DNA of 64,000 nt, taken from NCBI RefSeq assembly GCF_030505395.1, contig NZ_CP130044.1, positions 3,147,001 to 3,211,000 of the forward strand. Direction: 5' to 3'. A program made the translations under genes and the position numbers. Origin of the DNA: Asticcacaulis sp. ZE23SCel15. Lineage in GTDB: Bacteria; Pseudomonadota; Alphaproteobacteria; Caulobacterales; Caulobacteraceae. The notes under the pieces are model-generated. The model was not told the origin of the DNA. It saw only the letters and a program-made list of their open reading frames with translations, and searched no databases. Shown here piece by piece: positions 1-64,000 of the stretch; the first letter of the stretch is position 1, and the number at the start of each line of letters is the position of its first letter.

Positions 1-726
1 GTCCGCACCGACCAACAGAGTCATATGGGCAAAGGTCGGTAGAGGTGCGCCGCCAAAAAATGCCGATAAGGCCTCGAAAATCTCGATCTGCGTGCCGGTA
101 TTGGCGACATGGTCTTCGCCGCGGATGACGTGGGTGATCTTCATATCAATGTCATCGACCACCGACGGCAGGGTGTAGAGAAACGCACCGTCTTCGCGGA
201 TCAGCACCGGATCGGACATGGAGGTCGTATCGACTTCGCAATGACCGCGCACCAGATCTTCCCAGGAAACGCGCTTGCCATCGAGCTTAAAGCGCCAGTG
301 GGGCTTGCGGCCTTCAGCTTCAAAGGCGGCCTTTTCAGCATCGGTCAGGTTAAGCGCAGCCCGATCATAAACCGGCGGCAAGCCGCGCGATAGCTGTACC
401 TTGCGTCGACGGTCAAGCTCATCCGCGGTTTCATAGCAGGCATAAAGACGGCCATCGGCTTTCAGCGCATCGGCGGCTTTTTGATAAATATCAAAGCGCT
501 TGGATTGATTGTAACGCTCATCCCAGTTGAGCCCCAGCCACTTAAGGTCGGTCTCGATCAGGTCTTCGTTTTCCTTAGTGGAACGCTCAAGGTCGGTATC
601 ATCGATCCGCAGGACAAAAAGGCCCTGCTGCTTCTTCGCGAACAGCCAATTGATCAGGGCGGCGCGAACATTGCCCGCATGGATGCGGCCAGTCGGTGAC
701 GGAGCGAAACGAACCTTAACGGTCAT
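1..726 (-). CDS. gltX: Glutamate--tRNA ligase (GltX), C-terminal part outside window
   Basis: Class I aminoacyl-tRNA synthetase that charges tRNA-Glu in the cytoplasm. Reading leftward from ATG at 724-726 the protein begins [19 protein letters not shown], where HAGN (residues 16-19) is the HIGH-type ATP-binding motif; RIDDTD follows, and [11 protein letters not shown] is the usual GluRS active-site stretch. The frame stays open for all 242 codons to base 1, so the KMSKS loop and anticodon-binding domain lie outside. Many alphaproteobacteria carry two gltX paralogues, and the visible part does not tell which one this is. A secreted TonB-C-like gene lies just upstream on the same strand. Confidence 0.95.
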
Positions 727-808
727 GGGCGTAATGTCTCTGGGTTACTGTCGAAATTGAGACATTCCCATACGCTGTCACACATTGAGTTTAAAGGGCC
801 AAATGTTT

Positions 809-1207
809 TTATTGTCCCCATTTAACAAACAGCTTTAGCCCTTTACCCGCGACAAGAGGTTCACCCGCGACCTTGGATTTGACCGTCGCGGTTTTCATGA
901 GTTCCAGCGTAGCAGCCCCAAACCCTAAGCCTTCGGGCGTTTCGCGAATCATTTCGCATTCCGTGACGCGGCCCTTATCATCCCAATCACATGAAACCAA
1001 AACTGAACCGGGCTGATTGCGTTGTTTGGCCACGGTTGGATAATTACGCTTCATGCGCTCATACGGCACATGATCCCACGTCACCGGCAATTCCGGCAAC
1101 GCCTGACGGGCGGACGGTACAGGATCGACGGTTGGCGACGCGGCCCACAAAGGCAAGGCTCCGCCAACCATAGCCACTGCCGTCAAGGTCAAAATTTTCC
1201 TGAACAT
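809..1207 (-). CDS. Secreted protein with TonB C-terminal-like domain
   Basis: About 132 residues. The start at 1205-1207 (MFRKILTLTAVAMVGG) is chosen because GGAGG lies just upstream at good spacing; an in-frame upstream start adds 16 unlikely residues. Residues 1-23 form a signal peptide ending around LWAAS. The rest resembles the TonB C-terminal fold: YPTVAKQRNQPGSVLVSCDW, then DDKGRVTECEMIRETPEGLGFGAA is the typical strand-turn-helix pattern of TonB-C proteins where a substrate is summed into an energy-transducer-like module. There is no transmembrane anchor or proline linker, so it is not a full TonB. Role unknown; probably periplasmic. Confidence 0.7.
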   Translation of the reverse strand: MFRKILTLTAVAMVGGALPLWAASPTVDPVPSARQALPELPVTWDHVPYERMKRNYPTVAKQRNQPGSVLVSCDWDDKGRVTECEMIRETPEGLGFGAATLELMKTATVKSKVAGEPLVAGKGLKLFVKWGQ

Positions 1208-1264
1208 CCGGCCTCCAGTTCTACTTTTCTGTAAGTAAACCAGAGCCTGCGCCATCCGGCAAGC

Positions 1265-1693
1265 TTAGTCGTCGCGGTGGACGCGCTCACGACGCTCATG
1301 ACGCTCCTGAGCCTCGATGCTCAAAGTCGCGGTCGGACGGGCTTCAAGACGGGCCAGACCGATAGGCTCACCGGTTTCTTCGCAAAAGCCGTAAGACTGA
1401 TCATCAACGCGACTGATGGCTTCTTCGATCTTGGAGATCAGCTTCCGCTGGCGGTCACGGGTACGCAGTTCCAGCGCACGATCCGATTCCGATGACGCGC
1501 GGTCAACCAGATCTGGATGGTTTTCGGTTTCTTTTTGCATGGTGTTGACGGTCTCTTTCGAACCGCGCAGGATATCTTCTTTCCATTCCACCAGCTTTTT
1601 ACGGAAATAGGCCAACTGACGATCGTTCATATACTCTTCGCCGTCAGACGGTTTGTAACCTTCACCCTTAACCTGAATATCGAGTGTACTCAT
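1265..1693 (-). CDS. dksA: RNA polymerase-binding transcription factor DksA
   Basis: 142 residues, the usual DksA length. DksA binds the secondary channel of RNA polymerase and, with ppGpp, tunes rRNA, tRNA and amino-acid promoters. The coiled-coil hairpin spans about residues 25-95. The zinc-finger region reads YGFCEETGEPIGLARLEARP then TATLSIEAQE: three of the four classical zinc cysteines are replaced, as in other alphaproteobacterial and other redox-insensitive DksA forms. The ATG at 1691-1693 lies behind a weak GGAG. It sits beside fliX, a neighbourhood I associate with Caulobacterales. A 233-bp leader region (1694-1927) separates it from fliX and probably holds its promoter; I see no clear box there. 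Confidence 0.9.
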   Translation of the reverse strand: MSTLDIQVKGEGYKPSDGEEYMNDRQLAYFRKKLVEWKEDILRGSKETVNTMQKETENHPDLVDRASSESDRALELRTRDRQRKLISKIEEAISRVDDQSYGFCEETGEPIGLARLEARPTATLSIEAQERHERRERVHRDD

Positions 1694-1927
1694 AAGACCT
1701 GCACTCCGAATCTAACTGTTAAGTCCCCAAAGGTCTCAACAGACCCCAAACCATTTAGCTCCGGTTGCAAACATCACGCCACAAACCGGACAGCCCTTTT
1801 TTAGGCGGCTTATAGACACCGGAATAAGACGATTCAATGACTTTGCGCAGGATTTTTTCACACGGGAGACAATAGGCCGCTGTGTTGAGGCGCCTAATGC
1901 AACTAAACCCTTCATTGCAATGCAGAT

Positions 1928-2365
1928 TTAACTTAAACCGCGTTTGGCCAGTTCAACCAGCGCCCGCGTTTCAATATGATCCAGAACCGCCTGAAGCTTT
2001 TCATCCTCGACGCCCTCGCGCCGATCCGCGATCATGGTTTTGAGATTAAGCAGCGTGGAATCCGCCAAAGTGCCATCCAGAAGCGAGACCTTAACGTCCT
2101 CCAACACATCCAGAATGTCATTGGCCCGGCGGATCTGACGCCGCCTGCGCCCCGTCAATACGTCCTCTTCAGCCTGTAAGGCCAAAAGCGCATCGATACC
2201 GCCCACACCAAAGGCCCCGGCAGCGGGTGCTGCCCCGGCAGCCGATCCCGCACTTTGAGCTGAACTCCCTTTTGATAAGGAAAACCCATCGCCTCCGGTA
2301 CGCTTGACGCCGCCCGTCGTAGCCGAAGCGCCTAAACCTTGAGAAGGATTGATCCTGAGCGTCAT
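1928..2365 (-). CDS. fliX: Flagellar assembly regulator FliX
   Basis: FliX is a Caulobacter-type regulator that couples completion of the class II flagellar basal body to activity of the sigma-54 activator FlbD. The start at 2363-2365 (MTLRINPSQG) is chosen over an upstream in-frame start because known FliX proteins begin this way. About 145 residues: a glycine/alanine/serine-rich N-terminal linker (residues 10-55), then a helical C-terminal part with LLALQAEEDVLTGRRRRQIR and ILDVLEDVKVSLLDG, typical of the family. It is divergent from flgI, sharing the 272-bp region 2366-2637. Presence of this gene is one of the best taxonomic markers in the window. Confidence 0.85.
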   Translation of the reverse strand: MTLRINPSQGLGASATTGGVKRTGGDGFSLSKGSSAQSAGSAAGAAPAAGAFGVGGIDALLALQAEEDVLTGRRRRQIRRANDILDVLEDVKVSLLDGTLADSTLLNLKTMIADRREGVEDEKLQAVLDHIETRALVELAKRGLS

Positions 2366-2506
2366 CGCCAAAAACACCTGTACTATGGATGAAATATGCT
2401 CAGGCCTTATGCCTGCTTTCAAAAAGCGTCCGCTTTCGGGGCGCGGGATCATACCCCTGCACCATAGGTCAATATTTCCCCCTGATGGTAACTTTGACGT
2501 TAATAT

Positions 2507-2530
2507 CCGGGCAATTTTTTCCCCACCCGG
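2507..2530. promoter_or_regulatory. Inverted repeat upstream of the flgI sigma-54 promoter
   Basis: CCGGG at 2507-2511 and CCCGG at 2526-2530 flank an AT-rich core. It lies about 65 bases upstream of the sigma-54 box, where FlbD/ftr enhancer sites sit in Caulobacter flagellar promoters. An AT-rich stretch at 2541-2555 could bind IHF. Binding by either protein is inference only. Confidence 0.25.
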
Positions 2531-2592
2531 TCACAGCACGCCAATTAACCAATTTTCACACTGATTTAATTGGGAAAACTCACAACCCAAGT

Positions 2593-2608
2593 TGGCACAA
2601 ACTTCGCA
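2593..2608 (+). promoter_or_regulatory. Sigma-54 promoter of flgI
   Basis: TGGCAC at 2593-2598, five bases, then TCGCA at 2604-2608. The invariant GG (2594-2595) and GC (2606-2607) have the correct 12-base offset. Predicted start of transcription is near 2619, giving a short leader before flgI at 2638. Sigma-54 control of basal-body genes is established in Caulobacter. Confidence 0.75.
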
Positions 2609-2637
2609 TAGCCCCTCCCGACTAATGTAAGGTTTAG

Positions 2638-3759
2638 GTGATCATGCGCTTTTTCACGTCCCTCCTGCCCCGATTGCTGCTTTTATCCACGGCGCTTTTG
2701 ACCTTTGCGGCACCGAGTTTTGCGGCGTCCCGCATCAAGGACATTGTCGATGTCGAAGGCGTGCGTAAAAACCAGCTTATCGGCTACGGCATAGTCGTTG
2801 GCCTGAACGGCACCGGCGACAGCGTGCGAAACGCACCCTTCACCAAGCAAAGCCTTGAGGCCATGCTGGAGCGACTGGGGGTCAATGTCCGCGACGCCAA
2901 CCTCAACACCAAAAACGTCGCCGCGGTTATGGTCACGGCGGAGTTGCCTGCCTTTTCGGCATCTGGTTCGCGCATGGATGTGTCGGTATCAGCCATGGGT
3001 GACGCCAAAAGCCTTTTGGGCGGCACGTTACTAGTGACACCGCTACTGGGCGCTGATGGCGAGGCTTATGCGGTCGCGCAGGGCACCGTTCAGACCGGTT
3101 CAATCTCTGCGGGCGGCGCGTCGGGCTCATCCATAACCAAGGGCGTGCCGACGTCCGGCCGCATCGCTTCGGGCGGTATCGTTGAGCGCGAAATCGCCTT
3201 TGACCTTAACGCCATGCCGGTTGTGCGCCTGACGCTTAAGAATCCGGATTTCACCACCTCAAAACGCATCGCTCTGGCCATCAATGCCAGCTATCCGGGG
3301 ACGGCCTTTGCGGAAAACCCGACGATTGTATCGCTGAAAGCGCCGCAGGGCACCAATATGATGAACTTCGTCACCGATATTGAACAGATGAATGTCAATG
3401 TCGACACCCCCGCTAAGGTCGTGATCGATGAAGTGAACGGCGTGATCGTCATGGGCGAGAATGTGCGCGTCTCCCGCGTTGCCATCGCTCAGGGCAATCT
3501 GACCATATCGGTTCAGGAACAGCCCTTCGCCAGTCAACCCGCCCCCTTTAGCCAGGGCCAAACCGCGCTGGTGCCGGATAGCCAAGTCTCCATCGATGAG
3601 GAAAAGGGCAAGAAGCTTTATGACCTCAAGGCCACGACCTCGCTTAGTGATCTGATCGAAGGCCTGAATGCGCTGGGGGTATCACCGCGCGATATGATCT
3701 CGATCCTGCAAGCCATCAAAACCTCTGGTGCCCTGCAAGCCGATATTGAGGTGATGTGA
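2638..3759 (+). CDS. flgI: Flagellar basal-body P-ring protein FlgI
   Basis: FlgI polymerises into the periplasmic P ring around the flagellar rod. 373 residues, the normal length. GTG at 2638 has AAGG five bases upstream; ATG at 2644 is an alternative. A signal peptide covers residues 1-29 (ending FAAPSFAAS). The mature protein starts with the family signature RIKDIVDVEGVRKNQLIGYG, VVGLNGTGD and AVMVTAELPAF; the C-terminal domain ends with LNALGVSPRDMISILQAIK. It is the first gene of the rightward flagellar cluster with cheL and flbY and is driven by the sigma-54 box at 2593. The 125 bases after it hold two hairpins and a separate promoter candidate. Confidence 0.96.
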   Translation: MIMRFFTSLLPRLLLLSTALLTFAAPSFAASRIKDIVDVEGVRKNQLIGYGIVVGLNGTGDSVRNAPFTKQSLEAMLERLGVNVRDANLNTKNVAAVMVTAELPAFSASGSRMDVSVSAMGDAKSLLGGTLLVTPLLGADGEAYAVAQGTVQTGSISAGGASGSSITKGVPTSGRIASGGIVEREIAFDLNAMPVVRLTLKNPDFTTSKRIALAINASYPGTAFAENPTIVSLKAPQGTNMMNFVTDIEQMNVNVDTPAKVVIDEVNGVIVMGENVRVSRVAIAQGNLTISVQEQPFASQPAPFSQGQTALVPDSQVSIDEEKGKKLYDLKATTSLSDLIEGLNALGVSPRDMISILQAIKTSGALQADIEVM

Positions 3760-3770
3760 TGGAAATCGAA

Positions 3771-3803
3771 GAAAAGTCCTTCGCTCCGCTCAGTGTACTT
3801 TTC
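3771..3803. repeat. Short palindromic repeat, copy 1 (flgI-cheL gap)
   Basis: GAAAAGT at 3771-3777 pairs with ACTTTTC at 3797-3803. Bases 3774-3801 match 47528-47555 at 27 of 28 positions by hand alignment, so this is a dispersed intergenic repeat rather than a chance hairpin. Confidence 0.6.
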
Positions 3804-3818
3804 TTCGGATCGTCAGGT

Positions 3819-3853
3819 GAAAAATTTCTCGAAGCGGTTCTTCGAAATTTTTC
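3819..3853. repeat. Strong inverted repeat upstream of cheL
   Basis: GAAAAATTTC (3819-3828) and GAAATTTTTC (3844-3853) are perfect 10-base arms; inner GAA/TTC adds three more pairs. It ends three bases before a consensus TATAAT at 3856, so it could be an operator, or with the first hairpin mark the end of the flgI transcript. Confidence 0.55.
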
Positions 3854-3855
3854 GC

Positions 3856-3861
3856 TATAAT
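3856..3861 (+). promoter_or_regulatory. TATAAT -10 box candidate for cheL-flbY
   Basis: A perfect TATAAT 24 bases before the cheL ATG. No good -35 is visible at the right distance because that place is occupied by the inverted repeat 3819-3853. Confidence 0.35.
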
Positions 3862-3884
3862 ATTTTAGGTGAACAGATAGCAAT

Positions 3885-4223
3885 ATGAACCTGACAAGCA
3901 ACGCCCTACTTAGCCTGCAAGGCCAGAATACAGACGCAAAGATTGCGGCCGTTGGCGATCAGGCAAAGTCGGCTAATCAGGCGCGCGCCCTAAAGACGGG
4001 GCAAGAGTTTGAAACCATGGTTCTGTCGGCCATGCTGCAGTCGATGTTTCAGGGCGTCGGCGATACAGACGGCATGTTCGGTGGCGGCGAAGGCGAGGAA
4101 GCCTTCAAATCCTTTTATACCGAAGCCATCGCCAAGCAGACCGCCCTTCATGGCGGCATCGGCATTTCCGACGCCATTCAAAAACAACTGCTGCAACTTC
4201 AGGAGGCCAAGGCCGCGTCATGA
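3885..4223 (+). CDS. cheL: Flagellar rod-binding protein, FlgJ N-terminal / CheL type
   Basis: 112 residues. Matches the rod-binding domain found in the N-terminal half of enterobacterial FlgJ, which caps the growing rod in the periplasm. The signature is FETMVLSAMLQSMFQG (about residues 42-57) and FKSFYTEAIAKQTALHGGIG (about 74-93). The muramidase domain of FlgJ is missing, as in other alphaproteobacteria, where the protein is annotated CheL. There is no signal peptide; such proteins leave through the flagellar export machine. Its TGA overlaps the ATG of the next gene (ATGA, 4220-4223), indicating translational coupling. Confidence 0.85.
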   Translation: MNLTSNALLSLQGQNTDAKIAAVGDQAKSANQARALKTGQEFETMVLSAMLQSMFQGVGDTDGMFGGGEGEEAFKSFYTEAIAKQTALHGGIGISDAIQKQLLQLQEAKAAS

Positions 4224-4660
4224 CCCTTTCCGCAAACAATGCCTCTGATCGTGCCCGCCAGATTTTTAGCCTGACCGAGCGTTTGGGTGAGCGATTGGCC
4301 TTTGAAACCAGAGCGCTGGAGGCTCATCGCCCGCAGGATATCCACGCAGGCATTGAAGAAACGCGCCAGCTATCCAACCTATACCGGATGGAAACCGCGC
4401 GACTTAAGGCAGATCCTACTCTGTTGTCGGGCCTGAACGACACCACAAAATCTCAATTGCGAACCGCAACTGAAAGCTTCATGGAGATCGCCAAACGCCA
4501 CTCCATCGCGGTTGAAGCGGCCCGCACCGTCACCGAAGGCATATTGCACACCATCGCCACTGATATTTCCGAACGCAAGTCTCAAGGTGCCAGCTATGGG
4601 CCCGGCGCCCGTCAGGTCTATAAAGCGCCAACGTCCCTGAACATGACTCACAGGGCGTAA
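4220..4660 (+). CDS. flbY: FlbY-like flagellar protein
   Basis: 146 residues, predicted almost entirely helical, with no signal peptide or membrane segment. Position directly behind the rod-binding gene, with ATGA overlap, matches the Caulobacter gene named flbY. The helical pattern (RARQIFSLTERLGERLAFET, then LSNLYRMETARLKADPTLL) is also reminiscent of FlgN-type export chaperones, but I cannot show that from sequence alone. Likely role: flagellar assembly, probably chaperoning or regulating hook or flagellin export. The C-terminal tail (residues 120-146) is low-complexity and likely disordered. Confidence 0.65.
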   Translation: MTLSANNASDRARQIFSLTERLGERLAFETRALEAHRPQDIHAGIEETRQLSNLYRMETARLKADPTLLSGLNDTTKSQLRTATESFMEIAKRHSIAVEAARTVTEGILHTIATDISERKSQGASYGPGARQVYKAPTSLNMTHRA

Positions 4661-4764
4661 TTCATCATTACGCGTTTACGAAATGTTCTTGCGCATTTTA
4701 GACAAATCAGGCTTACAGTCCCCGGTTAAATGTCAAAGTCGTTGAAGGTTGCATTTAGCGCCAT

Positions 4765-4783
4765 GCTGACACTTTTGGTCAGC
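4765..4783. promoter_or_regulatory. Inverted repeat in the uvrA promoter region
   Basis: GCTGAC at 4765-4770 and GTCAGC at 4778-4783 form a perfect 6-7-6 inverted repeat. It overlaps a possible -35 and precedes a TATATA -10 candidate at 4796-4801. It is not an alphaproteobacterial LexA box (GTTC-N7-GTTC), which I looked for and did not find in 4661-4836. Function unknown. Confidence 0.3.
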
Positions 4784-4836
4784 GTCATAGCATCCTATAT
4801 AGACTTCTTACCGACACACCGGACTTATAGGACTTC

Positions 4837-7710
<2,874 letters not shown>

Positions 7711-7782
7711 GGTTCGCGCGACTTAATCTAAATTAACCATTATCGGCGCATGGTGAACCTGATTGAGATTAAGGATTCGACC

Positions 7783-8619
7783 ATGCGCCCCGCCCAACTT
7801 CGTTCGCTGACCTTAGCTGGCCTCATGCTGCTGGCCGTTTCAGGATGCAGCGGCGGCGAAAAATCCGTAAAGTCGGACGAAGCGCATGGCGATAACCACG
7901 GTGGCGCCCATGGCGACGCGGGTGGTGCGAAACTTACACATTGGGCCTATAGCGGCGATGAAGGCCCGTCGCACTGGGGCCAACTGGGTGGGGACGCTGC
8001 GACCTGTGCCAGTGGCGCACGCCAATCTCCGATCGACCTGACCGGAAATGGCCGCGCCCAAATGTCTAAGATCACACTGGATTATCTGTCCTCGAACGCC
8101 ACCATTCAAAATGATGGCCATAGCATCAAGGTGGTGCCATCTAAGGGCGGTGGACTGATCGCCGATGGTACGCCCTATGACCTGAAGCAAATCCATTTCC
8201 ACAGCCCCAGCGAACACACCATTAATGGCCGCCGCGCCGCACTGGAAAGTCATTTTGTTCATCAGAATGCCAAGGGCGAATATCTGGTGATCGCGGTTCT
8301 ATCTAATGTCGGAGTCGCCGATCCCATGCTGGCCCCCATCTGGACTTACCTGCCGAGCGACCAAACCGCACCGGCCGCCATTCCGGATCTGCTGATCAAT
8401 GCGCGCGACCTCATGCCCGCGACTGAGGAGTTTTTCGTCTATTCCGGGTCGCTGACCGTGCCCCCGTGCTCAGAAGGCGTAACCTGGATGGTATTTTCGG
8501 CCCCCTTAAGTGTTTCGCCCGAACAGGTCAGTGCTTATGAAACTCTGCTGGGATCGACGGCCCGCCCCATTCAGGCCCGTAAAGACCGTGATCTTCTCAC
8601 CGTGATCAGTGCAGGCTGA
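7783..8619 (+). CDS. Alpha-class carbonic anhydrase, lipoprotein
   Basis: Interconverts CO2 and bicarbonate. Start at ATG 7783, with AAGGA upstream. The lipobox AVSGC puts the lipidated cysteine at residue 22. A short histidine/glycine-rich stretch (residues 35-47, HGDNHGGAHGD) follows and may buffer zinc. The catalytic domain has HWGQLGGDAATC, RQSPIDL, the zinc histidines in QIHFHSPSEH and ALESHFVH, and the family hallmark SGSLTVPPCSEGVTW. The protein is probably anchored to a membrane facing the periplasm. Its end overlaps by 14 bp the end of the convergent membrane-protein gene. Upstream, TTAA-N6-TTAACC at 7723-7738 resembles a CtrA box but with one base too little spacing. Confidence 0.92.
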   Translation: MRPAQLRSLTLAGLMLLAVSGCSGGEKSVKSDEAHGDNHGGAHGDAGGAKLTHWAYSGDEGPSHWGQLGGDAATCASGARQSPIDLTGNGRAQMSKITLDYLSSNATIQNDGHSIKVVPSKGGGLIADGTPYDLKQIHFHSPSEHTINGRRAALESHFVHQNAKGEYLVIAVLSNVGVADPMLAPIWTYLPSDQTAPAAIPDLLINARDLMPATEEFFVYSGSLTVPPCSEGVTWMVFSAPLSVSPEQVSAYETLLGSTARPIQARKDRDLLTVISAG

Positions 8620-9544
8620 CCTCCGGCTTTGGCCGTGCCTCACGAGCCCGTTCCCGAAGCGTTAGAAACAGCCGACTTTGGGCTGCCGCAATCATAAGTT
8701 CACGCAAAAAGGCTGAAATCGCCGTCACCGTCAACACGACAATGAAAAACGGCAAAAAAGGCTTTAAGTCAAATAAAGTTTTTACTTCAAGCCCTTGCTT
8801 CAAAAACTTAAACTGCTCAATGAGCGACATATTCAAACCAATCGCCGAAATCGCGTGTACCGAGGTCACGCAGATTAGCACCAAGGCATAGGTAAATATG
8901 TAGACGACCAGTATCGACCAGATATATCGACGTGTCAGCAGGAACGAGCCGATAAAATTAATCCGGCGCTGACAGAAGGTATCCATGGATGCCAAAGACA
9001 GGCGAAGTTTCAGCCAGACTACCCCCAAAGCCTGTAACAACAGGGCCAGCATGATGATGCCATAGGTCGCAAAATTGCGCCCAATGTGCACTTCCAGAGC
9101 TGTGTTGGCAAGCCAGGCCAGCCCTGCCACCACCAGAAACAGCGACACTGATAAAACCATGATCAGCAGGAATTTAAGGATATAAAACGCCACCAGCCGA
9201 ACCTCATCCGGCCCAAGGCTCAAGGTAGCGGCGCGAGGATTTTCGATGGCAATCTGCGCCCGATAGATGGCACATTTAACGATCAGATGGGTCAAGCCCA
9301 CCAGAATACCACACACACTCACGGCCATTAGCGTGGTATAAATCAAACCTGACAGGAGTTGGGGTTCATTACGCAAAGCCTGCCAGAAGGCCAGCCAATG
9401 CTCCGCAAACGCGAGCACCGTAAAGCCATAAGCCACCCCATAACCGACAAACATCACCAGAAGCCATTTCATGGCGGTCAGGGGGCGGTCGCGCAATAAT
9501 CTCAGGCCATCAAACGCGATTTCTTCGGATAATTCCTTACGCAC
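8606..9544 (-). CDS. Polytopic membrane protein, paralogue A of three
   Basis: 312 residues, GTG start at 9542-9544. Around six hydrophobic segments. Not assigned to a known function. It shares architecture and motifs with the next two genes: an N-terminal FDGLRLLRDRP segment and a conserved loop RLSLASMDTFCQRRINFIGS followed by a long hydrophobic helix. The equivalent loop in paralogue B is RLSLVPVQSFDEKRLNFRGS. No catalytic or transporter motif seen. The gene is the most downstream of a leftward group of three; an intergenic gap of 117 bp separates it from paralogue B. Confidence 0.75.
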   Translation of the reverse strand: MRKELSEEIAFDGLRLLRDRPLTAMKWLLVMFVGYGVAYGFTVLAFAEHWLAFWQALRNEPQLLSGLIYTTLMAVSVCGILVGLTHLIVKCAIYRAQIAIENPRAATLSLGPDEVRLVAFYILKFLLIMVLSVSLFLVVAGLAWLANTALEVHIGRNFATYGIIMLALLLQALGVVWLKLRLSLASMDTFCQRRINFIGSFLLTRRYIWSILVVYIFTYALVLICVTSVHAISAIGLNMSLIEQFKFLKQGLEVKTLFDLKPFLPFFIVVLTVTAISAFLRELMIAAAQSRLFLTLRERAREARPKPEVSLH

Positions 9545-9661
9545 ACGCCCCCCTGTTACACACGCTGGTGAACCTTACGCCACCCTGCGTGCATGTTGCT
9601 CAGGTGGGGTCAGTCTGTCGCGTCTATACCCCAATTCCGTGTCATTTTTTTTAGAATGTTG

Positions 9662-10585
9662 TCAGGTGGTTGTTCGCGCTGGTTTAAGTGATTTGTAGGC
9701 TGCGGCCTGCGCCCCAATCAACAAGGCCGACAATAACGGAGCCCGCAAAGCACTCATGATCATGTAACCTGCGACAACCGGATTAGCCAGGCTTTCAAGG
9801 CGCGACAAATCAAAGGTTTGACGCATATCCGCGCCGCCCATATCGAGCCCCAGAAACGGTACGGCCAGGGCCACAAAGATGATTTCACACAAAATCTGCA
9901 CCAGCATGATCATGATGATGGTGACGACATAACCCAACAAAAGCTGCCAGAAATGGCCCTTGGTTAATCTGAAACTGCCGCGGAAATTCAACCGCTTTTC
10001 ATCGAAGCTTTGCACGGGCACGAGCGACAAACGAATGACCAGCCACAAATAAAATGCCACTGACACCAGCGCGCTGACAAAACCAAAGGTGATCGCAGGC
10101 GCCCCCATGGTCGCCTGTGTTAAGGCAACTAATATGCCGCCGACAATAATAAGTCCGATGGTAAAGACGATCGACACCACAAAGGCAAACACCAGCAGCA
10201 GGAACGAAATCGCGATCTGACGCAGTTCATCCTTACCGAATTTCAAGTAGCCATAGCGGTCATCGCCTACGCCCAGAACTGCACGATAGACCGCACACAG
10301 GACGATGGCGGAAAAAAACATTGAGACCAGAAAACCGGCACCAAACGCTGGCGTTACCTTTTGCGCCAGATTGGCATATTCAGCGGCATGATCTGTGACC
10401 ACGCCAAAGCCAAACTTATTATACATGTCCATAATGGCCATGAATTCAGGCCCGGCCATCAGGATCAGTATGCCTGCCGAAATGACCTGAGATAATAACA
10501 GGACCGGCGCCCAGAAAAGGATCAGCTTGGGCCGCTCACGGATAATACGAAAGCCTTCGAATGCAAAATCAAGCGTTAGCGCCAC
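9662..10585 (-). CDS. Polytopic membrane protein, paralogue B of three
   Basis: 307 residues from a GTG at 10583-10585. About six hydrophobic segments. Begins LTLDFAFEGFRIIRERPKLI, parallel to the FDGLRLLRDRP start of paralogue A, and carries the loop RLSLVPVQSFDEKRLNFRGS then FRLTKGHFWQLLLGYVV. Homology among the three neighbours is visible by eye, but function is unknown. Such proteins resemble poorly characterised membrane families in alphaproteobacteria sometimes annotated as glycerophosphodiester-phosphodiesterase-like membrane domains; I cannot confirm that. Confidence 0.75.
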   Translation of the reverse strand: MALTLDFAFEGFRIIRERPKLILFWAPVLLLSQVISAGILILMAGPEFMAIMDMYNKFGFGVVTDHAAEYANLAQKVTPAFGAGFLVSMFFSAIVLCAVYRAVLGVGDDRYGYLKFGKDELRQIAISFLLLVFAFVVSIVFTIGLIIVGGILVALTQATMGAPAITFGFVSALVSVAFYLWLVIRLSLVPVQSFDEKRLNFRGSFRLTKGHFWQLLLGYVVTIIMIMLVQILCEIIFVALAVPFLGLDMGGADMRQTFDLSRLESLANPVVAGYMIMSALRAPLLSALLIGAQAAAYKSLKPARTTT

Positions 10586-10646
10586 TTCAGTCCACCTACA
10601 TCTGCCCCGGCATGGGGCACGCGCACTCTATACACCGGGTCGCACC

Positions 10647-11435
10647 TTAATGCGAAGCCCGCAAATCCATAATCTGTTTATAGGCTGACGATAAAAATCC
10701 GACTGTGACCGGCAGGACAAATAACACCCCGATGGCGGCATCTATCAACCGGCCCGACCAATGGTCGCCAAGCCCTTGAAGCCCATAGGCTAAAACAATG
10801 AGAGGAAGGCAGATTACTCCATAGCCCACTAACAGCTTGATAACCTGTCCCGATGACAAGTTGAGGGCATTGAGCGATATCATCTGCCGTCCAGCGACCG
10901 TTGCGGGCTGGTACAGGCTGAGTTTTAAGGACAATACCCCCAGCACACACAGGATTAGAACGATCAGGGCCATGATCACCAACCCGGCCACCTGCCCGCC
11001 CCTCAGTTCCTGAAACAACCCTGCCGGACTATTATAGGTTTCAGTCCCCAGCCCCGACGCACTCATGATCACTGCCAGCACAAGACTTAAGGTGATGAAC
11101 ACCATCAGCCAGAACAAACCGACCAAAAGCGTGGCACCGATCAGACGCCACTCCGTCCTGGCAAATTGTAACCCGCCAAACCCAAGACCTTCGGCGCGGG
11201 CATAGGTTCCGAAAATAGCCACACGGTAGAGTGCACCGATCGCGGCAAACTGCAGTCCGACCGAGGCCAGCAGCAGCACCGGATGCGCCGCCTGTGGCAC
11301 GGCACCGGACTGATAAAGGCCAAACACGATCAGCAGCAAGCCGAGCGAAAACCACGCTCTTGCTATGCCCGTCGGTACAAAACCAAACGCCGCCTTCAAA
11401 GCCGCTATAACCGAAAAAGCCGGTTTCACTGTCAT
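10647..11435 (-). CDS. Polytopic membrane protein, paralogue C of three
   Basis: 262 residues, ATG at 11433-11435. Six hydrophobic segments. It is the most diverged of the three: the shared loop is reduced to KLSLYQPATVAGRQMISLNA followed by LNLSSGQVIKLLVGYGVI, yet alignment of this region with the FRLTKGHFWQLLLGYVV of its neighbour is clear. Likely first gene of the leftward unit; its upstream region 11436-11649 is shared with the divergent trmFO. No known function. Confidence 0.72.
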   Translation of the reverse strand: MTVKPAFSVIAALKAAFGFVPTGIARAWFSLGLLLIVFGLYQSGAVPQAAHPVLLLASVGLQFAAIGALYRVAIFGTYARAEGLGFGGLQFARTEWRLIGATLLVGLFWLMVFITLSLVLAVIMSASGLGTETYNSPAGLFQELRGGQVAGLVIMALIVLILCVLGVLSLKLSLYQPATVAGRQMISLNALNLSSGQVIKLLVGYGVICLPLIVLAYGLQGLGDHWSGRLIDAAIGVLFVLPVTVGFLSSAYKQIMDLRASH

Positions 11436-11649
11436 GGATTACTGCCCGCCCCAATCACAACCTTGCCACCACTCATACCTGACCGTCTGCATCTGGCAAG
11501 TGTCGGCACGCATCTACAAACCAAGCGGCTTTTTGTGACAAACATATTCGCTTGAAAAGCATATTTATCGAAGCCGGTCGCAATTCCTGAAAACACGGGC
11601 TATAGAGCCACACCAAGGGGCGGATCAACATTCATTCAGTGCATATATT

Positions 11650-13092
11650 ATGACCGACATCTCACCTGTTCATGTTATCGGCGGCGGCCTCGCCGGTTCG
11701 GAAGCTTCGTGGCAACTGGCAAATTCAGGCGTGCCGGTCATTCTGCATGAGATGCGCGGAGCCCCCTCAGATGACGGGGTCGCCATAACGACCGATGCAC
11801 ACCAGACCAATGATCTGGCGGAACTGGTATGTTCCAACTCATTTCGCTCAGACGAGTGGCAATTCAATGCGGTGGGCCTGCTGCACGAAGAAATGCGCCG
11901 GATGAACAGTCTGATCATGGCCTGCGCCGATAAACATCAGGTGCCCGCTGGCGGAGCCTTGGCTGTCGACCGCGAGGGCTTTGCTCAGGCCGTGACACAA
12001 GCCATCCACACGCACCCGCTCATCACCGTCGTGCGCGAAGAGGTTACAAGCCTGAAAAACACCGGGTGGGACAATATCATCTGCGCCACCGGCCCGCTCA
12101 CTTCGCAATCCTTGTCGGACGTGATTCTGGAGTTAAGCGGCGAAGGCCACCTAAGCTTTTTCGATGCCATTGCCCCGATCGTCCACACCGAAAGCATCGA
12201 TATGGACATAGCCTGGCGCCAGTCACGCTATGACAAAGAAGGCCCCGGCGGCGATGCTGCGGCCTATATCAACTGCCCGATGAACAAGGCTGAGTATGAG
12301 ACCTTTATTGATGCTCTGCTGGACGGCCCGAAGGCCGATTTTAAGGATTGGGAACACGTCCCCTATTTTGACGGCTGCCTGCCGATCGAAGTCATGGCTG
12401 AGCGTGGCCGCGAAACCCTGCGTCATGGCCCGCTTAAACCCGTGGGCCTGACCAACCCGCGTGATCCGCTGGTCAAAGCTTATGCGATTGTTCAGTTGCG
12501 TCAGGATAACGCCTTGGGAACGCTCTATAATATGGTCGGCTTTCAGACCAAACTTAAGCACGGCGCGCAAGCCGATGTCTTTCGGTTGATCCCCGGTTTG
12601 CAAAATGCCCAGTTTGCACGACTTGGGGGCTTACATCGCAATACCTTTATTCAGTCACCTAAGATTCTGGATCGAAAACTCCGGCTTAAGGCTTTGAATA
12701 ACGAAGGCATATCCTTACGTTTTGCCGGGCAGATTACCGGCGTCGAAGGTTATGTCGAATCCTCAGCCATTGGCCTGCTGGCCGGGCGGTTTGCGGCATC
12801 GGATCGTTTGGGCCGGGACATGGTTGCCCCACCAGAGACCACAGCCATGGGCGCCCTGATCAACCACATCACCGGCGGTCACCTGGAAGGGGGCGCCTCT
12901 CAATCCAGCTTTCAGCCCATGAACATTAACTACGGCTTGCTGCCGCCCCTTGAAGCACCAAAGGTTGATGAAAATGGCCAGAAAATCCCGTTGAAAGAGC
13001 GTGGGCGGGCGAAAAAACGCCTGATGAGCTTAAGGGCATTAAATGACCTTAATTCGTGGTTAGATGAATCGTTTAAAAAGGTTGCAGGCTAA
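11650..13092 (+). CDS. trmFO: Methylenetetrahydrofolate--tRNA-(uracil-5-)-methyltransferase TrmFO
   Basis: 480 residues. TrmFO makes ribothymidine at position 54 of tRNA using methylenetetrahydrofolate and FAD. The N-terminal dinucleotide-binding motif is [11 protein letters not shown] (residues 9-19); [12 protein letters not shown] carries a conserved cysteine, and the family ending with [19 protein letters not shown] is present. No strong Shine-Dalgarno precedes the ATG at 11650, but the next methionines fall inside the FAD fold. Folate-dependent TrmFO rather than SAM-dependent TrmA is the norm in alphaproteobacteria. Confidence 0.95.
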
Positions 13093-13145
13093 GGCTTCGC
13101 GACAGTGTTTGTGTTTCAGTCGTGTGATTGGGCGGGTTATTGGGG

Positions 13146-13862
13146 ATGAAGGTTTCACGTATCTGTCTTGGGGTGGCAGGTTTAGCAGGTTTGTGGCTGG
13201 CAGGGTGCAAGACGACGCCTGAGCCTATTACCACGACGGTATATGTGCCCGTGGTCGTCGCTCCGCCCCCGCCGCCCAGTTCCCTGACCCCCCAACCGAT
13301 CATGCTGTTCAACATGACCAAGCAGGGGCGCAAACTGTTTGTTCTTAATGATGAATTTCCATTCTGCGATACGGTGACGGGTAAGGTGATCGTGGTACCC
13401 AAGTGGTATGTCACCGACTTCGCCTCAGTTCCCTGGTACGGTCAGGGCGTGGTCAATCCGCAAGGCCCGACGGCCCGCGCCGCCATCATCCACGACTGGC
13501 TCTATACGGTGGGTGAAAAAGGTAAGCGTCAGGAAGCGGACGATATTTTCTACCGCGCTATGAAAAAGTTCGGGGTATCGGATTTCGAGGCTGGCATTGC
13601 CTATAATGCTGTGCGCGCAGGTGGTGAGCGCGGTTATGGACTGGCCGACGACTGGATGTTTATCGACCCAACTCGCCCACTGGCCAAGCAACCGGCGCCC
13701 TTTGGCAAGCCGCGTAACGGCGCGACCAAGATCATGCCTAAATGTATTGGTTTTGAGACCCTGATCGCTGGGGGCTGGAAAGCCTACCCGGTCGCACGGG
13801 CTTCATACGCTGTGCCGCAGATGCCTATAGCCGCGCCGTCAGGAATGCCAAGAAAACCTTAA
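13146..13862 (+). CDS. DUF1353 domain lipoprotein
   Basis: 238 residues from ATG at 13146 (MKVSRICLGVAG). The lipobox LAGC gives a lipidated cysteine at residue 21. A valine/proline linker with PPPPPSS follows. The C-terminal two-thirds matches DUF1353 (a family often linked to phage tail modules): VVPKWYVTDFASVPW, AAIIHDWLYTVGEKG, ADDIFYRAMKKFGVSDF. The conserved histidine-aspartate HDWLY and D of TDFAS look like a catalytic or metal site, but no activity is known. An upstream in-frame TTG at 13128 would make the signal peptide start later than normal. The 3' end overlaps the convergent gene by 38 bp. Confidence 0.75.
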   Translation: MKVSRICLGVAGLAGLWLAGCKTTPEPITTTVYVPVVVAPPPPPSSLTPQPIMLFNMTKQGRKLFVLNDEFPFCDTVTGKVIVVPKWYVTDFASVPWYGQGVVNPQGPTARAAIIHDWLYTVGEKGKRQEADDIFYRAMKKFGVSDFEAGIAYNAVRAGGERGYGLADDWMFIDPTRPLAKQPAPFGKPRNGATKIMPKCIGFETLIAGGWKAYPVARASYAVPQMPIAAPSGMPRKP

Positions 13863-14499
13863 AGCGGCGCATAAGGGGCCCGTTGTGCTTTTGTGCGGCA
13901 TAGACTTTCGCCAAAGCCGCGTGAGCGATCAACGCCACCAGAGACGGCGGAATTTGGAGGAAAGCGGCCTTAGCCTCTGCCCTAAGAGCGTTAAACAGCG
14001 GGGCTGGCGGTGCGATCATCTGTCCGGCATGAAGCCTTGCCAGCGCATAATAGCGGGCCGGTTCAGCAAGGGCTGTGGCATCCGCATTAGGGTCAAGCAC
14101 CTGTGCGGCGATTCGCGCCAGCAGAACTTCGCTGCGATCCGCTAAGGTCAAGGCGTCTTTATGGCTTAGGGGCTGTTTATCCAGCAGAACCATCTGCCCT
14201 TCGATCAGATCTAGCAGCATTTGTCCGTCGAGGGCATAGCGTCCGAACATATCCTCTAGCGCCGCACTCAAGGGGTGATAGCGCACGGGCGCACCCGCCA
14301 TGATTTCCTCAACCGCCTCATACCACCAGCGCAGGCGAATTTCGCCCATTAGCGGTTGGGTAACGCGCTCCGGCACTTCACGCAGCACATCAAAAAATGC
14401 ATATAATGTACGGATATCGGCGCGTTTAACCGCATCATCAATAAAGGCCGAAGACAGCAGAAGGTCTTCGTTTTTCACGGTCAGGTCGTCATCAGACAT
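13825..14499 (-). CDS. Squalene/phytoene synthase-like protein, NDUFAF6 type
   Basis: 224 residues, all helical, shorter than genuine squalene or phytoene synthases (about 280-300). The hallmark is LRLWWYEAVEEI-like text: GEIRLRWWYEAVEEIMAG at about residues 51-68, which matches the mitochondrial complex I assembly factor NDUFAF6. The paired aspartate-rich DxxxD motifs needed for prenyl transfer are not evident (ALAEPARYYALARL in the expected second site). Likely role: an assembly factor, not an isoprenoid enzyme. It overlaps the convergent DUF1353 gene by 38 bp, and is 11 bp downstream of the PuuD-like gene's direction partner. Confidence 0.7.
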   Translation of the reverse strand: MSDDDLTVKNEDLLLSSAFIDDAVKRADIRTLYAFFDVLREVPERVTQPLMGEIRLRWWYEAVEEIMAGAPVRYHPLSAALEDMFGRYALDGQMLLDLIEGQMVLLDKQPLSHKDALTLADRSEVLLARIAAQVLDPNADATALAEPARYYALARLHAGQMIAPPAPLFNALRAEAKAAFLQIPPSLVALIAHAALAKVYAAQKHNGPLMRRFKVFLAFLTARL

Positions 14500-14510
14500 A
14501 GGTACGCAGG

Positions 14511-15125
14511 CTATCCAAACAGGGTCTGATACATGGCCATGACCGCCAGCATCGGCAGCGACAGCAGCACATTTATCCGGGAGAAGCGCATGGCTTTCAC
14601 GGCTGCGGCAGCCTTAGCTTCCGGCGCCGCCTCATGGATGCCTAGCGCGATGCGCTGCGCCGGCCAAATCACATGCCAGACATTAAAGAACATGATCAGG
14701 GCCAGCCACATACCAATCCCGATAAACGCCAGCGGTAAATCAGCCGGATAGAACCCACCCGCAAAACCAAAGCTCAAGGCCTCAGCAATATAGCCCCGCG
14801 CCCAGGCCAGTCCCAAACCGGCAATCACGGTAAACAGGGCCGAATAGCGGAACCAGAACAGGGCTTCGGGGGCGATATATTTCGTCACGGCCGGTTTCAT
14901 CTCGGCCGGAATTTCAGGCATGACCCGCATCTGCACGAAGTTGAAATAATAGAGTAAGCCCACCCACAGGATGCCGAAAATGACATGCAGCCAGCGTAAA
15001 ACACCATGCAGGAATATCAGGTCAAACCCACCCGCGCTGTGCATCCCTAGGCCCACGATCATGATGATCGCCAGAACGAGGCTAAAAATCAGGGTCGCCG
15101 TCAGATTATTGAGAATTTTCAGCAT
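14511..15125 (-). CDS. PuuD/urate-hydroxylase N-terminal-like membrane protein
   Basis: 204 residues from ATG 15123-15125 (MLKILNNL). Membrane protein with about five hydrophobic segments. The signature WLHVIFGILWVGLLYYFNFV (residues 45-64) and FNVWHVIWPAQ match the DUF989 / urate oxidase N-terminal family, in which histidines probably bind haem. The C-terminal cytochrome c domain of full PuuD is absent, so urate oxidation should not be assumed. Probably a haem-binding inner-membrane protein. It is separated from the upstream secF by the secDF terminator. Confidence 0.75.
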   Translation of the reverse strand: MLKILNNLTATLIFSLVLAIIMIVGLGMHSAGGFDLIFLHGVLRWLHVIFGILWVGLLYYFNFVQMRVMPEIPAEMKPAVTKYIAPEALFWFRYSALFTVIAGLGLAWARGYIAEALSFGFAGGFYPADLPLAFIGIGMWLALIMFFNVWHVIWPAQRIALGIHEAAPEAKAAAAVKAMRFSRINVLLSLPMLAVMAMYQTLFG

Positions 15126-15139
15126 GGTTCCACCCAAAT

Positions 15140-15191
15140 AAAAAACCTGCGGCAAGCATAGGGGTATTTGCCCCCGACTGACCACAGGTTT
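15140..15191 (-). terminator. Rho-independent terminator of secD-secF
   Basis: Read leftward: AAACCTG (15191-15185), a nested GGGG/CCCC hairpin, CAGGTTT (15149-15143), then a T-rich tail TTTTTTATTT. It lies between the secF stop and the next gene on the same strand. Confidence 0.7.
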
Positions 15192-15205
15192 CTGATAGCG
15201 TCAGT

Positions 15206-16183
15206 TTAGCGCCTGCCTTTGAACCCCCCCATATCGACGATTTCAGCATCAGCTTCGTTGCGATTGACACCCCACAGCAGGATAACGGGTGCGGCCACAT
15301 AGATCGACGAATAGGTGCCGATAATGATCCCGAACATCAACGCGACAGAGAAGCTAAACAAAGCCTCACCGCCCAGAATAGCCAGCCCCAGTAAGGCCAT
15401 GATAGCCGTCACACCGGTAATGATTGTGCGCGACAAGGTTTCATTGATCGAAAGATCGATAACGTCACCCAACGGCAGTTTCTTATATTTACGCAGGTTT
15501 TCCCGGAAACGGTCAAACACAACCACGGTATCGTTCATCGAATACCCAATGATGGTCAGGATCGCCGCCACCGCCGTCAGGGTAAATTCTAGATCGAACA
15601 AGGCAAACAGACCGAACGTCAAAATAACATCGTGCAGCAGGCCAATGACCGCCCCCAAACCGAACTGCCATTCAAACCGGAACCAGATGTAGACCATCAT
15701 CAGGCCGATCGCCATAAACAGGGCGACAATGCCGCCCGTCAGCAATTCGCCGGAAACTTTGGGGCCGACCACTTCGGTACGGGTATATTGAGCCCCTTCA
15801 AACTGACCCGACAGGTGAGTTTTAATTTCCTCAACCTTCTGGGCCGGGTTGCCCCCTTCGGGGGTCTCAAATCTGATCATAGCAGCGGTGTTGTTTTCAC
15901 CGACCCCCTGAACCTGCACGTCATGCAAGCCCTCATCACCCGTCAGGGCGCCGCGCAGCTTACCCAAGTCGACAGACTTACCGCCCAGATTCATTTCAAG
16001 GACGGTCCCGCCCTTGAAATCGACGCCGCAATTAAGGCCGCCGCAGGGGCCTTCAAACGGGATCAGGGTCAGGGCCATAGACCCGATGACCGCAACGATT
16101 GAAATGACTGCCGCGATTTTCGAGAAGGCAACGAACCTGAAGTTCGTTTTTGCCGGCAAAAGTTTAATAAGTGGCCAAGCCAT
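15206..16183 (-). CDS. secF: Protein translocase subunit SecF
   Basis: 325 residues. SecDF uses proton motive force to pull secreted proteins through SecYEG from the periplasmic side. Six transmembrane segments; N-terminal FRFVAFSKIAAVISIVAVIG; the periplasmic P1 part contains NCGVDFKGGTVLEM, and the C-terminal half shows the family text GYSMNDTVVVFDRFRENLRK and TIITGVTAIMALLGL. The gene starts 18 bp after secD ends, so both are one transcript with yajC upstream. A rho-independent terminator follows. Confidence 0.96.
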   Translation of the reverse strand: MAWPLIKLLPAKTNFRFVAFSKIAAVISIVAVIGSMALTLIPFEGPCGGLNCGVDFKGGTVLEMNLGGKSVDLGKLRGALTGDEGLHDVQVQGVGENNTAAMIRFETPEGGNPAQKVEEIKTHLSGQFEGAQYTRTEVVGPKVSGELLTGGIVALFMAIGLMMVYIWFRFEWQFGLGAVIGLLHDVILTFGLFALFDLEFTLTAVAAILTIIGYSMNDTVVVFDRFRENLRKYKKLPLGDVIDLSINETLSRTIITGVTAIMALLGLAILGGEALFSFSVALMFGIIIGTYSSIYVAAPVILLWGVNRNEADAEIVDMGGFKGRR

Positions 16184-16201
16184 GTATGTACTCCTTGGCG
16201 C

Positions 16202-17800
16202 TTAAATCGGAAGTTTTTTGGGGCGGGCGGATCGATACCACCACACCAGCAGGATCTGCGTTACGAACACCGCCGAGAACACTGAGGTGATAACCCCCAG
16301 CGACAAGGTCCAGGCAAAGCCGCGTACCGGCCCGGCCCCGAACGCAAACATGATCAATGCAGCCCCAAGGGTGGTAATGTTCGCATCCAGAATGGTCTCA
16401 ATCGCGCGGGAGAACCCGGCATCGAGCGCACCAATGACACTGCGCCCAGCGGCCGCTTCATCACGCATCCGCTCATAGATTAGCACGTTCGCATCAACCG
16501 CCATAGCCAAGGTCAGGATTAACCCCGCGATCCCCGGCAGGGTCAGGGTCGCCTGAGTGACCGACATGCCCGCAACCAGCAGGGTCAGGTTGACCAAAAG
16601 GGCCGCCACCGAAATCCCTCCGAAGAGAAATCCGTATGCCAGGATCATGAAGATCACGACCGAAATGAACGCGATCAGGGTCGAGAACTGACCCTTGGCG
16701 ACCGAATCGGCCCCCAGTTCAGCGCCGACGGTCTTTTGTTCTTCGACCTTAAGCGGTGCGGGCAGCGCCCCACCTTTCAGGACATTGACCAGTTCGGAAG
16801 CTTCCTGGGTGGAGAAAGTGCCGGTAATCTGCCCCGAACCGCCGGTGATAGCGGATTGAATGGTCGGTGCCGATACAATCTTGCCGTCCAGAATGATAGC
16901 GAAACGCTTACCAATGTTTTGAGCCGTGGCATCGCCGAACTTACGTGCGCCCTGCCCGTCAAAACGGAAGTCAATGGCGGGACGGTTGTACTGATCCGTG
17001 CCCACCGACGCACTGGTCAGGTTATCACCGGACACCAGCACGCGCTTTTTGACCACCAAATAAGGCTCACCCGGATTTTCAGAAATCAGTAATTCTGATC
17101 CCGGCGGCACACGCCCCGCCTGAGCATCCGCAGGTGAGAGACTTTCATCGACCATCTGGAAGGTCAGTTTGGCCGTTTGACCGATCACGCGCTTAAGCTG
17201 CTCCGGATCGGATTCGCCCGGTGCCTGCACCACGATGCGGTTAGCCCCCTGACGCAGGATTGTCGGCTCTTTGGTGCCCAGACTGTCAACCCGGCGGCGC
17301 ACGATCTCGATTGAGGTATCCACGGCTGAGGCCGCATCCGCGCGACGGCCATCGGGCGTAAACTTTAGGGAAATCGTCTGATTGTCCCCGCGGACGACAT
17401 TGATATCGCGAATAGATGGATTTTTCGGCAAAGGTTGCGGCAGACGCTGCAATTCCGTCAACGCCGTCTCGAACTGCGCCGCATCGGTAATGCGAACATT
17501 GACCGCTTCGGAGGTGGCTGCAAGCCCGCTGAAATTGATAGACTTTTGACGCAGGGTTGAGCGTACGTCTTCGGTCAAGTTAGCGGTCTTTTCCCGCGCC
17601 AGCGCATCCGTATCGACCTCAAGCAACAGGTACGACCCGCCCTGAAGGTCAAGGCCCAGATTGAGCACCTGAGACGGCAGGTAATAACGCGCCATAGTTT
17701 CGCGCATGGTCTGCGGCAGGAAGTTTGGCAGCGAATAAAGTATGCCGAAGACTGTGGCGATAATCACCATCCATATCTTCCAGCGGGAAAATTCCATCAT
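16202..17800 (-). CDS. secD: Protein translocase subunit SecD
   Basis: About 533 residues from ATG 17798-17800 (a second ATG follows directly at 17797); the in-frame TTG at 17833 is unlikely because known SecD proteins begin just before the SRWKI segment. Six transmembrane segments. Family motifs: LNLGLDLQGGSYLLLEVD (P1 start), RQGANRIVVQAPGE, IAGLILTLAMAVDANVLIYE (TM4, with the proton-related aspartate) and RGFAWTLSLGVITSVFSA. Pairs with SecF downstream. Confidence 0.95.
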   Translation of the reverse strand: MMEFSRWKIWMVIIATVFGILYSLPNFLPQTMRETMARYYLPSQVLNLGLDLQGGSYLLLEVDTDALAREKTANLTEDVRSTLRQKSINFSGLAATSEAVNVRITDAAQFETALTELQRLPQPLPKNPSIRDINVVRGDNQTISLKFTPDGRRADAASAVDTSIEIVRRRVDSLGTKEPTILRQGANRIVVQAPGESDPEQLKRVIGQTAKLTFQMVDESLSPADAQAGRVPPGSELLISENPGEPYLVVKKRVLVSGDNLTSASVGTDQYNRPAIDFRFDGQGARKFGDATAQNIGKRFAIILDGKIVSAPTIQSAITGGSGQITGTFSTQEASELVNVLKGGALPAPLKVEEQKTVGAELGADSVAKGQFSTLIAFISVVIFMILAYGFLFGGISVAALLVNLTLLVAGMSVTQATLTLPGIAGLILTLAMAVDANVLIYERMRDEAAAGRSVIGALDAGFSRAIETILDANITTLGAALIMFAFGAGPVRGFAWTLSLGVITSVFSAVFVTQILLVWWYRSARPKKLPI

Positions 17801-17869
17801 AGCGTTTGCGCCCTTTGAAGGCTTTCGGGACAAACCGTGCGGTTCGCCCCTCCTTTTTAATATTCACAA

Positions 17870-17900
17870 AAAACAAGCCCCTGCGGTGCGCGCAGGGGCC
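17870..17900 (-). terminator. Rho-independent terminator after yajC
   Basis: On the minus strand GCCCCTGCG (17899-17891) and CGCAGGGGC (17885-17877) pair and are followed by TTGTTTTTTGTG. It lies between yajC and secD, so secDF must be reached by readthrough or by its own promoter in 17801-17876. Confidence 0.75.
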
Positions 17901-17916
17901 TTGATATTTAAGGCGA

Positions 17917-18276
17917 TTAAGCGGCCTTGGAATCGTTGGCCGGCGCCGGTTCGCCTTTGGTGCGGATTTCAGTGATGAAGCTCTTGACCACGCGCACGTT
18001 CACGCCGGTGGCGATTTCAACCATGACCTCGGCATCTTCGACGCGGGTAACCTTGCCGATCATACCATTGGACAGGACAACCGTGTCATTGCGCTTAATG
18101 GCCGCGATCTGGGCCTGATGCTCCTTGGCGCGCTTTTGCTGCGGGCGCAGGACGAGGAAATACATCAGGGCGAAAATACCGATCAGTGGCAGGAAGCTGG
18201 TGAAAGCGCTGGCCAGACCACCAGAGGCGGCGGCAGTATCGGTGGCGGCTTGGGCAAAGGCAGGTGTGGCGAACAC
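17917..18276 (-). CDS. yajC: Preprotein translocase subunit YajC
   Basis: 119 residues, single membrane anchor (about residues 26-45, SFLPLIGIFALMYFLVLRPQ) followed by QKRAKEHQAQIAAIKRNDTV and the conserved LSNGMIGKVTRVED. YajC associates with SecDF in the holo-translocon. GTG start at 18274-18276. The N-terminal stretch resembles a signal sequence (FATPAFAQAA), common in alphaproteobacterial YajC. Gene order yajC-secD-secF is standard. Confidence 0.94.
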   Translation of the reverse strand: MFATPAFAQAATDTAAASGGLASAFTSFLPLIGIFALMYFLVLRPQQKRAKEHQAQIAAIKRNDTVVLSNGMIGKVTRVEDAEVMVEIATGVNVRVVKSFITEIRTKGEPAPANDSKAA

Positions 18277-18384
18277 AAGTGTCTCCTGAAAAATAAGGTG
18301 CTAAATCCGCCACGGCCTCACCGCGCGGATATCAGCGTTCAAGACTACATAAGGCCAAGTTTCAAAAGGTCAATGGGGGATAGC

Positions 18385-19554
18385 TTATGGCAGAACCAGA
18401 TTGGGATCGATCGGCTTTGCGATTTCGGTCGACGGCGTATAGCGAATCTCAAAATGCAGTTGCGGTTTTTCCACAGCCCCGGTCTTACCGACCCGGCCGA
18501 TGACCTCGCCCTTCTGGATCTTTTGATTGGTTTTCACGTCCATCTTGTCGAGGTGAGAATAGCCGGTATACCAGCCATTGCCATGCTGGACATAGATGGT
18601 GTTACCCAGTTCCTTGACGTGACCGCCGACATAGACCACCTCACCGTCAGCCGCCGCACGAACCTCAGCCCCTTCGGAGGCGCCGATGTTTATGCCGTCA
18701 TTGCGGACATTAGGCCCAAGCTGACCGTATGGCACCAGCAGCGGCCCCTTGACGGGCCAGAGGAAACGCCCCTTGCCCATCTGCGCCAGGGCCGAAGAGG
18801 TCGGGAAGGTTCCGGCCTTGGCGACCACTGGCTTATTCACAGCGGTATCCACAGGCTTTTCCACAGGTTTAGCCACAGGGGCCGTGGGGGTGGTTACGGT
18901 CGTCGTCGTCGGTTTAGCAGGTTCAGTCACAGCCACTGTCGTTGTGACCTTAACCTCCGGCTTAGCCGTTGCGGGCGTAGATGGCTTGGGCTGTGCCACC
19001 GCAACCGTGGTGACGACCTTGGCTGGAACCGGGCCGGTGGCATGGGCCACAGCCCCCGCGTCCTTGGCGGCATCTGGTAATTTAAGCTTTTGACCGATCG
19101 ACAGGCCCGCCCCTTCGGCCAGACCGTTCTGTCCCATCAGGGTTTTCAACGGCACACCGAAACGGCGCGAAATACCATAGAGCGTGTCTTTGGCCTGAAC
19201 AGTGTAAACATAGGTTGTTTTGGTGGTCGCTACGGACTTTGCCGCCGTCACCGTTTGAGGCACCGCAGGCTTTGGGGCCGCCGTCGCAGGGGCCGGTGCT
19301 GGCAAGGCGGCCAGTGGGGCCGACGTTATCTGACCGCTGGGGGCGGCCACAGGGGCAGCCTCTACCGGGGCGGTGGCTTGTGGCGAAGCCGCGGGCGCAC
19401 TGCCCATCGGATGGGGCGCCGTCGCGGGCGGACGATCCTGCATATAGATCGGATATTTTGGCTCAGCATTTTGCATCGACGCACAGGCCGACAAACCCAA
19501 TGCCGCGACCGAAGCCAACATGACAATCCTAGAGACAGCTTTGAAATGGTGCAT
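18385..19554 (-). CDS. nlpD: NlpD-like lipoprotein: LysM plus degenerate LytM (M23)
   Basis: 389 residues from ATG 19552-19554, with AGAGGG upstream. Lipobox LSAC places the lipidated cysteine at residue 24. An alanine/proline-rich linker, one LysM domain (about residues 113-160; YTVQAKDTLYGISRRFGVPL) and a C-terminal LytM domain (about 280-389) follow. Zinc-binding residues of active M23 peptidases are lost: the HxxxD motif reads NDGIN and the first histidine of HxH is replaced in QLHFEIR. This matches NlpD/EnvC-type amidase activators rather than hydrolases. Next upstream are pcm and surE, the same group as in enterobacteria. Likely controls cell separation at division. Confidence 0.85.
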   Translation of the reverse strand: MHHFKAVSRIVMLASVAALGLSACASMQNAEPKYPIYMQDRPPATAPHPMGSAPAASPQATAPVEAAPVAAPSGQITSAPLAALPAPAPATAAPKPAVPQTVTAAKSVATTKTTYVYTVQAKDTLYGISRRFGVPLKTLMGQNGLAEGAGLSIGQKLKLPDAAKDAGAVAHATGPVPAKVVTTVAVAQPKPSTPATAKPEVKVTTTVAVTEPAKPTTTTVTTPTAPVAKPVEKPVDTAVNKPVVAKAGTFPTSSALAQMGKGRFLWPVKGPLLVPYGQLGPNVRNDGINIGASEGAEVRAAADGEVVYVGGHVKELGNTIYVQHGNGWYTGYSHLDKMDVKTNQKIQKGEVIGRVGKTGAVEKPQLHFEIRYTPSTEIAKPIDPNLVLP

Positions 19555-19703
19555 GATCTTGCCCTCTCCGATCCTGAAAGACACGTAAGTCGCGACATAG
19601 TTATCAATCATGGCTAACGAATTGTTACCTTTGCGCCATTCGCGGTAATAAACCGTCAATAATTACCGCCCTGCCCTACATTAAACTTACTTAACTGGCC
19701 TGC

Positions 19704-19719
19704 TGGCACGAATGATGCT
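19704..19719 (+). promoter_or_regulatory. Sigma-54-type promoter for a small transcript
   Basis: TGGCAC at 19704-19709, five bases, ATGCT at 19715-19719, with invariant GG and GC at the same 12-base offset as the flgI promoter. It points rightward into a region with no annotated gene, between two leftward genes. Predicted transcription start near 19730. Confidence 0.55.
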
Positions 19720-19743
19720 AGTAAATATATAACGTCGTTATTT

Positions 19744-19764
19744 AATGTAACCTAGGGTTACATT
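19744..19764. repeat. Perfect 9-3-9 inverted repeat
   Basis: AATGTAACC (19744-19752), TAG, GGTTACATT (19756-19764). Either an operator just downstream of the predicted sigma-54 start or the 5' stem of the transcript. Confidence 0.6.
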
Positions 19765-19789
19765 TTCAGGTTTGAAGAGGGGGCTTCTT

Positions 19790-19882
19790 ATGGGGGCGTA
19801 CCACTTCAAAGCATGGAGATCACTCACTCTGGTCTCCGGATTAACTTATCCCCCTGTCATGCGGCAGGGGGATCTCTTTTAA
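19790..19882 (+). CDS. Small ORF, 30 codons, unknown
   Basis: ATG at 19790, TAA at 19880-19882. GAGGGGG ends six bases before the ATG, one of the strongest Shine-Dalgarno sequences in the window. The peptide starts MGAYHFKAWRSLTLVSGL and contains two prolines and a basic end; it has no clear transmembrane segment or signal peptide. The stop overlaps the last codon of the convergent-facing pcm (stop at 19879) by four bases. Coding status rests only on the ribosome site and position; no homologue known to me. Confidence 0.3.
   Translation: MGAYHFKAWRSLTLVSGLTYPPVMRQGDLF
19848..19880 (+). terminator. Hairpin terminator of the small transcript
   Basis: ATCCCCCTG (19848-19856) pairs with CAGGGGGAT (19865-19873), followed by CTCTTTT on the plus strand. 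It also lies at the 3' end of pcm, read from the other side, but there the tail is not T-rich. Confidence 0.55.
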
Positions 19883-20535
19883 GCGTCTTTGGCGACCCCT
19901 TCGAGCAGCGGCACGAATCGCACCTCGCCCAAATCCTCAACCTCAAAATGATCATCTTTGGTGCGGGTATAGCGCAAAAGCTGCTGCACCGATCCACGGC
20001 CTTGCGGAGCAACCATCACCCCATTGATCTTAAGCTGTGACAACAACGGATGCGGCTCATCAGGAAGTGCCGCGGTGACCAGAATCCGGTCGAACGGCGC
20101 CTGTTCCGGCCAGCCATCCCAGCCGTCGCCGTAGCGATAGATGATATTTTCCAGCATCAGACGCTTATGGCGGATTTCCGCCTCCAGCATCAGCGAACGA
20201 TAGCGCTCAATGGTATAAACATAGCGGCACAGGCGCGACAGGATCGCCGTCTGATAACCCGAACCCGTGCCGATTTCCAGCACCCGGTGACGGGCTTCCA
20301 GTTTTAACGACTGGGTCATCAGGGCGACAATATAGGGCTGAGAGATCGTCTGGCCCGCCGCGATAGGGATGGCGGAATCTTCCCATGACCGGTCAAGGAA
20401 TAGTTCCGGCACGAACAGATCACGCGGCGTATATTCCATCGCGTGCAGCAGGCGTGACTCGGAAATCCCCTGCGCTTTCAAGCTGTTCAATAACCGATGC
20501 AGGCGGGTTTCGGGGACGTCATCGTCTTCGCTCAT
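19879..20535 (-). CDS. pcm: Protein-L-isoaspartate O-methyltransferase
   Basis: 218 residues. Repairs isoaspartyl damage in proteins by methylating the abnormal carboxyl with SAM. Family motifs: [31 protein letters not shown] and the SAM-binding [16 protein letters not shown]. The ATG at 20533-20535 overlaps the surE stop (ATGA), so pcm is translationally coupled to surE, a conserved pair. nlpD follows downstream after a 324-bp gap that carries an opposing small transcript candidate. Confidence 0.95.
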
Positions 20536-21323
20536 GACGCCACCTCGATCTTTTTCGGCGCAGCCCCACCGAGGGTTTTGCGCAAATGATGGAAGGTATC
20601 ATAATGCGTCAGATCCAGATGCAGCGGCGTCACCGAAATCCGGTTATCGGCCACAGCCTTAAGGTCGGTGCCGTCAACCAGCGTATGTTCCAGATTGTGG
20701 AAATTCATCCAGTAATAGTCGCGCCCGCGCGGATCGACGCGCTTAACGGCGTGCATTTCGTGCAGGTCACGAAAGCCCTGTTTGGTCACTTCAACACCGG
20801 TCACCGCCTCAGCATCGCAATCGGGGAAATTGATATTGATGACGATATCCTTGGGCCAGCCGTGTTCCAGCAAGTTGGAAATCACCGGCGCACCATAGGC
20901 CACCGCAGATGACCACTGCGCCTCAACATCGATATCGAAATCGAGGCACTGCGACAGGGCAATCGACGGCACACCCAGCGACATGCCTTGTAATGCTCCG
21001 GCCACCGTGCCTGATAATGTCACATCCTGCGCAAGGTTAAAGCCGCGATTAACCCCCGACAGCACCAGATCGGGTGGTTCCGGTAGCAGGTCATTGATAG
21101 CGATCTGCACGCAGTCGGTCGGCGTGCCGCTCACCGCATAGACTTGATGGTCGATCCGCTTGGCCCGCAGCGGCTCATGCAGGGTGATCCCCCGCCCCTT
21201 ACCCGACTGCTCGGTCAGCGGGGCGCAGATCCATACATCGTCAGATAGGGCATGGGCGATATCACGCAGGACCTTAAGGCCATAAGCCTCGATGCCATCG
21301 TCATTGGTTAAAAGAATACGCAT
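20532..21323 (-). CDS. surE: 5'-nucleotidase SurE
   Basis: 263 residues from ATG 21321-21323. SurE is a metal-dependent nucleoside monophosphate phosphatase linked to stationary survival. The metal site appears at the very start, [19 protein letters not shown], with NDD as ligands; [31 protein letters not shown] and YSGTVAGA-like text [10 protein letters not shown] follow. An upstream in-frame start would add 16 residues not seen in the family. First gene of surE-pcm. Confidence 0.95.
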
Positions 21324-21497
21324 GTGACCATCATGGGGGAAACGGGTTTCCCCCATGTCCCCCCTTTTCATAAGGAGAAAAACACCCTTGGGGCGGCCCT
21401 TCGGGGTTTTTCACATTTTGGGTTTAAGTGACTTAGTAGGATCAAACCTAGTGCGATTTTAGTTCGCTCCGCAAGAGAGAGCCAAGAATATTGCTTA

Positions 21498-21557
21498 GAA
21501 CTCCCCCTGATGTAGGGGGAGCTGGTTTTAAGCGTCAGCTTAAAGCCAGAGGGGGTT
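21498..21557 (+). repeat. Compound palindromic repeat, copy 1 (downstream of serS)
   Basis: GAACTCCCCCTGATG then TAGGGGGAGCTG forms one hairpin; a variable stem-loop follows (GGTTTTAAGC ... GCTTAAAGCC) and the element ends CAGAGGGGGTT. It lies in the 268-bp gap 21324-21591 and matches the copies at 23153 and 23253 in the constant parts. This is a repeat type I have seen widely in alphaproteobacterial intergenic DNA; it may also act as terminator for serS. Confidence 0.75.
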
Positions 21558-21591
21558 AAACCCCCACCTCCGCTCTTTACCCGATGTGCGC

Positions 21592-23118
21592 CTATCCTAT
21601 GTGACTTAGGCCACCCATATAGGGCTGCAGTACGTCCGGAATGGCAATCCGCCCCCCCTCATCCTGATAGTTTTCCATAATCGCCACCAGCGTGCGACCG
21701 ACCGCCAGCCCCGACCCGTTAAGCGTATGGGCAAAGCGCGTGCCTTTTTCGCCGGTTTTGCGAATACGGGCATCCATGCGCCGAGCCTGAAAATCCCCGC
21801 AGTTCGAGCAGCTTGAAATCTCACGATAGGTATTTTGCGACGGCAGCCAGACCTCAAGGTCATAGGTCTTGCGCGCCCCAAACCCCATATCGCCGGTACA
21901 CAGCAACATGGTGCGGAAGCTTAAGCCCAGTTTTTTCAGGACGGTCTCAGCGCAGTCGGTCATGCGGTCGTGTTCTGTGGCCGACTGTTCCGGCGTGGTG
22001 ATCGAGACCAGTTCGACCTTCTGGAACTGATGCTGACGGATCATGCCCTTGGTATCGCGCCCCGCCGATCCGGCCTCAGCACGAAAACAGTTGGTCAGCG
22101 CCGTCAGCCGCAGCGGCAGGTCTTCTTCGGACGTGATCGCCTCACGGACAAGATTGGTCAGCGACACTTCGGCGGTGGGGATGAGGTAATACTCATCGTC
22201 AAATTTGCCGTCTTTTAAATCTTTCAAAAATGATGGCCGCAAATCATCTTTAACTTGGGTTGCAAATTCACGCACGGCACCATTAAGCGCTTCGCGAAAA
22301 TGTTCATAATCGCCAAATTTAGAAGCTAAATCTAAGGCAATTTGTTGAATTTCATCATTATATTTCTCCATACCGATATCTGCATCAATAGTGGCCCGAT
22401 CGTGGATAGCATCCCAATCCGTAATTTTTGCAATGAACAAATCATCTTTAAACTTCGGCAATTGACCTGTGCCAAACAGCGCGTGATCCTTGACCAGCAC
22501 TGGCGGATTGACCTCCAGATAGCCATGCTCAGCCGTCTGAACGTCCAGCATCCATTGACCGATCGCGCGTTCCAGCTTTGCAAGCTGGCCTTTCAGCACC
22601 ACAAAGCGCGACCCGCTGATCTTGGCGGCGGCTTCAAAGTCCATCATCGACCCGGCTTGGCCTTTTAGTGCCTCGCCTAAATCGGCGTGATCCTTGGCCG
22701 CAAACGACAAAATATTCGGCGCGCCGTGTTTGCGCAGTTCGACATTGCCCGCTTCGTCTTCACCGTGCGGCACATCGTCAAACGGCAAGTTAGGCAATGA
22801 CGCCAGCAGGTCTTTCAGCGCCTCACCCTTGGCGCGCTCCTGTTCTTGCGCCTCCGCAATCGCGCTTTTCAGGCCCTCAACCTCGGCCATCAATTCGGCG
22901 GCCTTGGCCTCATCTTTTTGGGCCTTGGCCTTGCCGATTTCACCCGACAGCTTTTTTAACTGCGCCTGATTGGTCTCAAACGCCGTCTTGGCCGCGCGCA
23001 GGTCTTTGTCCAGCGTCAACGCCTGATCGACATCGGACTGCGCGGTTTCACGCCCGCGGGATGACCAGCCCTTGACATAAATCTCAGGTGTTTCGCGCAA
23101 AGCCTTGATATCGTGCAT
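21592..23118 (-). CDS. serS: Serine--tRNA ligase with internal insertion
   Basis: 508 residues against about 430 for usual SerRS. Class II synthetase: N-terminal coiled-coil arm (residues 30-105), motif 1 region ending GTGQLPKF (216-223), motif 2 [17 protein letters not shown] (342-358) and motif 3 [19 protein letters not shown] (467-485). Between GTGQLPKF and [12 protein letters not shown] (311-322) there are about 80 additional residues (about 229-308), charged and helical, encoded by 22195-22434. That DNA is AT-rich: 90 of 240 bases in 22201-22440 are G or C, against 34 and 37 of 60 in flanking lines. All catalytic motifs are intact, so the enzyme is probably functional. Confidence 0.95.
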
Positions 23119-23152
23119 GGTCTAACGTCCTTCGGTCAATATCGGGGAAATC

Positions 23153-23212
23153 ACCCCCTCTGAGATCAAAGCGTGCGCTTTGCCTCAGCTCCCCCTGCAT
23201 CAGGGGGAGTTC
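23153..23212 (-). repeat. Compound palindromic repeat, copy 2 (inverted)
   Basis: Same element as 21498-21557, in reverse: starts ACCCCCTCTGAG, variable stem AAAGCG/CGCTTT, then CAGCTCCCCCTGCATCAGGG to GAGTTC. With copy 3 it makes a large inverted pair separated by 40 bases upstream of serS. Confidence 0.75.
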
Positions 23213-23252
23213 TTTAAGTTTGACTCGTCCTATCAGAAAGGTTCGCAAATAA

Positions 23253-23305
23253 GAACTCCCCCTGATGCAGGGGGAGCTGAATTTTGCAAAAATTCAGAGG
23301 GGGTT
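23253..23305 (+). repeat. Compound palindromic repeat, copy 3
   Basis: GAACTCCCCCTGATGCAGGG, GGAGCTG, variable stem GAATTTTGCAAAAATTC, then AGAGGGGGTT. It ends four bases from the tatC stop (23309), in the orientation that puts its hairpin in the tatC 3' end. Confidence 0.75.
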
Positions 23306-23308
23306 ACC

Positions 23309-24208
23309 TTACGCCTCGTCCTTGCGGCGCAACTCAATCGCCCGCACGCACCAGATCGAAATTTCGTACAGCAGCACAATCGGCACGGCCAGCATAAGCT
23401 GGGAAATCGGATCGGGCGGGGTCACGACCGCGGCCACGACCACAATGCCCATGATTGCATAACGCCTGCCGGCCCGCAGCATTTCCGCCGTAACCATCCC
23501 CGACAGGCCCAGCAACGTGAGCACTACCGGCAACTGAAAGCACAGCCCGAACGCCAGCATCAGCGTGGTCACTAGCGACAGATAGTCCGACACCTTGGGG
23601 ACCAGTTGCACCGAAACCCCACCGTCGCCAATGATTTGCTGACTTAAAGAGAACCACAACACCATCGGCAGGATGATGTAATATACCAGCGCCATACCCA
23701 GAATGAACAGAGCCGGTGCCGCCACCAGAAACGGCAGAAATGCTGCCCGCTCGCGCTTATAAAGCCCCGGTGCCACGAAGCGATAAACCTGATAGGCCAG
23801 AATGGGGAAACTGAGGATAATCGCGCCAAATCCGGCCATCTTCATCTTGGTGAAGAAAAACTCCAGCGGGGCGGTAAAGATCAGCCCCAGCTTGCTGGCA
23901 CCTAACGGCATCTCTTTGATACCCAACAGCACGCCTACCAGATCGAACATCCCCGCCGGATGGCCACCTGATTCTTTTTCGGCAGCCAGCAGTCGCCCGG
24001 CCATTTCAAACGGATGCAGCAGGAACATATAGATCGGCGTGGCCAACGCAAAACAGAGGATAAACGCCGCCGCAAACGCCACCACCATCCAGATCAGACG
24101 GGTGCGCAATTCGACCAGATGCTCCATCAGCGGCGCGCGCGACGCCTCCATTTCGACCTCATCCGGGTCAGTGTCCTGAACGACCAGTTGGCTATCGGAA
24201 TTACTCAC
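23309..24208 (-). CDS. tatC: Sec-independent protein translocase TatC
   Basis: 299 residues. TatC binds twin-arginine signal peptides and forms the export channel with TatA/B. Six hydrophobic segments; MEHLVELRTRLIWM (about 28-41) is the conserved N-terminal recognition stretch, and FPILAYQVYRFVAPGLYKRE and FGLCFQLPVVL are also typical. GTG start at 24206-24208 lies within the end of tatB (8-bp overlap) with AAGG as ribosome site. Order tatA-tatB-tatC on the minus strand. Confidence 0.96.
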   Translation of the reverse strand: MSNSDSQLVVQDTDPDEVEMEASRAPLMEHLVELRTRLIWMVVAFAAAFILCFALATPIYMFLLHPFEMAGRLLAAEKESGGHPAGMFDLVGVLLGIKEMPLGASKLGLIFTAPLEFFFTKMKMAGFGAIILSFPILAYQVYRFVAPGLYKRERAAFLPFLVAAPALFILGMALVYYIILPMVLWFSLSQQIIGDGGVSVQLVPKVSDYLSLVTTLMLAFGLCFQLPVVLTLLGLSGMVTAEMLRAGRRYAIMGIVVVAAVVTPPDPISQLMLAVPIVLLYEISIWCVRAIELRRKDEA

Positions 24209-24725
24209 TCGTCACCTTTTGGGTCACCTTTTTGGCGCGGGGCTTTCTGGGTTTGGGCGCGACATCGGCGGCCACAGTTTCAACCGCCTTTTTTGTGCGG
24301 CGCGGTTTAGGGGCCGGATTTTCAGGCACGTCAGCGGCGGTCAGGGCGTCAATATGATCGGCATCAGCCGCATCGGGCGACGGGACATCCGCACCATAGG
24401 CTTCGCTGCTAAGGGCGCGCGACGGGCTATGGATGGTGTTGTCGATATCGGCCTGCACCGACTTCATCTCACTGTCGATGTCATCAATAATCGGCGACAG
24501 GGATTTTCCCGACCGCAAGGCTTCGACTTCTTTGCGCAGGTCATCCAGTTCGGACTGGCGGGCCATGTCCTCAAAACTGGTGCGAAATTCATCCGCCATA
24601 GCGCGCATCTTGCCGACAAACCGGCCAAGCTGACGCAACATTTTAGGAAGGTCTTTCGGCCCGACAACGATCAGGGCCACGACGGCAATGACTATGAGCT
24701 CGGAAGCCCCAATACCGGGCAACAT
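24201..24725 (-). CDS. tatB: Sec-independent protein translocase TatB
   Basis: 174 residues: N-terminal membrane helix (GIGASELIVIAVVALIVVGP, residues 4-23) ending with the conserved GPKDLP hinge, an amphipathic helix KMLRQLGRFVGKMRAMADEF and a long acidic and then basic, disordered tail (PKPRRTKKAV). TatB forms the substrate-receptor complex with TatC. Overlaps tatC. A long hairpin separates it from tatA. Confidence 0.95.
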   Translation of the reverse strand: MLPGIGASELIVIAVVALIVVGPKDLPKMLRQLGRFVGKMRAMADEFRTSFEDMARQSELDDLRKEVEALRSGKSLSPIIDDIDSEMKSVQADIDNTIHSPSRALSSEAYGADVPSPDAADADHIDALTAADVPENPAPKPRRTKKAVETVAADVAPKPRKPRAKKVTQKVTSE

Positions 24726-24764
24726 TAATTCAGGCCCTCATCATACAGGCATAAAAACACACAA

Positions 24765-24795
24765 TCAGGCCGCCCGCACCTTAGCGGGGGCCTGA
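24765..24795. promoter_or_regulatory. Hairpin between tatA and tatB
   Basis: TCAGGCC, CCCGC, loop, GCGGG, GGCCTGA form a long GC-rich stem with a single bulge. There is no T run on the minus strand side, so it may set the tatA:tatB ratio by mRNA stabilisation or partial attenuation (inference). Confidence 0.5.
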
Positions 24796-24816
24796 CGGCA
24801 ATACATAACCCAAGGC

Positions 24817-25020
24817 TTAGGCAGCCTTGTTTTCGTCTTTCTTTTCGGACGCGGCGACCGTGGTGTCCTTTGAGTCCGGCTCATCTTTCAGGCCGTCCTT
24901 GAACGCCTTGATGCCCTTGGCAGCGTCACCCATGATGCCCGACAGCTTACCCTTGCCGCCGAACAGGATCAGCGCCACAACCGCAACAATGGCAATGTGC
25001 CAGATGCTGAACGATCCCAT
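24817..25020 (-). CDS. tatA: Sec-independent protein translocase TatA
   Basis: 67 residues. Membrane helix [20 protein letters not shown] (5-24) followed by the [23 protein letters not shown] amphipathic helix and an acidic/lysine tail. The FG(G/R)KxL motif is the TatA hallmark. Pore-forming component of Tat export. The first gene of tatABC; the 105-bp region upstream (25021-25125) probably holds the promoter but also follows the oxygenase gene on the same strand. Confidence 0.95.
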
Positions 25021-25125
25021 GTTACATCTCCTTCACACGATCCGAAATAGCTCCGGATCAGACTTTACCCCATATAGTCAGTCTTTATCCTAACATCAAA
25101 GCGGAAATTGGGCCATGACCTTATG

Positions 25126-25845
25126 TTATGTCCGCGCATCCGGCTTCATACGCACCCACCCCGTCACCGACAAGCGGTTTTTGGCCGCAAATGGAGCGAC
25201 AAAAGACACAGCATGGGCTTGCGGAACCTTGAAAAGGTTGAGCGCGTTCATCACAGGCGTATAGGCCTCACTGATATGGCCATCGGGCGCTATAAATTGC
25301 AATAAACCGCCCCAGTCGCTACGCCAATCACCGCTAAGATTAAGGACATAGGCGAATAATCTGTGCTTTTCTTCATGAGCATCCGTATGTGTCGTCAGGA
25401 AATGCCCAGGACGATAGCGCGTAACCTGCGCGTCACAATAATCGCCACGCGCATCCCCGGTCACGTCAGCAATAAACTTCAGAAATCTATCGCTATTTAG
25501 AAAAGCATAAAGGGCCATAAGATGAGGCAAGGTAGCACGCCCGGCCTCTATCTCATCGGACAAACGGTAGGCATCAAAACGGTACTGAAATCCCGTCGCG
25601 GCTTGCGCATAGACAGCGTCATCAATTCTCTTAAGCAACTCATCATCCAACTGGGCCAATTCGTCTAAAGACAAATCCAGACCTTTCGGGCCGCTATTCA
25701 GAGAGAGTCGCCACGGTATCCCGGTCTCAATCTCCTCCACCAGTGACGTGAGCGCGTCAGGCCGCAAAATGTCTGGAATATGCAGACGGTCATAAGCTTT
25801 GAAAAGCGTATGCAGGCTTTTGACGTCGATGTCCGATCTGAGCAT
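25126..25845 (-). CDS. 2-oxoglutarate/Fe(II)-dependent dioxygenase, prolyl-4-hydroxylase type
   Basis: 239 residues. The iron triad is visible as H153-x-D155 (TTHTDAHEEKHR) and H211 (VPQAHAVSF), with R224 as the 2-oxoglutarate arginine (NRLSVTGW). Strands and order fit the double-stranded beta helix of the P4Hc / 2OG-FeII-Oxy family. Substrate unknown: members hydroxylate prolines in proteins or other molecules. The ATG at 25843-25845 overlaps the scpB stop by one base (TGATG), so it is probably the last gene of the nagZ-scpA-scpB unit. Confidence 0.85.
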   Translation of the reverse strand: MLRSDIDVKSLHTLFKAYDRLHIPDILRPDALTSLVEEIETGIPWRLSLNSGPKGLDLSLDELAQLDDELLKRIDDAVYAQAATGFQYRFDAYRLSDEIEAGRATLPHLMALYAFLNSDRFLKFIADVTGDARGDYCDAQVTRYRPGHFLTTHTDAHEEKHRLFAYVLNLSGDWRSDWGGLLQFIAPDGHISEAYTPVMNALNLFKVPQAHAVSFVAPFAAKNRLSVTGWVRMKPDART

Positions 25846-26501
25846 CAGTCGCCACGATCCTCCTCAAACTCAAAAAAGTCCTGATGGAATTCCGGTTGTT
25901 CCAGTTCCTCAATCGTCAAAGCATCTTCGACCGCTTTTGTGCCCGACGGATCGGGGACGAAAAAGTCTGAGGGCACGTTAAGATCCAGCAACCCTGCCGC
26001 CCGCATTTCCGACGCTCCGGGCAGATCGGCCAGGCTCGGTAGCGAAAACTGCTCAAGGAACGCCTCGGTCGTGCCATAGGTCACCGGCCGTCCGGGTGAA
26101 CGCCTGCGGCCACGTAGCTTGATCAGGTTAAGCTCATGCAGCACATCCAGAGTGCCGCGCGACAGGCCGACGCCGCGCACAGTCTCAATCTCCGCCCGCG
26201 TCACGGGCTGATGGTAGGCGATGATGGCCAACGTTTCCAGCGCGGCCTTTGATAGTTTACGCGGCTCCTCGCGCTCCTCGATCATCAGGTAGGACAGGTC
26301 GATCGCCGTGCGGAACTGCCACTTATCCGCGACGATATCGAGCAGGACGCCGCGTCCGGCATAGTGGGCTTTTAGGGCAGCCAGAGCCTTACCCACCTCA
26401 GCCCCTTCGGGCAGGCGACGCGCCAGATCGGCAGCGGATAATGGCCCCGCCGCCGCAAACAACAGAGCTTCGACGGCGCGCTCTGTTTCCTCATGTGTCA
26501 T
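25845..26501 (-). CDS. scpB: Segregation and condensation protein ScpB
   Basis: 218 residues from ATG 26499-26501, chosen because GGAGG lies six bases upstream. ScpB is the kite subunit of the SMC-ScpAB condensin. Two winged-helix domains: EETERAVEALLFAAAGPL at the start, LSKAALETLAIIAYHQPVTR and IETVRGV in the second, then GRPVTYGTTEAFLEQFSL, all family signatures. It overlaps scpA by 11 bp. An in-frame upstream start (26555) is inside scpA and less likely. Confidence 0.93.
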   Translation of the reverse strand: MTHEETERAVEALLFAAAGPLSAADLARRLPEGAEVGKALAALKAHYAGRGVLLDIVADKWQFRTAIDLSYLMIEEREEPRKLSKAALETLAIIAYHQPVTRAEIETVRGVGLSRGTLDVLHELNLIKLRGRRRSPGRPVTYGTTEAFLEQFSLPSLADLPGASEMRAAGLLDLNVPSDFFVPDPSGTKAVEDALTIEELEQPEFHQDFFEFEEDRGD

Positions 26502-27372
26502 GGGCGACCTCCTCCGAAGCTTGCCGCAAACGCAGATACAGCGGCTCAAAAACACCGAGCTGTTGCAGCGACAAGGCCCCCTCCTTGGTCAGTTCGAGCG
26601 AGGCCGCAAGCGTTGAGGCCAGATAGGATGGCCGCTTCGGTCCATGCTCTCCGACCGGCACCGGGGCCACACTATCCAGCGTAGTCCACTGGGTCAGTTC
26701 GGGTAAAATATCGCGCAGATGATCGCGCGCTTCTTCCAGTTGGTAGGCTTCGGTGCGGCGGGTCGGATCGTAATGCCGATCAATTTCCTTGCGGCGCTGC
26801 GTCACATAGGCCGTCATCAGATCAAAGATCGACGCTTCAATGCGGGATGACGGCACAATCACCAACGCCTGCGGATCACCGCGGGCAAAGACATCGCGCT
26901 TAAGCTGGGGCCGCCCCTGAATGGCCTCAACAGCCTTTCTGATGGCATTCAGTTTTTGCAGGCGAAACGCCAGCGCGGCGGCCAGTTCTTCGGGCGGCGG
27001 CTCATTGGTGGCTTTCCGCTCGGTCTTGGGCAGCAGCAGCCGCGATTTGAGGTAGGCCAGCCAGGACGCCATCACCAGATAATCCGCCGCCAGTGAAAAC
27101 CGAAGACGTCGCGCTTCCTGAATGAACTTCAGATATTGCTCAGCCAGCGTTGTGATCGAAATTTTCAGCAGATCAACTTTTTGCTGGCGCGCCAGTTCCA
27201 GCAGCACATGCAACGGACCTTCGTAGCCCTCCAGATCGAGCACCAGTGCGTCATCGGCTTCGATATCTGGCGCATTGTCAGCCCGACCATTGTCGAAATC
27301 CAGACGATGCTGGAAAACCTCATTTTCCAGAGTCTGGGCCAGTATATCGTCTTTGGAAAGTTTGGGGGCCAC
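26491..27372 (-). CDS. scpA: Segregation and condensation protein ScpA
   Basis: 293 residues, kleisin subunit of condensin. Start is a GTG at 27370-27372, six bases after the nagZ stop; there is no ATG until far into the domain, and the ribosome site is poor. The N-terminal domain reads LDLEGYEGPLHVLLELARQQ, KVDLLKISI, followed by LAADYLVMASWLAYLKSRLL, exactly the family pattern. The C-terminal winged helix is around residues 215-285. Works with ScpB and Smc in chromosome organisation. Confidence 0.93.
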   Translation of the reverse strand: MAPKLSKDDILAQTLENEVFQHRLDFDNGRADNAPDIEADDALVLDLEGYEGPLHVLLELARQQKVDLLKISITTLAEQYLKFIQEARRLRFSLAADYLVMASWLAYLKSRLLLPKTERKATNEPPPEELAAALAFRLQKLNAIRKAVEAIQGRPQLKRDVFARGDPQALVIVPSSRIEASIFDLMTAYVTQRRKEIDRHYDPTRRTEAYQLEEARDHLRDILPELTQWTTLDSVAPVPVGEHGPKRPSYLASTLAASLELTKEGALSLQQLGVFEPLYLRLRQASEEVAHDT

Positions 27373-27378
27373 CTTTGC

Positions 27379-28470
27379 TTACACGCCGCCCAGTTCGCGC
27401 ATGGCCGCAAGAGACGTGTCCGCAAAGGCTTCGGTCGGATCGGTTCGCCGTTGGGACGACTTATCGATACGCGACAAAGCTTGTTGAAGGCGCAGACGCG
27501 CTTCGTCAACATTGACAGGCTCAATGCGTTTATTCAGGCGCGCCCACGCGGCCTCAAACCGCTTTTGCGCCGTCCCGCGCAAACGGGGGCTATGGGCGAC
27601 CACCGCCTCCATCTCCTCCATCTTGCCATTACAATGCAGCATGACATCACAGCCAGCGGCGCGGGCAGCCTTGACGCGATCCGCCATTGACCCGCTCAGC
27701 GCATTCATCGACAGGTCATCGGTCAGAAGCAGGCCATCAAAACCGATTTTTTGGCGGATCAGGCGAACCAGTTTGCGTGATGTCGTCGCCGGACGTTTGC
27801 GTTCATAGGCATCATAGACAATATGTGCCGTCATCCCCAGCGGCATATCGGCGTTCACCTCAAACGGCAGGAAATCTATGGCTTCCAGTTCCGGTCGCGC
27901 CGCCGTCACTACCGGCAAGGCATGGTGACTGTCAGCCACGGCACGGCCATGCCCCGGCATGTGCTTGACCACTGGCAAGACCCCGCCCGCCAGAAACCCT
28001 TCGCAGGCGGCACGGCCCATAACGGCGACCGTCTCGGCGTCAAAACCATAGGCCCGATCGCCCACTATATCGTGCCCGCCCGGTAAAGGCACATCCAGCA
28101 CCGGCGCGCAATCAACATTGATACCCAAGGCATAAAGATCAGCCGCCATAAGCCTTGCGCTCAGACGAACCAGTTCCCGCTGTTCATAAATATCGTTACT
28201 GATGCGGGCGAAGGTACCAGCAGCCGGATAGAGCGGCCAATGCGACGGTTTCAGCCGCTGAACCCGCCCGCCTTCCTGATCGATCAGCATCAGCACATCA
28301 GTATGGCCGGCGCTGGCCTTCAACTCGGCGACAAGCCGTTTCACCTGCTCCGGATTATCAATATTGCGACCAAACAGGATGAAGCCCAGCGGACGCTCCC
28401 GCCGGAAAAACTCAGCTTCCCGATGCGTCAGTTCAAGGCCGGAACAGCCCAGTATGCAAGCTTTGACCAC
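27379..28470 (-). CDS. nagZ: Beta-N-acetylhexosaminidase NagZ
   Basis: 363 residues, GH3 family. Cleaves GlcNAc from anhydro-muropeptides in cytoplasmic peptidoglycan recycling. Typical motifs: LMLIDQEGGRVQRLK, VVKHMPGHGRAVADSHHALP (the histidine loop that acts as acid/base in NagZ) and LLTDDLSMNALSG with the nucleophile aspartate. GTG start at 28468-28470, nine bases after the SPOR-gene stop. In an operon between the SPOR protein and scpAB, an arrangement common in alphaproteobacteria. Confidence 0.95.
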   Translation of the reverse strand: MVKACILGCSGLELTHREAEFFRRERPLGFILFGRNIDNPEQVKRLVAELKASAGHTDVLMLIDQEGGRVQRLKPSHWPLYPAAGTFARISNDIYEQRELVRLSARLMAADLYALGINVDCAPVLDVPLPGGHDIVGDRAYGFDAETVAVMGRAACEGFLAGGVLPVVKHMPGHGRAVADSHHALPVVTAARPELEAIDFLPFEVNADMPLGMTAHIVYDAYERKRPATTSRKLVRLIRQKIGFDGLLLTDDLSMNALSGSMADRVKAARAAGCDVMLHCNGKMEEMEAVVAHSPRLRGTAQKRFEAAWARLNKRIEPVNVDEARLRLQQALSRIDKSSQRRTDPTEAFADTSLAAMRELGGV

Positions 28471-28479
28471 AGTACAGCC

Positions 28480-29229
28480 TTACTTTACAAAGCAGGACTT
28501 GCCTGCCGATTTCAGCGCGTCACAAAAAGCCTTAGCCTTGTCTTTGGTCGGAAACCCGGTGAACGACGTCCGATACAGCGTAGCGCCGTCACGTTCGACT
28601 TTTTCAACCGCTTTCGAGGTGCCCGATACAAACATGCCGTAGCTGGAGGCCAGTGCCGCATATTGCTTATCGGCGATATCGCGTGACGTGAAAGCCCCGA
28701 TCTGGACCGCGGCCCCGGCCCCAGCCACCACAGGTTTTGGCGTCTCAATCCGCGCGACGGGGGCTACGACCTCAGCCGGGACAGCCGGCGTAGCGGCAGG
28801 CGCAACTGGCGCATCCATCGTATTGCTGGGGATAGGGCCAGTCCTGATCTCCGCCGGCGGCGGTGCCTCAGATACCGTAGCCGAAGCCTCGGCGCGCGCC
28901 ATCGGCTCTTCGGTGCCCGGCGCAAACTTTGGCTCAGCATCGGGCGCTACCGGATCAAGCAAATCTTCATCCGTCAGCGGCCGAGCATCTTCGATGCGGT
29001 TATCTTTGTAATTAGACAGGGACTCGCCAATCTCAGCCATGTCTTTGCGGCTGTTGAGGCCGGAATTATAGAACATGACCACCGCCAGCAGCAAAACGAC
29101 CAGCACAATACCGCTGGCGATCAGGGTGATCGGAGTCTGCGGACGCCCGCCGCTCCCGCCCTGACGCGCTTCATAGCTCAAATTATCTTCTGTGGGCGGC
29201 GTGTAAGTGCCGCGATCCTTATCAACCAT
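28480..29229 (-). CDS. SPOR domain inner-membrane protein
   Basis: 249 residues. A cytoplasmic N-terminus of about 32 residues, one membrane helix (TLIASGIVLVVLLLAVVMFY, 35-54), a proline/alanine-rich periplasmic linker and a C-terminal SPOR domain (about 170-249: VQIGAFTSRDIADKQYAALA, then AFCDALKSAGKSCFVK). SPOR domains bind denuded glycan strands at the division septum. This topology is that of FtsN and its relatives; it is small, but a role in division or cell wall recycling with nagZ is plausible. The gap 29230-29464 upstream holds only weak hairpins. Confidence 0.88.
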   Translation of the reverse strand: MVDKDRGTYTPPTEDNLSYEARQGGSGGRPQTPITLIASGIVLVVLLLAVVMFYNSGLNSRKDMAEIGESLSNYKDNRIEDARPLTDEDLLDPVAPDAEPKFAPGTEEPMARAEASATVSEAPPPAEIRTGPIPSNTMDAPVAPAATPAVPAEVVAPVARIETPKPVVAGAGAAVQIGAFTSRDIADKQYAALASSYGMFVSGTSKAVEKVERDGATLYRTSFTGFPTKDKAKAFCDALKSAGKSCFVK

Positions 29230-29464
29230 AAACGTCAGATCCTGTGGTGCGTCCCATCCGGGGCCATATCAAGCCGATCAGCGTCATGCAATGATTCGGC
29301 TATGATCTGGCGTAGCTCCGGCCTTTCCCGTCAGCGCGGGAATCATCCTAAACTGAGACCTCATTTTGGCATCTCTATGGCGAAAATCCAGTGCTGATTC
29401 GCCGCACGGGCATGTTTTGTTCCGCTCTGCGGCCTAAAACAACCCTCTGCCATTCAGGCGAGGC

Positions 29465-30634
29465 TCATGTAAACGAGAACAGCTTGCGGTGCTCCTCGAT
29501 CGCAAACGAATCCGTCATGCCAGCAATATAGTCGCAAATGACCCGTGCCCGACCGGCTTCCGTATCCTTTGAGCACACCAACTGATACCACTCATCCGGC
29601 AACACATCCTGCTCTTCCATATAGAGGTAGAACATCTGATTGAGGATGCGCTTGGCGTGTGAGCGCGTGCGGTTAAGATGATGGTGCTTATACATACGCG
29701 CATACAAAAACGCCCTGAGCCGCGCCAAGCCTTCCATGATGGTCCCGGAAAACGCCACCACCTGACGCGTGGCCTTGCGCACATCTTCTGCCGTTTCAAT
29801 GCGGTCAGCCTCTAACCGGCGCTGGGTTTCTTCGGTCACATCGCTGATCATGGCCCCGATCATGCGCCGCACCCCCTCCAGACGCAGCATCCGGTCGTCG
29901 ATATCCGGCCAGTCTTTTTCAGTCGATGCCAAGGCCGGGCCGATCAGGGGAATATCGCGCAGGTCATCAATAGTGAACAACCCGGCCTTAAGCCCATCGT
30001 CAACATCGTGATTATTGTAAGCGATATCATCGGCAATAGCGGCGATTTGCGCCTCAATCGATGCATAAGTATCCATGCGCAAGTCATAGATATCATTAAA
30101 ATCCTTGACGGCTTTCCAGCTTGGGCGCGACAGCAGATGCACCGACGGGCCGTTATGCTTGATAATCCCCTCCAGGGTTTCCCAGGTCAGGTTCAGCCCC
30201 TCAAACGCCGGATAGCGATGCTCTAACTTAGTGACCACACGGAAAGTCTGAACATTGTGATCAAAACCGCCCCACGGCTCCATGCACTTATGCAGTTCAT
30301 CCTCACCGGCATGGCCAAACGGCGGATGGCCAAGGTCATGGGCCAGAGCCACGGTTTCCGCCAGATCCTGCTCGACATTCAGCGACAAGGCAAGTGAGCG
30401 GGCAATCTGCGCCACCTCCAGCGAATGGGTCAGGCGCGTGCGGAAGTAATCGCCCTCATTCGCCACAAAAACCTGAGTCTTGCCCTTCAGACGGCGAAAG
30501 GCCGTACAGTGAATAATGCGGTCCCGATCGCGCGCAAAGGGCGTGCGGGTGGAGCTTTCGTCCTCAGTATAAAGACGGCCAAGGCTTTTGGCGGAATTTT
30601 CAGCGTAGGGCGACAGAGGTGTGTATGGGGGCAC
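29465..30634 (-). CDS. dgt: Deoxyguanosinetriphosphate triphosphohydrolase-like protein
   Basis: 389 residues. HD-domain phosphohydrolase that splits dNTPs to deoxynucleoside and triphosphate. HD ligands: [20 protein letters not shown] and [20 protein letters not shown], plus [14 protein letters not shown], which together define the dGTPase type-2 group. N-terminal [20 protein letters not shown] contacts nucleotide. GTG start at 30632-30634 with no good ribosome site. It is divergent from erpA, and the 143-bp spacer contains AT-rich -10-like boxes in both directions. Confidence 0.93.
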
Positions 30635-30777
30635 GTCGGGCTTTATCCATATATTTCAAACAGGTTCGTGGTCTATATTAGACTAAACCTCAAACGAATG
30701 GCTAATTTCCGAAAAACTTTACCTAAAAAATTTAATCGACGGCTGAACTTTACGTCAAATCCGACTATATAGGGGCT

Positions 30778-31113
30778 ATGAGCACGTCCCATTCCATATC
30801 TTTGTCCGCCGCCGCCGCGCGCCATATCAACGCTTTATCCGCGCAGGCCGGTCACGAAATCCTGCTGAGGGTCGCTGTCGAAGGCGGTGGCTGCTCCGGC
30901 TTTCAGTATCAGCTAGATCTGGTTGACGCGGCCGAAGACGGCGACAGCGTCATCGGCTATAACGGGGCGCGCGCACTGGTAGATGATGTCTCGGCGCCCT
31001 TATTAAACGGTTCAATCATTGACTATGTTGAGGAACTGGTCGGTTCTCAGTTTAAAATCCTCAACCCCAATGCCAAGTCGTCCTGTGGCTGCGGCGTATC
31101 ATTTTCGATATAA
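30778..31113 (+). CDS. erpA: Iron-sulfur cluster insertion protein, ErpA/IscA family
   Basis: 111 residues, A-type carrier that delivers Fe-S clusters to apo-proteins. The three cluster cysteines are at residues 39 (GGGCSGFQYQ), 103 and 105 (SSCGCGVSF). The ATG at 30778 follows AGGGG closely, and a TATATA lies only about ten bases upstream, so the mRNA may be very short-leadered. ErpA versus IscA cannot be fixed by sequence alone; a stand-alone gene away from the suf cluster favours ErpA. Confidence 0.88.
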   Translation: MSTSHSISLSAAAARHINALSAQAGHEILLRVAVEGGGCSGFQYQLDLVDAAEDGDSVIGYNGARALVDDVSAPLLNGSIIDYVEELVGSQFKILNPNAKSSCGCGVSFSI

Positions 31114-31126
31114 AACAGATCATTTC

Positions 31127-31918
31127 ATGAAAATTTCGACCTGGAACGTCAACTCCGTCAATGCCCGGTTAGAGGTCATTCTCAACTGGTTCCGTGAGGA
31201 GCGCCCGGATGTGTGTTCGCTTCAGGAACTGAAGTGCATCGACGAAAAGTTCCCCTATGAGGCCTTTGAAGCGCTGGGCTACAACATCGCTGTACACGGG
31301 CAAAAGACCTATAACGGTGTTGCTATCCTGTCGAAATATCCGCTGTCCGACATCACCAAGGGACTGAAAGGCGAAGATGAAGACGAACAGGCCCGGTATC
31401 TGGAGGCCGTCGTTGACGCCCCTCACCCATTGCGGGTGACCTCGATTTATCTGCCGAACGGCAACCCGCTCGGTACAGAAAAATATGCCTATAAACTGCG
31501 CTGGATAGACCGGCTCTATGCCCGCGCGACTGACCTTCTGGAACTGGAAGAACCCACGCTATTGTCAGGTGATTTCAATATCATACCGGAGCCTGTTGAT
31601 TGCTATAATCCGGCAGTCTGGGTGGATGACGCGCTGTTTCAACCCGAAGTCAGGGCCGCCTTCCGGCGCTTTAAAAACTTAGGCTATAGCGACGCGTTCG
31701 ATCTTATGCCCCCCGCCGACAATCGTTACACCTTCTGGGATTATCAGGCGGGCGCCTGGCAAAAGAACGAAGGCATCCGCATCGACCATCACCTTATGTC
31801 ACCACAAGCCGCGGATAAGCTGTCATCGTTCACCATCCACAAAGCCACGCGCGGATTTGCGACCGAAAACGCCAAAGCCTCCGACCATGTGCCGGTCAGC
31901 GTTGAGTTTAACCTCTGA
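31127..31918 (+). CDS. xthA: Exodeoxyribonuclease III
   Basis: 263 residues from ATG 31127, 13 bp after erpA. An in-frame upstream start would overlap erpA and lacks homology. Exo III type AP endonuclease in base-excision repair. Motifs: MKISTWNVNSVNARL with the metal asparagine, SLQELKCIDEKFP (metal glutamate), DFNIIPEPVDCYNP, IRIDHHLMSP and KASDHVPVSVEF (catalytic Asp-His). Complete family length. Confidence 0.95.
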   Translation: MKISTWNVNSVNARLEVILNWFREERPDVCSLQELKCIDEKFPYEAFEALGYNIAVHGQKTYNGVAILSKYPLSDITKGLKGEDEDEQARYLEAVVDAPHPLRVTSIYLPNGNPLGTEKYAYKLRWIDRLYARATDLLELEEPTLLSGDFNIIPEPVDCYNPAVWVDDALFQPEVRAAFRRFKNLGYSDAFDLMPPADNRYTFWDYQAGAWQKNEGIRIDHHLMSPQAADKLSSFTIHKATRGFATENAKASDHVPVSVEFNL

Positions 31919-31955
31919 TTGAGCTTAAACTCAGGCTGAAAGGCTGATTCCTGAC

Positions 31956-32540
31956 ATGGATGAAACTCTGCGGGTACTGTTGTGGTTTTTGCTGGCCGGG
32001 ATCGGTCTGCTTATCGTGTCATCCGTGGTTTTATGGTGGTTTGAGTCCAGCCGCAGATTGACCCGTGGCCTGTTGAGGGCTCTGGGTAAACCCGCCGATG
32101 CGATTGTCTATGATCTGGGCGGACAAAAAGCCGCGGGCCTTGATTTCAGCGCTGGCGATATGGCGGTACTGTGGGACAGCGGCAAGCAAGGTCTGGTGTT
32201 CACCTTTGATGAAATTGACGGCGCTGAACTGATCGTCGATGAAAAAATCGTCGCTCGCACTCAAAAAGGCGAAACCCGCCGGGTTATGGATGAGACCTAC
32301 CCCAATGCCAGCCGGGTCATTTTGCGGCTAATGTTTGATGATGTTGAGACGCCGGAATTTGAAGTCGAGTTGTTTGGGCAGATGTCCCCCAATCCAGTCC
32401 ACCCCAAGACGGCGGCCGATGCGGTGCGTCTGGGGCGCAAATGGTTATCGCATGTCGATGCCGTCATCAAACGTCCCGCGACGGTGCGCGCTCGCCCCGC
32501 AGGCGAAGATCATGACGCAGACGACACGGCAGACGATTAA
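31956..32540 (+). CDS. Unknown membrane-anchored protein, paralogue 1 of two
   Basis: 194 residues. A single N-terminal membrane helix (LLWFLLAGIGLLIVSSVVLW, 8-27) and a soluble beta-rich domain. It is clearly homologous to the next gene: GAELIVDEKIVARTQKGETR, RVILRLMFDDVETPEFEVEL and the ending RKWLSHVDAVIKRP have direct counterparts. The C-terminal tail is acidic (HDADDTADD). No known domain recognised by me. The gene is 38 bp after xthA. Confidence 0.75.
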   Translation: MDETLRVLLWFLLAGIGLLIVSSVVLWWFESSRRLTRGLLRALGKPADAIVYDLGGQKAAGLDFSAGDMAVLWDSGKQGLVFTFDEIDGAELIVDEKIVARTQKGETRRVMDETYPNASRVILRLMFDDVETPEFEVELFGQMSPNPVHPKTAADAVRLGRKWLSHVDAVIKRPATVRARPAGEDHDADDTADD

Positions 32541-32588
32541 ATATGACGCGGATTCAACAAAGTCTTTCACTGCCCCCTTACCGGCTGA

Positions 32589-32594
32589 TATAAT
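32589..32594 (+). promoter_or_regulatory. TATAAT promoter candidate before paralogue 2
   Basis: A perfect TATAAT with TTTCAC at 32565-32570 as a poor -35 (18-bp spacer). It would place the 5' end near 32601, 16 bases before the TTG start at 32617. Confidence 0.4.
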
Positions 32595-32616
32595 TCATGG
32601 TTAATATGCGCGGCAA

Positions 32617-33372
32617 TTGAGTGGGGTGGACGGGTTGGAACGGTTTCTTCCGACATTGATAATTTTATCGGCAGCAGGCATCGCGATTCTGCTGATACTT
32701 TACCGCGTCTGGAATTCGCGCGTCGAGCAGCCTAAAAAACTCGAAGACGAACTTAACGAAGCCCTGGAAGGCACCCGCCCGGACGTTCAAGCGCTGGAGC
32801 CCGTCAGGCGCGCGGCCTGCGCCATCGCCTATAATCTCAACCGCGTCATTATTGTGCGCGAATTTGGTAAGATCCCCACCCGCATTTATCCGATACGCGA
32901 ACTGATGGGCATTGAAATCTTCATAGATTCCAAAGTCGTGGCACGCGTCCTGCGTTCTGGCCCGCATAAGATGCTGGATGATATCGCGCCACAGGTGACC
33001 CGTGTGACCATGCGCCTGATTTTTGATGATCCGGCCCGTCCTGACTTTGAACTGGTGTTGTGGGACCCCAACGATAATCTGACCGCCCGCGCCGAAGGCC
33101 CGCGCGGGGCCATGGAAACGGCCCGTCGCTGGTTCTACCATGTTGAAGCCATTATCCGCCGCCCCAAGGATGAGCTTGAAGCCAAGGCCGCAGCTACAGA
33201 ACCGCCGCAGGCCCCCTCGCCGACACCGCCCGCACCACCGCCAGAGGCGCATAAGCCCTTTCCGGCACCGGGCGAGCCGTCAAAGCCTGAACCGCCAAAA
33301 GCCACGCCCAAAAAGGATGATATTGATGTGCTCAATGCGCCGATCATCCCCTATGTCGATATGCGTCCGTAA
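32617..33372 (+). CDS. Unknown membrane-anchored protein, paralogue 2 of two
   Basis: 251 residues. The start is taken as TTG 32617; GTG 32626 is an alternative, and neither has a strong ribosome site. Membrane helix at residues 11-28 (LPTLIILSAAGIAILLILYR), a soluble domain matching paralogue 1 (GIEIFIDSKVVARVLRSGPH, RVTMRLIFDDPARPDFELVL, RRWFYHVEAIIRRP), and a proline-rich C-terminal tail (residues 195-232) followed by DDIDVLNAPIIPYVDMRP. The two share a pattern of about 85 aligned residues. Function unknown. Confidence 0.7.
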   Translation: MSGVDGLERFLPTLIILSAAGIAILLILYRVWNSRVEQPKKLEDELNEALEGTRPDVQALEPVRRAACAIAYNLNRVIIVREFGKIPTRIYPIRELMGIEIFIDSKVVARVLRSGPHKMLDDIAPQVTRVTMRLIFDDPARPDFELVLWDPNDNLTARAEGPRGAMETARRWFYHVEAIIRRPKDELEAKAAATEPPQAPSPTPPAPPPEAHKPFPAPGEPSKPEPPKATPKKDDIDVLNAPIIPYVDMRP

Positions 33373-33434
33373 GCCACGCGTCTCTTAAACAGCGCACAGG
33401 GCTACCTCCCTTCACCAATACTCTGCGCAAAGCT

Positions 33435-33450
33435 TGTTTGATCGCAAACA
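33435..33450. promoter_or_regulatory. Palindrome upstream of the NnrU-like gene
   Basis: TGTTTG-ATCG-CAAACA. The geometry (five-base arms, four-base spacer) resembles Crp/Fnr-family sites, which control nnr genes in denitrifiers, but the bases do not match the FNR consensus TTGAT-N4-ATCAA. Confidence 0.25.
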
Positions 33451-33478
33451 CTCGTGATAGTCATCAGGACTATTATTG

Positions 33479-34177
33479 ATGGAGACCGGTATGTGGACCC
33501 TCGCGCTGGCGTGCGCTTTTTTTCTGTGTATCCACCTGATGATCTCCGGAACGGTGCTTAAGCTGCAAATCATCAGCGCCATCGGTCCCACCGCCTATTA
33601 CATCCTGTTTTCTTTGTTTTCTCTGGCCGGTCTGGCGTGGATGATGCACGCCTATGCCATAGCGATGGCTGATCCGTTAAATTTGCGCATCTGGCAGGCG
33701 CCGGTGCTGCTGAAGGCCCTGGCTTTGGTGACCAATTTCGTCGCCTTTCAACTGATCATCATAGGCTATATGAGCAAAAGCCCGACCAGCATGGGCGCAT
33801 TAAAGCACCTCGGCGACAAACCGGTCTACGGTATTATCCGCGTCTCACGCCATCCGGTCTTATCCGGAATCGGTCTATGGGCGCTAACGCACATGGCATG
33901 CAATGGCAATCTGGCGTCATGGATCTTTTTTGGGTCGCTGCTGGCCCTGTGTGTTCTGGGTGCCAACAGTATCGACAACAAACGACTGACCCTAATGGGC
34001 GACACCTATCGCTCCATAAGTAAGCGCACCTCGATCATCCCGTTTGCAGCCATTCTGACCGGCCATACCCCTTTTGTGCCGGCCGAGATCGGAGTTGCGA
34101 AATTCCTGTTCGCGTCGTCTATCTATTTCGTGACTTTGGCGTTCCACGAGTTTTTGTTCGGGCTTTCGGCAGTTTAG
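33479..34177 (+). CDS. NnrU family membrane protein
   Basis: 232 residues from ATG 33479 (an in-frame TTG precedes it directly). About six hydrophobic segments. The NnrU/methyltransferase-like signature is visible: GIIRVSRHPVLSGIGLWALT and NKRLTLMGDTYRSISKRTS, the pattern shared with isoprenylcysteine carboxyl methyltransferase-like membrane enzymes. NnrU is tied to nitric-oxide and nitrite reduction in Rhodobacter; no denitrification genes are near here, so the name is by family only. Convergent with proC, eight bases apart. Confidence 0.85.
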   Translation: METGMWTLALACAFFLCIHLMISGTVLKLQIISAIGPTAYYILFSLFSLAGLAWMMHAYAIAMADPLNLRIWQAPVLLKALALVTNFVAFQLIIIGYMSKSPTSMGALKHLGDKPVYGIIRVSRHPVLSGIGLWALTHMACNGNLASWIFFGSLLALCVLGANSIDNKRLTLMGDTYRSISKRTSIIPFAAILTGHTPFVPAEIGVAKFLFASSIYFVTLAFHEFLFGLSAV

Positions 34178-34185
34178 CCCCGGCC

Positions 34186-34986
34186 TTAACCCAGTTCGCG
34201 CGACCGCTTGAACGCCGCTTCAACCGTCGCCCTGATCAGGTCATCAAGCCCGCCCGGCTCCGCGCACAACACTTTAAGGCCGGCTTCGGTCGTACCACCG
34301 GGAGAGGCCACCTTGCGGATCAGATCGTCAGGCTCCTCACCCGTTTCATCCAGCAGTCGCGCGGCACTGATCAGGGTGGCCCGCGCGAGTGTCCGGGCAT
34401 CAGCAGGCATCAGGTTCACACTTAATGCGGCCTTCTCAAGCGCACGCGCAAAGGCATAAACATAGGCGGGCCCTGAACCCGATACGGCTGTGGCCGAATC
34501 AATCAGGCCTTCGTCGCTCAGGATCGCCGTCGCGGCGATGGGTTCAAATACAAACCGCGCCGCCTCAAGGGCTTGAGGAATACCAGAATAGAGACTGGCC
34601 ACGCCCTTGCCTGTTGCCACGCCGGTTGTGGGCATGACACGTGCCACCTTGATCGGGGCAAAGACTTCTGACAGGTCCGCCGTTTTCACCCCGGCCATAA
34701 CGGAAATCAGCACCGCGTCAGGGTTTAGGTTGCCCTCGAAAATCTTGGCCATCTCGCGCCAGCTTTGCGGCTTGACGGCAACGATAATCGTTTTGGCCTG
34801 CGCCCAGGCTTCGGCTGGTGGATTGAGTTTCGCCCCATCAGCGGCGTAGGCCTGCGCTTCGTCCTGCGGCTTGAGATCAAGGATCATCACGTCGGACGGC
34901 GACACATGGCCTGACCGGCGAAACCCCTTGAGAATAGATGACCCCAGCGCGCCAGCGCCAACCAGAAAAATCGGGGTGAAAGTCAT
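34186..34986 (-). CDS. proC: Pyrroline-5-carboxylate reductase
   Basis: 266 residues. Last step of proline synthesis, reducing P5C with NAD(P)H. Rossmann motif LVGAGALGSSILKGF at residues 6-20; the C-terminal dimerisation domain has AVSGSGPAYVYAFARALEKA and VASPGGTTEAGLKVL, the classic P5CR signature. Fourteen bases downstream of the YbjN gene on the same strand, so likely one transcript. Confidence 0.95.
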   Translation of the reverse strand: MTFTPIFLVGAGALGSSILKGFRRSGHVSPSDVMILDLKPQDEAQAYAADGAKLNPPAEAWAQAKTIIVAVKPQSWREMAKIFEGNLNPDAVLISVMAGVKTADLSEVFAPIKVARVMPTTGVATGKGVASLYSGIPQALEAARFVFEPIAATAILSDEGLIDSATAVSGSGPAYVYAFARALEKAALSVNLMPADARTLARATLISAARLLDETGEEPDDLIRKVASPGGTTEAGLKVLCAEPGGLDDLIRATVEAAFKRSRELG

Positions 34987-35000
34987 ATGCTAATCTCTTC

Positions 35001-35528
35001 TTACGCTTCGCCGACAGTCTCAAACAGGCAGGCCTCTAAAGCCGCCATCGGTGAGCGCGCCCCTTTGAGGTAAAAATCAAACGCCGGAAAAAACCGATCA
35101 ACCGCATCCGCGGCTGAATTGATCATATGCGCGGTCTGCACGGCCGAGGGCTTATCCAGCGTCGTGAACGCCAAGGTATGGCGAAACACAATATCATTGA
35201 CCGGTTCGCCGTCATCCATGCCCGGCTCGCGGTAGATTTCAAAATGCCCGAACCAGACCCGCTGATTGACCAGCGAAAGTAGTTCATAAAGCCCGGTGAC
35301 ATGCTCCGGCTTAAAGCCGATATCCAGACCACAACACAGTTGCAGGCACTCACCTTCGGGGCGCCAGACAAACCACATATCGTAGCTTTTCCAGTCGCCG
35401 GACAGCATGAAGGTCAGTTCACCGTCTTTGGTGCGTTCAAAATTCAGCCCCTCATCGGTGAGGATGGTTTCCACCATCTCCAGCGGGTCAAGGCTGAAAT
35501 CGCTGTCAAAAGCCAGAGGCTGATCCAT
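35001..35528 (-). CDS. YbjN domain-containing protein
   Basis: 175 residues, soluble, alpha/beta. The YbjN fold (related to type III secretion chaperones) is indicated by LDPLEMVETILTDEGLNFER, YDMWFVWRPEGECLQLCCGL and YELLSLVNQRVWFGHFEIY. In E. coli YbjN affects motility and stress responses; the molecular role is not settled. It comes directly before proC. Confidence 0.8.
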   Translation of the reverse strand: MDQPLAFDSDFSLDPLEMVETILTDEGLNFERTKDGELTFMLSGDWKSYDMWFVWRPEGECLQLCCGLDIGFKPEHVTGLYELLSLVNQRVWFGHFEIYREPGMDDGEPVNDIVFRHTLAFTTLDKPSAVQTAHMINSAADAVDRFFPAFDFYLKGARSPMAALEACLFETVGEA

Positions 35529-35592
35529 GATATTGTCTTTATCTCTATATTGCCGTCGCTATGCGCAAGTCCTGCCCAAATGGGCCTGACAT

Positions 35593-35853
35593 TTACGCGA
35601 CCGGGCCGCTGTCGTCTTTTTTAGCGGCTGGTTTTTTGGCGGCCTTAAGCGTTGCCAGTTCGGCGCGCAGTTCCGCAACCTGTGCCGCCAGCGCTTCGTA
35701 TTCATCGCGGCGAACCAGATCCATGTCGGCCACCCATTTGTCCGCCTGAGCCCGGAAGGCGGACTTGGCCTCTTCGCCTGCCGCCTGCGCCAAGGACATG
35801 GCATTGGTGGTCATTTTGGCAAATTCGTCCATGAAGGGATTTTTGGTTTGCAT
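35593..35853 (-). CDS. ubiK: UbiK/BMFP family accessory protein
   Basis: 86 residues from ATG 35851-35853 with GAGGAG seven bases upstream. N-terminal amphipathic helix and a C-terminal coiled coil (LAAQVAELRAELATLKAAKK), the arrangement of BMFP/UbiK proteins, which bind lipids and help assemble the ubiquinone biosynthesis complex. The tail is lysine-rich. Upstream in-frame codons come from a repeated intergenic element, not from the gene. Confidence 0.75.
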   Translation of the reverse strand: MQTKNPFMDEFAKMTTNAMSLAQAAGEEAKSAFRAQADKWVADMDLVRRDEYEALAAQVAELRAELATLKAAKKPAAKKDDSGPVA

Positions 35854-35887
35854 AGCCGTCTCCTCAAGGGGGGTACAACAGGGTAGA

Positions 35888-35932
35888 GCATTTCGCGAAA
35901 AAGTGGGCACCGGTTTTTCGCTCAAGAAATGC
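35888..35932. repeat. Dispersed palindromic repeat of the AGCATTTCGCG type
   Basis: GCATTTC (35888-35894) pairs with GAAATGC (35926-35932), with an inner GCGAAAAA/TTTTTCGC pair. The sequence GCATTTCGCGAAAAAGTGGG and ACCGGTTTTTCGC resembles an abundant intergenic repeat of alphaproteobacterial genomes. It sits between the ubiK-like gene and lgt. Confidence 0.7.
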
Positions 35933-36063
35933 GTCAAAACATAAACTGAGCGCCATATAGTACACTTTCACAAACATTTTTCATGATTCTTCATTTAAGC
36001 GCGACAATTCGATGCGATCTTGCTAAACGGACTTTTGGATATGTCACGAAAGCGCGCCCCTAC

Positions 36064-36945
36064 ATGAGCCCTGTGCCTTTAGTTTTACCCGATTTCGATC
36101 CCGTACTTTTGCAGCTCGGTCCCGTCGCCATCAGATGGTATGCGCTGGCCTATGTCGGCGGGGTCCTGTTTGGCTGGATGTATGCTGCCAGACTGCTAAA
36201 AAAAGAGGTCTTGTGGCCCCATGACCGCGCCCCGATGACGCGCGAACAACTCGAAGACCTGATCCTGTGGCTGTTTGTCGGCATTATTCTGGGTGGTCGG
36301 ATCGGCTATATATTATTCTATGATCTGGGGCCGGTGCTGGCTAACCCCATTCAGGCGCTCAAGGTCTGGGAAGGCGGCATGTCCTTCCACGGCGGCATTA
36401 CAGGTGTAGCGGTCGCGGGTATATTGTTTGCCCGCAAATATAAGGTCAGCCCCTATAGCTTGGGCGATCTGCTGGCCTGTGCCGCACCGATCGGGCTATT
36501 TCTGGGCCGGGTGGCCAACTTCATCAACGCCGAACTGTGGGGCCGCGCGACTGATGCGCCCTGGGGCATGGTCTTCTGTAATAAGCATGTCCTTGAGGCC
36601 TACGGGTATTGCCCCGCCGGCCCGTTGCCGCGCCACCCGTCGCAGATTTATGAGGCCGTGCTGGAAGGGCTGGTGCTGTTCGCCGTCGCCTTCGTGCTGG
36701 CCCACATCTATAAGCAACTGAAGCGCCCCGGCCTGATCATGGGCGTCTTCATTGCGGGTTACGGCATCTTCCGCACCATAGTTGAGATGTTCCGCGAACC
36801 GGATGAGCAGATGCTGCCGTTTTTCAAGAACGTCATCACCATGGGCCAGAGCCTGTCGCTGATCATGGTGCTTATTGGGGGCTGGCTGATCTGGCGCGCT
36901 CTGTCGGGTAAAACCCAAGATACATCAGAGGACAAAATGGTCTGA
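36064..36945 (+). CDS. lgt: Prolipoprotein diacylglyceryl transferase
   Basis: 293 residues from ATG 36064; the upstream in-frame ATG at 35983 would add 27 atypical residues. Transfers diacylglyceryl from phosphatidylglycerol to the lipobox cysteine. Seven membrane helices; LGGRIGYILFYDLG, VWEGGMSFHGGITGV, LGRVANFINAELWGR (catalytic Lgt signature) and RHPSQIYEAVLEGL are all present, as is FREPDEQM. It modifies the several lipoproteins in this window. Its stop overlaps the midA start by one base (TGATG). Confidence 0.95.
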   Translation: MSPVPLVLPDFDPVLLQLGPVAIRWYALAYVGGVLFGWMYAARLLKKEVLWPHDRAPMTREQLEDLILWLFVGIILGGRIGYILFYDLGPVLANPIQALKVWEGGMSFHGGITGVAVAGILFARKYKVSPYSLGDLLACAAPIGLFLGRVANFINAELWGRATDAPWGMVFCNKHVLEAYGYCPAGPLPRHPSQIYEAVLEGLVLFAVAFVLAHIYKQLKRPGLIMGVFIAGYGIFRTIVEMFREPDEQMLPFFKNVITMGQSLSLIMVLIGGWLIWRALSGKTQDTSEDKMV

Positions 36946-38018
36946 TGTCGCTGAAAGACCGACTGAAACGCGATATCGCTCAGGATGGGCCGATGACCGT
37001 CGCTGACTATATGTGGCGCTGCCTGCTCGACCCAAAGGACGGTTATTATTCGACCCGACCGGCTTTGGGTGCAGATGGCGACTTCATTACCGCGCCCATG
37101 ATATCTCAGATATTCGGCGAACTGATAGGCCTGTGGTGCGTTCAGGTTTGGCAGGATTTAGGGTCGCCTGAGCGATTTCATCTGGTCGAAATCGGCCCAG
37201 GCGATGGGACGTTGATCAGCGATATTCTGCGCGCCGGGCGGGTGGTTCCGGATTTTGTGACGGCGGCGAATATTGTTCTGGTTGAACCGTCCCTACCATT
37301 GCGCGCTATGCAATCCGCCAGAGTGCCGCATGCGGCACACCTTGGCGACATCGCCGATATACCCGTTGATGTACCCCTCATTATTATTGCCAATGAGGTT
37401 CTGGACTGCCTGCCCGCCCGTCAGTTTATCAGGCGTGAGAGCAAATGGCATGAGCGGCGCGTAGGGCTTGATGACAGCGGCGAACTGATCTTTGGCCTCA
37501 GCGACGCGCCGTCCGATTTTATGCCGCCGCCAAATGGTGAAGAGGGTCAGATTTATGAAATCTCCCCCGCCCAAAGACTGATGGCGCAAATCCTGTCGGA
37601 TAAGCTAAAAACTGCCACAGGTGCCGCCCTGCTGATAGACTATGGTCGCGATGCGCCCGGATCGGGTGACACCTTACAAGCCCTCTATCGCCATCAGAAG
37701 TTCGATCCGCTCGATGCACCGGGCGAACATGACCTGACCGTTTGGGCCGATTTTCCATCAGTCGCCGCGACCGCGCAAAGGGCCGGTGTGGCCGCCAGCG
37801 AAATCATCACTCAGTCCGTTTTCCTGCAACGACTTGGGATAGTGGCGCGCCTTGAGGCCTTAAGCGCTAAAAACCCGGATCGCGCAGAGGTGCTGTCGCG
37901 TCAGGTTGAACGCCTGATCGCGCCGGAGCACATGGGTGAACTATTCAAGGTGCTGTGTTTAAGCTTTCCCAAAGACCTTACCCTGCCCGCGCTTGAACAC
38001 AGCAAACCAACAGCCTAG
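36945..38018 (+). CDS. SAM-dependent methyltransferase, MidA/NDUFAF7 family
   Basis: 357 residues. The family methylates an arginine of a complex I subunit in mitochondria and is found in most bacteria with complex I. Signatures: DFITAPMISQIFGELIGLWC near the N-terminus, LVEIGPGDGTLISDILR (SAM-binding), IIIANEVLDCLPARQFI, LIDYGRDAPGSGDTLQALYR and the late GEHDLTVWADFPSV. Part of lgt-midA-pgeF-zinc ribbon unit with one-base overlaps. Confidence 0.88.
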   Translation: MSLKDRLKRDIAQDGPMTVADYMWRCLLDPKDGYYSTRPALGADGDFITAPMISQIFGELIGLWCVQVWQDLGSPERFHLVEIGPGDGTLISDILRAGRVVPDFVTAANIVLVEPSLPLRAMQSARVPHAAHLGDIADIPVDVPLIIIANEVLDCLPARQFIRRESKWHERRVGLDDSGELIFGLSDAPSDFMPPPNGEEGQIYEISPAQRLMAQILSDKLKTATGAALLIDYGRDAPGSGDTLQALYRHQKFDPLDAPGEHDLTVWADFPSVAATAQRAGVAASEIITQSVFLQRLGIVARLEALSAKNPDRAEVLSRQVERLIAPEHMGELFKVLCLSFPKDLTLPALEHSKPTA

Positions 38019-38027
38019 ACTGATATT

Positions 38028-38816
38028 ATGACCTTTACGCTTCCTCCCCGAATTCTGCATCCCTTGCTTGACCTGCCCGGCATCCAGCACGGCTTTTTCA
38101 CCCGTCTGGGCGGCGTCTCTGAGGCACCGTATGGCAGCCTCAACATGGGTTTGGGCTCAAAAGATGATCAGGAGGCCGTGCGTGAAAACCGAAAGCGCGT
38201 CGCAGCCAGCTTCGACCGCGATGAGAGCCACCTCCTGACCTGTTATCAGGTGCATTCAGCCATCGCCCTGACCGTCAATATGCCGTTCCTGCATGACGCA
38301 CGTCCCGAAGCCGACGGACTGGTCACCGGCAAGGCCGGACTGGTATTGGGAGCGTTGTCGGCAGATTGCGCGTCGCTATTATTTGCAGATCCGATCAACC
38401 GGGTCGTCGCTTCGGCCCATGCCGGCTGGAAAGGCGCGCTCGGCGGCATTATCGAGGCGACACTCACCGCCATGCTGGATCAGGGCGCGGACCTGCGCCA
38501 CATCCGCTGCGTCATCGGCCCGTGCATTCAGCAGGCCTCCTATGAAGTCAGCGCCGATTACGAAGCCACTTTCGCCGCGACCGATCCCGATAGCCCGCCA
38601 TTTTTTATCGCGGGCGAAACACCCGATAAGCGCTTTTTTGACCTGCCGGGCTATTGCCTGATGCGACTGACGCGCTTTGGCGTCACCATGACCGCCTCAA
38701 CCGGCCATGATACCTGCGCGCAGGCCGATATGTTCTTTTCCAACCGTCGCGCGTTTAAGACCGGCGAAAGCGATTATGGACGCCTGATTTCGGCGATCAT
38801 GCTGAGGCCGGAATAA
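38028..38816 (+). CDS. pgeF: Peptidoglycan editing factor PgeF (laccase-domain)
   Basis: 262 residues. The family also called polyphenol oxidase/YfiH; in E. coli it prevents wrong muropeptide precursors, and other members show purine nucleoside phosphorylase-type activity. Metal ligands: CYQVHSAIAL, DCASLLFADP, VVASAHAGWKGALGGIIEAT and GPCIQQASYEVS. TGHDTCAQADMFFSNRRAFK is the typical C-terminal end. Its TAA overlaps the next gene's ATG by one base. Confidence 0.9.
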   Translation: MTFTLPPRILHPLLDLPGIQHGFFTRLGGVSEAPYGSLNMGLGSKDDQEAVRENRKRVAASFDRDESHLLTCYQVHSAIALTVNMPFLHDARPEADGLVTGKAGLVLGALSADCASLLFADPINRVVASAHAGWKGALGGIIEATLTAMLDQGADLRHIRCVIGPCIQQASYEVSADYEATFAATDPDSPPFFIAGETPDKRFFDLPGYCLMRLTRFGVTMTASTGHDTCAQADMFFSNRRAFKTGESDYGRLISAIMLRPE

Positions 38817-39142
38817 TGCCGCGCCCTAAAAAGGATGGATATTACCTCTATATAGGTAATTCTCTGATATTATTGGCAACCTCGTTTATAGCGGGGATTA
38901 TTGTCTATTTTCTGGTCAGAGCATATTTTGAGTTTTCCGTTTTCATCAGCGCTCTTGTCGTCGGTTGTGTTTATATTTTGGGCTTCACGCTTTGGGTAAG
39001 ACCTAAAATCTGCACCGTATGCAAAGGCAAGGGGTTTAAATTCTTTTTAGGCTGGTACGAATTCATACTGTGGCCGCGCCCTCTAAGCCCCTGCCAGAAA
39101 TGTGACAAATATCTGTGGGATCTGGACAAACCGGAGCAATGA
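38816..39142 (+). CDS. Small membrane protein with CxxC pair, zinc-ribbon-like
   Basis: 108 residues. Two membrane helices (about 15-35 and 40-62) followed by a cytoplasmic tail with CTVCKGKGFK and, 28 residues on, CQKCDKYLWDL: two CxxC pairs that could bind zinc, half resembling the DnaJ-type CxxCxGxG. No family known to me. Codons are more AT-rich than the neighbours. It is translationally tied to pgeF (TAATG overlap). Confidence 0.7.
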   Translation: MPRPKKDGYYLYIGNSLILLATSFIAGIIVYFLVRAYFEFSVFISALVVGCVYILGFTLWVRPKICTVCKGKGFKFFLGWYEFILWPRPLSPCQKCDKYLWDLDKPEQ

Positions 39143-39286
39143 AGTTGTGAATTCTCCTCGGTCTTCACAAATTTACATATTTACGACAAATCTCCTTGTC
39201 GCTGTGGTTTCTCCTGCTAAAAGCCGCATGAATTGCTGTGCCTTAAGCGCACATTCCTTCGGTTTGCTCCAGCCACAGGCGTCTTC

Positions 39287-40222
39287 ATGAAACTCCTCTC
39301 CGCCAATTCTAACCGCAGCCTGTCTCAGAACATCGGCACCTATCTTGACATGCCGCTGACCAAGGCGCGGGTTCAACGGTTTGCGGACAACGAAATCTTC
39401 GTGACGATTGACGAAAATGTCCGCGGTGAAGACGTGTTTGTCATTCAGTCGACCAGCTTTCCGGCCAATGACAACCTGATGGAGCTTCTGATCTGTATTG
39501 ACGCCCTGACGCGTGCGTCGGCTAAGCGGATCACAGCGGTTATCCCCTATTTCGGTTATGCCCGTCAGGATCGTAAAGTCGGCGGCCGCACCCCGATTTC
39601 GGCCAAGCTGGTCGCCAACCTGATCACCCGCGCCGGGGCGCACCGGGTGTTAACGATGGACCTGCACGCCGGTCAGATTCAGGGCTTTTTCGATATTCCA
39701 ACTGACAATCTGGTGGCCATTCCGTTCATGGCCCGCGATATTAAGGACCAATACAGCAACGCGGCTGAGATCATGATTGTCTCGCCTGACGTCGGCGGTG
39801 TGGTGCGCGCCCGCGCTCTGGCCGACCGTCTGGGCGGCGATCTGGCGATTGTCGATAAGCGCCGTCCCCGCGCCGGTGAATCCGAAGTGATGAACATCAT
39901 CGGTGAAGTCGAAGGCCGCGACTGTATCCTGTTTGACGATATCGTTGACTCCGGCGGCACACTGGTCAATGCGGCCAAGGCTCTGGTCGAACAAGGTGCC
40001 AAGTCGGTCTCCGCCTACATCAGCCACGGCGTCCTATCGGGCGAAGCGCTCAACCGTGTCGATAAATCGGTGCTTAAGGAACTGGTGATCACCAACTCGA
40101 TCGAAGTCCCGGAAGTTATCCGCAATCACCCGAAAATCCGTATTGTCGGCGTGGCACCGTTGATTGGCGAAGCCATCCGCCGGATCGCCAACGAAGAATC
40201 CGTCTCGAAACTATTCGATTGA
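39287..40222 (+). CDS. prs: Ribose-phosphate pyrophosphokinase
   Basis: 311 residues from ATG 39287 with CAGGC upstream; an upstream start at 39233 would add 18 residues absent in the family. Makes PRPP from ribose 5-phosphate and ATP. Motifs: [40 protein letters not shown] (flexible/catalytic loop) and the PRPP-binding [20 protein letters not shown]. Feeds nucleotide, histidine and tryptophan synthesis; apt and pyrC, PRPP- or pyrimidine-related genes, are in the same window but not in one operon. Confidence 0.96.
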
Positions 40223-40243
40223 TTTTCAACGGTTCGGATAGTT

Positions 40244-40299
40244 CCGAAATCACAATTCTCCCCCGCCTTGCAATGGGCCATAATTTCGGCGCTTTTTTT
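40244..40299 (+). terminator. Possible terminator after prs
   Basis: CCGAAAT at 40244-40250 can pair with ATTTCGG at 40283-40289, followed by CGC and a seven-T run. The loop is long (32 bases), so this is uncertain. The rest of the 218-bp gap to the next gene has no feature I can identify. Confidence 0.35.
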
Positions 40300-40440
40300 G
40301 CCTGATGTAATAAATCGGCAAGGAAATAGGCTATACAGTCGCAGAAAAGTGCGCACAGTGAACGCCTTAAGCGGCGACCCGCAGTCATAGCGGCATGTGC
40401 GCGTACCCACCGCGCCTGAAAGTGTTTAAGGGGAGTTGTT

Positions 40441-41658
40441 ATGAAGACGGTTGTTTATAAAGGCGTATTGGTATCGATGTTCGCTCTGGCCCTGGCCAGT
40501 TGCGCCACAGAAGCGCCGCCACCCCCACCGCCTCCGCCGCCGGCTCCCGCAGGCCCTCCGGTTGCCCTGTCTCCGGTCGTGTCGGACGCCGCCTCCGTCT
40601 ACTTAGAATATGTGAAAACAGCGCGCGAAATGACCCCTGATTTCGCCACTGCCGAAGTTATCCAGACCAAGCTTCAGCAAGGTGCCGCCTATGAGCCCAA
40701 GCAACTGGCCCGCGGTGCGGTTGCTTATGCCGCTATCGTGGCCATGCAGGAGCCCAGCTTCCGTTCTGAACTGCGCGCCTATGCCGCCAATCCTGAAAGC
40801 CGCGCGCAACTGATCAACAATATAATGTCGAACCCGGCGGCAGCGGCCAATATTCCGGGTGCCAATATAGCCGCGCGCCGCGTTATTCTGGCTTTGTCCA
40901 GCCACGGCGAAAGCGTTTATAAGGCCGGTGCCCGCGTCAAGCAGGCGGCCTACGACATCCAAAAACAACACTGGTCGCGTGAGTTCATCAAGACCCGCGA
41001 CGTGCGGCTGTCGCAAGCCAAGATCAATTCCACAACCGCCCATCCGGTTGCCGCCGATCAGTCAAATCAGCTTCTGGTCGCGGCCCTGACCGGTCAGGGC
41101 ATGGTAACGCAAGCCACCTCAGCCGCCTATTCCACCGATCAGGCCGCCACCATTGCCGCCACCTCAACCGGGCAGCACGACCCGATCGTGGCGCAAAAAC
41201 TGACGGCACAGGACCTGCAACCGGGCGTCACCCTGCCCGCCAACATGTTTGACGCACCCTATACGGCCACCGTCAACCGCGGACTGGCAATCGCGGCGCT
41301 TGCTATCCTGGGCGAAGGCGCAGGCGCCAATGAGGCCAATATCTCCATGCTGCTCGATGAACGGGATGGCCCGACCTGCCTGAGCATGGCTAAGCTCAAC
41401 CTTTATCAATGTCTGGCCGTTGCCAAGCCGCACTTTGAAGACGTCTTCTGTATCGGCCAGCACATTCTTATGGATACCGGTCAGTGCATAGGTCAGGTAT
41501 CGTCCAATGCGCTTGATCTGGCGCCAAAGCGCACCGTTGAGTTTAATGCTGATGGTACTGAAAAGCTGAAATACGTTAATGCCAAGCCCTATATTAAGCC
41601 GGCTCCGGCCAAGAAGGCTCCGGCTAAAAAGACAGCCACGAAAAAGAAGACGTCCTGA
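40441..41658 (+). CDS. Large lipoprotein of unknown function with basic tail
   Basis: 405 residues with a strong AAGGGGAG ribosome site. The lipobox ALASC gives a lipidated cysteine at residue 21, followed by a stretch of nine prolines. The middle is helical and alanine-rich (SVYLEYVKTAREMTPDFATA; YAANPESRAQLINNIMSNPA), and a region of about 300-345 has CLSMAKLNLYQCLAVAKPHF and DVFCIGQHILMDTGQC with four cysteines. The tail (388-405) is AKKAPAKKTATKKKT-like, as in histone H1-type proteins, odd for a periplasmic lipoprotein. No family assigned. Confidence 0.75.
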   Translation: MKTVVYKGVLVSMFALALASCATEAPPPPPPPPPAPAGPPVALSPVVSDAASVYLEYVKTAREMTPDFATAEVIQTKLQQGAAYEPKQLARGAVAYAAIVAMQEPSFRSELRAYAANPESRAQLINNIMSNPAAAANIPGANIAARRVILALSSHGESVYKAGARVKQAAYDIQKQHWSREFIKTRDVRLSQAKINSTTAHPVAADQSNQLLVAALTGQGMVTQATSAAYSTDQAATIAATSTGQHDPIVAQKLTAQDLQPGVTLPANMFDAPYTATVNRGLAIAALAILGEGAGANEANISMLLDERDGPTCLSMAKLNLYQCLAVAKPHFEDVFCIGQHILMDTGQCIGQVSSNALDLAPKRTVEFNADGTEKLKYVNAKPYIKPAPAKKAPAKKTATKKKTS

Positions 41659-41685
41659 TCAATTCTTATCCGTTGAATTCAATTC

Positions 41686-41718
41686 GGGCCTGAAGCGCAT
41701 TTGATGTTTTTCAGGCCC
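41686..41718 (+). terminator. Hairpin after the large lipoprotein gene
   Basis: GGGCCTGAA (41686-41694) and TTCAGGCCC (41710-41718) form a nine-pair stem, with the T run in the loop rather than after it. Termination is uncertain. Confidence 0.4.
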
Positions 41719-41743
41719 TAATACTGTATATCCGGCTGAAAAA

Positions 41744-41759
41744 GGCGTCATATGACGCC
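41744..41759. repeat. Perfect 16-bp palindrome upstream of rplY
   Basis: GGCGTCATATGACGCC, a perfect palindrome with no spacer, 140 bases before rplY. It could be an operator for a dimeric regulator. Role unknown. Confidence 0.45.
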
Positions 41760-41900
41760 GAAAATTGCATTTTTTGCCCGGCTTGACGGTTGCGTATTCA
41801 GGACAATGCGTGTATCAACCGGCCTCTTTGGAATTTCGGGTATTCACCCACGCCGCAGGCTTACGCTGTGTCCGGCGCATTTTGTTTGAGGAAGTGGCTT

Positions 41901-42494
41901 ATGGCCGAGATCGTTTTAGACGTTGAAGTTCGTGAGCGCACCGGCACCGGTGGCGCCCGTGCTGCCCGCAATGCCGGTAAGCTGCCTGGCGTTCTTTATG
42001 GTGGTGACAAGGCTCCTGTGCCGATCGCCGTCAGCCTGAATGAGTTCCGTAAGGCGCTTTATACCGGTAAGCTGGCAGGTCACCTTGTCACGCTTAAGCA
42101 TGGCACTGAGACCCAAAAAGTTATCGCCAAGGCGATCGACTTCCATCCTGTCACCGACGTTCCGGTACACTTCGACCTTTACCGCGTCGATGAGCACCAA
42201 AAGATTAAGATCAACGTCGTGGCTCACTTCATCAACCACGAACTGTCACCCGGCCTGAAAAAGGGCGGCACGCTCAACGTCGTACGTCACGAAGTTGAAC
42301 TGTGGGCCCCGGCTGACCACATTCCGGAAGATCTGGTGTTCGACCTGACCGGCCTTGAAATCGGCGACACCGTTCGCGTTTCGGCTGTGAAGCTGCCCGA
42401 AGGCGTTTCCCCGACCGTTGGCCGCGATTTCGTGATCGCGACCGTTGCCGCAACTGGCGGCATGGGTGCTGACGAAGCGACCACCGAAGCTTAA
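41901..42494 (+). CDS. rplY: 50S ribosomal protein L25, CTC type
   Basis: 197 residues from ATG 41901 with GAGGA upstream; an upstream in-frame start would add 37 atypical residues. Two-domain L25/CTC (TL5-like): the N-terminal 5S rRNA-binding domain (VRERTGTGGARAARNAGKLPG, then AIDFHPVTDVPVHFDLYRVD) and the C-terminal CTC domain (VEVELWAPADHIPEDLVFDL; LEIGDTVRVSAVKLPEGV). The short acidic end DEATTEA is typical. The gene is followed by a strong terminator and pth, the usual alphaproteobacterial order. Confidence 0.95.
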   Translation: MAEIVLDVEVRERTGTGGARAARNAGKLPGVLYGGDKAPVPIAVSLNEFRKALYTGKLAGHLVTLKHGTETQKVIAKAIDFHPVTDVPVHFDLYRVDEHQKIKINVVAHFINHELSPGLKKGGTLNVVRHEVELWAPADHIPEDLVFDLTGLEIGDTVRVSAVKLPEGVSPTVGRDFVIATVAATGGMGADEATTEA

Positions 42495-42525
42495 AGTTTT
42501 CCGACTTTAGCATTGAAATTGATTG

Positions 42526-42556
42526 AGGCCTTGTTCTAGCTTAAGAACAAGGCCTT
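42526..42556 (+). terminator. Hairpin between rplY and pth
   Basis: AGGCCTTGTTC (42526-42536), eight-base loop, GAACAAGGCCT (42545-42555): eleven perfect pairs, then TATTCTTT. Only eight bases lie between it and the pth ribosome site, so it may attenuate rather than stop rplY-pth transcription. Confidence 0.7.
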
Positions 42557-42574
42557 ATTCTTTGGGAGATGTAC

Positions 42575-43213
42575 GTGTTCCTGCTGGTCGGCCTCGGCAA
42601 TCCGGGCGATAAATACGCTAAAAACCGCCATAATATCGGCTTCATGTTTATCGACGCCTTGGTCGATAACGGCGGGTTTGGGCCTGAGAAAAAACGCTTT
42701 CAGTCGCTGTCCCGCGAAGGTCAGGTTGAGACGGCCGCAGGCCTTAAAAAAGTGCTGTGCCTTAAGCCGCAGACCTATATGAATCTGTCCGGCAATGCCG
42801 TCCTCGAAGCGGCCTCATTCTATAAGATTAAGCCGGAGCATATTATCGTGTTTCACGATGAACTGGATCTGGCGCCCGGACGGTTCCGCATGAAACTGGG
42901 TGGCGGCCATGCCGGCCACAATGGCCTGCGCTCGATCATGGGACATCTGGGGCCTAATTTTGTGCGGGCCCGGATGGGGATCGGCCATCCCGGCGACAAG
43001 TCTATGGTGCATAACTGGGTGCTGTCCGATTTCGGTAAATCAGATATGGCGTGGGTTGATGATCTCAACCGCGCCTGCGTCAAATCTTTGCCGCTATTAC
43101 TTGGCGACGCCCACGGCAAACCCGATAATGACCGCTATCAGAATGAAGTCATGCGTCTGGCCCCTGCGCCCAAGTTCAGCCCGCGTCAGGTCGGCGCGGC
43201 CGAGGCCGGATAA
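42575..43213 (+). CDS. pth: Peptidyl-tRNA hydrolase
   Basis: Recycles tRNA from stalled peptidyl-tRNA. GTG at 42575 is preferred as start: GGGAG (42564-42568) lies six bases before it but directly abuts the ATG at 42569, and the protein then begins MFLLVGLGNPG like other Pth. The next motifs are NRHNIGFMFIDAL (catalytic histidine), KPQTYMNLSGNAV, VFHDELDLAPGRFRMKLGGG and HAGHNGLRSIMGHLG, all typical. A seven-base gap separates it from the glycosyltransferase gene. Confidence 0.93.
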   Translation: MFLLVGLGNPGDKYAKNRHNIGFMFIDALVDNGGFGPEKKRFQSLSREGQVETAAGLKKVLCLKPQTYMNLSGNAVLEAASFYKIKPEHIIVFHDELDLAPGRFRMKLGGGHAGHNGLRSIMGHLGPNFVRARMGIGHPGDKSMVHNWVLSDFGKSDMAWVDDLNRACVKSLPLLLGDAHGKPDNDRYQNEVMRLAPAPKFSPRQVGAAEAG

Positions 43214-43219
43214 CCGCAG

Positions 43220-44488
43220 ATGAAAATCGTCCTGGCCACTCACGGAAGCTTGGGCGATCTTCACCCGTTTATGGCGCTTGGGCTGGCGCTGAAAGCTCAG
43301 GGCGCGGAGGTCGTACTGGCCTCCCATCCCGACTACCGCCAAAAGGTCGAAGCCGCAGGGCTTACCTTTTATGATTATGGCGCCAGTCGCGAAACCTATA
43401 CCCGCGACCTGCGCATGGCGCCCGAAGCCATCATCCACCGCTTGACCCGCGACCACAGCTTTATGATCAAACGCCTGATCGCGCCCTATCTTGAGACGGC
43501 CGTGGCTGACCTGAGACCACTACTGGCTGATGCCGATGTGATGGTGGGGTCATCCTTTGCTTACGGCGCACACATAGCGGCCCAACTTGAACAAAAGCCG
43601 TTCACCGTCATAGCCTTGCAGCCAACGGTTATGATGTCGGTTTATGACCCACCCAAGGTCAAAAAAGCCCCGTTCATCTTCAACCCCACCCAGAACTGGC
43701 AGCGCCATTATAACCGCCTGATCATTCGTGCGGGAGAAGGTTTCATGGCCTCCACCCAATCCAGCATCCGGCGCATCTATAAAAAATTTGGCTTAGAGCC
43801 TCACATAAGTCTGGGTGGCATATTATCCGATCATCAAACTCTGGCGCTCTATGATCCTCTGTTTGGCCAGATCGAGCCTGACTTTCCACCCAACACCCAA
43901 ATCTGCGGTTTTCCATTTTACGACAGCGAAGATGGACGCGCCCCGCTATTGACGCCTGACCTTAAGGTGTTTCTGGAAAATGGCCCACCACCCCTCGTCT
44001 TTGGTCTGGGCAGCGCGGTCGTCACGGGCGGCGGAGCCTTTTACCGAATCGCCATAGAGGTCACGCGCCACCTTAACGCCCGCGCCGTGCTGCTGGTCGG
44101 TGCGGACAGCCCGCTATTGAGGGAAGACCACGGCCCGGACATACTGGCTATATCTTACTCACCGCACTCGCTGCTGTTCCCGCGCTGCCGCGCCATAATC
44201 CACCACGGCGGCATAGGCTCCACCGCCCAAGCCCTGCGCTCAGGACGCCCGCAACTGGTGGTGCCCGTGTTTGCTGATCAGTTCGACAATGCCCGCCGCG
44301 TCACGCGTCTGGGCGCAGGCAAACGCCTCAACTACGATCAATGGATGCTACCAAAGGCTATCACCGCCCTGACGCCCGTACTGGATGACCCCGACATAAC
44401 GATCCACGCGCAGGAAGCCAGGCTGTCATTATCTCGCTACGATGGTTCTACCACGGCAGCCGCCCTCATCCTAACGCCTACCCATTGA
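43220..44488 (+). CDS. Glycosyltransferase, UGT/MurG-like GT-B family
   Basis: 422 residues. GT-B fold of the UDP-glucuronosyl transferase type: N-terminal MKIVLATHGSLGDLHPFMAL, characteristic of macrolide and sterol-type transferases, and the C-terminal nucleotide-sugar site CRAIIHHGGIGSTAQALRSG, RPQLVVPVFADQFDNARRV. Likely acts on a lipid or small hydrophobic acceptor with a UDP- or TDP-sugar; the acceptor is not deducible. Part of rplY-pth-GT tandem. Overlaps the convergent retropepsin-like gene by 11 bp. Confidence 0.85.
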   Translation: MKIVLATHGSLGDLHPFMALGLALKAQGAEVVLASHPDYRQKVEAAGLTFYDYGASRETYTRDLRMAPEAIIHRLTRDHSFMIKRLIAPYLETAVADLRPLLADADVMVGSSFAYGAHIAAQLEQKPFTVIALQPTVMMSVYDPPKVKKAPFIFNPTQNWQRHYNRLIIRAGEGFMASTQSSIRRIYKKFGLEPHISLGGILSDHQTLALYDPLFGQIEPDFPPNTQICGFPFYDSEDGRAPLLTPDLKVFLENGPPPLVFGLGSAVVTGGGAFYRIAIEVTRHLNARAVLLVGADSPLLREDHGPDILAISYSPHSLLFPRCRAIIHHGGIGSTAQALRSGRPQLVVPVFADQFDNARRVTRLGAGKRLNYDQWMLPKAITALTPVLDDPDITIHAQEARLSLSRYDGSTTAAALILTPTH

Positions 44489-46223
44489 AATACTTGTTCG
44501 CCTTGAACCAGACGCCCCCGTCACGATCATAAACGCTGTTGAACCGCCGCAGCAGGCCCATGCCCATGACCGCTTCGGCCCCCGCCATATCCGGATCATC
44601 TGTTTGCATAGGGTCCGAAAAGGTCACCGGACAGGGATCAATCCGGTACGATCCGAGATCAAAACCACTTACGCCTGTAAAGCGGGTCTTCACAAAATGC
44701 TGCGGGTCGCTATAGGCCAGACGATCCTCGGCCTTGGGGAAGGCGTCCCAAAGATTGCGCGCCCGCACCGTTTGCGGCGGCAGCCACAGACCATAGGCTG
44801 TGCCGGTCTGCATCAGGCACTGCGTATCCTTGCCCATCAGTTTTGCCGCCACAATCAATCGCCCGTCAGACGCTTTTGTCACGGGCAGACGCTCAAAACC
44901 GCCCGTATCCACATCACCGCTCTTAAAGAAGATCAGACTGTTAGTGTCGAAATCCAACATGGACGGGTAAAGCCTCAGAAAATCCAGCCCCAGCACGGCG
45001 CTACTCTTGGGGTTACGAGCCACCTTAAAGCGCAGCGCCTCCAGTGACATGCCCTGAATGGAAAGCGGTGCCCCTTGATAATAGCCACCCGTCGCCGATA
45101 ACCCAAGCCGCACTGCCAAGGCCTCACCGATTGAACTCTGGGCACCGGTATCCAATCTGGCGATTGCCGGCACACCGCCCTTACCCGTCAGTCGAAACAA
45201 TATCTGGCGACTGCTGGTGTATTCAAAACCCAGCACGGGCTTATCTGCTGATGATTCCGGTCGGCCCTCAGAAACCCCGGCCAAACGCGTCGGCGAGGCC
45301 ATAGCCATCAGATTTTGATTGCGCTTGATATAGACCGCCTTCTGCGGCGTAAACGCCACCGTGAAAGCTCTGAGAAACGGCGCGCCGACAAGGCCGTGAA
45401 AATGGTCTTTGGATTGAATAGTGTCCTTTTCCGAGGGATCGACCAATGCTGCGGCCACTTCCGGCACCCATACCCCGCCAATCTGCACATCCTTGATACT
45501 GACCAGCCGCCCCTTAAGCTTACGGCCATTGGCGCCGGTCATCTCGGCTTCACGATAAACCGGATACTTGTCCCATAGCTTATGCCGCCTGACGACATCG
45601 CCAAACACCATCATCGGGCCCGTCGCCCCCGTATCAAGCGCAAGATTCAGCGCAACGTCCGGCAGTTTGATCTGCACATAGACCTTTTCCACGCCTCCCT
45701 GATATTCGGACCGGTAGATGCCGTTCAGTTTACCAAACCCCGTCAGGTCCATGGGCGCGCCGACATGGTAGCGAATTTCCCTGGCTTCGTAGTCAAGCTG
45801 GCATGGCAATTGGGTCAGTATATTGGCCGACAGCAGGCCGTCATATTCGCGCTCTGAGAAGGCATCCGATCCGGCAAACCGCCAGTTTTCCACACGCAAC
45901 GTCCCCCCAAGGACAATCTCTCCCGCCGCATAGGCCTTATAGATATCCGTTCCTTTGATGCTGCCGGTCGCCGCCTTGCCATCAACACGCAGAGCCAACT
46001 GTCGCGCCAGATCCTCACGGATCATGCTGACCGATGCCCCCGTATCGAGCATGAACGTAAAAGGCCCCTGCTTATTGATCTTAAGCTGCACCAAAGGCAG
46101 CCCGCCTTTGGATAAGGTAATGGGCACCCGAACCACCTGCCCGTCAGCGGCATAAACACCGCCCGCAAAGCCCACACCCGCGGTCGCCGTGGCGCCCGCC
46201 ATAAACTGACGTTTCGTGATCAT
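44478..46223 (-). CDS. Secreted protein with four tandem retropepsin-like modules
   Basis: 581 residues. The signal region MITKRQFMAGATATAGVGFA ends near YAADG and has a KR instead of RR before QF, resembling a Tat signal. Four aspartyl-protease modules follow, each with a DTG-type motif and a hydrophobic-hydrophobic-Gly partner: D60TG with GLLSANIL, D197TG with GLVGAPFL, D358TG with AVLGLDFL, and Q472TG with AVMGMGLL. The last aspartate is replaced. Retropepsins normally have one DTG per chain and dimerise; here four are fused, so two intramolecular pairs can be imagined. Substrate and activity unknown. Confidence 0.8.
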   Translation of the reverse strand: MITKRQFMAGATATAGVGFAGGVYAADGQVVRVPITLSKGGLPLVQLKINKQGPFTFMLDTGASVSMIREDLARQLALRVDGKAATGSIKGTDIYKAYAAGEIVLGGTLRVENWRFAGSDAFSEREYDGLLSANILTQLPCQLDYEAREIRYHVGAPMDLTGFGKLNGIYRSEYQGGVEKVYVQIKLPDVALNLALDTGATGPMMVFGDVVRRHKLWDKYPVYREAEMTGANGRKLKGRLVSIKDVQIGGVWVPEVAAALVDPSEKDTIQSKDHFHGLVGAPFLRAFTVAFTPQKAVYIKRNQNLMAMASPTRLAGVSEGRPESSADKPVLGFEYTSSRQILFRLTGKGGVPAIARLDTGAQSSIGEALAVRLGLSATGGYYQGAPLSIQGMSLEALRFKVARNPKSSAVLGLDFLRLYPSMLDFDTNSLIFFKSGDVDTGGFERLPVTKASDGRLIVAAKLMGKDTQCLMQTGTAYGLWLPPQTVRARNLWDAFPKAEDRLAYSDPQHFVKTRFTGVSGFDLGSYRIDPCPVTFSDPMQTDDPDMAGAEAVMGMGLLRRFNSVYDRDGGVWFKANKYFNG

Positions 46224-46402
46224 AATTCCCCCTGCCGATCATTTTCGATCCTTTACCATTGGCTACCACACCCTTTTTGCGGCGTCACATGGATTTTACA
46301 ACTGTGTGCCCCAGAGGCTGCGGGCACTTTAAATCTGGCCTTGGCCGTGGTTCCATGATAGCGGAACGGCCAATTTACAGTTTCCCATAGTCACGGATTC
46401 CC

Positions 46403-47515
46403 ATGGCCCTCAAAGTCGCTATCGTCGGTCTGCCCAACGTCGGCAAATCAACCCTGTTCAACGCCCTGACCCAGACCGCCTCGGCGCAGGCCGCCAACTA
46501 TCCGTTCTGCACCATTGAGCCCAACACCGGCGATGTCGCCGTGCCGGAGGCGCGCCTTGAGGTGCTGGCCAAGATTATGGGCTCGAAGGAAATCATCCCG
46601 GCCCGTATCAACTTTGTCGATATCGCCGGACTCGTGCGCGGAGCGTCCAAGGGCGAAGGCCTCGGTAACCAGTTTTTGGCCAATATCCGCGACTGTGACG
46701 CCATTGCCTTTGTGGCGCGATGCTTTGTTGATACGGACATCACCCATGTCGAAGGCCGCATTGACCCGATCAGCGATCTTGAAATCATCGAGACCGAGCT
46801 AATGCTGGCCGATCTGGAAAGCCTTGAAAAACGCCTACCCAACCTTGAGAAGCGCGCCAAAACCGGCGGCGATAAGGATGCGGCTATCACGGTGGGCCTG
46901 ATCAAGGCGGCCCTCGCCGAACTCAACGAAGGCCGCCCCGCCCGCATCGCCTACGAAAAAGGCAAGGTTTCCAAGGACGACCAAAAAGCCTGGGACATGC
47001 TGCAATTGCTGACTTCAAAGCCCGCGCTTTATGTCTGTAATGTCGATGAAGCCTCGGCCGACAAGGGCAATGAACTGTCCGATCAAGTGGCCACCCGCGC
47101 CAAGGCCGATCATGCCAATAGCGTGGTGATCTCGGCCCAGATCGAGTCGGAAATCGCACTGCTCGATGCCGAGGAACGCACCGAGTTCCTTGAAACGCTG
47201 GGCCTCGAAGAACCGGGCCTGAACCGTTTGATCCGGGAAGCCTACACTCTTTTGGGGCTGCAATCCTATTTCACGGTCGGCCCCAAGGAAGCCCGTGCCT
47301 GGACCATCCATGTCGGTGACACCGCTCCGCAAGCCGCCGGTGTCATCCACACCGACTTCGAGAAGGGCTTCATCCGCGCCGAAACCATGGCCTATGACGA
47401 CTACGTCAAGTTCAATGGCGAAGCCGGCTGCAAGGAAAACGGTAAGTTCCGTCAGGAAGGCAAAGAATATCTGGTCAAGGACGGCGATATTCTGAACTTC
47501 CGGTTCAACGTGTAG
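46403..47515 (+). CDS. ychF: Redox-regulated ATPase YchF (Obg-like)
   Basis: 370 residues. P-loop protein that, unlike other Obg-family members, prefers ATP; linked to translation and oxidative stress. Motifs: GLPNVGKSTLFNAL (G1), NYPFCTIEPNTG (switch I), DIAGLVRGASKGEGLGNQFL (G3) and CNVDE at the G4 site, where NKxD is replaced, as expected for ATP specificity. The C-terminal TGS domain (about 280-370) ends KDGDILNFRFNV. The 179-bp region upstream is shared with the divergent retropepsin-like gene. Confidence 0.96.
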   Translation: MALKVAIVGLPNVGKSTLFNALTQTASAQAANYPFCTIEPNTGDVAVPEARLEVLAKIMGSKEIIPARINFVDIAGLVRGASKGEGLGNQFLANIRDCDAIAFVARCFVDTDITHVEGRIDPISDLEIIETELMLADLESLEKRLPNLEKRAKTGGDKDAAITVGLIKAALAELNEGRPARIAYEKGKVSKDDQKAWDMLQLLTSKPALYVCNVDEASADKGNELSDQVATRAKADHANSVVISAQIESEIALLDAEERTEFLETLGLEEPGLNRLIREAYTLLGLQSYFTVGPKEARAWTIHVGDTAPQAAGVIHTDFEKGFIRAETMAYDDYVKFNGEAGCKENGKFRQEGKEYLVKDGDILNFRFNV

Positions 47516-47527
47516 CCCCTCACCCGG

Positions 47528-47556
47528 AAGTCCTTCGCTGCGCTCAGTGTACTTTC
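47528..47556. repeat. Short palindromic repeat, copy 2 (after ychF)
   Basis: Matches 3774-3801 at 27 of 28 positions: AAGTCCTTCGCTGCGCTCAG, then TGTACTTTC. It lies between ychF and the structured 105-bp element. Confidence 0.6.
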
Positions 47557-47577
47557 GGGAGGTCCAGCAGATAACCA

Positions 47578-47682
47578 GAAAATCGTGAGATTTGAGTCGA
47601 GTAGCAGGAGCCTAACGACGGAGGCATGTTAGATACCTCCTAGTGACGGCGACGCACTAATCGACCAAAGACCGCGATTTTC
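47578..47682 (-). repeat. 105-bp structured element, copy 1
   Basis: Outer arms GAAAATCGTG (47578-47587) and CGCGATTTTC (47673-47682) pair over ten bases with one G-T pair. Inside, GTCGAGTAG pairs with CTAATCGAC, and GGAGG ... CCTCC makes the central hairpin. Same length as 59505-59609 and about 85 percent identical (89 of 105 by hand), with paired changes preserving the stems. The stop TGA of the HD-domain gene (47681-47683) overlaps the right arm. Confidence 0.8.
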
Positions 47683-48334
47683 ATATCTCTTCGTGGAAGT
47701 ATTCGACAAAAGCCCTCATCCGGGCATGGCGCAGTTCGGCCATATCTTTGCCGGACTTGGTCTGAAAACCGTCTGACAGCTTAAATAGCTTGGTCGTGAA
47801 ATGATCCAGCGCGAAAGATGCGTCATCAAGGTCGCGGCCTTGGGCTTGCGGGTCGGCCGCGTCATACAGCGATGATCCCATCCGTCCGGCGGTGTAAAAG
47901 CACCGGGCGATACCGACGAAACCAATGGCATCAAGGCGATCCGCGTCCTGTAGTATCCGCGCCTCAAGGGTCTGGGGCGGGATATTGGCGCTGTAGCTAT
48001 GGGCATGGATGGCGTGATCGACAGCATCCAGATCGGCCTCTTCCCAACCCAGTTGGCTTAAGATTTCGCGAGCCTTATCTGCCGCCAGACGCGACGCCCG
48101 CGCCCGTTCCGGTGAGTTCTTTTCAACCTGAACACAGTCATGCAGCAACACCGCCGCCGTCAGGACGCGCAGACACCCGCCTTCAAGCGCCTGAAGTGTG
48201 CGGGCGACCTTATAGACCCGGACCAGATGAGCAACATCATGGGCGCCGTCGTTACTGACCACGACATGCGGCAAAAGATCCTGCGCCAGTTCTTCATATG
48301 GCGCGAACGCTTCGCTAAGTTGTACGAATGACAT
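47681..48334 (-). CDS. HD-domain phosphohydrolase, YedJ-like
   Basis: 217 residues. HD superfamily metal site: GAHDVAHLVRVYKVA (first histidine), VLLHDCVQVEK (HD pair), HAIHAHSY and RILQDADRLDAIG (final aspartate). The pattern fits the YedJ/uncharacterised HD hydrolase group rather than (p)ppGpp synthetases or dGTPases; YedJ-type proteins act on phosphorylated small molecules, but the substrate is unknown. Its stop codon lies in the 105-bp structured element, which will form the 3' end of the transcript. Confidence 0.85.
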   Translation of the reverse strand: MSFVQLSEAFAPYEELAQDLLPHVVVSNDGAHDVAHLVRVYKVARTLQALEGGCLRVLTAAVLLHDCVQVEKNSPERARASRLAADKAREILSQLGWEEADLDAVDHAIHAHSYSANIPPQTLEARILQDADRLDAIGFVGIARCFYTAGRMGSSLYDAADPQAQGRDLDDASFALDHFTTKLFKLSDGFQTKSGKDMAELRHARMRAFVEYFHEEI

Positions 48335-48484
48335 CGACCCTGGTCTCTTCGCTTTGGTTACGCGGCTACTCTGCGCAGAATCGTATACAGGATTGTGCGC
48401 TTAAGGGTCTATAAGCCACAACTGATAAGTCCGCTACACACTTTTCGGACGAAATTTGTTCGCTGGCGCAGCAGCTCTTGAGCC

Positions 48485-49012
48485 TCAATGCCCGTCAAAG
48501 CCCACCAGACTTACGACCTTAATGCCTGCGGCCTCCAGCCTGCGCGCACCGCCCAGATCAGGCAAATCGATCACAAAGGCCGCGCCCACAATTTCCGCAC
48601 CGCCCCGTTTAAGCAAATCGATTCCCGCCATAGCCGTCCCACCGGTGGCAATCAAATCGTCGATCAGCAGAACCCGTTCCCCCAATTCGATCGCGTCCGT
48701 GTGCATTTCGATGATGTCCATGCCATATTCTAGCTGATAAGCGCTGGAAATCCGGTCATGTGGCAGTTTGCCCTTTTTTCGCAGCGGCACCACCCCCGCC
48801 CCCAGAATATGCGCCACAGCCCCGCCCAGTATAAACCCGCGCGCTTCGATACAGGCGACCTTATCGATATCCGTCCCTGCAAAGGCGCCGACCAATTCAT
48901 CCACGGCCAGGGTAAACGCCTGAGCATCCCCTAACAGCGTGGTGATGTCCCGGAACATGATGCCGGGCTTGGGGAAATCAGGGATAGTGCGGATGGTCGA
49001 GGCCAGTTTCAT
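48485..49012 (-). CDS. apt: Adenine phosphoribosyltransferase
   Basis: 175 residues from ATG 49010-49012; an upstream in-frame start would add 17 residues not seen in Apt. Salvages adenine with PRPP to AMP. Family signatures: [20 protein letters not shown] at the start, [28 protein letters not shown] and the PRPP loop [19 protein letters not shown]. Ribosome site is weak. It lies downstream of the petABC terminator, so it has its own promoter. Confidence 0.96.
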
Positions 49013-49069
49013 ATATCTTATCTCAAAGCTTAGAGCCGTGCTTATACGCCTGTTTTTCGGCATTTTTAC

Positions 49070-49109
49070 AACAAAAAAACCCGCCGAAATCCCGGCGGGT
49101 TTTTTTGTT
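49070..49109 (-). terminator. Bidirectional rho-independent terminator after petC
   Basis: AACAAAAAAACCCGCCG (49070-49086), six-base loop, then CGGCGGGTTTTTTTGTT (49093-49109): 17 perfect pairs with T runs on both strands. It ends the petABC operon; there is no convergent gene using the other side. Confidence 0.9.
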
Positions 49110-49142
49110 AAATGCGAATTATAATGAGTCGAAAATGACTGA

Positions 49143-49198
49143 CTTTCGAGTAACGCAGCGCAGCGTACTCAAGTACGTGAGCAGCGTAACGCAGAAAG
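49143..49198. repeat. Intergenic palindromic element after petC
   Basis: CTTTC (49143-49147) and GAAAG (49194-49198) flank a compound repeat: GTAACGCAG occurs twice, GCAGCGTA twice, and the centre GTACT-CA-AGTAC is a palindrome. It lies between the petC stop (49232) and the terminator. Similar in style, but not in sequence, to the 105-bp element. Confidence 0.55.
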
Positions 49199-49231
49199 GC
49201 GGTTATTTGCAGACCATTAGAAACAGCATTT

Positions 49232-50113
49232 TTAGTGCTTACCGCGCCAGACAAACCTATAAGACGCATAGGTCAAACCGAAGAACAGCAGCAGATAGGC
49301 CAGAACCGCAACCCCGGTCTTCTTGCGAAGAACAGCCTTGGGTTCACCAGCCCACTCAAGGAAAGCCGCCACATCGGCCGCTTGGTTGCTGAGGGTCGAT
49401 TTACGACCGTCATCAAAGGTAACCTGACCAGCTGATAATGGCGGTGCCATAGCCAGAACCCCACCGGCAGGCACATGCTTATGATCGCCCGACCATGCCG
49501 ACGACAGATCGCCGGGGAAGTAAGGGTTGTAATGCTGACCTTCGGCAATCTTAAGACCCGCAGGCGGGGCCTTATAGCCGGTCAGCAATGAATAGACATA
49601 GGACGCACCACCGTGACGGGCCTTGGTAATAACCGACAGATCCGGCGGAACTGCCCCGCCGTTCGACGCTGCCGCCGCTTCCGGATTGGCAAACGGTGAC
49701 GGGAACGCATCTGAGGTGGTGGCTTTGCGAGTGATTACATCGCCCGTTTCGGAATCAATGGTAGGCACTTCGAATTCCGAAGCGATCTGCTTTACGACCG
49801 GGTTTTCGTTCGGGTTCTTGTACTTCGGATCATAGAACGGACCGTCCTTTTCACCCAGATTACGAAACGAAATCAGCTTCATAGAATGGCAGGCCGCGCA
49901 CACTTCGCGGTAGACCTTATAGCCACGTTGAAGCTGGGCCTGATCATAGGTGCCCAGAACGCCGCTAGAGCTAAAGCCTTCTTTGGGTTCATGGGGATGC
50001 AAAGCACCGCCTGCCGCCAGAGCCGAACCTGCCCCAAGGGTAAGCGAAGCCGCCATCACGGTCGTCGCCGCCTGAATCCACGCTTTCCTGCCGAGAGTTT
50101 GTAGGGACTTCAT
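49232..50113 (-). CDS. petC: Cytochrome c1 of the bc1 complex
   Basis: 293 residues from ATG 50111-50113; further upstream in-frame codons belong to cytochrome b. A signal peptide (residues 1-34, ending GSALAAGG), the haem c site C72-AAC75-H76 in REVCAACHSMKLISFR, and the C-terminal anchor VAVLAYLLLFFGLTYASYRF. It carries electrons from the Rieske protein to cytochrome c. Third gene of the petABC operon, five bases after cytochrome b, followed by the strong terminator at 49070. Confidence 0.95.
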   Translation of the reverse strand: MKSLQTLGRKAWIQAATTVMAASLTLGAGSALAAGGALHPHEPKEGFSSSGVLGTYDQAQLQRGYKVYREVCAACHSMKLISFRNLGEKDGPFYDPKYKNPNENPVVKQIASEFEVPTIDSETGDVITRKATTSDAFPSPFANPEAAAASNGGAVPPDLSVITKARHGGASYVYSLLTGYKAPPAGLKIAEGQHYNPYFPGDLSSAWSGDHKHVPAGGVLAMAPPLSAGQVTFDDGRKSTLSNQAADVAAFLEWAGEPKAVLRKKTGVAVLAYLLLFFGLTYASYRFVWRGKH

Positions 50114-50118
50114 CTGAG

Positions 50119-51411
50119 TTAGCCCTTTTTCTTGTTGTGTTCGGCCAAAACCGCCTCGGAGATCGACGCAGGCACCGGCAACGGCTCTTCCTTCAGACCA
50201 ATCCATGGCATGATGAGCAGGAAGAATACGAAATAATAGATGGTGAACAGACGGGTCAGCCACAGGTAGGAGTTCAACTGACCGTCAAACAGGGTGAAGC
50301 TCGGCAGGCCCGGAATGACCTGAGCATCCGGCAACTGAGCGCCGCACCAGCCAAGGCCCAGACAGACGATAACGAAGATCACGAAGAACCAGCGCATCAC
50401 CGGACGGTAACGCATGGACTTGACCTTTGAGGTATCCAGCCACGGCAAGGCAAATATTACCGCGATCGAACCAAACATCGCAATCACCCCACCGAACTTA
50501 TCCGGAATAGCGCGCAGGATGGCATAGAAGGGCAGCAGATACCATTCAGGCACAATATGCGCCGGTGTGACCAGCGGGTTGGCTGGAATATAGTTGTCGG
50601 CATGGCCCAGAGCGTTCGGCATGAAGAATACAAAGACCGAGAACAGGAACAGGAAGACGATAATCGCCACGCCGTCCTTAACCGTCGCATAGGGTGTGAA
50701 TGCAACGGTGTCTTCCTTAGACTTGATCTCAACACCCGCCGGATTATTTTGACCGGCAACGTGCAGCGCCCAGATGTGCAGGATAACCACACCGGCAATC
50801 ACGAACGGCAGCAGATAGTGCAGAGAGAAGAAACGGTTCAGGGTTGCCTGATCGACCGCAAAGCCACCTTGCAGCCAGGTCAGGATCGGCCCGCCGATCA
50901 ACGGAATCGAGCCGATCAGATTGGTAATCACGACCGCGCCGTGGAACGACATCTGCCCCCAGGGCAAGACATAGCCCATGAACGCCGTAGCGATCATCAG
51001 GAAGAAGATGATACAGCCCAAAATCCACAGGACTTCGCGCGGCGCCTTATAGGAGCCGTAATACAGGCCGCGCAGCATGTGGATATAGACGGCAAAAAAG
51101 AACATCGACGCGCCATTGGCGTGGACATAACGGATCAGCCAGCCATAGTTCACATCACGCATGATGCGTTCGACACTGTTAAACGCGTAATCAACATGCG
51201 GCGTATAGTGCATAGCCAAAATAATGCCGGTGATGATCTGAATGGCCAGACAGACCGACAAAATACCGCCGAAGGTCCACCAGTAGTTCAGGTTCTTCGG
51301 GGTCGGATAGTCGACAAAGCTGTCATAGGCCAGCCGCACGATTGGCAGACGCGAATTGAGCCACTTTTCAAAGCCGGTTTTAGGTACATAGGTAGACTGA
51401 TGATCGCTCAT
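50119..51411 (-). CDS. petB: Cytochrome b of the bc1 complex
   Basis: 430 residues, eight or nine membrane helices. Binds haems bL and bH and contains the Qo and Qi sites. Recognised by [60 protein letters not shown] (Qo region) and [20 protein letters not shown], where the PEWY motif lies in the Qo site. Unlike plant b6, a single long chain includes the subunit-IV portion, as in all proteobacteria. Middle gene of petABC. Confidence 0.97.
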
Positions 51412-51428
51412 GGTGCCCTGCGCTCCCC

Positions 51429-51971
51429 TTAACCGATTTTGACGCGAGTATCGGTCAGGAAATCATATTCCGGAACGACCAGATTGAGCGGTGCCGGGCC
51501 TTTGCGGATGCGGCCCGACGTATCGTAGTGAGAGCCATGGCACGGGCAGAACCAGCCACCATAGTCACCGGCGCCAAACGTCGGCACACACCCCAGATGG
51601 GTGCAGGAACCAACCAAGATCAGCCATTGTTCTTTGCCCGCCTTAACGCGGTCAGCATCGGTTTGAGGATCTTTCAGATCAGCCAGGGGTGTATCCTGAG
51701 CCGCCTTGATTTCCGCACCCGTGCGGCTGCGGATAAAGACCGGCTTACCGCGCCATTTGATCACGATCTGCTGACCTTCCTGAACCTTGGTCAGGTCGAA
51801 CTCCGTCGACGCCATGGCCAGAGTGTCTGCTGCCGGATTCATTTGCGCCACCAGCGGTACGGCAATAGCCCCCACGGCACCCACGGCGGTCGCCCCCGCA
51901 GCAATGTAGATAAAGTCGCGGCGGGACGGATCGTCATTCACCGCAGCGGCCGTATTGTCAGGTTCGCTCAC
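51429..51971 (-). CDS. petA: Rieske iron-sulfur protein of the bc1 complex
   Basis: 180 residues, GTG start. Tat signal: [19 protein letters not shown] with RR at 17-18, followed by a hydrophobic anchor that stays as membrane helix. The 2Fe-2S site is seen as [10 protein letters not shown] and [20 protein letters not shown]. It moves between the Qo site and cytochrome c1. As Tat substrate it links to tatABC at 23309-25020. First gene of petABC; the leader region 51972-52193 holds a perfect hairpin CGCTTCG/CGAAGCG at 52036-52057. Confidence 0.97.
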
Positions 51972-52193
51972 CTTGCCACCTCATAGTTTTCCTCTGCCAC
52001 GTCCCCTTAGCGCTATGCGTTAAAGTGCCGCAGCCCGCTTCGTTCATAGCCGAAGCGCCCATAATTACAAACCTTCCATCCACCGATTCCGTTAAAAATT
52101 TAACTCAAATCAGCATTTATCGGTTCTTATAACCGTCTATAACCACAATTGCAGGATGGATTCAAACCCGTAGTCCGGAAAACCTATAAAATC

Positions 52194-52664
52194 ATGCGTT
52201 TTGTATTGTACCAGCCAGACATCCCTCAAAACCTCGGCAGCGCCATACGTCTGGCGGCCTGCCTTGAGGTAAGCCTTGATATTATCGAGCCTTGCGGATT
52301 TCCGCTTAATGACAAGGCCATCAAGCGGGCGGCTATGGATTACGGGGGGTGCGCTGATGTGTCGCGGCATGATTCGTGGGACCAGTTCAAAAACTGGCGC
52401 GAAAGCTTTGCGTCCAAATCAAGTGTGATCCTGTTTACAACCAAGTCTGCGGCCCCCTATTGCGACTACGCGTTTCAGCCTGACGATATTTTATTATTCG
52501 GGCGCGAAAGTGCGGGCGTGCCGGATGAGGTTCATACCTATGCCGATACGCGCCTGTTCATCCCGATCAGCGCTCAGGCCCGCTCGATCAATGTGATTAA
52601 TTCGGCCTCTATGGCGCTGGGGGAAGCCCTGCGACAAACACGCACCTTTCCCGTACGGCCCTGA
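52194..52664 (+). CDS. trmL: tRNA (cytidine(34)-2'-O)-methyltransferase TrmL
   Basis: 156 residues from ATG 52194; the longer reading adds 15 residues before the conserved [25 protein letters not shown] methyltransferase that 2'-O-methylates the wobble nucleotide of tRNA-Leu. The trefoil-knot SAM-binding part is seen in [16 protein letters not shown] and [26 protein letters not shown] ends just four bases before the ATG, so the mRNA is probably leaderless. Divergent from petA. Confidence 0.92.
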
Positions 52665-52705
52665 TCGGCCTATACAGCGCCCATAATTTCGTACAGAGCC
52701 TGACC

Positions 52706-53593
52706 ATGACCCAAGCCACCCTCACCGCCCCCGATGTTTTAGCTGACCGCCAGAAAGCAGCCTCGATCTGGTTCCGCTCTTTGCGCGACCAGATCTGCGC
52801 GGCGTTCGAGGCGCTGGAGGACGAGGCATCACCATCGCTCTATCCGGGCGAAGCGGGCCGGTTTGTGCGCACGCCCTGGCAGCGTCCCGAAGGCGGTGGC
52901 GGCGAGATGTCGATGATGACTGGCCGCCTGTTTGAAAAGGTCGGGGTTCATATCTCCACCGTCCACGGCACATTCAGCCCTGAATTTGCCAAAACCATTC
53001 CCGGCGCCGAGGATGATCCGCGCTTTTTTGCCACTGGCATCAGCCTGATTTCGCACATGACCAATCCGCGTGTGCCGGCGGTGCATATGAACACCCGCTA
53101 TATTTGCACGACTAAGGGCTGGTTTGGTGGCGGGGCCGACCTGACGCCGCTGCTGGTCGTTGACCGCTCTCAGGACGCACCCGATGCGGCCAAATTCCAT
53201 CAGGCATTCAAAGCCACCTGTGATCAGTACGGCGCGGACTATTATGAGCGTTTCAAAAAATGGTGCGATGAGTATTTCTTTCTGCCTCACCGCAATGAAC
53301 CGCGCGGCATCGGCGGCATATTCTATGACCATTTTAATAGCGGCGATCATGAGGCTGATTTCGCTTTCACGCGGGCGGTGGGTGAGACGTTCCTGAATGT
53401 CTATCCCGCCATCGTGCGTGACCGCTTTAATGAGCCGTGGTCTGAGGCTGAGCGCGAGGAACAACTGATCCAGCGCGGGCGTTATGTCGAGTTCAACCTG
53501 CTCTATGATCGCGGGACGCTGTTTGGGCTGAAAACCGGCGGCAATGTCGAGTCGATCCTGTCGTCCATGCCGCCCGTGGTGAAGTGGCCTTAA
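52706..53593 (+). CDS. hemF: Oxygen-dependent coproporphyrinogen III oxidase
   Basis: 295 residues. Oxidative decarboxylation of coproporphyrinogen III in haem synthesis, aerobic form. Motifs: [54 protein letters not shown] and the ending [20 protein letters not shown], then [20 protein letters not shown], match the HemF family throughout. It supplies haem to the bc1 complex next door. Convergent with the nucleotidyltransferase gene, one base apart. Confidence 0.97.
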
Positions 53594-53594
53594 A

Positions 53595-53921
53595 TTAAGT
53601 GTTCACAGTATAAATATGGATACCGTGATCAAGCACGGCAGGCCAAACGACTAAATCATCATCTTCAGCTAACTGTAAGTCCACATTAAGATTTAAAAGG
53701 TTTTCCAACTCACCTTTCCACAAGCTACGGTTAAGCTCATACCATTCCAAATCTGACCGATAAGCTACATCTAAATCACTATCGATATGGTGTGTCCCTT
53801 TTGCACGGCTACCAAATATGTAGACGCTAGAAATCTCTGACTTACTTGACGCCCATAACTTTACCGCTTCAATTTGTTGCGGCGTCAAACCCGGAACCGT
53901 ATCACTTAAACGCGGCGCCAT
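53595..53921 (-). CDS. Minimal (MNT-type) nucleotidyltransferase
   Basis: 108 residues. Beta-polymerase-like nucleotidyltransferase: YIFGSRAKGTHHIDSDLDVA with GSRAKG at 37-42 and the metal aspartates D49 and D51. MNT proteins are commonly the antitoxin half of HEPN/MNT toxin-antitoxin pairs and can AMPylate the toxin. No HEPN gene is adjacent: neighbours are hemF and an amidotransferase. The 3' half is visibly AT-rich for this genome, suggesting acquisition. It starts two bases after the amidotransferase stop. Confidence 0.8.
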   Translation of the reverse strand: MAPRLSDTVPGLTPQQIEAVKLWASSKSEISSVYIFGSRAKGTHHIDSDLDVAYRSDLEWYELNRSLWKGELENLLNLNVDLQLAEDDDLVVWPAVLDHGIHIYTVNT

Positions 53922-53923
53922 TG

Positions 53924-54634
53924 TTAAGCCGCCAAAAATCTGGAAATCAGCTTTAAGATATCCTGACTATGGCCCTGTTCTTTAAGGCTAATCAGAGCGC
54001 TATCGACTAACTCTTCAGTAATACGCACACCCCGCCGGGATTTGAGCAGATCACCGGCAAAATCAGCACAAAATTCCGGGTGGCACTGAAACGAGATCGC
54101 CTTGCGGTCGGTGTAGTACAGCGCGCCATGCGGCGTGAACTCAGACCCCGCCAGCACAATGGCATTGTCTGGCTTTCTGACCACCTGATCCTGATGGGTG
54201 ACGGCAACCTTGATGGCCCGGTGCGCGCCGTCGGTTAAGGTACTCCAGATATCGCCGTCATGGATGGTGTATTCGTGAAGCCCGACGCCCCAGCCTTTGT
54301 GGGATTTTTCGACATGACCGCCCCAGGCCTGCGCCATGACCTGATGGCCAAAGCAGATACCCACCACCGGCACATCAGCCCGCAGCGCTTTCAGCCAGTC
54401 AATCAGGGCGGTAATCCACGGAGCAGTTTCATAAACGCCCGCCGGGGAGCCGGTGATGACCACGCCGGAAAAGTCTTCATTCAGATCCGGCAGTTCCCCG
54501 TCCATCGTCTTGAACACCCGAAAGGCGCGCTCCGGCTCATGCAGCTTTTTGGCAAACATATCGGCATAGGTGCCGTAGGTCGCATCAAGACCTGCGGGCG
54601 GCACACCAGTTTCCAGAATGGCGACATAACTCAT
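53924..54634 (-). CDS. Class I glutamine amidotransferase (stand-alone)
   Basis: 236 residues. GATase1 fold with the cysteine nucleophile in VVGICFGHQVMAQAWGG and the histidine in ISFQCHPEFCADFAGD; the ending part has the amidotransferase glutamate region. The stand-alone form resembles GMP-synthase-like GATases (YfeJ type) that break down gamma-glutamyl compounds; substrate unknown. Residues 35-75 (DLNEDFSGVVITGSPAGVYE) are the GATase oxyanion strand. Twenty-four bases after cca's end in the other order; both are leftward. Confidence 0.88.
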   Translation of the reverse strand: MSYVAILETGVPPAGLDATYGTYADMFAKKLHEPERAFRVFKTMDGELPDLNEDFSGVVITGSPAGVYETAPWITALIDWLKALRADVPVVGICFGHQVMAQAWGGHVEKSHKGWGVGLHEYTIHDGDIWSTLTDGAHRAIKVAVTHQDQVVRKPDNAIVLAGSEFTPHGALYYTDRKAISFQCHPEFCADFAGDLLKSRRGVRITEELVDSALISLKEQGHSQDILKLISRFLAA

Positions 54635-54658
54635 AGGCGAAAACCCAAAGCGGCAATC

Positions 54659-55903
54659 TTACTCGCCGCTTATTTTTGGCTGTTTGCCAAGTTCGTCAAG
54701 GGCGCGATCTATCACGCTTTGTGAGAAACCATGTGCGCACCAGTCCGCCTCAATGCGCTTAAGGGTCTGGCCAAGGTAAGGGCCGGCCTCAATCCCTGCG
54801 GCCATGAGGTGCTGCGCCGTTAGCGGAAATTCCGGAACGCTTATATGTTCAAGCACCGCTATCGGCCCGGCAAGATCGGCCCCGGTCTGCGCATGGGTAA
54901 GATAGGCTTCATCCGTCACGGCTTCGCGGCCATAGTCATAGAGCGCACGCCGCAGCGGATAGCCTCCATCCATCGCCTGCCGCACCTTAACCACAGCATC
55001 AAATTTTTGCCGGGTTCGATTTGATACTTTTAATCTTGAAAGCACATCGGTGACGGCTGACACATGCCCGTTGAAATAGACCTGCCCCTGAGAGCTTTGG
55101 GCCAATAGGGCCATGAAACGCCGCTCAGTATCATCGGTCGCCTGCACCATGCGCGTCAATACGGCTGATTGCGCCGGATCATACTCAAGCCCCGGCAGGA
55201 TACGCGACATTATGCCCGTTTCCCACATTCGGTTAAACACAGGCGTTGCACCGTCATAGACCAGCATCTTGGTCAATTCCTGAAGTAGCCGCTCCCCCGA
55301 CAGGCCATCGATACCGTATCTCAGGCGCACGCAAGCCTCCAGAGACTCCGCATCAAGAGTTTGCGCATAAGCCGCTGAAAACCTGAAAAATCTTAAAATA
55401 CGCAGATAGTCTTCGCGGATACGCTGCTCGGCCTCACCGATAAACCGCACCACACGCGCATTGGCATCCTCAAGGCCTTTTCCGGTCGGGTCATAAACCT
55501 GCCCGCGGATATCGGCATAAAGCGCATTGAGATAAAAATCGCGTCTTTGAGCGTCTTCGGTCCAGTCCGTCGTGAAACTGACCACCGCGCGCCGTCCATC
55601 AGTTTCCACATCACGTCGCAGAGAGGTTATTTCATAGGTCTCACCGCCCACAACCGCCGTGATGGTGCCAAACGCCTTGCCAGTCGGGATATGGTGGATA
55701 TCAGCGGCATCAAGGGCGGCTTCTGTATCATCGGGCGTCAATTGCGTAGACAGGTCAAAATCGCTGACCGGCAAACCCATGATCAGATTACGCACCGATC
55801 CGCCAACAAAGCGCACGCACCCTGCCCCGCCCGTTGCCTCCAGCGCGGTAAAGACATCAAGGGTCGCTCCGGTTCGCATGGAGACGGGCAGGTCGAGCTT
55901 CAT
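54659..55903 (-). CDS. cca: CCA tRNA nucleotidyltransferase / poly(A) polymerase family
   Basis: 414 residues from ATG 55901-55903 (an in-frame TTG precedes it). Class II nucleotidyltransferase that adds or repairs the tRNA 3' CCA. Head domain: VRFVGGSVRNLIMGLPVSDF then DLSTQ, with the metal aspartates; RRDFYLNALYAD and the RF-rich EDYLRILRFFRFSAAYAQTL (neck domain) follow. It could equally be a poly(A) polymerase, as these families are hard to separate by eye; the length fits the alphaproteobacterial CCA enzyme. Forms a leftward group with the amidotransferase. Confidence 0.9.
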   Translation of the reverse strand: MKLDLPVSMRTGATLDVFTALEATGGAGCVRFVGGSVRNLIMGLPVSDFDLSTQLTPDDTEAALDAADIHHIPTGKAFGTITAVVGGETYEITSLRRDVETDGRRAVVSFTTDWTEDAQRRDFYLNALYADIRGQVYDPTGKGLEDANARVVRFIGEAEQRIREDYLRILRFFRFSAAYAQTLDAESLEACVRLRYGIDGLSGERLLQELTKMLVYDGATPVFNRMWETGIMSRILPGLEYDPAQSAVLTRMVQATDDTERRFMALLAQSSQGQVYFNGHVSAVTDVLSRLKVSNRTRQKFDAVVKVRQAMDGGYPLRRALYDYGREAVTDEAYLTHAQTGADLAGPIAVLEHISVPEFPLTAQHLMAAGIEAGPYLGQTLKRIEADWCAHGFSQSVIDRALDELGKQPKISGE

Positions 55904-55935
55904 CAATATTGATTCCGATATTTAATCGGGTGAGT

Positions 55936-56442
55936 CTAAATCACGCTGGGTTTAAGATCAAATGACTGCGATCCGATAATAATCCGATCCCCCTGCACAT
56001 CCGCCTTATCAACCAGCCTGTACCACGCGGCCCGCGTTACCCGTGCCCATAAATTATGCCGTATTCTGATCCGTGGCCGCAAATCATCACCATCAAAAGC
56101 CAGCGGATGCTCGGCCCCTAACGTCACGCGCTCATTCTGGTCCGTGATGAAAATCAGCCTTTCACCCCCACGGTCGAAATCAACCGCCAAAAACGGCAGA
56201 TCCTCAACGGTAATTTTAAGTTTTTCAACCGGCGTGATCAGATAATAGTCATCGTCATCATGACGCAACAGCTTGGCAAATAAGGATATCAATGATTGAC
56301 GTTCAATGCGCACACCTTCATGCCACCACGAACCGTCCGCGCGAATAACAATGTCTATCTCGCCGCACAGCTTTGGGTTCCAGAGGTCTACCGGATAGCC
56401 CTCAACCGGAGTGAACGGGCTTTCCAGATCAGCGCCGGACAC
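55936..56442 (-). CDS. DUF1285 domain protein
   Basis: About 168 residues from GTG 56440-56442, which has TAAGG just upstream; ATG at 56478 (12 residues more, no ribosome site, 50-bp overlap with the previous gene) is the alternative. DUF1285 pattern: VDLWNPKLCGEIDIVIRADG, WWHEGVRIERQSLISLFAKL, YLITPVEKLKITVEDLPFLA and a LWARVTRAAWYRLVD end. Function not known; widely conserved in alphaproteobacteria next to a GNAT or MoxR/CCA genes. With cca downstream and GNAT upstream it forms a leftward unit. Confidence 0.8.
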   Translation of the reverse strand: MSGADLESPFTPVEGYPVDLWNPKLCGEIDIVIRADGSWWHEGVRIERQSLISLFAKLLRHDDDDYYLITPVEKLKITVEDLPFLAVDFDRGGERLIFITDQNERVTLGAEHPLAFDGDDLRPRIRIRHNLWARVTRAAWYRLVDKADVQGDRIIIGSQSFDLKPSVI

Positions 56443-56959
56443 TGACCTTACCCGTAAGCGGCGTCGCCCCCTCTGCATAGGCGATCAGGATACGCTTGGG
56501 ATCGGCCGGCCCCGGCAGGATAAGCTGCGCCCGCTCAAACCCGAACCGCTTGAAATAGTCAAAATCCCCGACCAGAACCACTGCGCTCAGACCTTTCGCA
56601 AACGCCTTGTTAAGCGCCGCTTCGACCAATTGCGAGCCAATACCCCCGCCCTGTGCGACCGGATCGACCGTAATCGGCCCCAGAAAGGCCACTTCGGTGG
56701 CCGTGTCACCATCATCAGATTTTACGACGACCGGCCATAATCTGACGGAGCCCATTAGGGTTTCCCCCTTCATGGCGACCAGACTAAGATCGGGGTACGG
56801 GTGATTACCCTCACGCAGACGCTCAGCCGTCTTGACGTAGCGACCGGGACCAAAAACCTTATAAATAAGGTTAGTTATAGCCGAATCCTGATGCACCGAC
56901 TCCGGCGCTACCACCAGTGCGTTCGTCGTGTCGCTGTAAAGATATGCGTCCAAGGGCAA
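56429..56959 (-). CDS. GNAT family N-acetyltransferase
   Basis: 176 residues from TTG 56957-56959, supported by GAGG eight bases upstream and absence of any ATG before the fold. Acetyl-CoA site: LGPITVDPVAQGGGIGSQLV with the Q/RxxGxG/A loop, then FDYFKRFGFERAQ. Similar in layout to YhbS-type GNATs. Substrate unknown. Its end overlaps the DUF1285 gene start. Confidence 0.85.
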   Translation of the reverse strand: MPLDAYLYSDTTNALVVAPESVHQDSAITNLIYKVFGPGRYVKTAERLREGNHPYPDLSLVAMKGETLMGSVRLWPVVVKSDDGDTATEVAFLGPITVDPVAQGGGIGSQLVEAALNKAFAKGLSAVVLVGDFDYFKRFGFERAQLILPGPADPKRILIAYAEGATPLTGKVSVRR

Positions 56960-57090
56960 ATCCGTAACCTCAACCTGATCCGGCCAAAAGAACTAAAGGT
57001 GCCGGGAGCGCGCGCTTTATAACGCGGGGGTAACCGCGTCAAATCAATTAGACCGTCAAACTGTGACAACTCTATGGTTGGCCATCGTGA

Positions 57091-57840
57091 TCAGGCGGAT
57101 TTTTTCATAAAGGCGGCAAAGGCTTGGGCCGCTTCGGGGGACGCCAGTTGCTCCCGGAAAATGCGCCCTTCTTCCACAATAACCGCCCACAAATCGTCAG
57201 GATCGCGCATCAAGGATTTCGTGTGACGAAGCGCCGACGGCGACAATTGGGCCAGTTTTCGCGCCGCTGTCATGGCTGCGTCCAAAACATCATCATCAAC
57301 AACCGCCGTCGCCAGATTAAGCCGCAGCGCTTCGGATGCCGTAACCGCCTCGCCCAAAGCCATCCACGCAAAGGCCCGCTGATGACCGACGAGTTTCGGC
57401 AACAGACGGCTGGAACCGGCTTCCGGCACCAGACCAAGCTGCAGGAATGGCAGGGATAACCGCGCATCTGATGATAAATAGACCAGATCGCAATGCAGCA
57501 GCATGGTGGTGCCGACGCCTACGGCCTGCCCCTGAACGGCCGCCACAAGTGGCTTGGGGAAATAGTTGATAGACTTAAGAAATTGAAAAACTGGCAAGTC
57601 CTCAACGCCGCCATTCAGGAAGCCCGACTGCATAAAATCAAGGATATCATTGCCCGCGCAAAAATCGCTGCCTTCGGCGCTTATAACGACAGCCTTCACC
57701 TCAATATCCGCCGCCGCGGCCTTGATATGCTCACTCAAAGCCCGGTACATATCCGACGTCAGAGCATTCTTTTTGGACGCGCGGTTAAGACGCACATGGA
57801 CGATGCCATCCGTATATTCACTCAGAACCCACTCACTCAT
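57091..57840 (-). CDS. Enoyl-CoA hydratase/isomerase family protein
   Basis: 249 residues. Crotonase fold: VVISAEGSDFCAGNDILDFM holds the first oxyanion backbone, and AVQGQAVGVGTTMLLHCDLV the second; FLQLGLVPEAGSSRLLPKLV follows where the catalytic glutamate of hydratases is found. Residues suggest a delta3,delta2-isomerase or a hydratase; substrate not determined. The two usual catalytic glutamates are only partly present. Next to an unrelated divergent secreted-protein gene. Confidence 0.85.
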   Translation of the reverse strand: MSEWVLSEYTDGIVHVRLNRASKKNALTSDMYRALSEHIKAAAADIEVKAVVISAEGSDFCAGNDILDFMQSGFLNGGVEDLPVFQFLKSINYFPKPLVAAVQGQAVGVGTTMLLHCDLVYLSSDARLSLPFLQLGLVPEAGSSRLLPKLVGHQRAFAWMALGEAVTASEALRLNLATAVVDDDVLDAAMTAARKLAQLSPSALRHTKSLMRDPDDLWAVIVEEGRIFREQLASPEAAQAFAAFMKKSA

Positions 57841-58047
57841 GACGTTTCCTAAAGCCTTCGGCTTATGCCGATATAGAATTTTTATTTTCAGCGGTCTTTA
57901 AACATTACGCAGCGCCTTTAAGGCCTTGCCATGCTTAGGCCATATCCTGTAGGCAGTTTGCGTATAAATATGACAACACCACCCCTTATAAGCCGGGTCA
58001 AGGCCGTTGCGCTGAGGTATTCCAAAACACTCTCTCGGGAAACTACG

Positions 58048-59430
58048 ATGAACATTTTCTCAATAGCCCGCAAACTTCCGGCAATGGTTGCGGCAGCAAC
58101 GCTCGTCATGGGCGCGGGTCAGGCTCTGGCCGCTGACGTGAAGGTGACGGATAAAACCCGCGCCAAGGGCATGGCCGATGCGCCGGCGTTGCTGACCACC
58201 TCCGGCGTTCCTTGCCAGCTTAGCGACGCCCACTTTATCGGCGAAAGCACAGCCACGGCAACGGATGGTAAAAAATCCAAGATCGTCGTGTATGAAGTCG
58301 CCTGTCAGGCGGGGCCTGGCTATATTCTGGCCAAAAATGCCGACGGCACCATCGCCACAACCTTCAACTGCACGCAAGCCTGGTCTCAAAACGCAATCGA
58401 CCCCAAAGCTACCAAGTGTTTGTTGCCTGCCAATGTGAACCACTATGCGTGGCTTCAGGAACCGGTTCAAAAGCTGAGCACGGCCTGTACCGTCAACAAT
58501 GCCCGCTGGCTGGGCAGCAGCGACGAAGCCAAAATTGACCGCTATGAAGTGGGCTGTGCGGCCGGTGCCGGCGGCATCCTGGATCTGGCGCGCGCCGGAT
58601 CGACCAACACGAGTACCTTTGATAATTGTCTGGTCATGGAACTGAAAAAAGTCACCTGCCAGTTCACGACCCGCGAGCAGGCGATTGCCGCAATCAAGCC
58701 TCTGGCGCAAAAGGCGTCGGCTTCGTGTCAGGTCAATAACTCCCGACTGATCGGTCGCGTCACCGCCGACAACGAAGACTATTACGAATTTGGCTGTGCC
58801 AATGAGGCCGGTTTCCTCGTCCGCGCCAAAACCAATGGCGACTATCTGGCCAAGATAAGCTGCGCCAATGCCGGAACTCTGGGCCCCTGCCAATACACAG
58901 ACTCAGCGTCTTTGGTTGCCGGTCAGAACGCCGCCTATACCGCGACCCTGAAACAGGCCGGGATCAATTGTACGGTCGAAGCCTATAATGTCGTCGGCAC
59001 CCAAACTCAGACCAACCGTGATTTCGTCGAGTTCAAATGCCCTGAGCAGGCTTTTGGGGTAATGGGTTTCTTCCCTAACGAAGGCTCAACCGCTAAGGCC
59101 GATGTGTTCGACTGCTATACCGGCATTGCCCGTAAGCGTGAGTGCACCCTGACCCCGGCTACGGTTCTGCTGGCCAACCTTGATGCCCTCGCTAAGGCCG
59201 ATAAGAAGGATTGTGACGTTACAGAAGCCCGCTATGCCGGCCTAACTGACACTGACGGCGTTCTGGTCGAGCTGGCGTGCTCCAACAAGCGCGGCTACAT
59301 CGCCGCCCTTGCCAAGTCACGCAAGACCTTTGAGGACATCATCGCCTGTAATATCGCCAAGAACCGTGCCGGTTATGAAACCTGCAAGATCCCCGGCAAC
59401 GGCACCTATGTTTCGGATGTGAAGCCGTAA
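58048..59430 (+). CDS. Secreted protein of five four-cysteine repeats, unknown
   Basis: 460 residues from ATG 58048. Signal peptide 1-28 (ends GQALA). The mature part has exactly 20 cysteines in five sets of four: 56, 86, 108, 124; 147, 170, 194, 204; 227, 250, 272, 281; 308, 331, 356, 366; 389, 411, 434, 446. The repeat period is about 80-91. Each unit reads C-x2-NxARxxG, a D-x-YE-x-GC strand and C-x9-16-C, so disulfide-linked modules are likely. No family recognised. A strong terminator follows 17 bases after its stop. Confidence 0.8.
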   Translation: MNIFSIARKLPAMVAAATLVMGAGQALAADVKVTDKTRAKGMADAPALLTTSGVPCQLSDAHFIGESTATATDGKKSKIVVYEVACQAGPGYILAKNADGTIATTFNCTQAWSQNAIDPKATKCLLPANVNHYAWLQEPVQKLSTACTVNNARWLGSSDEAKIDRYEVGCAAGAGGILDLARAGSTNTSTFDNCLVMELKKVTCQFTTREQAIAAIKPLAQKASASCQVNNSRLIGRVTADNEDYYEFGCANEAGFLVRAKTNGDYLAKISCANAGTLGPCQYTDSASLVAGQNAAYTATLKQAGINCTVEAYNVVGTQTQTNRDFVEFKCPEQAFGVMGFFPNEGSTAKADVFDCYTGIARKRECTLTPATVLLANLDALAKADKKDCDVTEARYAGLTDTDGVLVELACSNKRGYIAALAKSRKTFEDIIACNIAKNRAGYETCKIPGNGTYVSDVKP

Positions 59431-59446
59431 GCCAAACCTCTGAACC

Positions 59447-59490
59447 AAATAAAGAACCCCGCAGGCACTAACCTGCGGGGTTCTTTATTT
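59447..59490. terminator. Bidirectional rho-independent terminator
   Basis: AAATAAAGAACCCCGCAGG (59447-59465), six-base loop, CCTGCGGGGTTCTTTATTT (59472-59490): 19 perfect pairs. Serves the secreted repeat protein and, from the other side, pyrC. Confidence 0.92.
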
Positions 59491-59504
59491 ATAGCCCACC
59501 GTCC

Positions 59505-59609
59505 ATAAATCGTGAGATTTGAGGTGAGTAGCAGGAGCTAAGCGACGGAGGTATATTAGATACCTCCTAGCGACAGCGACGCACTAATCACCCAAAGACC
59601 ACGATTTAT
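59505..59609 (-). repeat. 105-bp structured element, copy 2
   Basis: ATAAATCGTG (59505-59514) and CACGATTTAT (59600-59609) form ten perfect pairs; GGTGAGTAG pairs with CTAATCACC; GGAGGTAT-ATTAG-ATACCTCC is an eight-pair hairpin. Same length as 47578-47682. The pyrC stop TAA (59606-59608) is inside the right arm. Confidence 0.8.
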
Positions 59610-60931
59610 AAGGTTTCCATGAAGCGGCAGGATTCCCCCTTCGACGGCAGCACAATCTCATCATCGCGCATGACGACCTTGCCGCGGATGATGGTCGCCT
59701 TGGGCCAGCCGTGCGCCTCAAAGCCATCGAACGGCGTCCAGCCGCAGCGTGAACGCATGTTTTCATGCTTTAAGACTCGCTTATGGTTCATGTCGACCAG
59801 GGTGATATCAGCATCATAACCTTCGGCCATGCGGCCCTTTCCGGCCACACCAAACACGCGCTGGGCACCGGCCGAGGTCAGATCCACCAGCCGCTCCAGC
59901 GAGAGCTTACCGCTATTGACATGGGTCAGCATGACCGGCAGCAGGGTCTGCACGCCGGGCATACCCGATGGCGAGGCCGGATAGAGCTTTGATTTTTCTT
60001 CCAGCGTATGCGGCGCATGGTCGGACCCCAGCACATCGGCCACACCCTGAATGATGCCGCGCCACAGGCCATCGACATGGTATTGGTTGCGGATCGGCGG
60101 GTTCATCTGGGCCAGTCCTTTGAGACGCTCATAGGCTTCGGGGGCCACCAAGGTCAGGTGCTGGGGCGTGATTTCAACAGTGGCGATATCCTTATTCTTG
60201 GACAGGAAGTCGATTTCTTCAGCGGTCGTCACATGCAGAACGTGGATGCGCTTACCCGCCTCACGGGCCAGCCGCACCAGACGGTGGGTCGATTGAATGG
60301 CCGATTCGGCATCGCGCACATAGTCATGGCTGGTCCAGTCGCCTTCGCGGGCCAGCGGACGGCGCTCGGCCAGGCGGTATTCATCTTCTGAATGGAAGGT
60401 GGCGCGGCGATTGACGGCCTTAAGCACTGCCGCCACTCCGGCGTCATCGGCGATCAGCAATGAGCCGGTCGAGGCGCCCATGAATACCTTGACCCCGCAG
60501 CAGCCTTTGAGGCGCTCCAGCTCGGCCAGATGATGGATGTTCTCATGGGTGCCACCGACATAAAAAGCATGGTCGCAGTGCATGCGGTGGTGGGCGCGTT
60601 TCAGCTTATCCTCAAAGGTCGCCACGTCGATGGTGTTCGGGTTGGTGTTGGGCATTTCAAACACCGCCACAACCCCGCCCATGACGGCGGCTTGAGAGCC
60701 GGTCTCTAGGTCTTCTTTCCACTCAAGGCCCGGTTCACGGAAATGCACTTGGGTGTCGATCACCCCCGGCATGGCCAGCAGACCCGATGCATCAAACACC
60801 TCACCGGCCTCGGTGGCATCAAAATGACCAAAGCCTGCGAATTTGCCATCCTTAATGGCGATGTCGCCCATGCCGCGGCCCGCGTGATTGATGATATCGG
60901 CATTTTTGATAATCATGTCATATGTGGGCAT
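59606..60931 (-). CDS. pyrC: Dihydroorotase
   Basis: 441 residues. Class I dihydroorotase in pyrimidine synthesis. Metal ligands: PGVIDTQVHFREPGLEWKED with HxH, GVKVFMGASTGSLL where the lysine is carboxylated, HVLHVTTAEEIDFL and LGSDHAPHTLEEK with the catalytic aspartate. AGKGRMAEGYDADITLVD is the usual C-terminal beta subdomain. Close relatives include allantoinase; a DTQVHFREPG start and the general length fit PyrC, but this cannot be separated with complete certainty by eye. The stop lies in the 105-bp element. Confidence 0.92.
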   Translation of the reverse strand: MPTYDMIIKNADIINHAGRGMGDIAIKDGKFAGFGHFDATEAGEVFDASGLLAMPGVIDTQVHFREPGLEWKEDLETGSQAAVMGGVVAVFEMPNTNPNTIDVATFEDKLKRAHHRMHCDHAFYVGGTHENIHHLAELERLKGCCGVKVFMGASTGSLLIADDAGVAAVLKAVNRRATFHSEDEYRLAERRPLAREGDWTSHDYVRDAESAIQSTHRLVRLAREAGKRIHVLHVTTAEEIDFLSKNKDIATVEITPQHLTLVAPEAYERLKGLAQMNPPIRNQYHVDGLWRGIIQGVADVLGSDHAPHTLEEKSKLYPASPSGMPGVQTLLPVMLTHVNSGKLSLERLVDLTSAGAQRVFGVAGKGRMAEGYDADITLVDMNHKRVLKHENMRSRCGWTPFDGFEAHGWPKATIIRGKVVMRDDEIVLPSKGESCRFMETL

Positions 60932-61080
60932 GACAGGCTCCGTTCAGTTTGGATTTATGGCGGCCTATTACACCTTTTGAGAGGGACTAGGCCAGACATT
61001 TTACCGTGTTTACGCAGCAGTTTACCTTGCAGCCACACTTGAATGCGCCCAAATAAGGTTGAGATGTTCAGGAACCCGCC

Positions 61081-61929
61081 ATGACCCAGATTGCCGCCCT
61101 GCCCCACCGCGCCCTGATTGGCTTTGCTGGCCCGGACTGGGCCAAATTTCTGCAAGGCCAGTCGACCATCAACCTCGATAAGATCATGGCTGATGTCGAG
61201 GTCGGCCGGTTGAACCAGCTCTATTACGCGGCCTTTTTGACGCCGCAAGGCAAGATGATCACCGATGCCTTTATCTATACCGTGTCGGCCGAAGAAGCCT
61301 GGCTCGATATTCCGCGTGATCTGCGCGATGAAATGTTCACGCGCCTAAACCTCTATAAGCTGAGGGCCAAGATCACCTTGTCGAAATTGGATAACCCTGT
61401 GTTTGTGGCCTTTGGCGGCCCACTGCCTGCCGGGTTCAGTGAAGACCCACGCGCTGCCATTATCGGTCAGGGTGGCCAATTAGGCCTTAGTTACAAACCG
61501 CAAATTGCCACAGCAGAACTTAGCGCGTGGATAGACTATCGCCTGCCCCATGGTCTGAGCGATCCTGTGTTCGATTATCCGCGCGAATATATGTACCCCA
61601 TCGATGCCAATCTCGATCTCCTCGAAGCTATCGATTTCAAAAAGGGCTGTTTTGTCGGTCAGGAAACCACGTCGCGCATGAAACGGCGCGGCCAGATCAA
61701 GAACCGTATTCTGCCACTTAAGGTCACCGTCGACGCGCCGTTTGAAACTGAGGTGCTGAACGGTGAACGCCGGGCCGGTGAGGTTTTGGCTGCACAGGCA
61801 CCCCGCGCCTTGGGCCTGATGCGGCTGGATCGCATCGACGGCGCTCTGACCGTCAGCGGACAGAGCGCCATGCTTGACATACCCGACTGGTTGCAGCCCC
61901 ATATAGCGATCGCCAATCCCGCCGGATAA
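61081..61929 (+). CDS. ygfZ: Folate-binding protein YgfZ
   Basis: 282 residues. Aminomethyltransferase (GcvT)-like fold used in iron-sulfur cluster maintenance, related to mitochondrial IBA57/CAF17. The signature KGCFVGQETTSRMKRRGQIK at about 194-213 carries the essential cysteine; N-terminal FAGPDWAKFLQGQSTINLDK is also typical. Six bases before tag, so both form a small operon. The 149-bp gap upstream is shared with pyrC's start. Confidence 0.92.
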   Translation: MTQIAALPHRALIGFAGPDWAKFLQGQSTINLDKIMADVEVGRLNQLYYAAFLTPQGKMITDAFIYTVSAEEAWLDIPRDLRDEMFTRLNLYKLRAKITLSKLDNPVFVAFGGPLPAGFSEDPRAAIIGQGGQLGLSYKPQIATAELSAWIDYRLPHGLSDPVFDYPREYMYPIDANLDLLEAIDFKKGCFVGQETTSRMKRRGQIKNRILPLKVTVDAPFETEVLNGERRAGEVLAAQAPRALGLMRLDRIDGALTVSGQSAMLDIPDWLQPHIAIANPAG

Positions 61930-61934
61930 ACCTA

Positions 61935-62489
61935 ATGAGATGTCCTTGGGCCGAAGCCCATCCCGAGTATGGCCCCTATCACGATCATGAGTGGGGCATG
62001 CCGGTTTATGATTCGCGCGCGCTCTATGAAAAGCTGGTGCTGGATGGTTTTCAGGCGGGACTGTCGTGGATCACGGTTTTGCGTAAGCGCGCTGCCCTGC
62101 GTGAGGCGTTTCAGGGCTTCGATCCGGAAATTGTGGCCCGCTTTGATGAAGCCGATGTTGAGCGGTTGATGAATGACGCCCGTATCATCCGGTCGCGTAC
62201 CAAGATCAACTCCGCCATCCATAATGCGCGGGTCACCCTGAAGTTGCGCGATCAGGGTATTGAGTTGTCAGACCTGATCTGGGCCCTTCAGGATTACAAA
62301 CCGCAGGTCAATCATTATACCGAAAACACCCAAATTCCGGCGCAAACCGACGCCTCAGTTGCCCTATCGAATCTTTTGAAATCCAAAGGCTATAAGTTCT
62401 GCGGCCCGACCATCGTCTATGCCTTCATGCAGGCGGTGGGCCTGGTCAATGATCACCTGATATCCTGTGATCGCCACCAGACCGTTTAG
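61935..62489 (+). CDS. tag: DNA-3-methyladenine glycosylase I
   Basis: 184 residues. Base-excision enzyme for 3-methyladenine. MRCPWAEAHPEYGPYHDHEW at the start includes the zinc cysteine and histidine; FQAGLSWITVLRKRAALREA is the HhH-containing catalytic stretch, and LVNDHLISCDRHQ provides the final zinc ligands. GPTIVYAFMQAVG is conserved. Compared with E. coli Tag (187 residues) it is complete. Convergent with the POT transporter, five bases apart. Confidence 0.95.
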   Translation: MRCPWAEAHPEYGPYHDHEWGMPVYDSRALYEKLVLDGFQAGLSWITVLRKRAALREAFQGFDPEIVARFDEADVERLMNDARIIRSRTKINSAIHNARVTLKLRDQGIELSDLIWALQDYKPQVNHYTENTQIPAQTDASVALSNLLKSKGYKFCGPTIVYAFMQAVGLVNDHLISCDRHQTV

Positions 62490-62494
62490 CCAGT

Positions 62495-64000
62495 TTAGTG
62501 AGCGCTTTCACTAGTTGTGTCATTGGCACCGTAAGACCAGTGCTTGATGAAGAACGACAGCACAAACAGGCCCGCGCCCAAACCGACGCCCCACAGGCCA
62601 ATCGTCCAGAATACATCCAGAGATGACTTAAGCGCCGCTTCCTGATCCAACACCTGCCCGCCCACGGTTTCGGTTGACGTCAGACCTGCGATGATTCCCG
62701 CCAGATACTGAGCCGCCGATGAAGCCAGAAACCAGATCGCCATCATGGTCGAGACGATAACCGGCGGCGACAGCTTGGTGATCTGCGACAAGCCGACCGG
62801 CGACAGGGCCAGTTCACCCCAGGTATGCAGCAGGTAGGTCAGGGCCAGGAACATCAGTGGCACCTGGAATGCGCCGTCGGCGAAATTCGCCCCCCACACC
62901 AGCAGCATGAACCCTAAGCCCACATTGACCAGACCAAATGAGAATTTTTTGACCGGATCAGGGTCTGCCCCGCGACGACCAAGAAACGTGAAAACAGCCG
63001 CAAAGACCGGCGCAAATATCAGGATAAAGCCAGAGTTGAACGATTGTACCTGTGAGGCCGTCAGCGTCATATCGACAAAGATATAGCCCGTCGGGACTGT
63101 GAGGGCCGCCAGTTGCGCGGGCGTGGCCAGAACAACGCTTTGCCCCAAAAGGTTAAAAATTACCGGCGCATCAATCAAATTAAGGTTGGTATTACGGCCC
63201 GCAAACAGGTTAAGCGATGACCCCGCCTGCTCAAACAATGTAAAGAATATCACGGACGCAAAGATCAATACAAACGCCAGACCCAGCCGGAAATTCTCTT
63301 CTCTGGAGAATTTAGTGACCATCATCATAATGACATAACCAATGATAGCGACCGATGACGCCAGCAGCACCCATCCGACCAGCGTATTGCGCTGAACCAT
63401 GAAATAGATAACCGGCAAGGCCAGGATGGAAATCCCATAAATCAACCATTCCTGACTGATCGGGCCTGCGACCGGCTTTTTAAGTTGCTCTGGCACCGGT
63501 GGCTCTCCATTACCCTGAAGCCACGGTTTGCCGAGCACGAACACAACAAGACCGGCCAACATCCCAAGGCCGGCCAAACCGAAGCCATAGCCCCAGCCAT
63601 AGGTTTCTCCCAGCAAGCCACACAGAATGGCCGCCCAGAACCCACCCAGATTGATACCATAATAATAGAGCGTAAAGCCCGAATCGCGGCGGGGGTCCTT
63701 GTCGGGATAAAGTTGGCCGACGATCGAGGATATATTGGGCTTAAGGTAGCCGACCCCCATGATGATCAGCGAAATCGACAGGAAGAACGCATGTTCCGCC
63801 CACGGCGTGATTTTCTTGACACCGGTCTCAAACGATCCTGACTCAAGTACCGGCGGCAAGACCGAACCCGCAGGCAAGCCTACAATTTCAATCCCGCCCG
63901 ATTTGGTCGGGGCCACCGCATAAGCGTCATCCCCCACCTTCAGCAGCGGGTTGGACATATGGCTGCCTTCACGCACGAATTCATAGGTTGCCCCCTGATG
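62495..64000 (-). CDS. POT family peptide transporter, N-terminal part outside window
   Basis: Proton-dependent oligopeptide transporter (MFS). The frame is open to base 64000 without interruption; the in-frame GTG at 63974-63976 is not a real start because the first membrane helices and the ExxERFxYY motif, found upstream in this family, are missing and the preceding residues continue as HQGATYEFV. Visible: GFTLYYYGINLGGFWAAILC (PTR2 signature FYxxINxGG) with GLLGETYGWGYGFGLAG, the long insertion before it, and about ten membrane helices. The large hydrophilic insertion near the N-terminus is seen in several alphaproteobacterial POTs. Confidence 0.9.
   Translation of the reverse strand, partial: HQGATYEFVREGSHMSNPLLKVGDDAYAVAPTKSGGIEIVGLPAGSVLPPVLESGSFETGVKKITPWAEHAFFLSISLIIMGVGYLKPNISSIVGQLYPDKDPRRDSGFTLYYYGINLGGFWAAILCGLLGETYGWGYGFGLAGLGMLAGLVVFVLGKPWLQGNGEPPVPEQLKKPVAGPISQEWLIYGISILALPVIYFMVQRNTLVGWVLLASSVAIIGYVIMMMVTKFSREENFRLGLAFVLIFASVIFFTLFEQAGSSLNLFAGRNTNLNLIDAPVIFNLLGQSVVLATPAQLAALTVPTGYIFVDMTLTASQVQSFNSGFILIFAPVFAAVFTFLGRRGADPDPVKKFSFGLVNVGLGFMLLVWGANFADGAFQVPLMFLALTYLLHTWGELALSPVGLSQITKLSPPVIVSTMMAIWFLASSAAQYLAGIIAGLTSTETVGGQVLDQEAALKSSLDVFWTIGLWGVGLGAGLFVLSFFIKHWSYGANDTTSESAH

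What the first reader, a model, noticed from the sequence alone, without database searches (positions are those of the whole stretch)
47578..47682. 105-bp structured element, two copies with compensatory changes and neighbour stop codons in the arm
Seen: copies at 47578-47682 and 59505-59609 have equal length and about 89 of 105 matching bases. Both fold into outer arms (10 pairs), a nine-position inner stem with one mismatch, and a GGAGG/CCTCC hairpin. Differences in paired positions are compensated: outermost G-C versus A-T, next A-T versus T-A, inner stem T-A versus G-C and C-G versus T-A; a G-T pair becomes A-T. In both, the stop codon of a leftward gene (HD hydrolase TGA, pyrC TAA) falls inside or on the right arm. 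Inference: a mobile, structure-selected element of REP/BIME type or a conserved 3'-UTR RNA motif.
Basis: partly seen in the sequence, partly recalled or inferred. Interest (0 to 1): 0.75.

Follow-up and report, generated by a model that had tools for sequence, protein, structure and literature searches.

The report
Replication-oriented hairpins at gene stop codons
A 105-letter DNA hairpin, repeated about 20 times in this bacterium, sits at the stop codons of ordinary genes, keeps its shape by paired changes in both arms, and points the same way relative to chromosome copying, which makes it a testable puzzle rather than a random repeat.

Summary
In detail: two 105-bp copies, 89/105 identical, strongly folded, each with a leftward gene's stop codon at its right edge. 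They are two of 20 distinct copies in this Asticcacaulis genome; all 25 genus genomes searched have matches. On 100 chosen copies 95.6% of pair cells pair and 32 of 36 pairs changed on both sides. At pyrC alone the stop codon itself varies (TAA, TAG, TGA) and the far arm compensates.

Further rules: in 129 of 154 copies the abutting gene's stop ends within -2..+5 of the edge. Strand is fixed relative to replication (20/20 here, 22/22 in G018), though 58% of sampled genes are co-directional. In 43 of 90 orthologous comparisons the body differs (<80%) beside conserved genes, as if replaced in its socket. Weak relatives occur in 8 of 384 other alphaproteobacterial genomes; 4 of 22 copies examined again sit at stop codons.

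REP/RAYT is not supported (no Y1 transposase here). Best reading: an exchangeable element recognised as a folded single strand, antisense to the gene and on the leading-strand template, as attC sites are. The enzyme is unknown; the strand evidence is moderate.

The parts
47578..47682 (+). Copy 1 of the 105-bp hairpin element (model R1 orientation +; 116.3 bits)
47578..47587 (+). Outer left arm, pairs with 47673-47682 (10 pairs in the minimum-energy fold)
47673..47682 (+). Outer right arm; carries the stop codon edge of the leftward HD-domain gene
47620..47640 (+). Central tip hairpin GGAGG...CCTCC (helix 5 of the family structure)
47681..48334 (-). HD-domain protein gene (217 aa) whose TGA stop ends 2 bp inside the element; the abutting gene of copy 1
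59505..59609 (+). Copy 2 of the element (118.7 bits); pyrC's last codon wobble base and TAA stop lie in its right arm
59606..60931 (-). Dihydroorotase-like gene (pyrC by my reading of the amidohydrolase Pfam match, 441 aa), the abutting gene of copy 2
59447..59490 (.). Symmetrical terminator-like hairpin with T-rich tails on both strands, beyond the element; element 2 sits between pyrC's stop and this hairpin
   Evidence: read from sequence; terminator function inferred

Best explanation
These are copies of a small non-coding element that is recognised as a single-strand hairpin formed by the strand antisense to the abutting gene (model + strand). SHOWN by sequence: family membership, covariation, stop-codon sockets, fixed strand relative to replication, and different bodies in the same socket. 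INFERRED: an unidentified recombinase or transposase acts on the folded strand and swaps or inserts the hairpin at sockets at gene 3' ends. [quoted passage not shown] The mismatched G.A loops of the core are what the protein reads; the arms only need to pair, so arm sequences, and even the stop codon inside the arm, drift by compensated changes. The element is tolerated because it starts at the stop codon.
For: Covariation 32/36 pairs, 95.6% of cells paired on 100 chosen copies, also within the single pyrC locus, 20/36 pairs. Stop end at -2..+5 in 129 of 154 copies. Strand polarity 20/20 (G000; origin ~1.02 Mb and terminus ~2.92 Mb by GC skew) and 22/22 in two arcs (G018). At convergent junctions the co-directional gene is the nearer one in 12/12 (G000) and 14/14 (G018); the two genomes share many loci. 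Same socket, different body: 43 of 90 pairwise comparisons. + strand: DNA folding energy lower in 129 of 144 distinct copies, - strand in 6; G.A against C.T loop juxtapositions 494 to 19 in + folds, 411 to 26 in - folds; at least one G.A in 141 of 144 and a tandem G.A in 109 of 144 + folds; G.T 76 to A.C 31 with three pairs left out. + strand the more stable in 20 of 22 copies from eight other class genomes. Precedent: recombinogenic attC strands lie on the leading-strand template in chromosomal integrons (PMC11023631, passages).
Against: No recombinase identified; Y1_Tnp and RVT_1 absent from this genome. No insertion with target duplication was shown; same-genome copies at different loci are at most 94% identical. 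The strand counts are not one-sided: of the three pairs left out, pair 15 has 17 A.C to 5 G.T (with it the count is 81 to 48). With the structure derived on the other strand the raw count is 54 G.T to 132 A.C; leaving out two constitutive columns it is 52 to 33 (P 0.05), and all contexts counted once 50 to 49. G.A loops are largely shared by descent, not many independent events. Core genes may be co-directional more often than the 58% of all sampled genes, which would weaken the polarity argument. Exact stop-codon abutment is not explained by a hairpin-reading recombinase alone. Transcription of either strand is unknown.
Confidence: 0.42

Rival explanations
1. Cis-acting 3'-UTR RNA of the abutting gene: the hairpin starts at the stop codon of its mRNA and blocks 3'-5' decay or couples decay to translation termination. 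Selection on the mRNA hairpin gives the covariation.
For: Stop codon at the stem base in 129/154 copies in one orientation; at pyrC the last codon's wobble base and the stop codon covary with the far arm; many abutting genes are core genes (names by Pfam).
Against: The gene-sense strand mostly folds less well and the mismatch counts mostly favour the other strand, though not all. Does not explain why the gene is co-directional in 20/20 here when 235/405 sampled genes are. Apparently two loci (L087/L154, L138/L156) have no leftward gene at the right edge; L087 and L138 still keep the replication polarity.
Confidence: 0.22
2. A guard against head-on transcription: the antisense (model +) RNA is made by head-on transcripts entering the 3' end of a co-directional gene; its hairpin ends or processes them there.
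For: + strand is mostly the better-folding one; left neighbour convergent in 94 of 154, against 59 convergent to 162 tandem next-gene junctions after co-directional genes in the sample.
Against: 56 of 154 lie between two leftward genes; at pyrC in G000 a terminator-like hairpin already stands between the head-on gene and the element; does not explain body replacement.
Confidence: 0.13
3. Old, no longer mobile MITE or REP-like relics whose apparent covariation comes from intrastrand template switching (quasi-palindrome correction) and gene conversion among copies, not from selection.
For: Body replacement with kept outer arms fits conversion; copy L151 has one arm copied exactly onto the other.
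Against: Correction should also erase the mismatched loops, but 141 of 144 distinct copies keep at least one G.A in the + fold. Outer arms of another sequence type between similar flanks are hard to get by conversion. Does not explain polarity or stop-codon sockets.
Confidence: 0.13
4. REP/BIME mobilised by a RAYT (Y1 tyrosine) transposase.
For: Palindromic, intergenic, strand-specific mismatches; REP termini can supply stop codons (PMC3733652, passages).
Against: No Y1_Tnp in G000, G005, G008, G014, G018; it occurs only in G010, G012, G020, G021, which have 3, 2, 12 and 1 model matches; no R1 match on the four of nine Y1 loci checked; unit length 105 instead of 20-40.
Confidence: 0.03

Closest known systems
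attC sites of integrons
   Same: Imperfect palindrome after a stop codon, fixed orientation to the gene, structure kept more than sequence, functional strand antisense to the gene (recalled); that strand on the leading-strand template in chromosomal integrons (PMC11023631, passages).
   Different: Dispersed copies at ordinary genes; no RYYYAAC and GTTRRRY pair of boxes in any of 154 copies (consensus recalled); integrase not searched for.
REP/BIME and CGTC-tagged REPs
   Same: Intergenic palindromes mostly downstream of genes; CGTC REPs, mostly alphaproteobacterial, also lack a known transposase; REP termini may provide stop codons (PMC3733652, passages).
   Different: 20-40 bp units with GTAG or CGTC tag; the passages read report no replication polarity, the rest of the paper was not read.
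CIR (CcrM-associated intergenic repeats) of Caulobacter and Brucella
   Same: About 110 bp, alphaproteobacterial, intergenic, structured (PMC2229807, passages).
   Different: CIRs carry GANTC and fold into two arms; here GANTC occurs at about chance rate (0.37 per element against 0.40 expected; 95 of 148 distinct copies have none) and there is one long hairpin.
ERIC, RUP, RPE, Correia small mobile repeats
   Same: About 100-150 bp, dispersed, mostly with inverted ends (PMC2229807, passages).
   Different: Those have conserved terminal repeats, several with target duplication; here outer arms vary but stay complementary, and sockets are stop codons.

Membership tests
REP/RAYT | Y1 tyrosine transposase in the genome | tested here: not met
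   PF01797: 0 in G000; 4 of 25 in genus, none in G000, G005, G008, G014, G018
REP/RAYT | 20-40 bp unit with unpaired GTAG or CGTC tag | tested here: not met
   105-bp unit whose pairing reaches the ends; tags were not counted by script; definition from PMC3733652
CIR | GANTC site in the repeat | tested here: not met
   95 of 148 distinct copies have none
attC | Terminal RYYYAAC ... GTTRRRY boxes (recalled) | tested here: not met
   both boxes in 0 of 154, first in 0, second in 1
attC | Integron integrase acting on it | not tested
   no search for IntI was made
MITE | Target-site duplication at each end | tested here: inconclusive
   no consistent direct repeat seen by eye in the printed flanks; no systematic test
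Known Rfam family | Reaches a gathering score | tested here: not met
   window 0 matches; an E-value search of 13 loci gave only matches below gathering score
Intrinsic terminator | Element is the gene's terminator | tested here: inconclusive
   at pyrC a separate terminator-like hairpin follows the element; other loci were not examined

The most novel reading that the evidence does not exclude
A dispersed, attC-like system without an integron: folded antisense hairpins serve as exchangeable single-strand recombination sites plugged into the stop codons of core genes, with their strand polarity set by the replication fork, ancient in Alphaproteobacteria and worked by a recombinase not yet recognised.
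Probability: 0.15. Interest if true: 0.92.

Novelty: new variant of a known kind. Interest (0 to 1): 0.7.

Why it matters
Small palindromic repeats are common and often unexplained. This family offers three sharp, testable constraints at once: exact stop-codon sockets, polarity relative to the fork, and compensatory evolution that includes the stop codon and last codon of a gene. If the hairpin is a single-strand recombination site, it would extend the integron principle to core gene ends. If it is an RNA, it would be a new 3'-end control element. In both cases the polarity links replication direction to the fate of hairpin elements.

Tried and rejected
Rejected: chance palindrome; plasmid or phage passenger (no match in those collections; two viral-contig pattern matches gave no R1 match and read as unrelated sequence); RAYT; CIR; known Rfam RNA; a reverse-transcriptase route through RVT_1 (absent from G000, G005, G014, G018; one match in G008; 7 of 25 genus genomes have one). 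The only match in the 274 family genomes outside the genus, G242 (E 1e-3), looks by eye like an unrelated palindrome. A left-flank motif: only weak C preference at -7/-6. The paper describing CIRs (PMC166474) is not held. Literature searches in which I saw no account of this family (listings only, plus passages of four papers); subscription journals are mostly not held, so this is no proof of absence from print.

Limits: the 154-copy set is not complete. One search listed only its best rows, and some listed copies (several in G014, G015, G019 and others) were not fetched; low-scoring copies are under-represented. Copies at one locus in different genomes are not independent. Match counts per genome include opposite-strand duplicates (5 of 25 rows in G000; 6 of 28 in G018). 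Alignments A4-A7 were fitted to the R1 structure, which favours it; R1 came from A3, a MAFFT alignment folded without it. A7 uses 100 chosen copies; near-duplicates and several low-scoring copies were left out. On all 150 distinct rows of the wider set (159 loci) 5107 of 5370 cells, 95.1%, pair. In one search one of five measures, further pair types, was reached in 33 of 500 shuffles. In one search, 7 of 38 rows (G004, G015, G002, G009, G020 for pyrC; G019, G013 for HD) were printed on the wrong strand and not used. Left-flank identities used free end gaps and are unreliable (one is 0.0). Polarity was tested with a located origin only in G000; in other genomes only runs of strand along contigs were used. 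Of 24 class matches outside the genus, 22 were examined.

Full report
WHAT WAS CHECKED. The two copies (47578-47682, 59505-59609) are real, 105 bp each, with 89 of 105 positions equal. Both strands of both copies fold far better than dinucleotide shuffles. The abutting genes are an HD-domain protein gene and an amidohydrolase gene that I read as dihydroorotase, pyrC, both leftward, with TGA and TAA at the element's right edge.

HOW MANY AND WHERE. A covariance model (R1) from 34 copies finds 20 distinct copies in this genome. All 25 genus genomes searched have at least one match at E<=0.1, the weakest best match being 1.4e-14. The genus is Asticcacaulis: all 30 stretches found by an exact pattern in named genome contigs belong to it. 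Outside the genus but within the family, 1 of 274 genomes gave a weak match, with stricter filters. Across the class, 8 of 384 sampled genomes other than G000 match at E<=0.001, some with 3 to 7 copies. The best of these keep AGGAG and CGACG around a tip followed by CAAGC; those of G391 have AGGCG and AACGA or AACGC instead.

STRUCTURE MORE THAN SEQUENCE. On 100 chosen copies, 95.6% of cells pair (76.0% after shuffling), 32 of 36 pairs have a change on both sides, and sliding the partner by one to three columns drops pairing to 32-43%. On the wider set of 150 distinct rows 95.1% pair. Outer arms of unrelated sequence remain largely complementary, for example in L070, L088, L121 and L138. Pairing stops at the edges: 86-99% Watson-Crick at positions 1-5, 48% at the first flanking position, 20-32% beyond (143 distinct flank pairs).

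ONE LOCUS SHOWS IT BEST. Twelve pyrC-locus copies (10 distinct) have 20 of 36 pairs changed on both sides; four of five measures exceed all 500 shuffles, the fifth is reached in 33. Read in gene sense, the third base of pyrC's last codon is A, G or T in these 12, and its partner beyond the element is T, C or A to match in 11; G001 has G opposite G. The stop codon is TAA in ten, TAG in G019 and TGA in G020, and the far arm changes with it. In genomes without the element the stop is followed by other sequence and, for example in G003, G012 and G021, by a terminator-like hairpin close to the stop; in G000 the element lies between stop and terminator-like hairpin (5 of its 25 pyrC rows were on the wrong strand and unused). 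The HD-gene element is seen in 4 of the 13 genomes that have the gene; 7 of the other 9 read as empty, 2 rows were unusable.

THE STOP-CODON RULE. I compiled 154 copies with 1.5-kb flanks, a subset of all matches. In 129 of 154 the stop codon of the leftward gene ends between -2 and +5 of the right edge; the other 25 have the stop further inside (11 to 27), further away, or no such gene. With codon-scored genes, the right neighbour is leftward in 150 of 154 (in L151 it is not the abutting gene); the left neighbour is convergent in 94, leftward in 56, and 4 lie between two rightward genes. By contrast, only one left-side rightward gene (L151) ends within -5..+2 of the left edge. The abutting genes fall into 27 ortholog groups seen in two or more genomes and 15 singletons, among them DnaJ-domain, pyrC, CDP-alcohol phosphatidyltransferase, ftsW/rodA family, fabI-like, OTC/ATC-ase, fliE, hybrid histidine kinase, cysK-like, recR, dinB-like, gcrA, ribonucleotide reductase, typA/bipA, argJ and folP-like genes (30 of 42 representatives scanned; short gene names are my reading of Pfam families).

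THE REPLICATION RULE. In this genome all 13 '+' copies lie in one arc and all 7 '-' copies in the other. GC skew of 20 sampled 20-kb stretches changes sign near 1.02 Mb (minus to plus, read as origin) and near 2.92 Mb (read as terminus), between the arcs. In G018, 22 of 22 copies also form two arcs. Permutation P is 2.5e-4 and 4e-5; the two genomes share many loci. Seven further contigs with 4 to 9 listed copies show one or two switches each, individually not significant (P 0.056 to 0.50). With the leading strand taken as G-rich (standard knowledge), the model + strand is the leading-strand template, and the abutting gene is co-directional with the fork. Of sampled genes 235 of 405 are co-directional; the fraction for core genes alone was not measured. 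At convergent junctions the co-directional gene is the nearer one in 12 of 12 (G000) and 14 of 14 (G018). Four copies, apparently two loci (L087/L154 and L138/L156), lack the leftward gene; L087 and L138, whose arcs are known, still obey the replication rule. The exception is L151 in G005: its core is turned round relative to ftsW and to neighbouring copies, and its two arms are exact reverse complements.

WHICH STRAND FOLDS. With DNA energies the + strand folds better in 129 of 144 distinct copies and the - strand in 6; with RNA energies 102 and 35. Internal loops have 494 G.A against 19 C.T juxtapositions in + folds, and 411 to 26 in - folds read in + letters. At least one G.A is present in 141 of 144 and a tandem G.A in 109 of 144 + folds; the exact GGAG/CGAC pair of strings in 47 of 144. 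G.T outnumbers A.C on the + strand 220 to 51 in all 36 pairs, 81 to 48 without the constitutive wobble pairs 9 and 16, and 76 to 31 without pair 15 as well, which itself is 5 to 17. A second count gives 60:31 when the structure is derived on the + strand without two constitutive columns. When derived on the - strand it is 54 to 132 raw, 52:33 without two columns (P 0.05), and 50:49 by distinct context. In 20 of 22 examined copies from other families the + strand is also the more stable. I take this as moderate evidence that the strand antisense to the gene is the functional one.

REPLACEMENT IN THE SOCKET. Among five close genomes, 43 of 90 pairwise orthologous comparisons have an element below 80% identity while the adjoining 300 bp of gene side are at least 85% identical. 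At fabI, G000 and G018 have identical printed 14-base flanks but bodies 75% identical. The nearest relative of a copy is at the same locus in 73 of 151 cases, in the same genome at another locus in 17, elsewhere in 61.

ELSEWHERE IN THE CLASS. Of 22 copies examined, four in three other families (G391 twice, G348, G437) again have a leftward gene's stop codon in the right arm, at 2 to 11; the genes match a dicarboxylate symporter, ribosomal protein L20, MlaA and an M41/AAA protease. In G559, G591, G602 and G577 the hairpin sits inside larger units with inverted ends, some with two hairpins head to head (read by eye; second hairpins found by R1 in L285, L304 and L305).

INTERPRETATION. An exchangeable element read as a folded single strand accounts for strand-specific mismatches, free but paired arms, exchange in the socket and polarity. 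The nearest working analogy is attC, whose recombinogenic strand in chromosomal integrons lies on the leading-strand template (PMC11023631, passages). It lacks the attC end boxes (0 of 154) and is not filed as one. No enzyme is identified: Y1_Tnp and RVT_1 are absent from this genome, and other recombinases were not searched. A 3'-UTR RNA and a guard against head-on transcription remain live rivals, and template switching could contribute to the pairing. The stop-codon rule is the part least explained by the DNA readings.

Noticed in passing
L188 (G020:C1:2702954-2706299), element region: Three near-identical copies in tandem at the fabI-like locus, joined by a repeated linker: a local amplification.
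   Followed up: no
L151 (G005:C1:1702649-1705754): Element with exact inverted arms and a core turned relative to ftsW; looks like an inversion or template switch between arms.
   Followed up: partly
L285, L295-L297, L300-L304 (G591, G602, G577): Related hairpins inside larger units with long terminal inverted repeats; some of these units begin at or next to a TAG or TAA stop of a neighbouring gene.
   Followed up: partly
L284, L289-L294 (G559): Seven copies of a hairpin with conserved flanks; in the four printed, inverted ends AGAG.CTGTTTG... are seen: a separate MITE-like family.
   Followed up: partly
L075 (G242): Palindrome starting GTCATCCTCGGG, found weakly by the model; looks like another alphaproteobacterial repeat class.
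   Followed up: no
window 47530-47559: A short string GTCCTTCGCTGCGCTCAGTGTACTTTCGGG next to copy 1; a similar string on the other strand appears after pyrC in G010 (L244), so it may be another small dispersed repeat.
   Followed up: no
L228 (G007, pyrC 3' end): pyrC without the element although several close relatives have it: a possible loss, with unrelated sequence after the stop.
   Followed up: no
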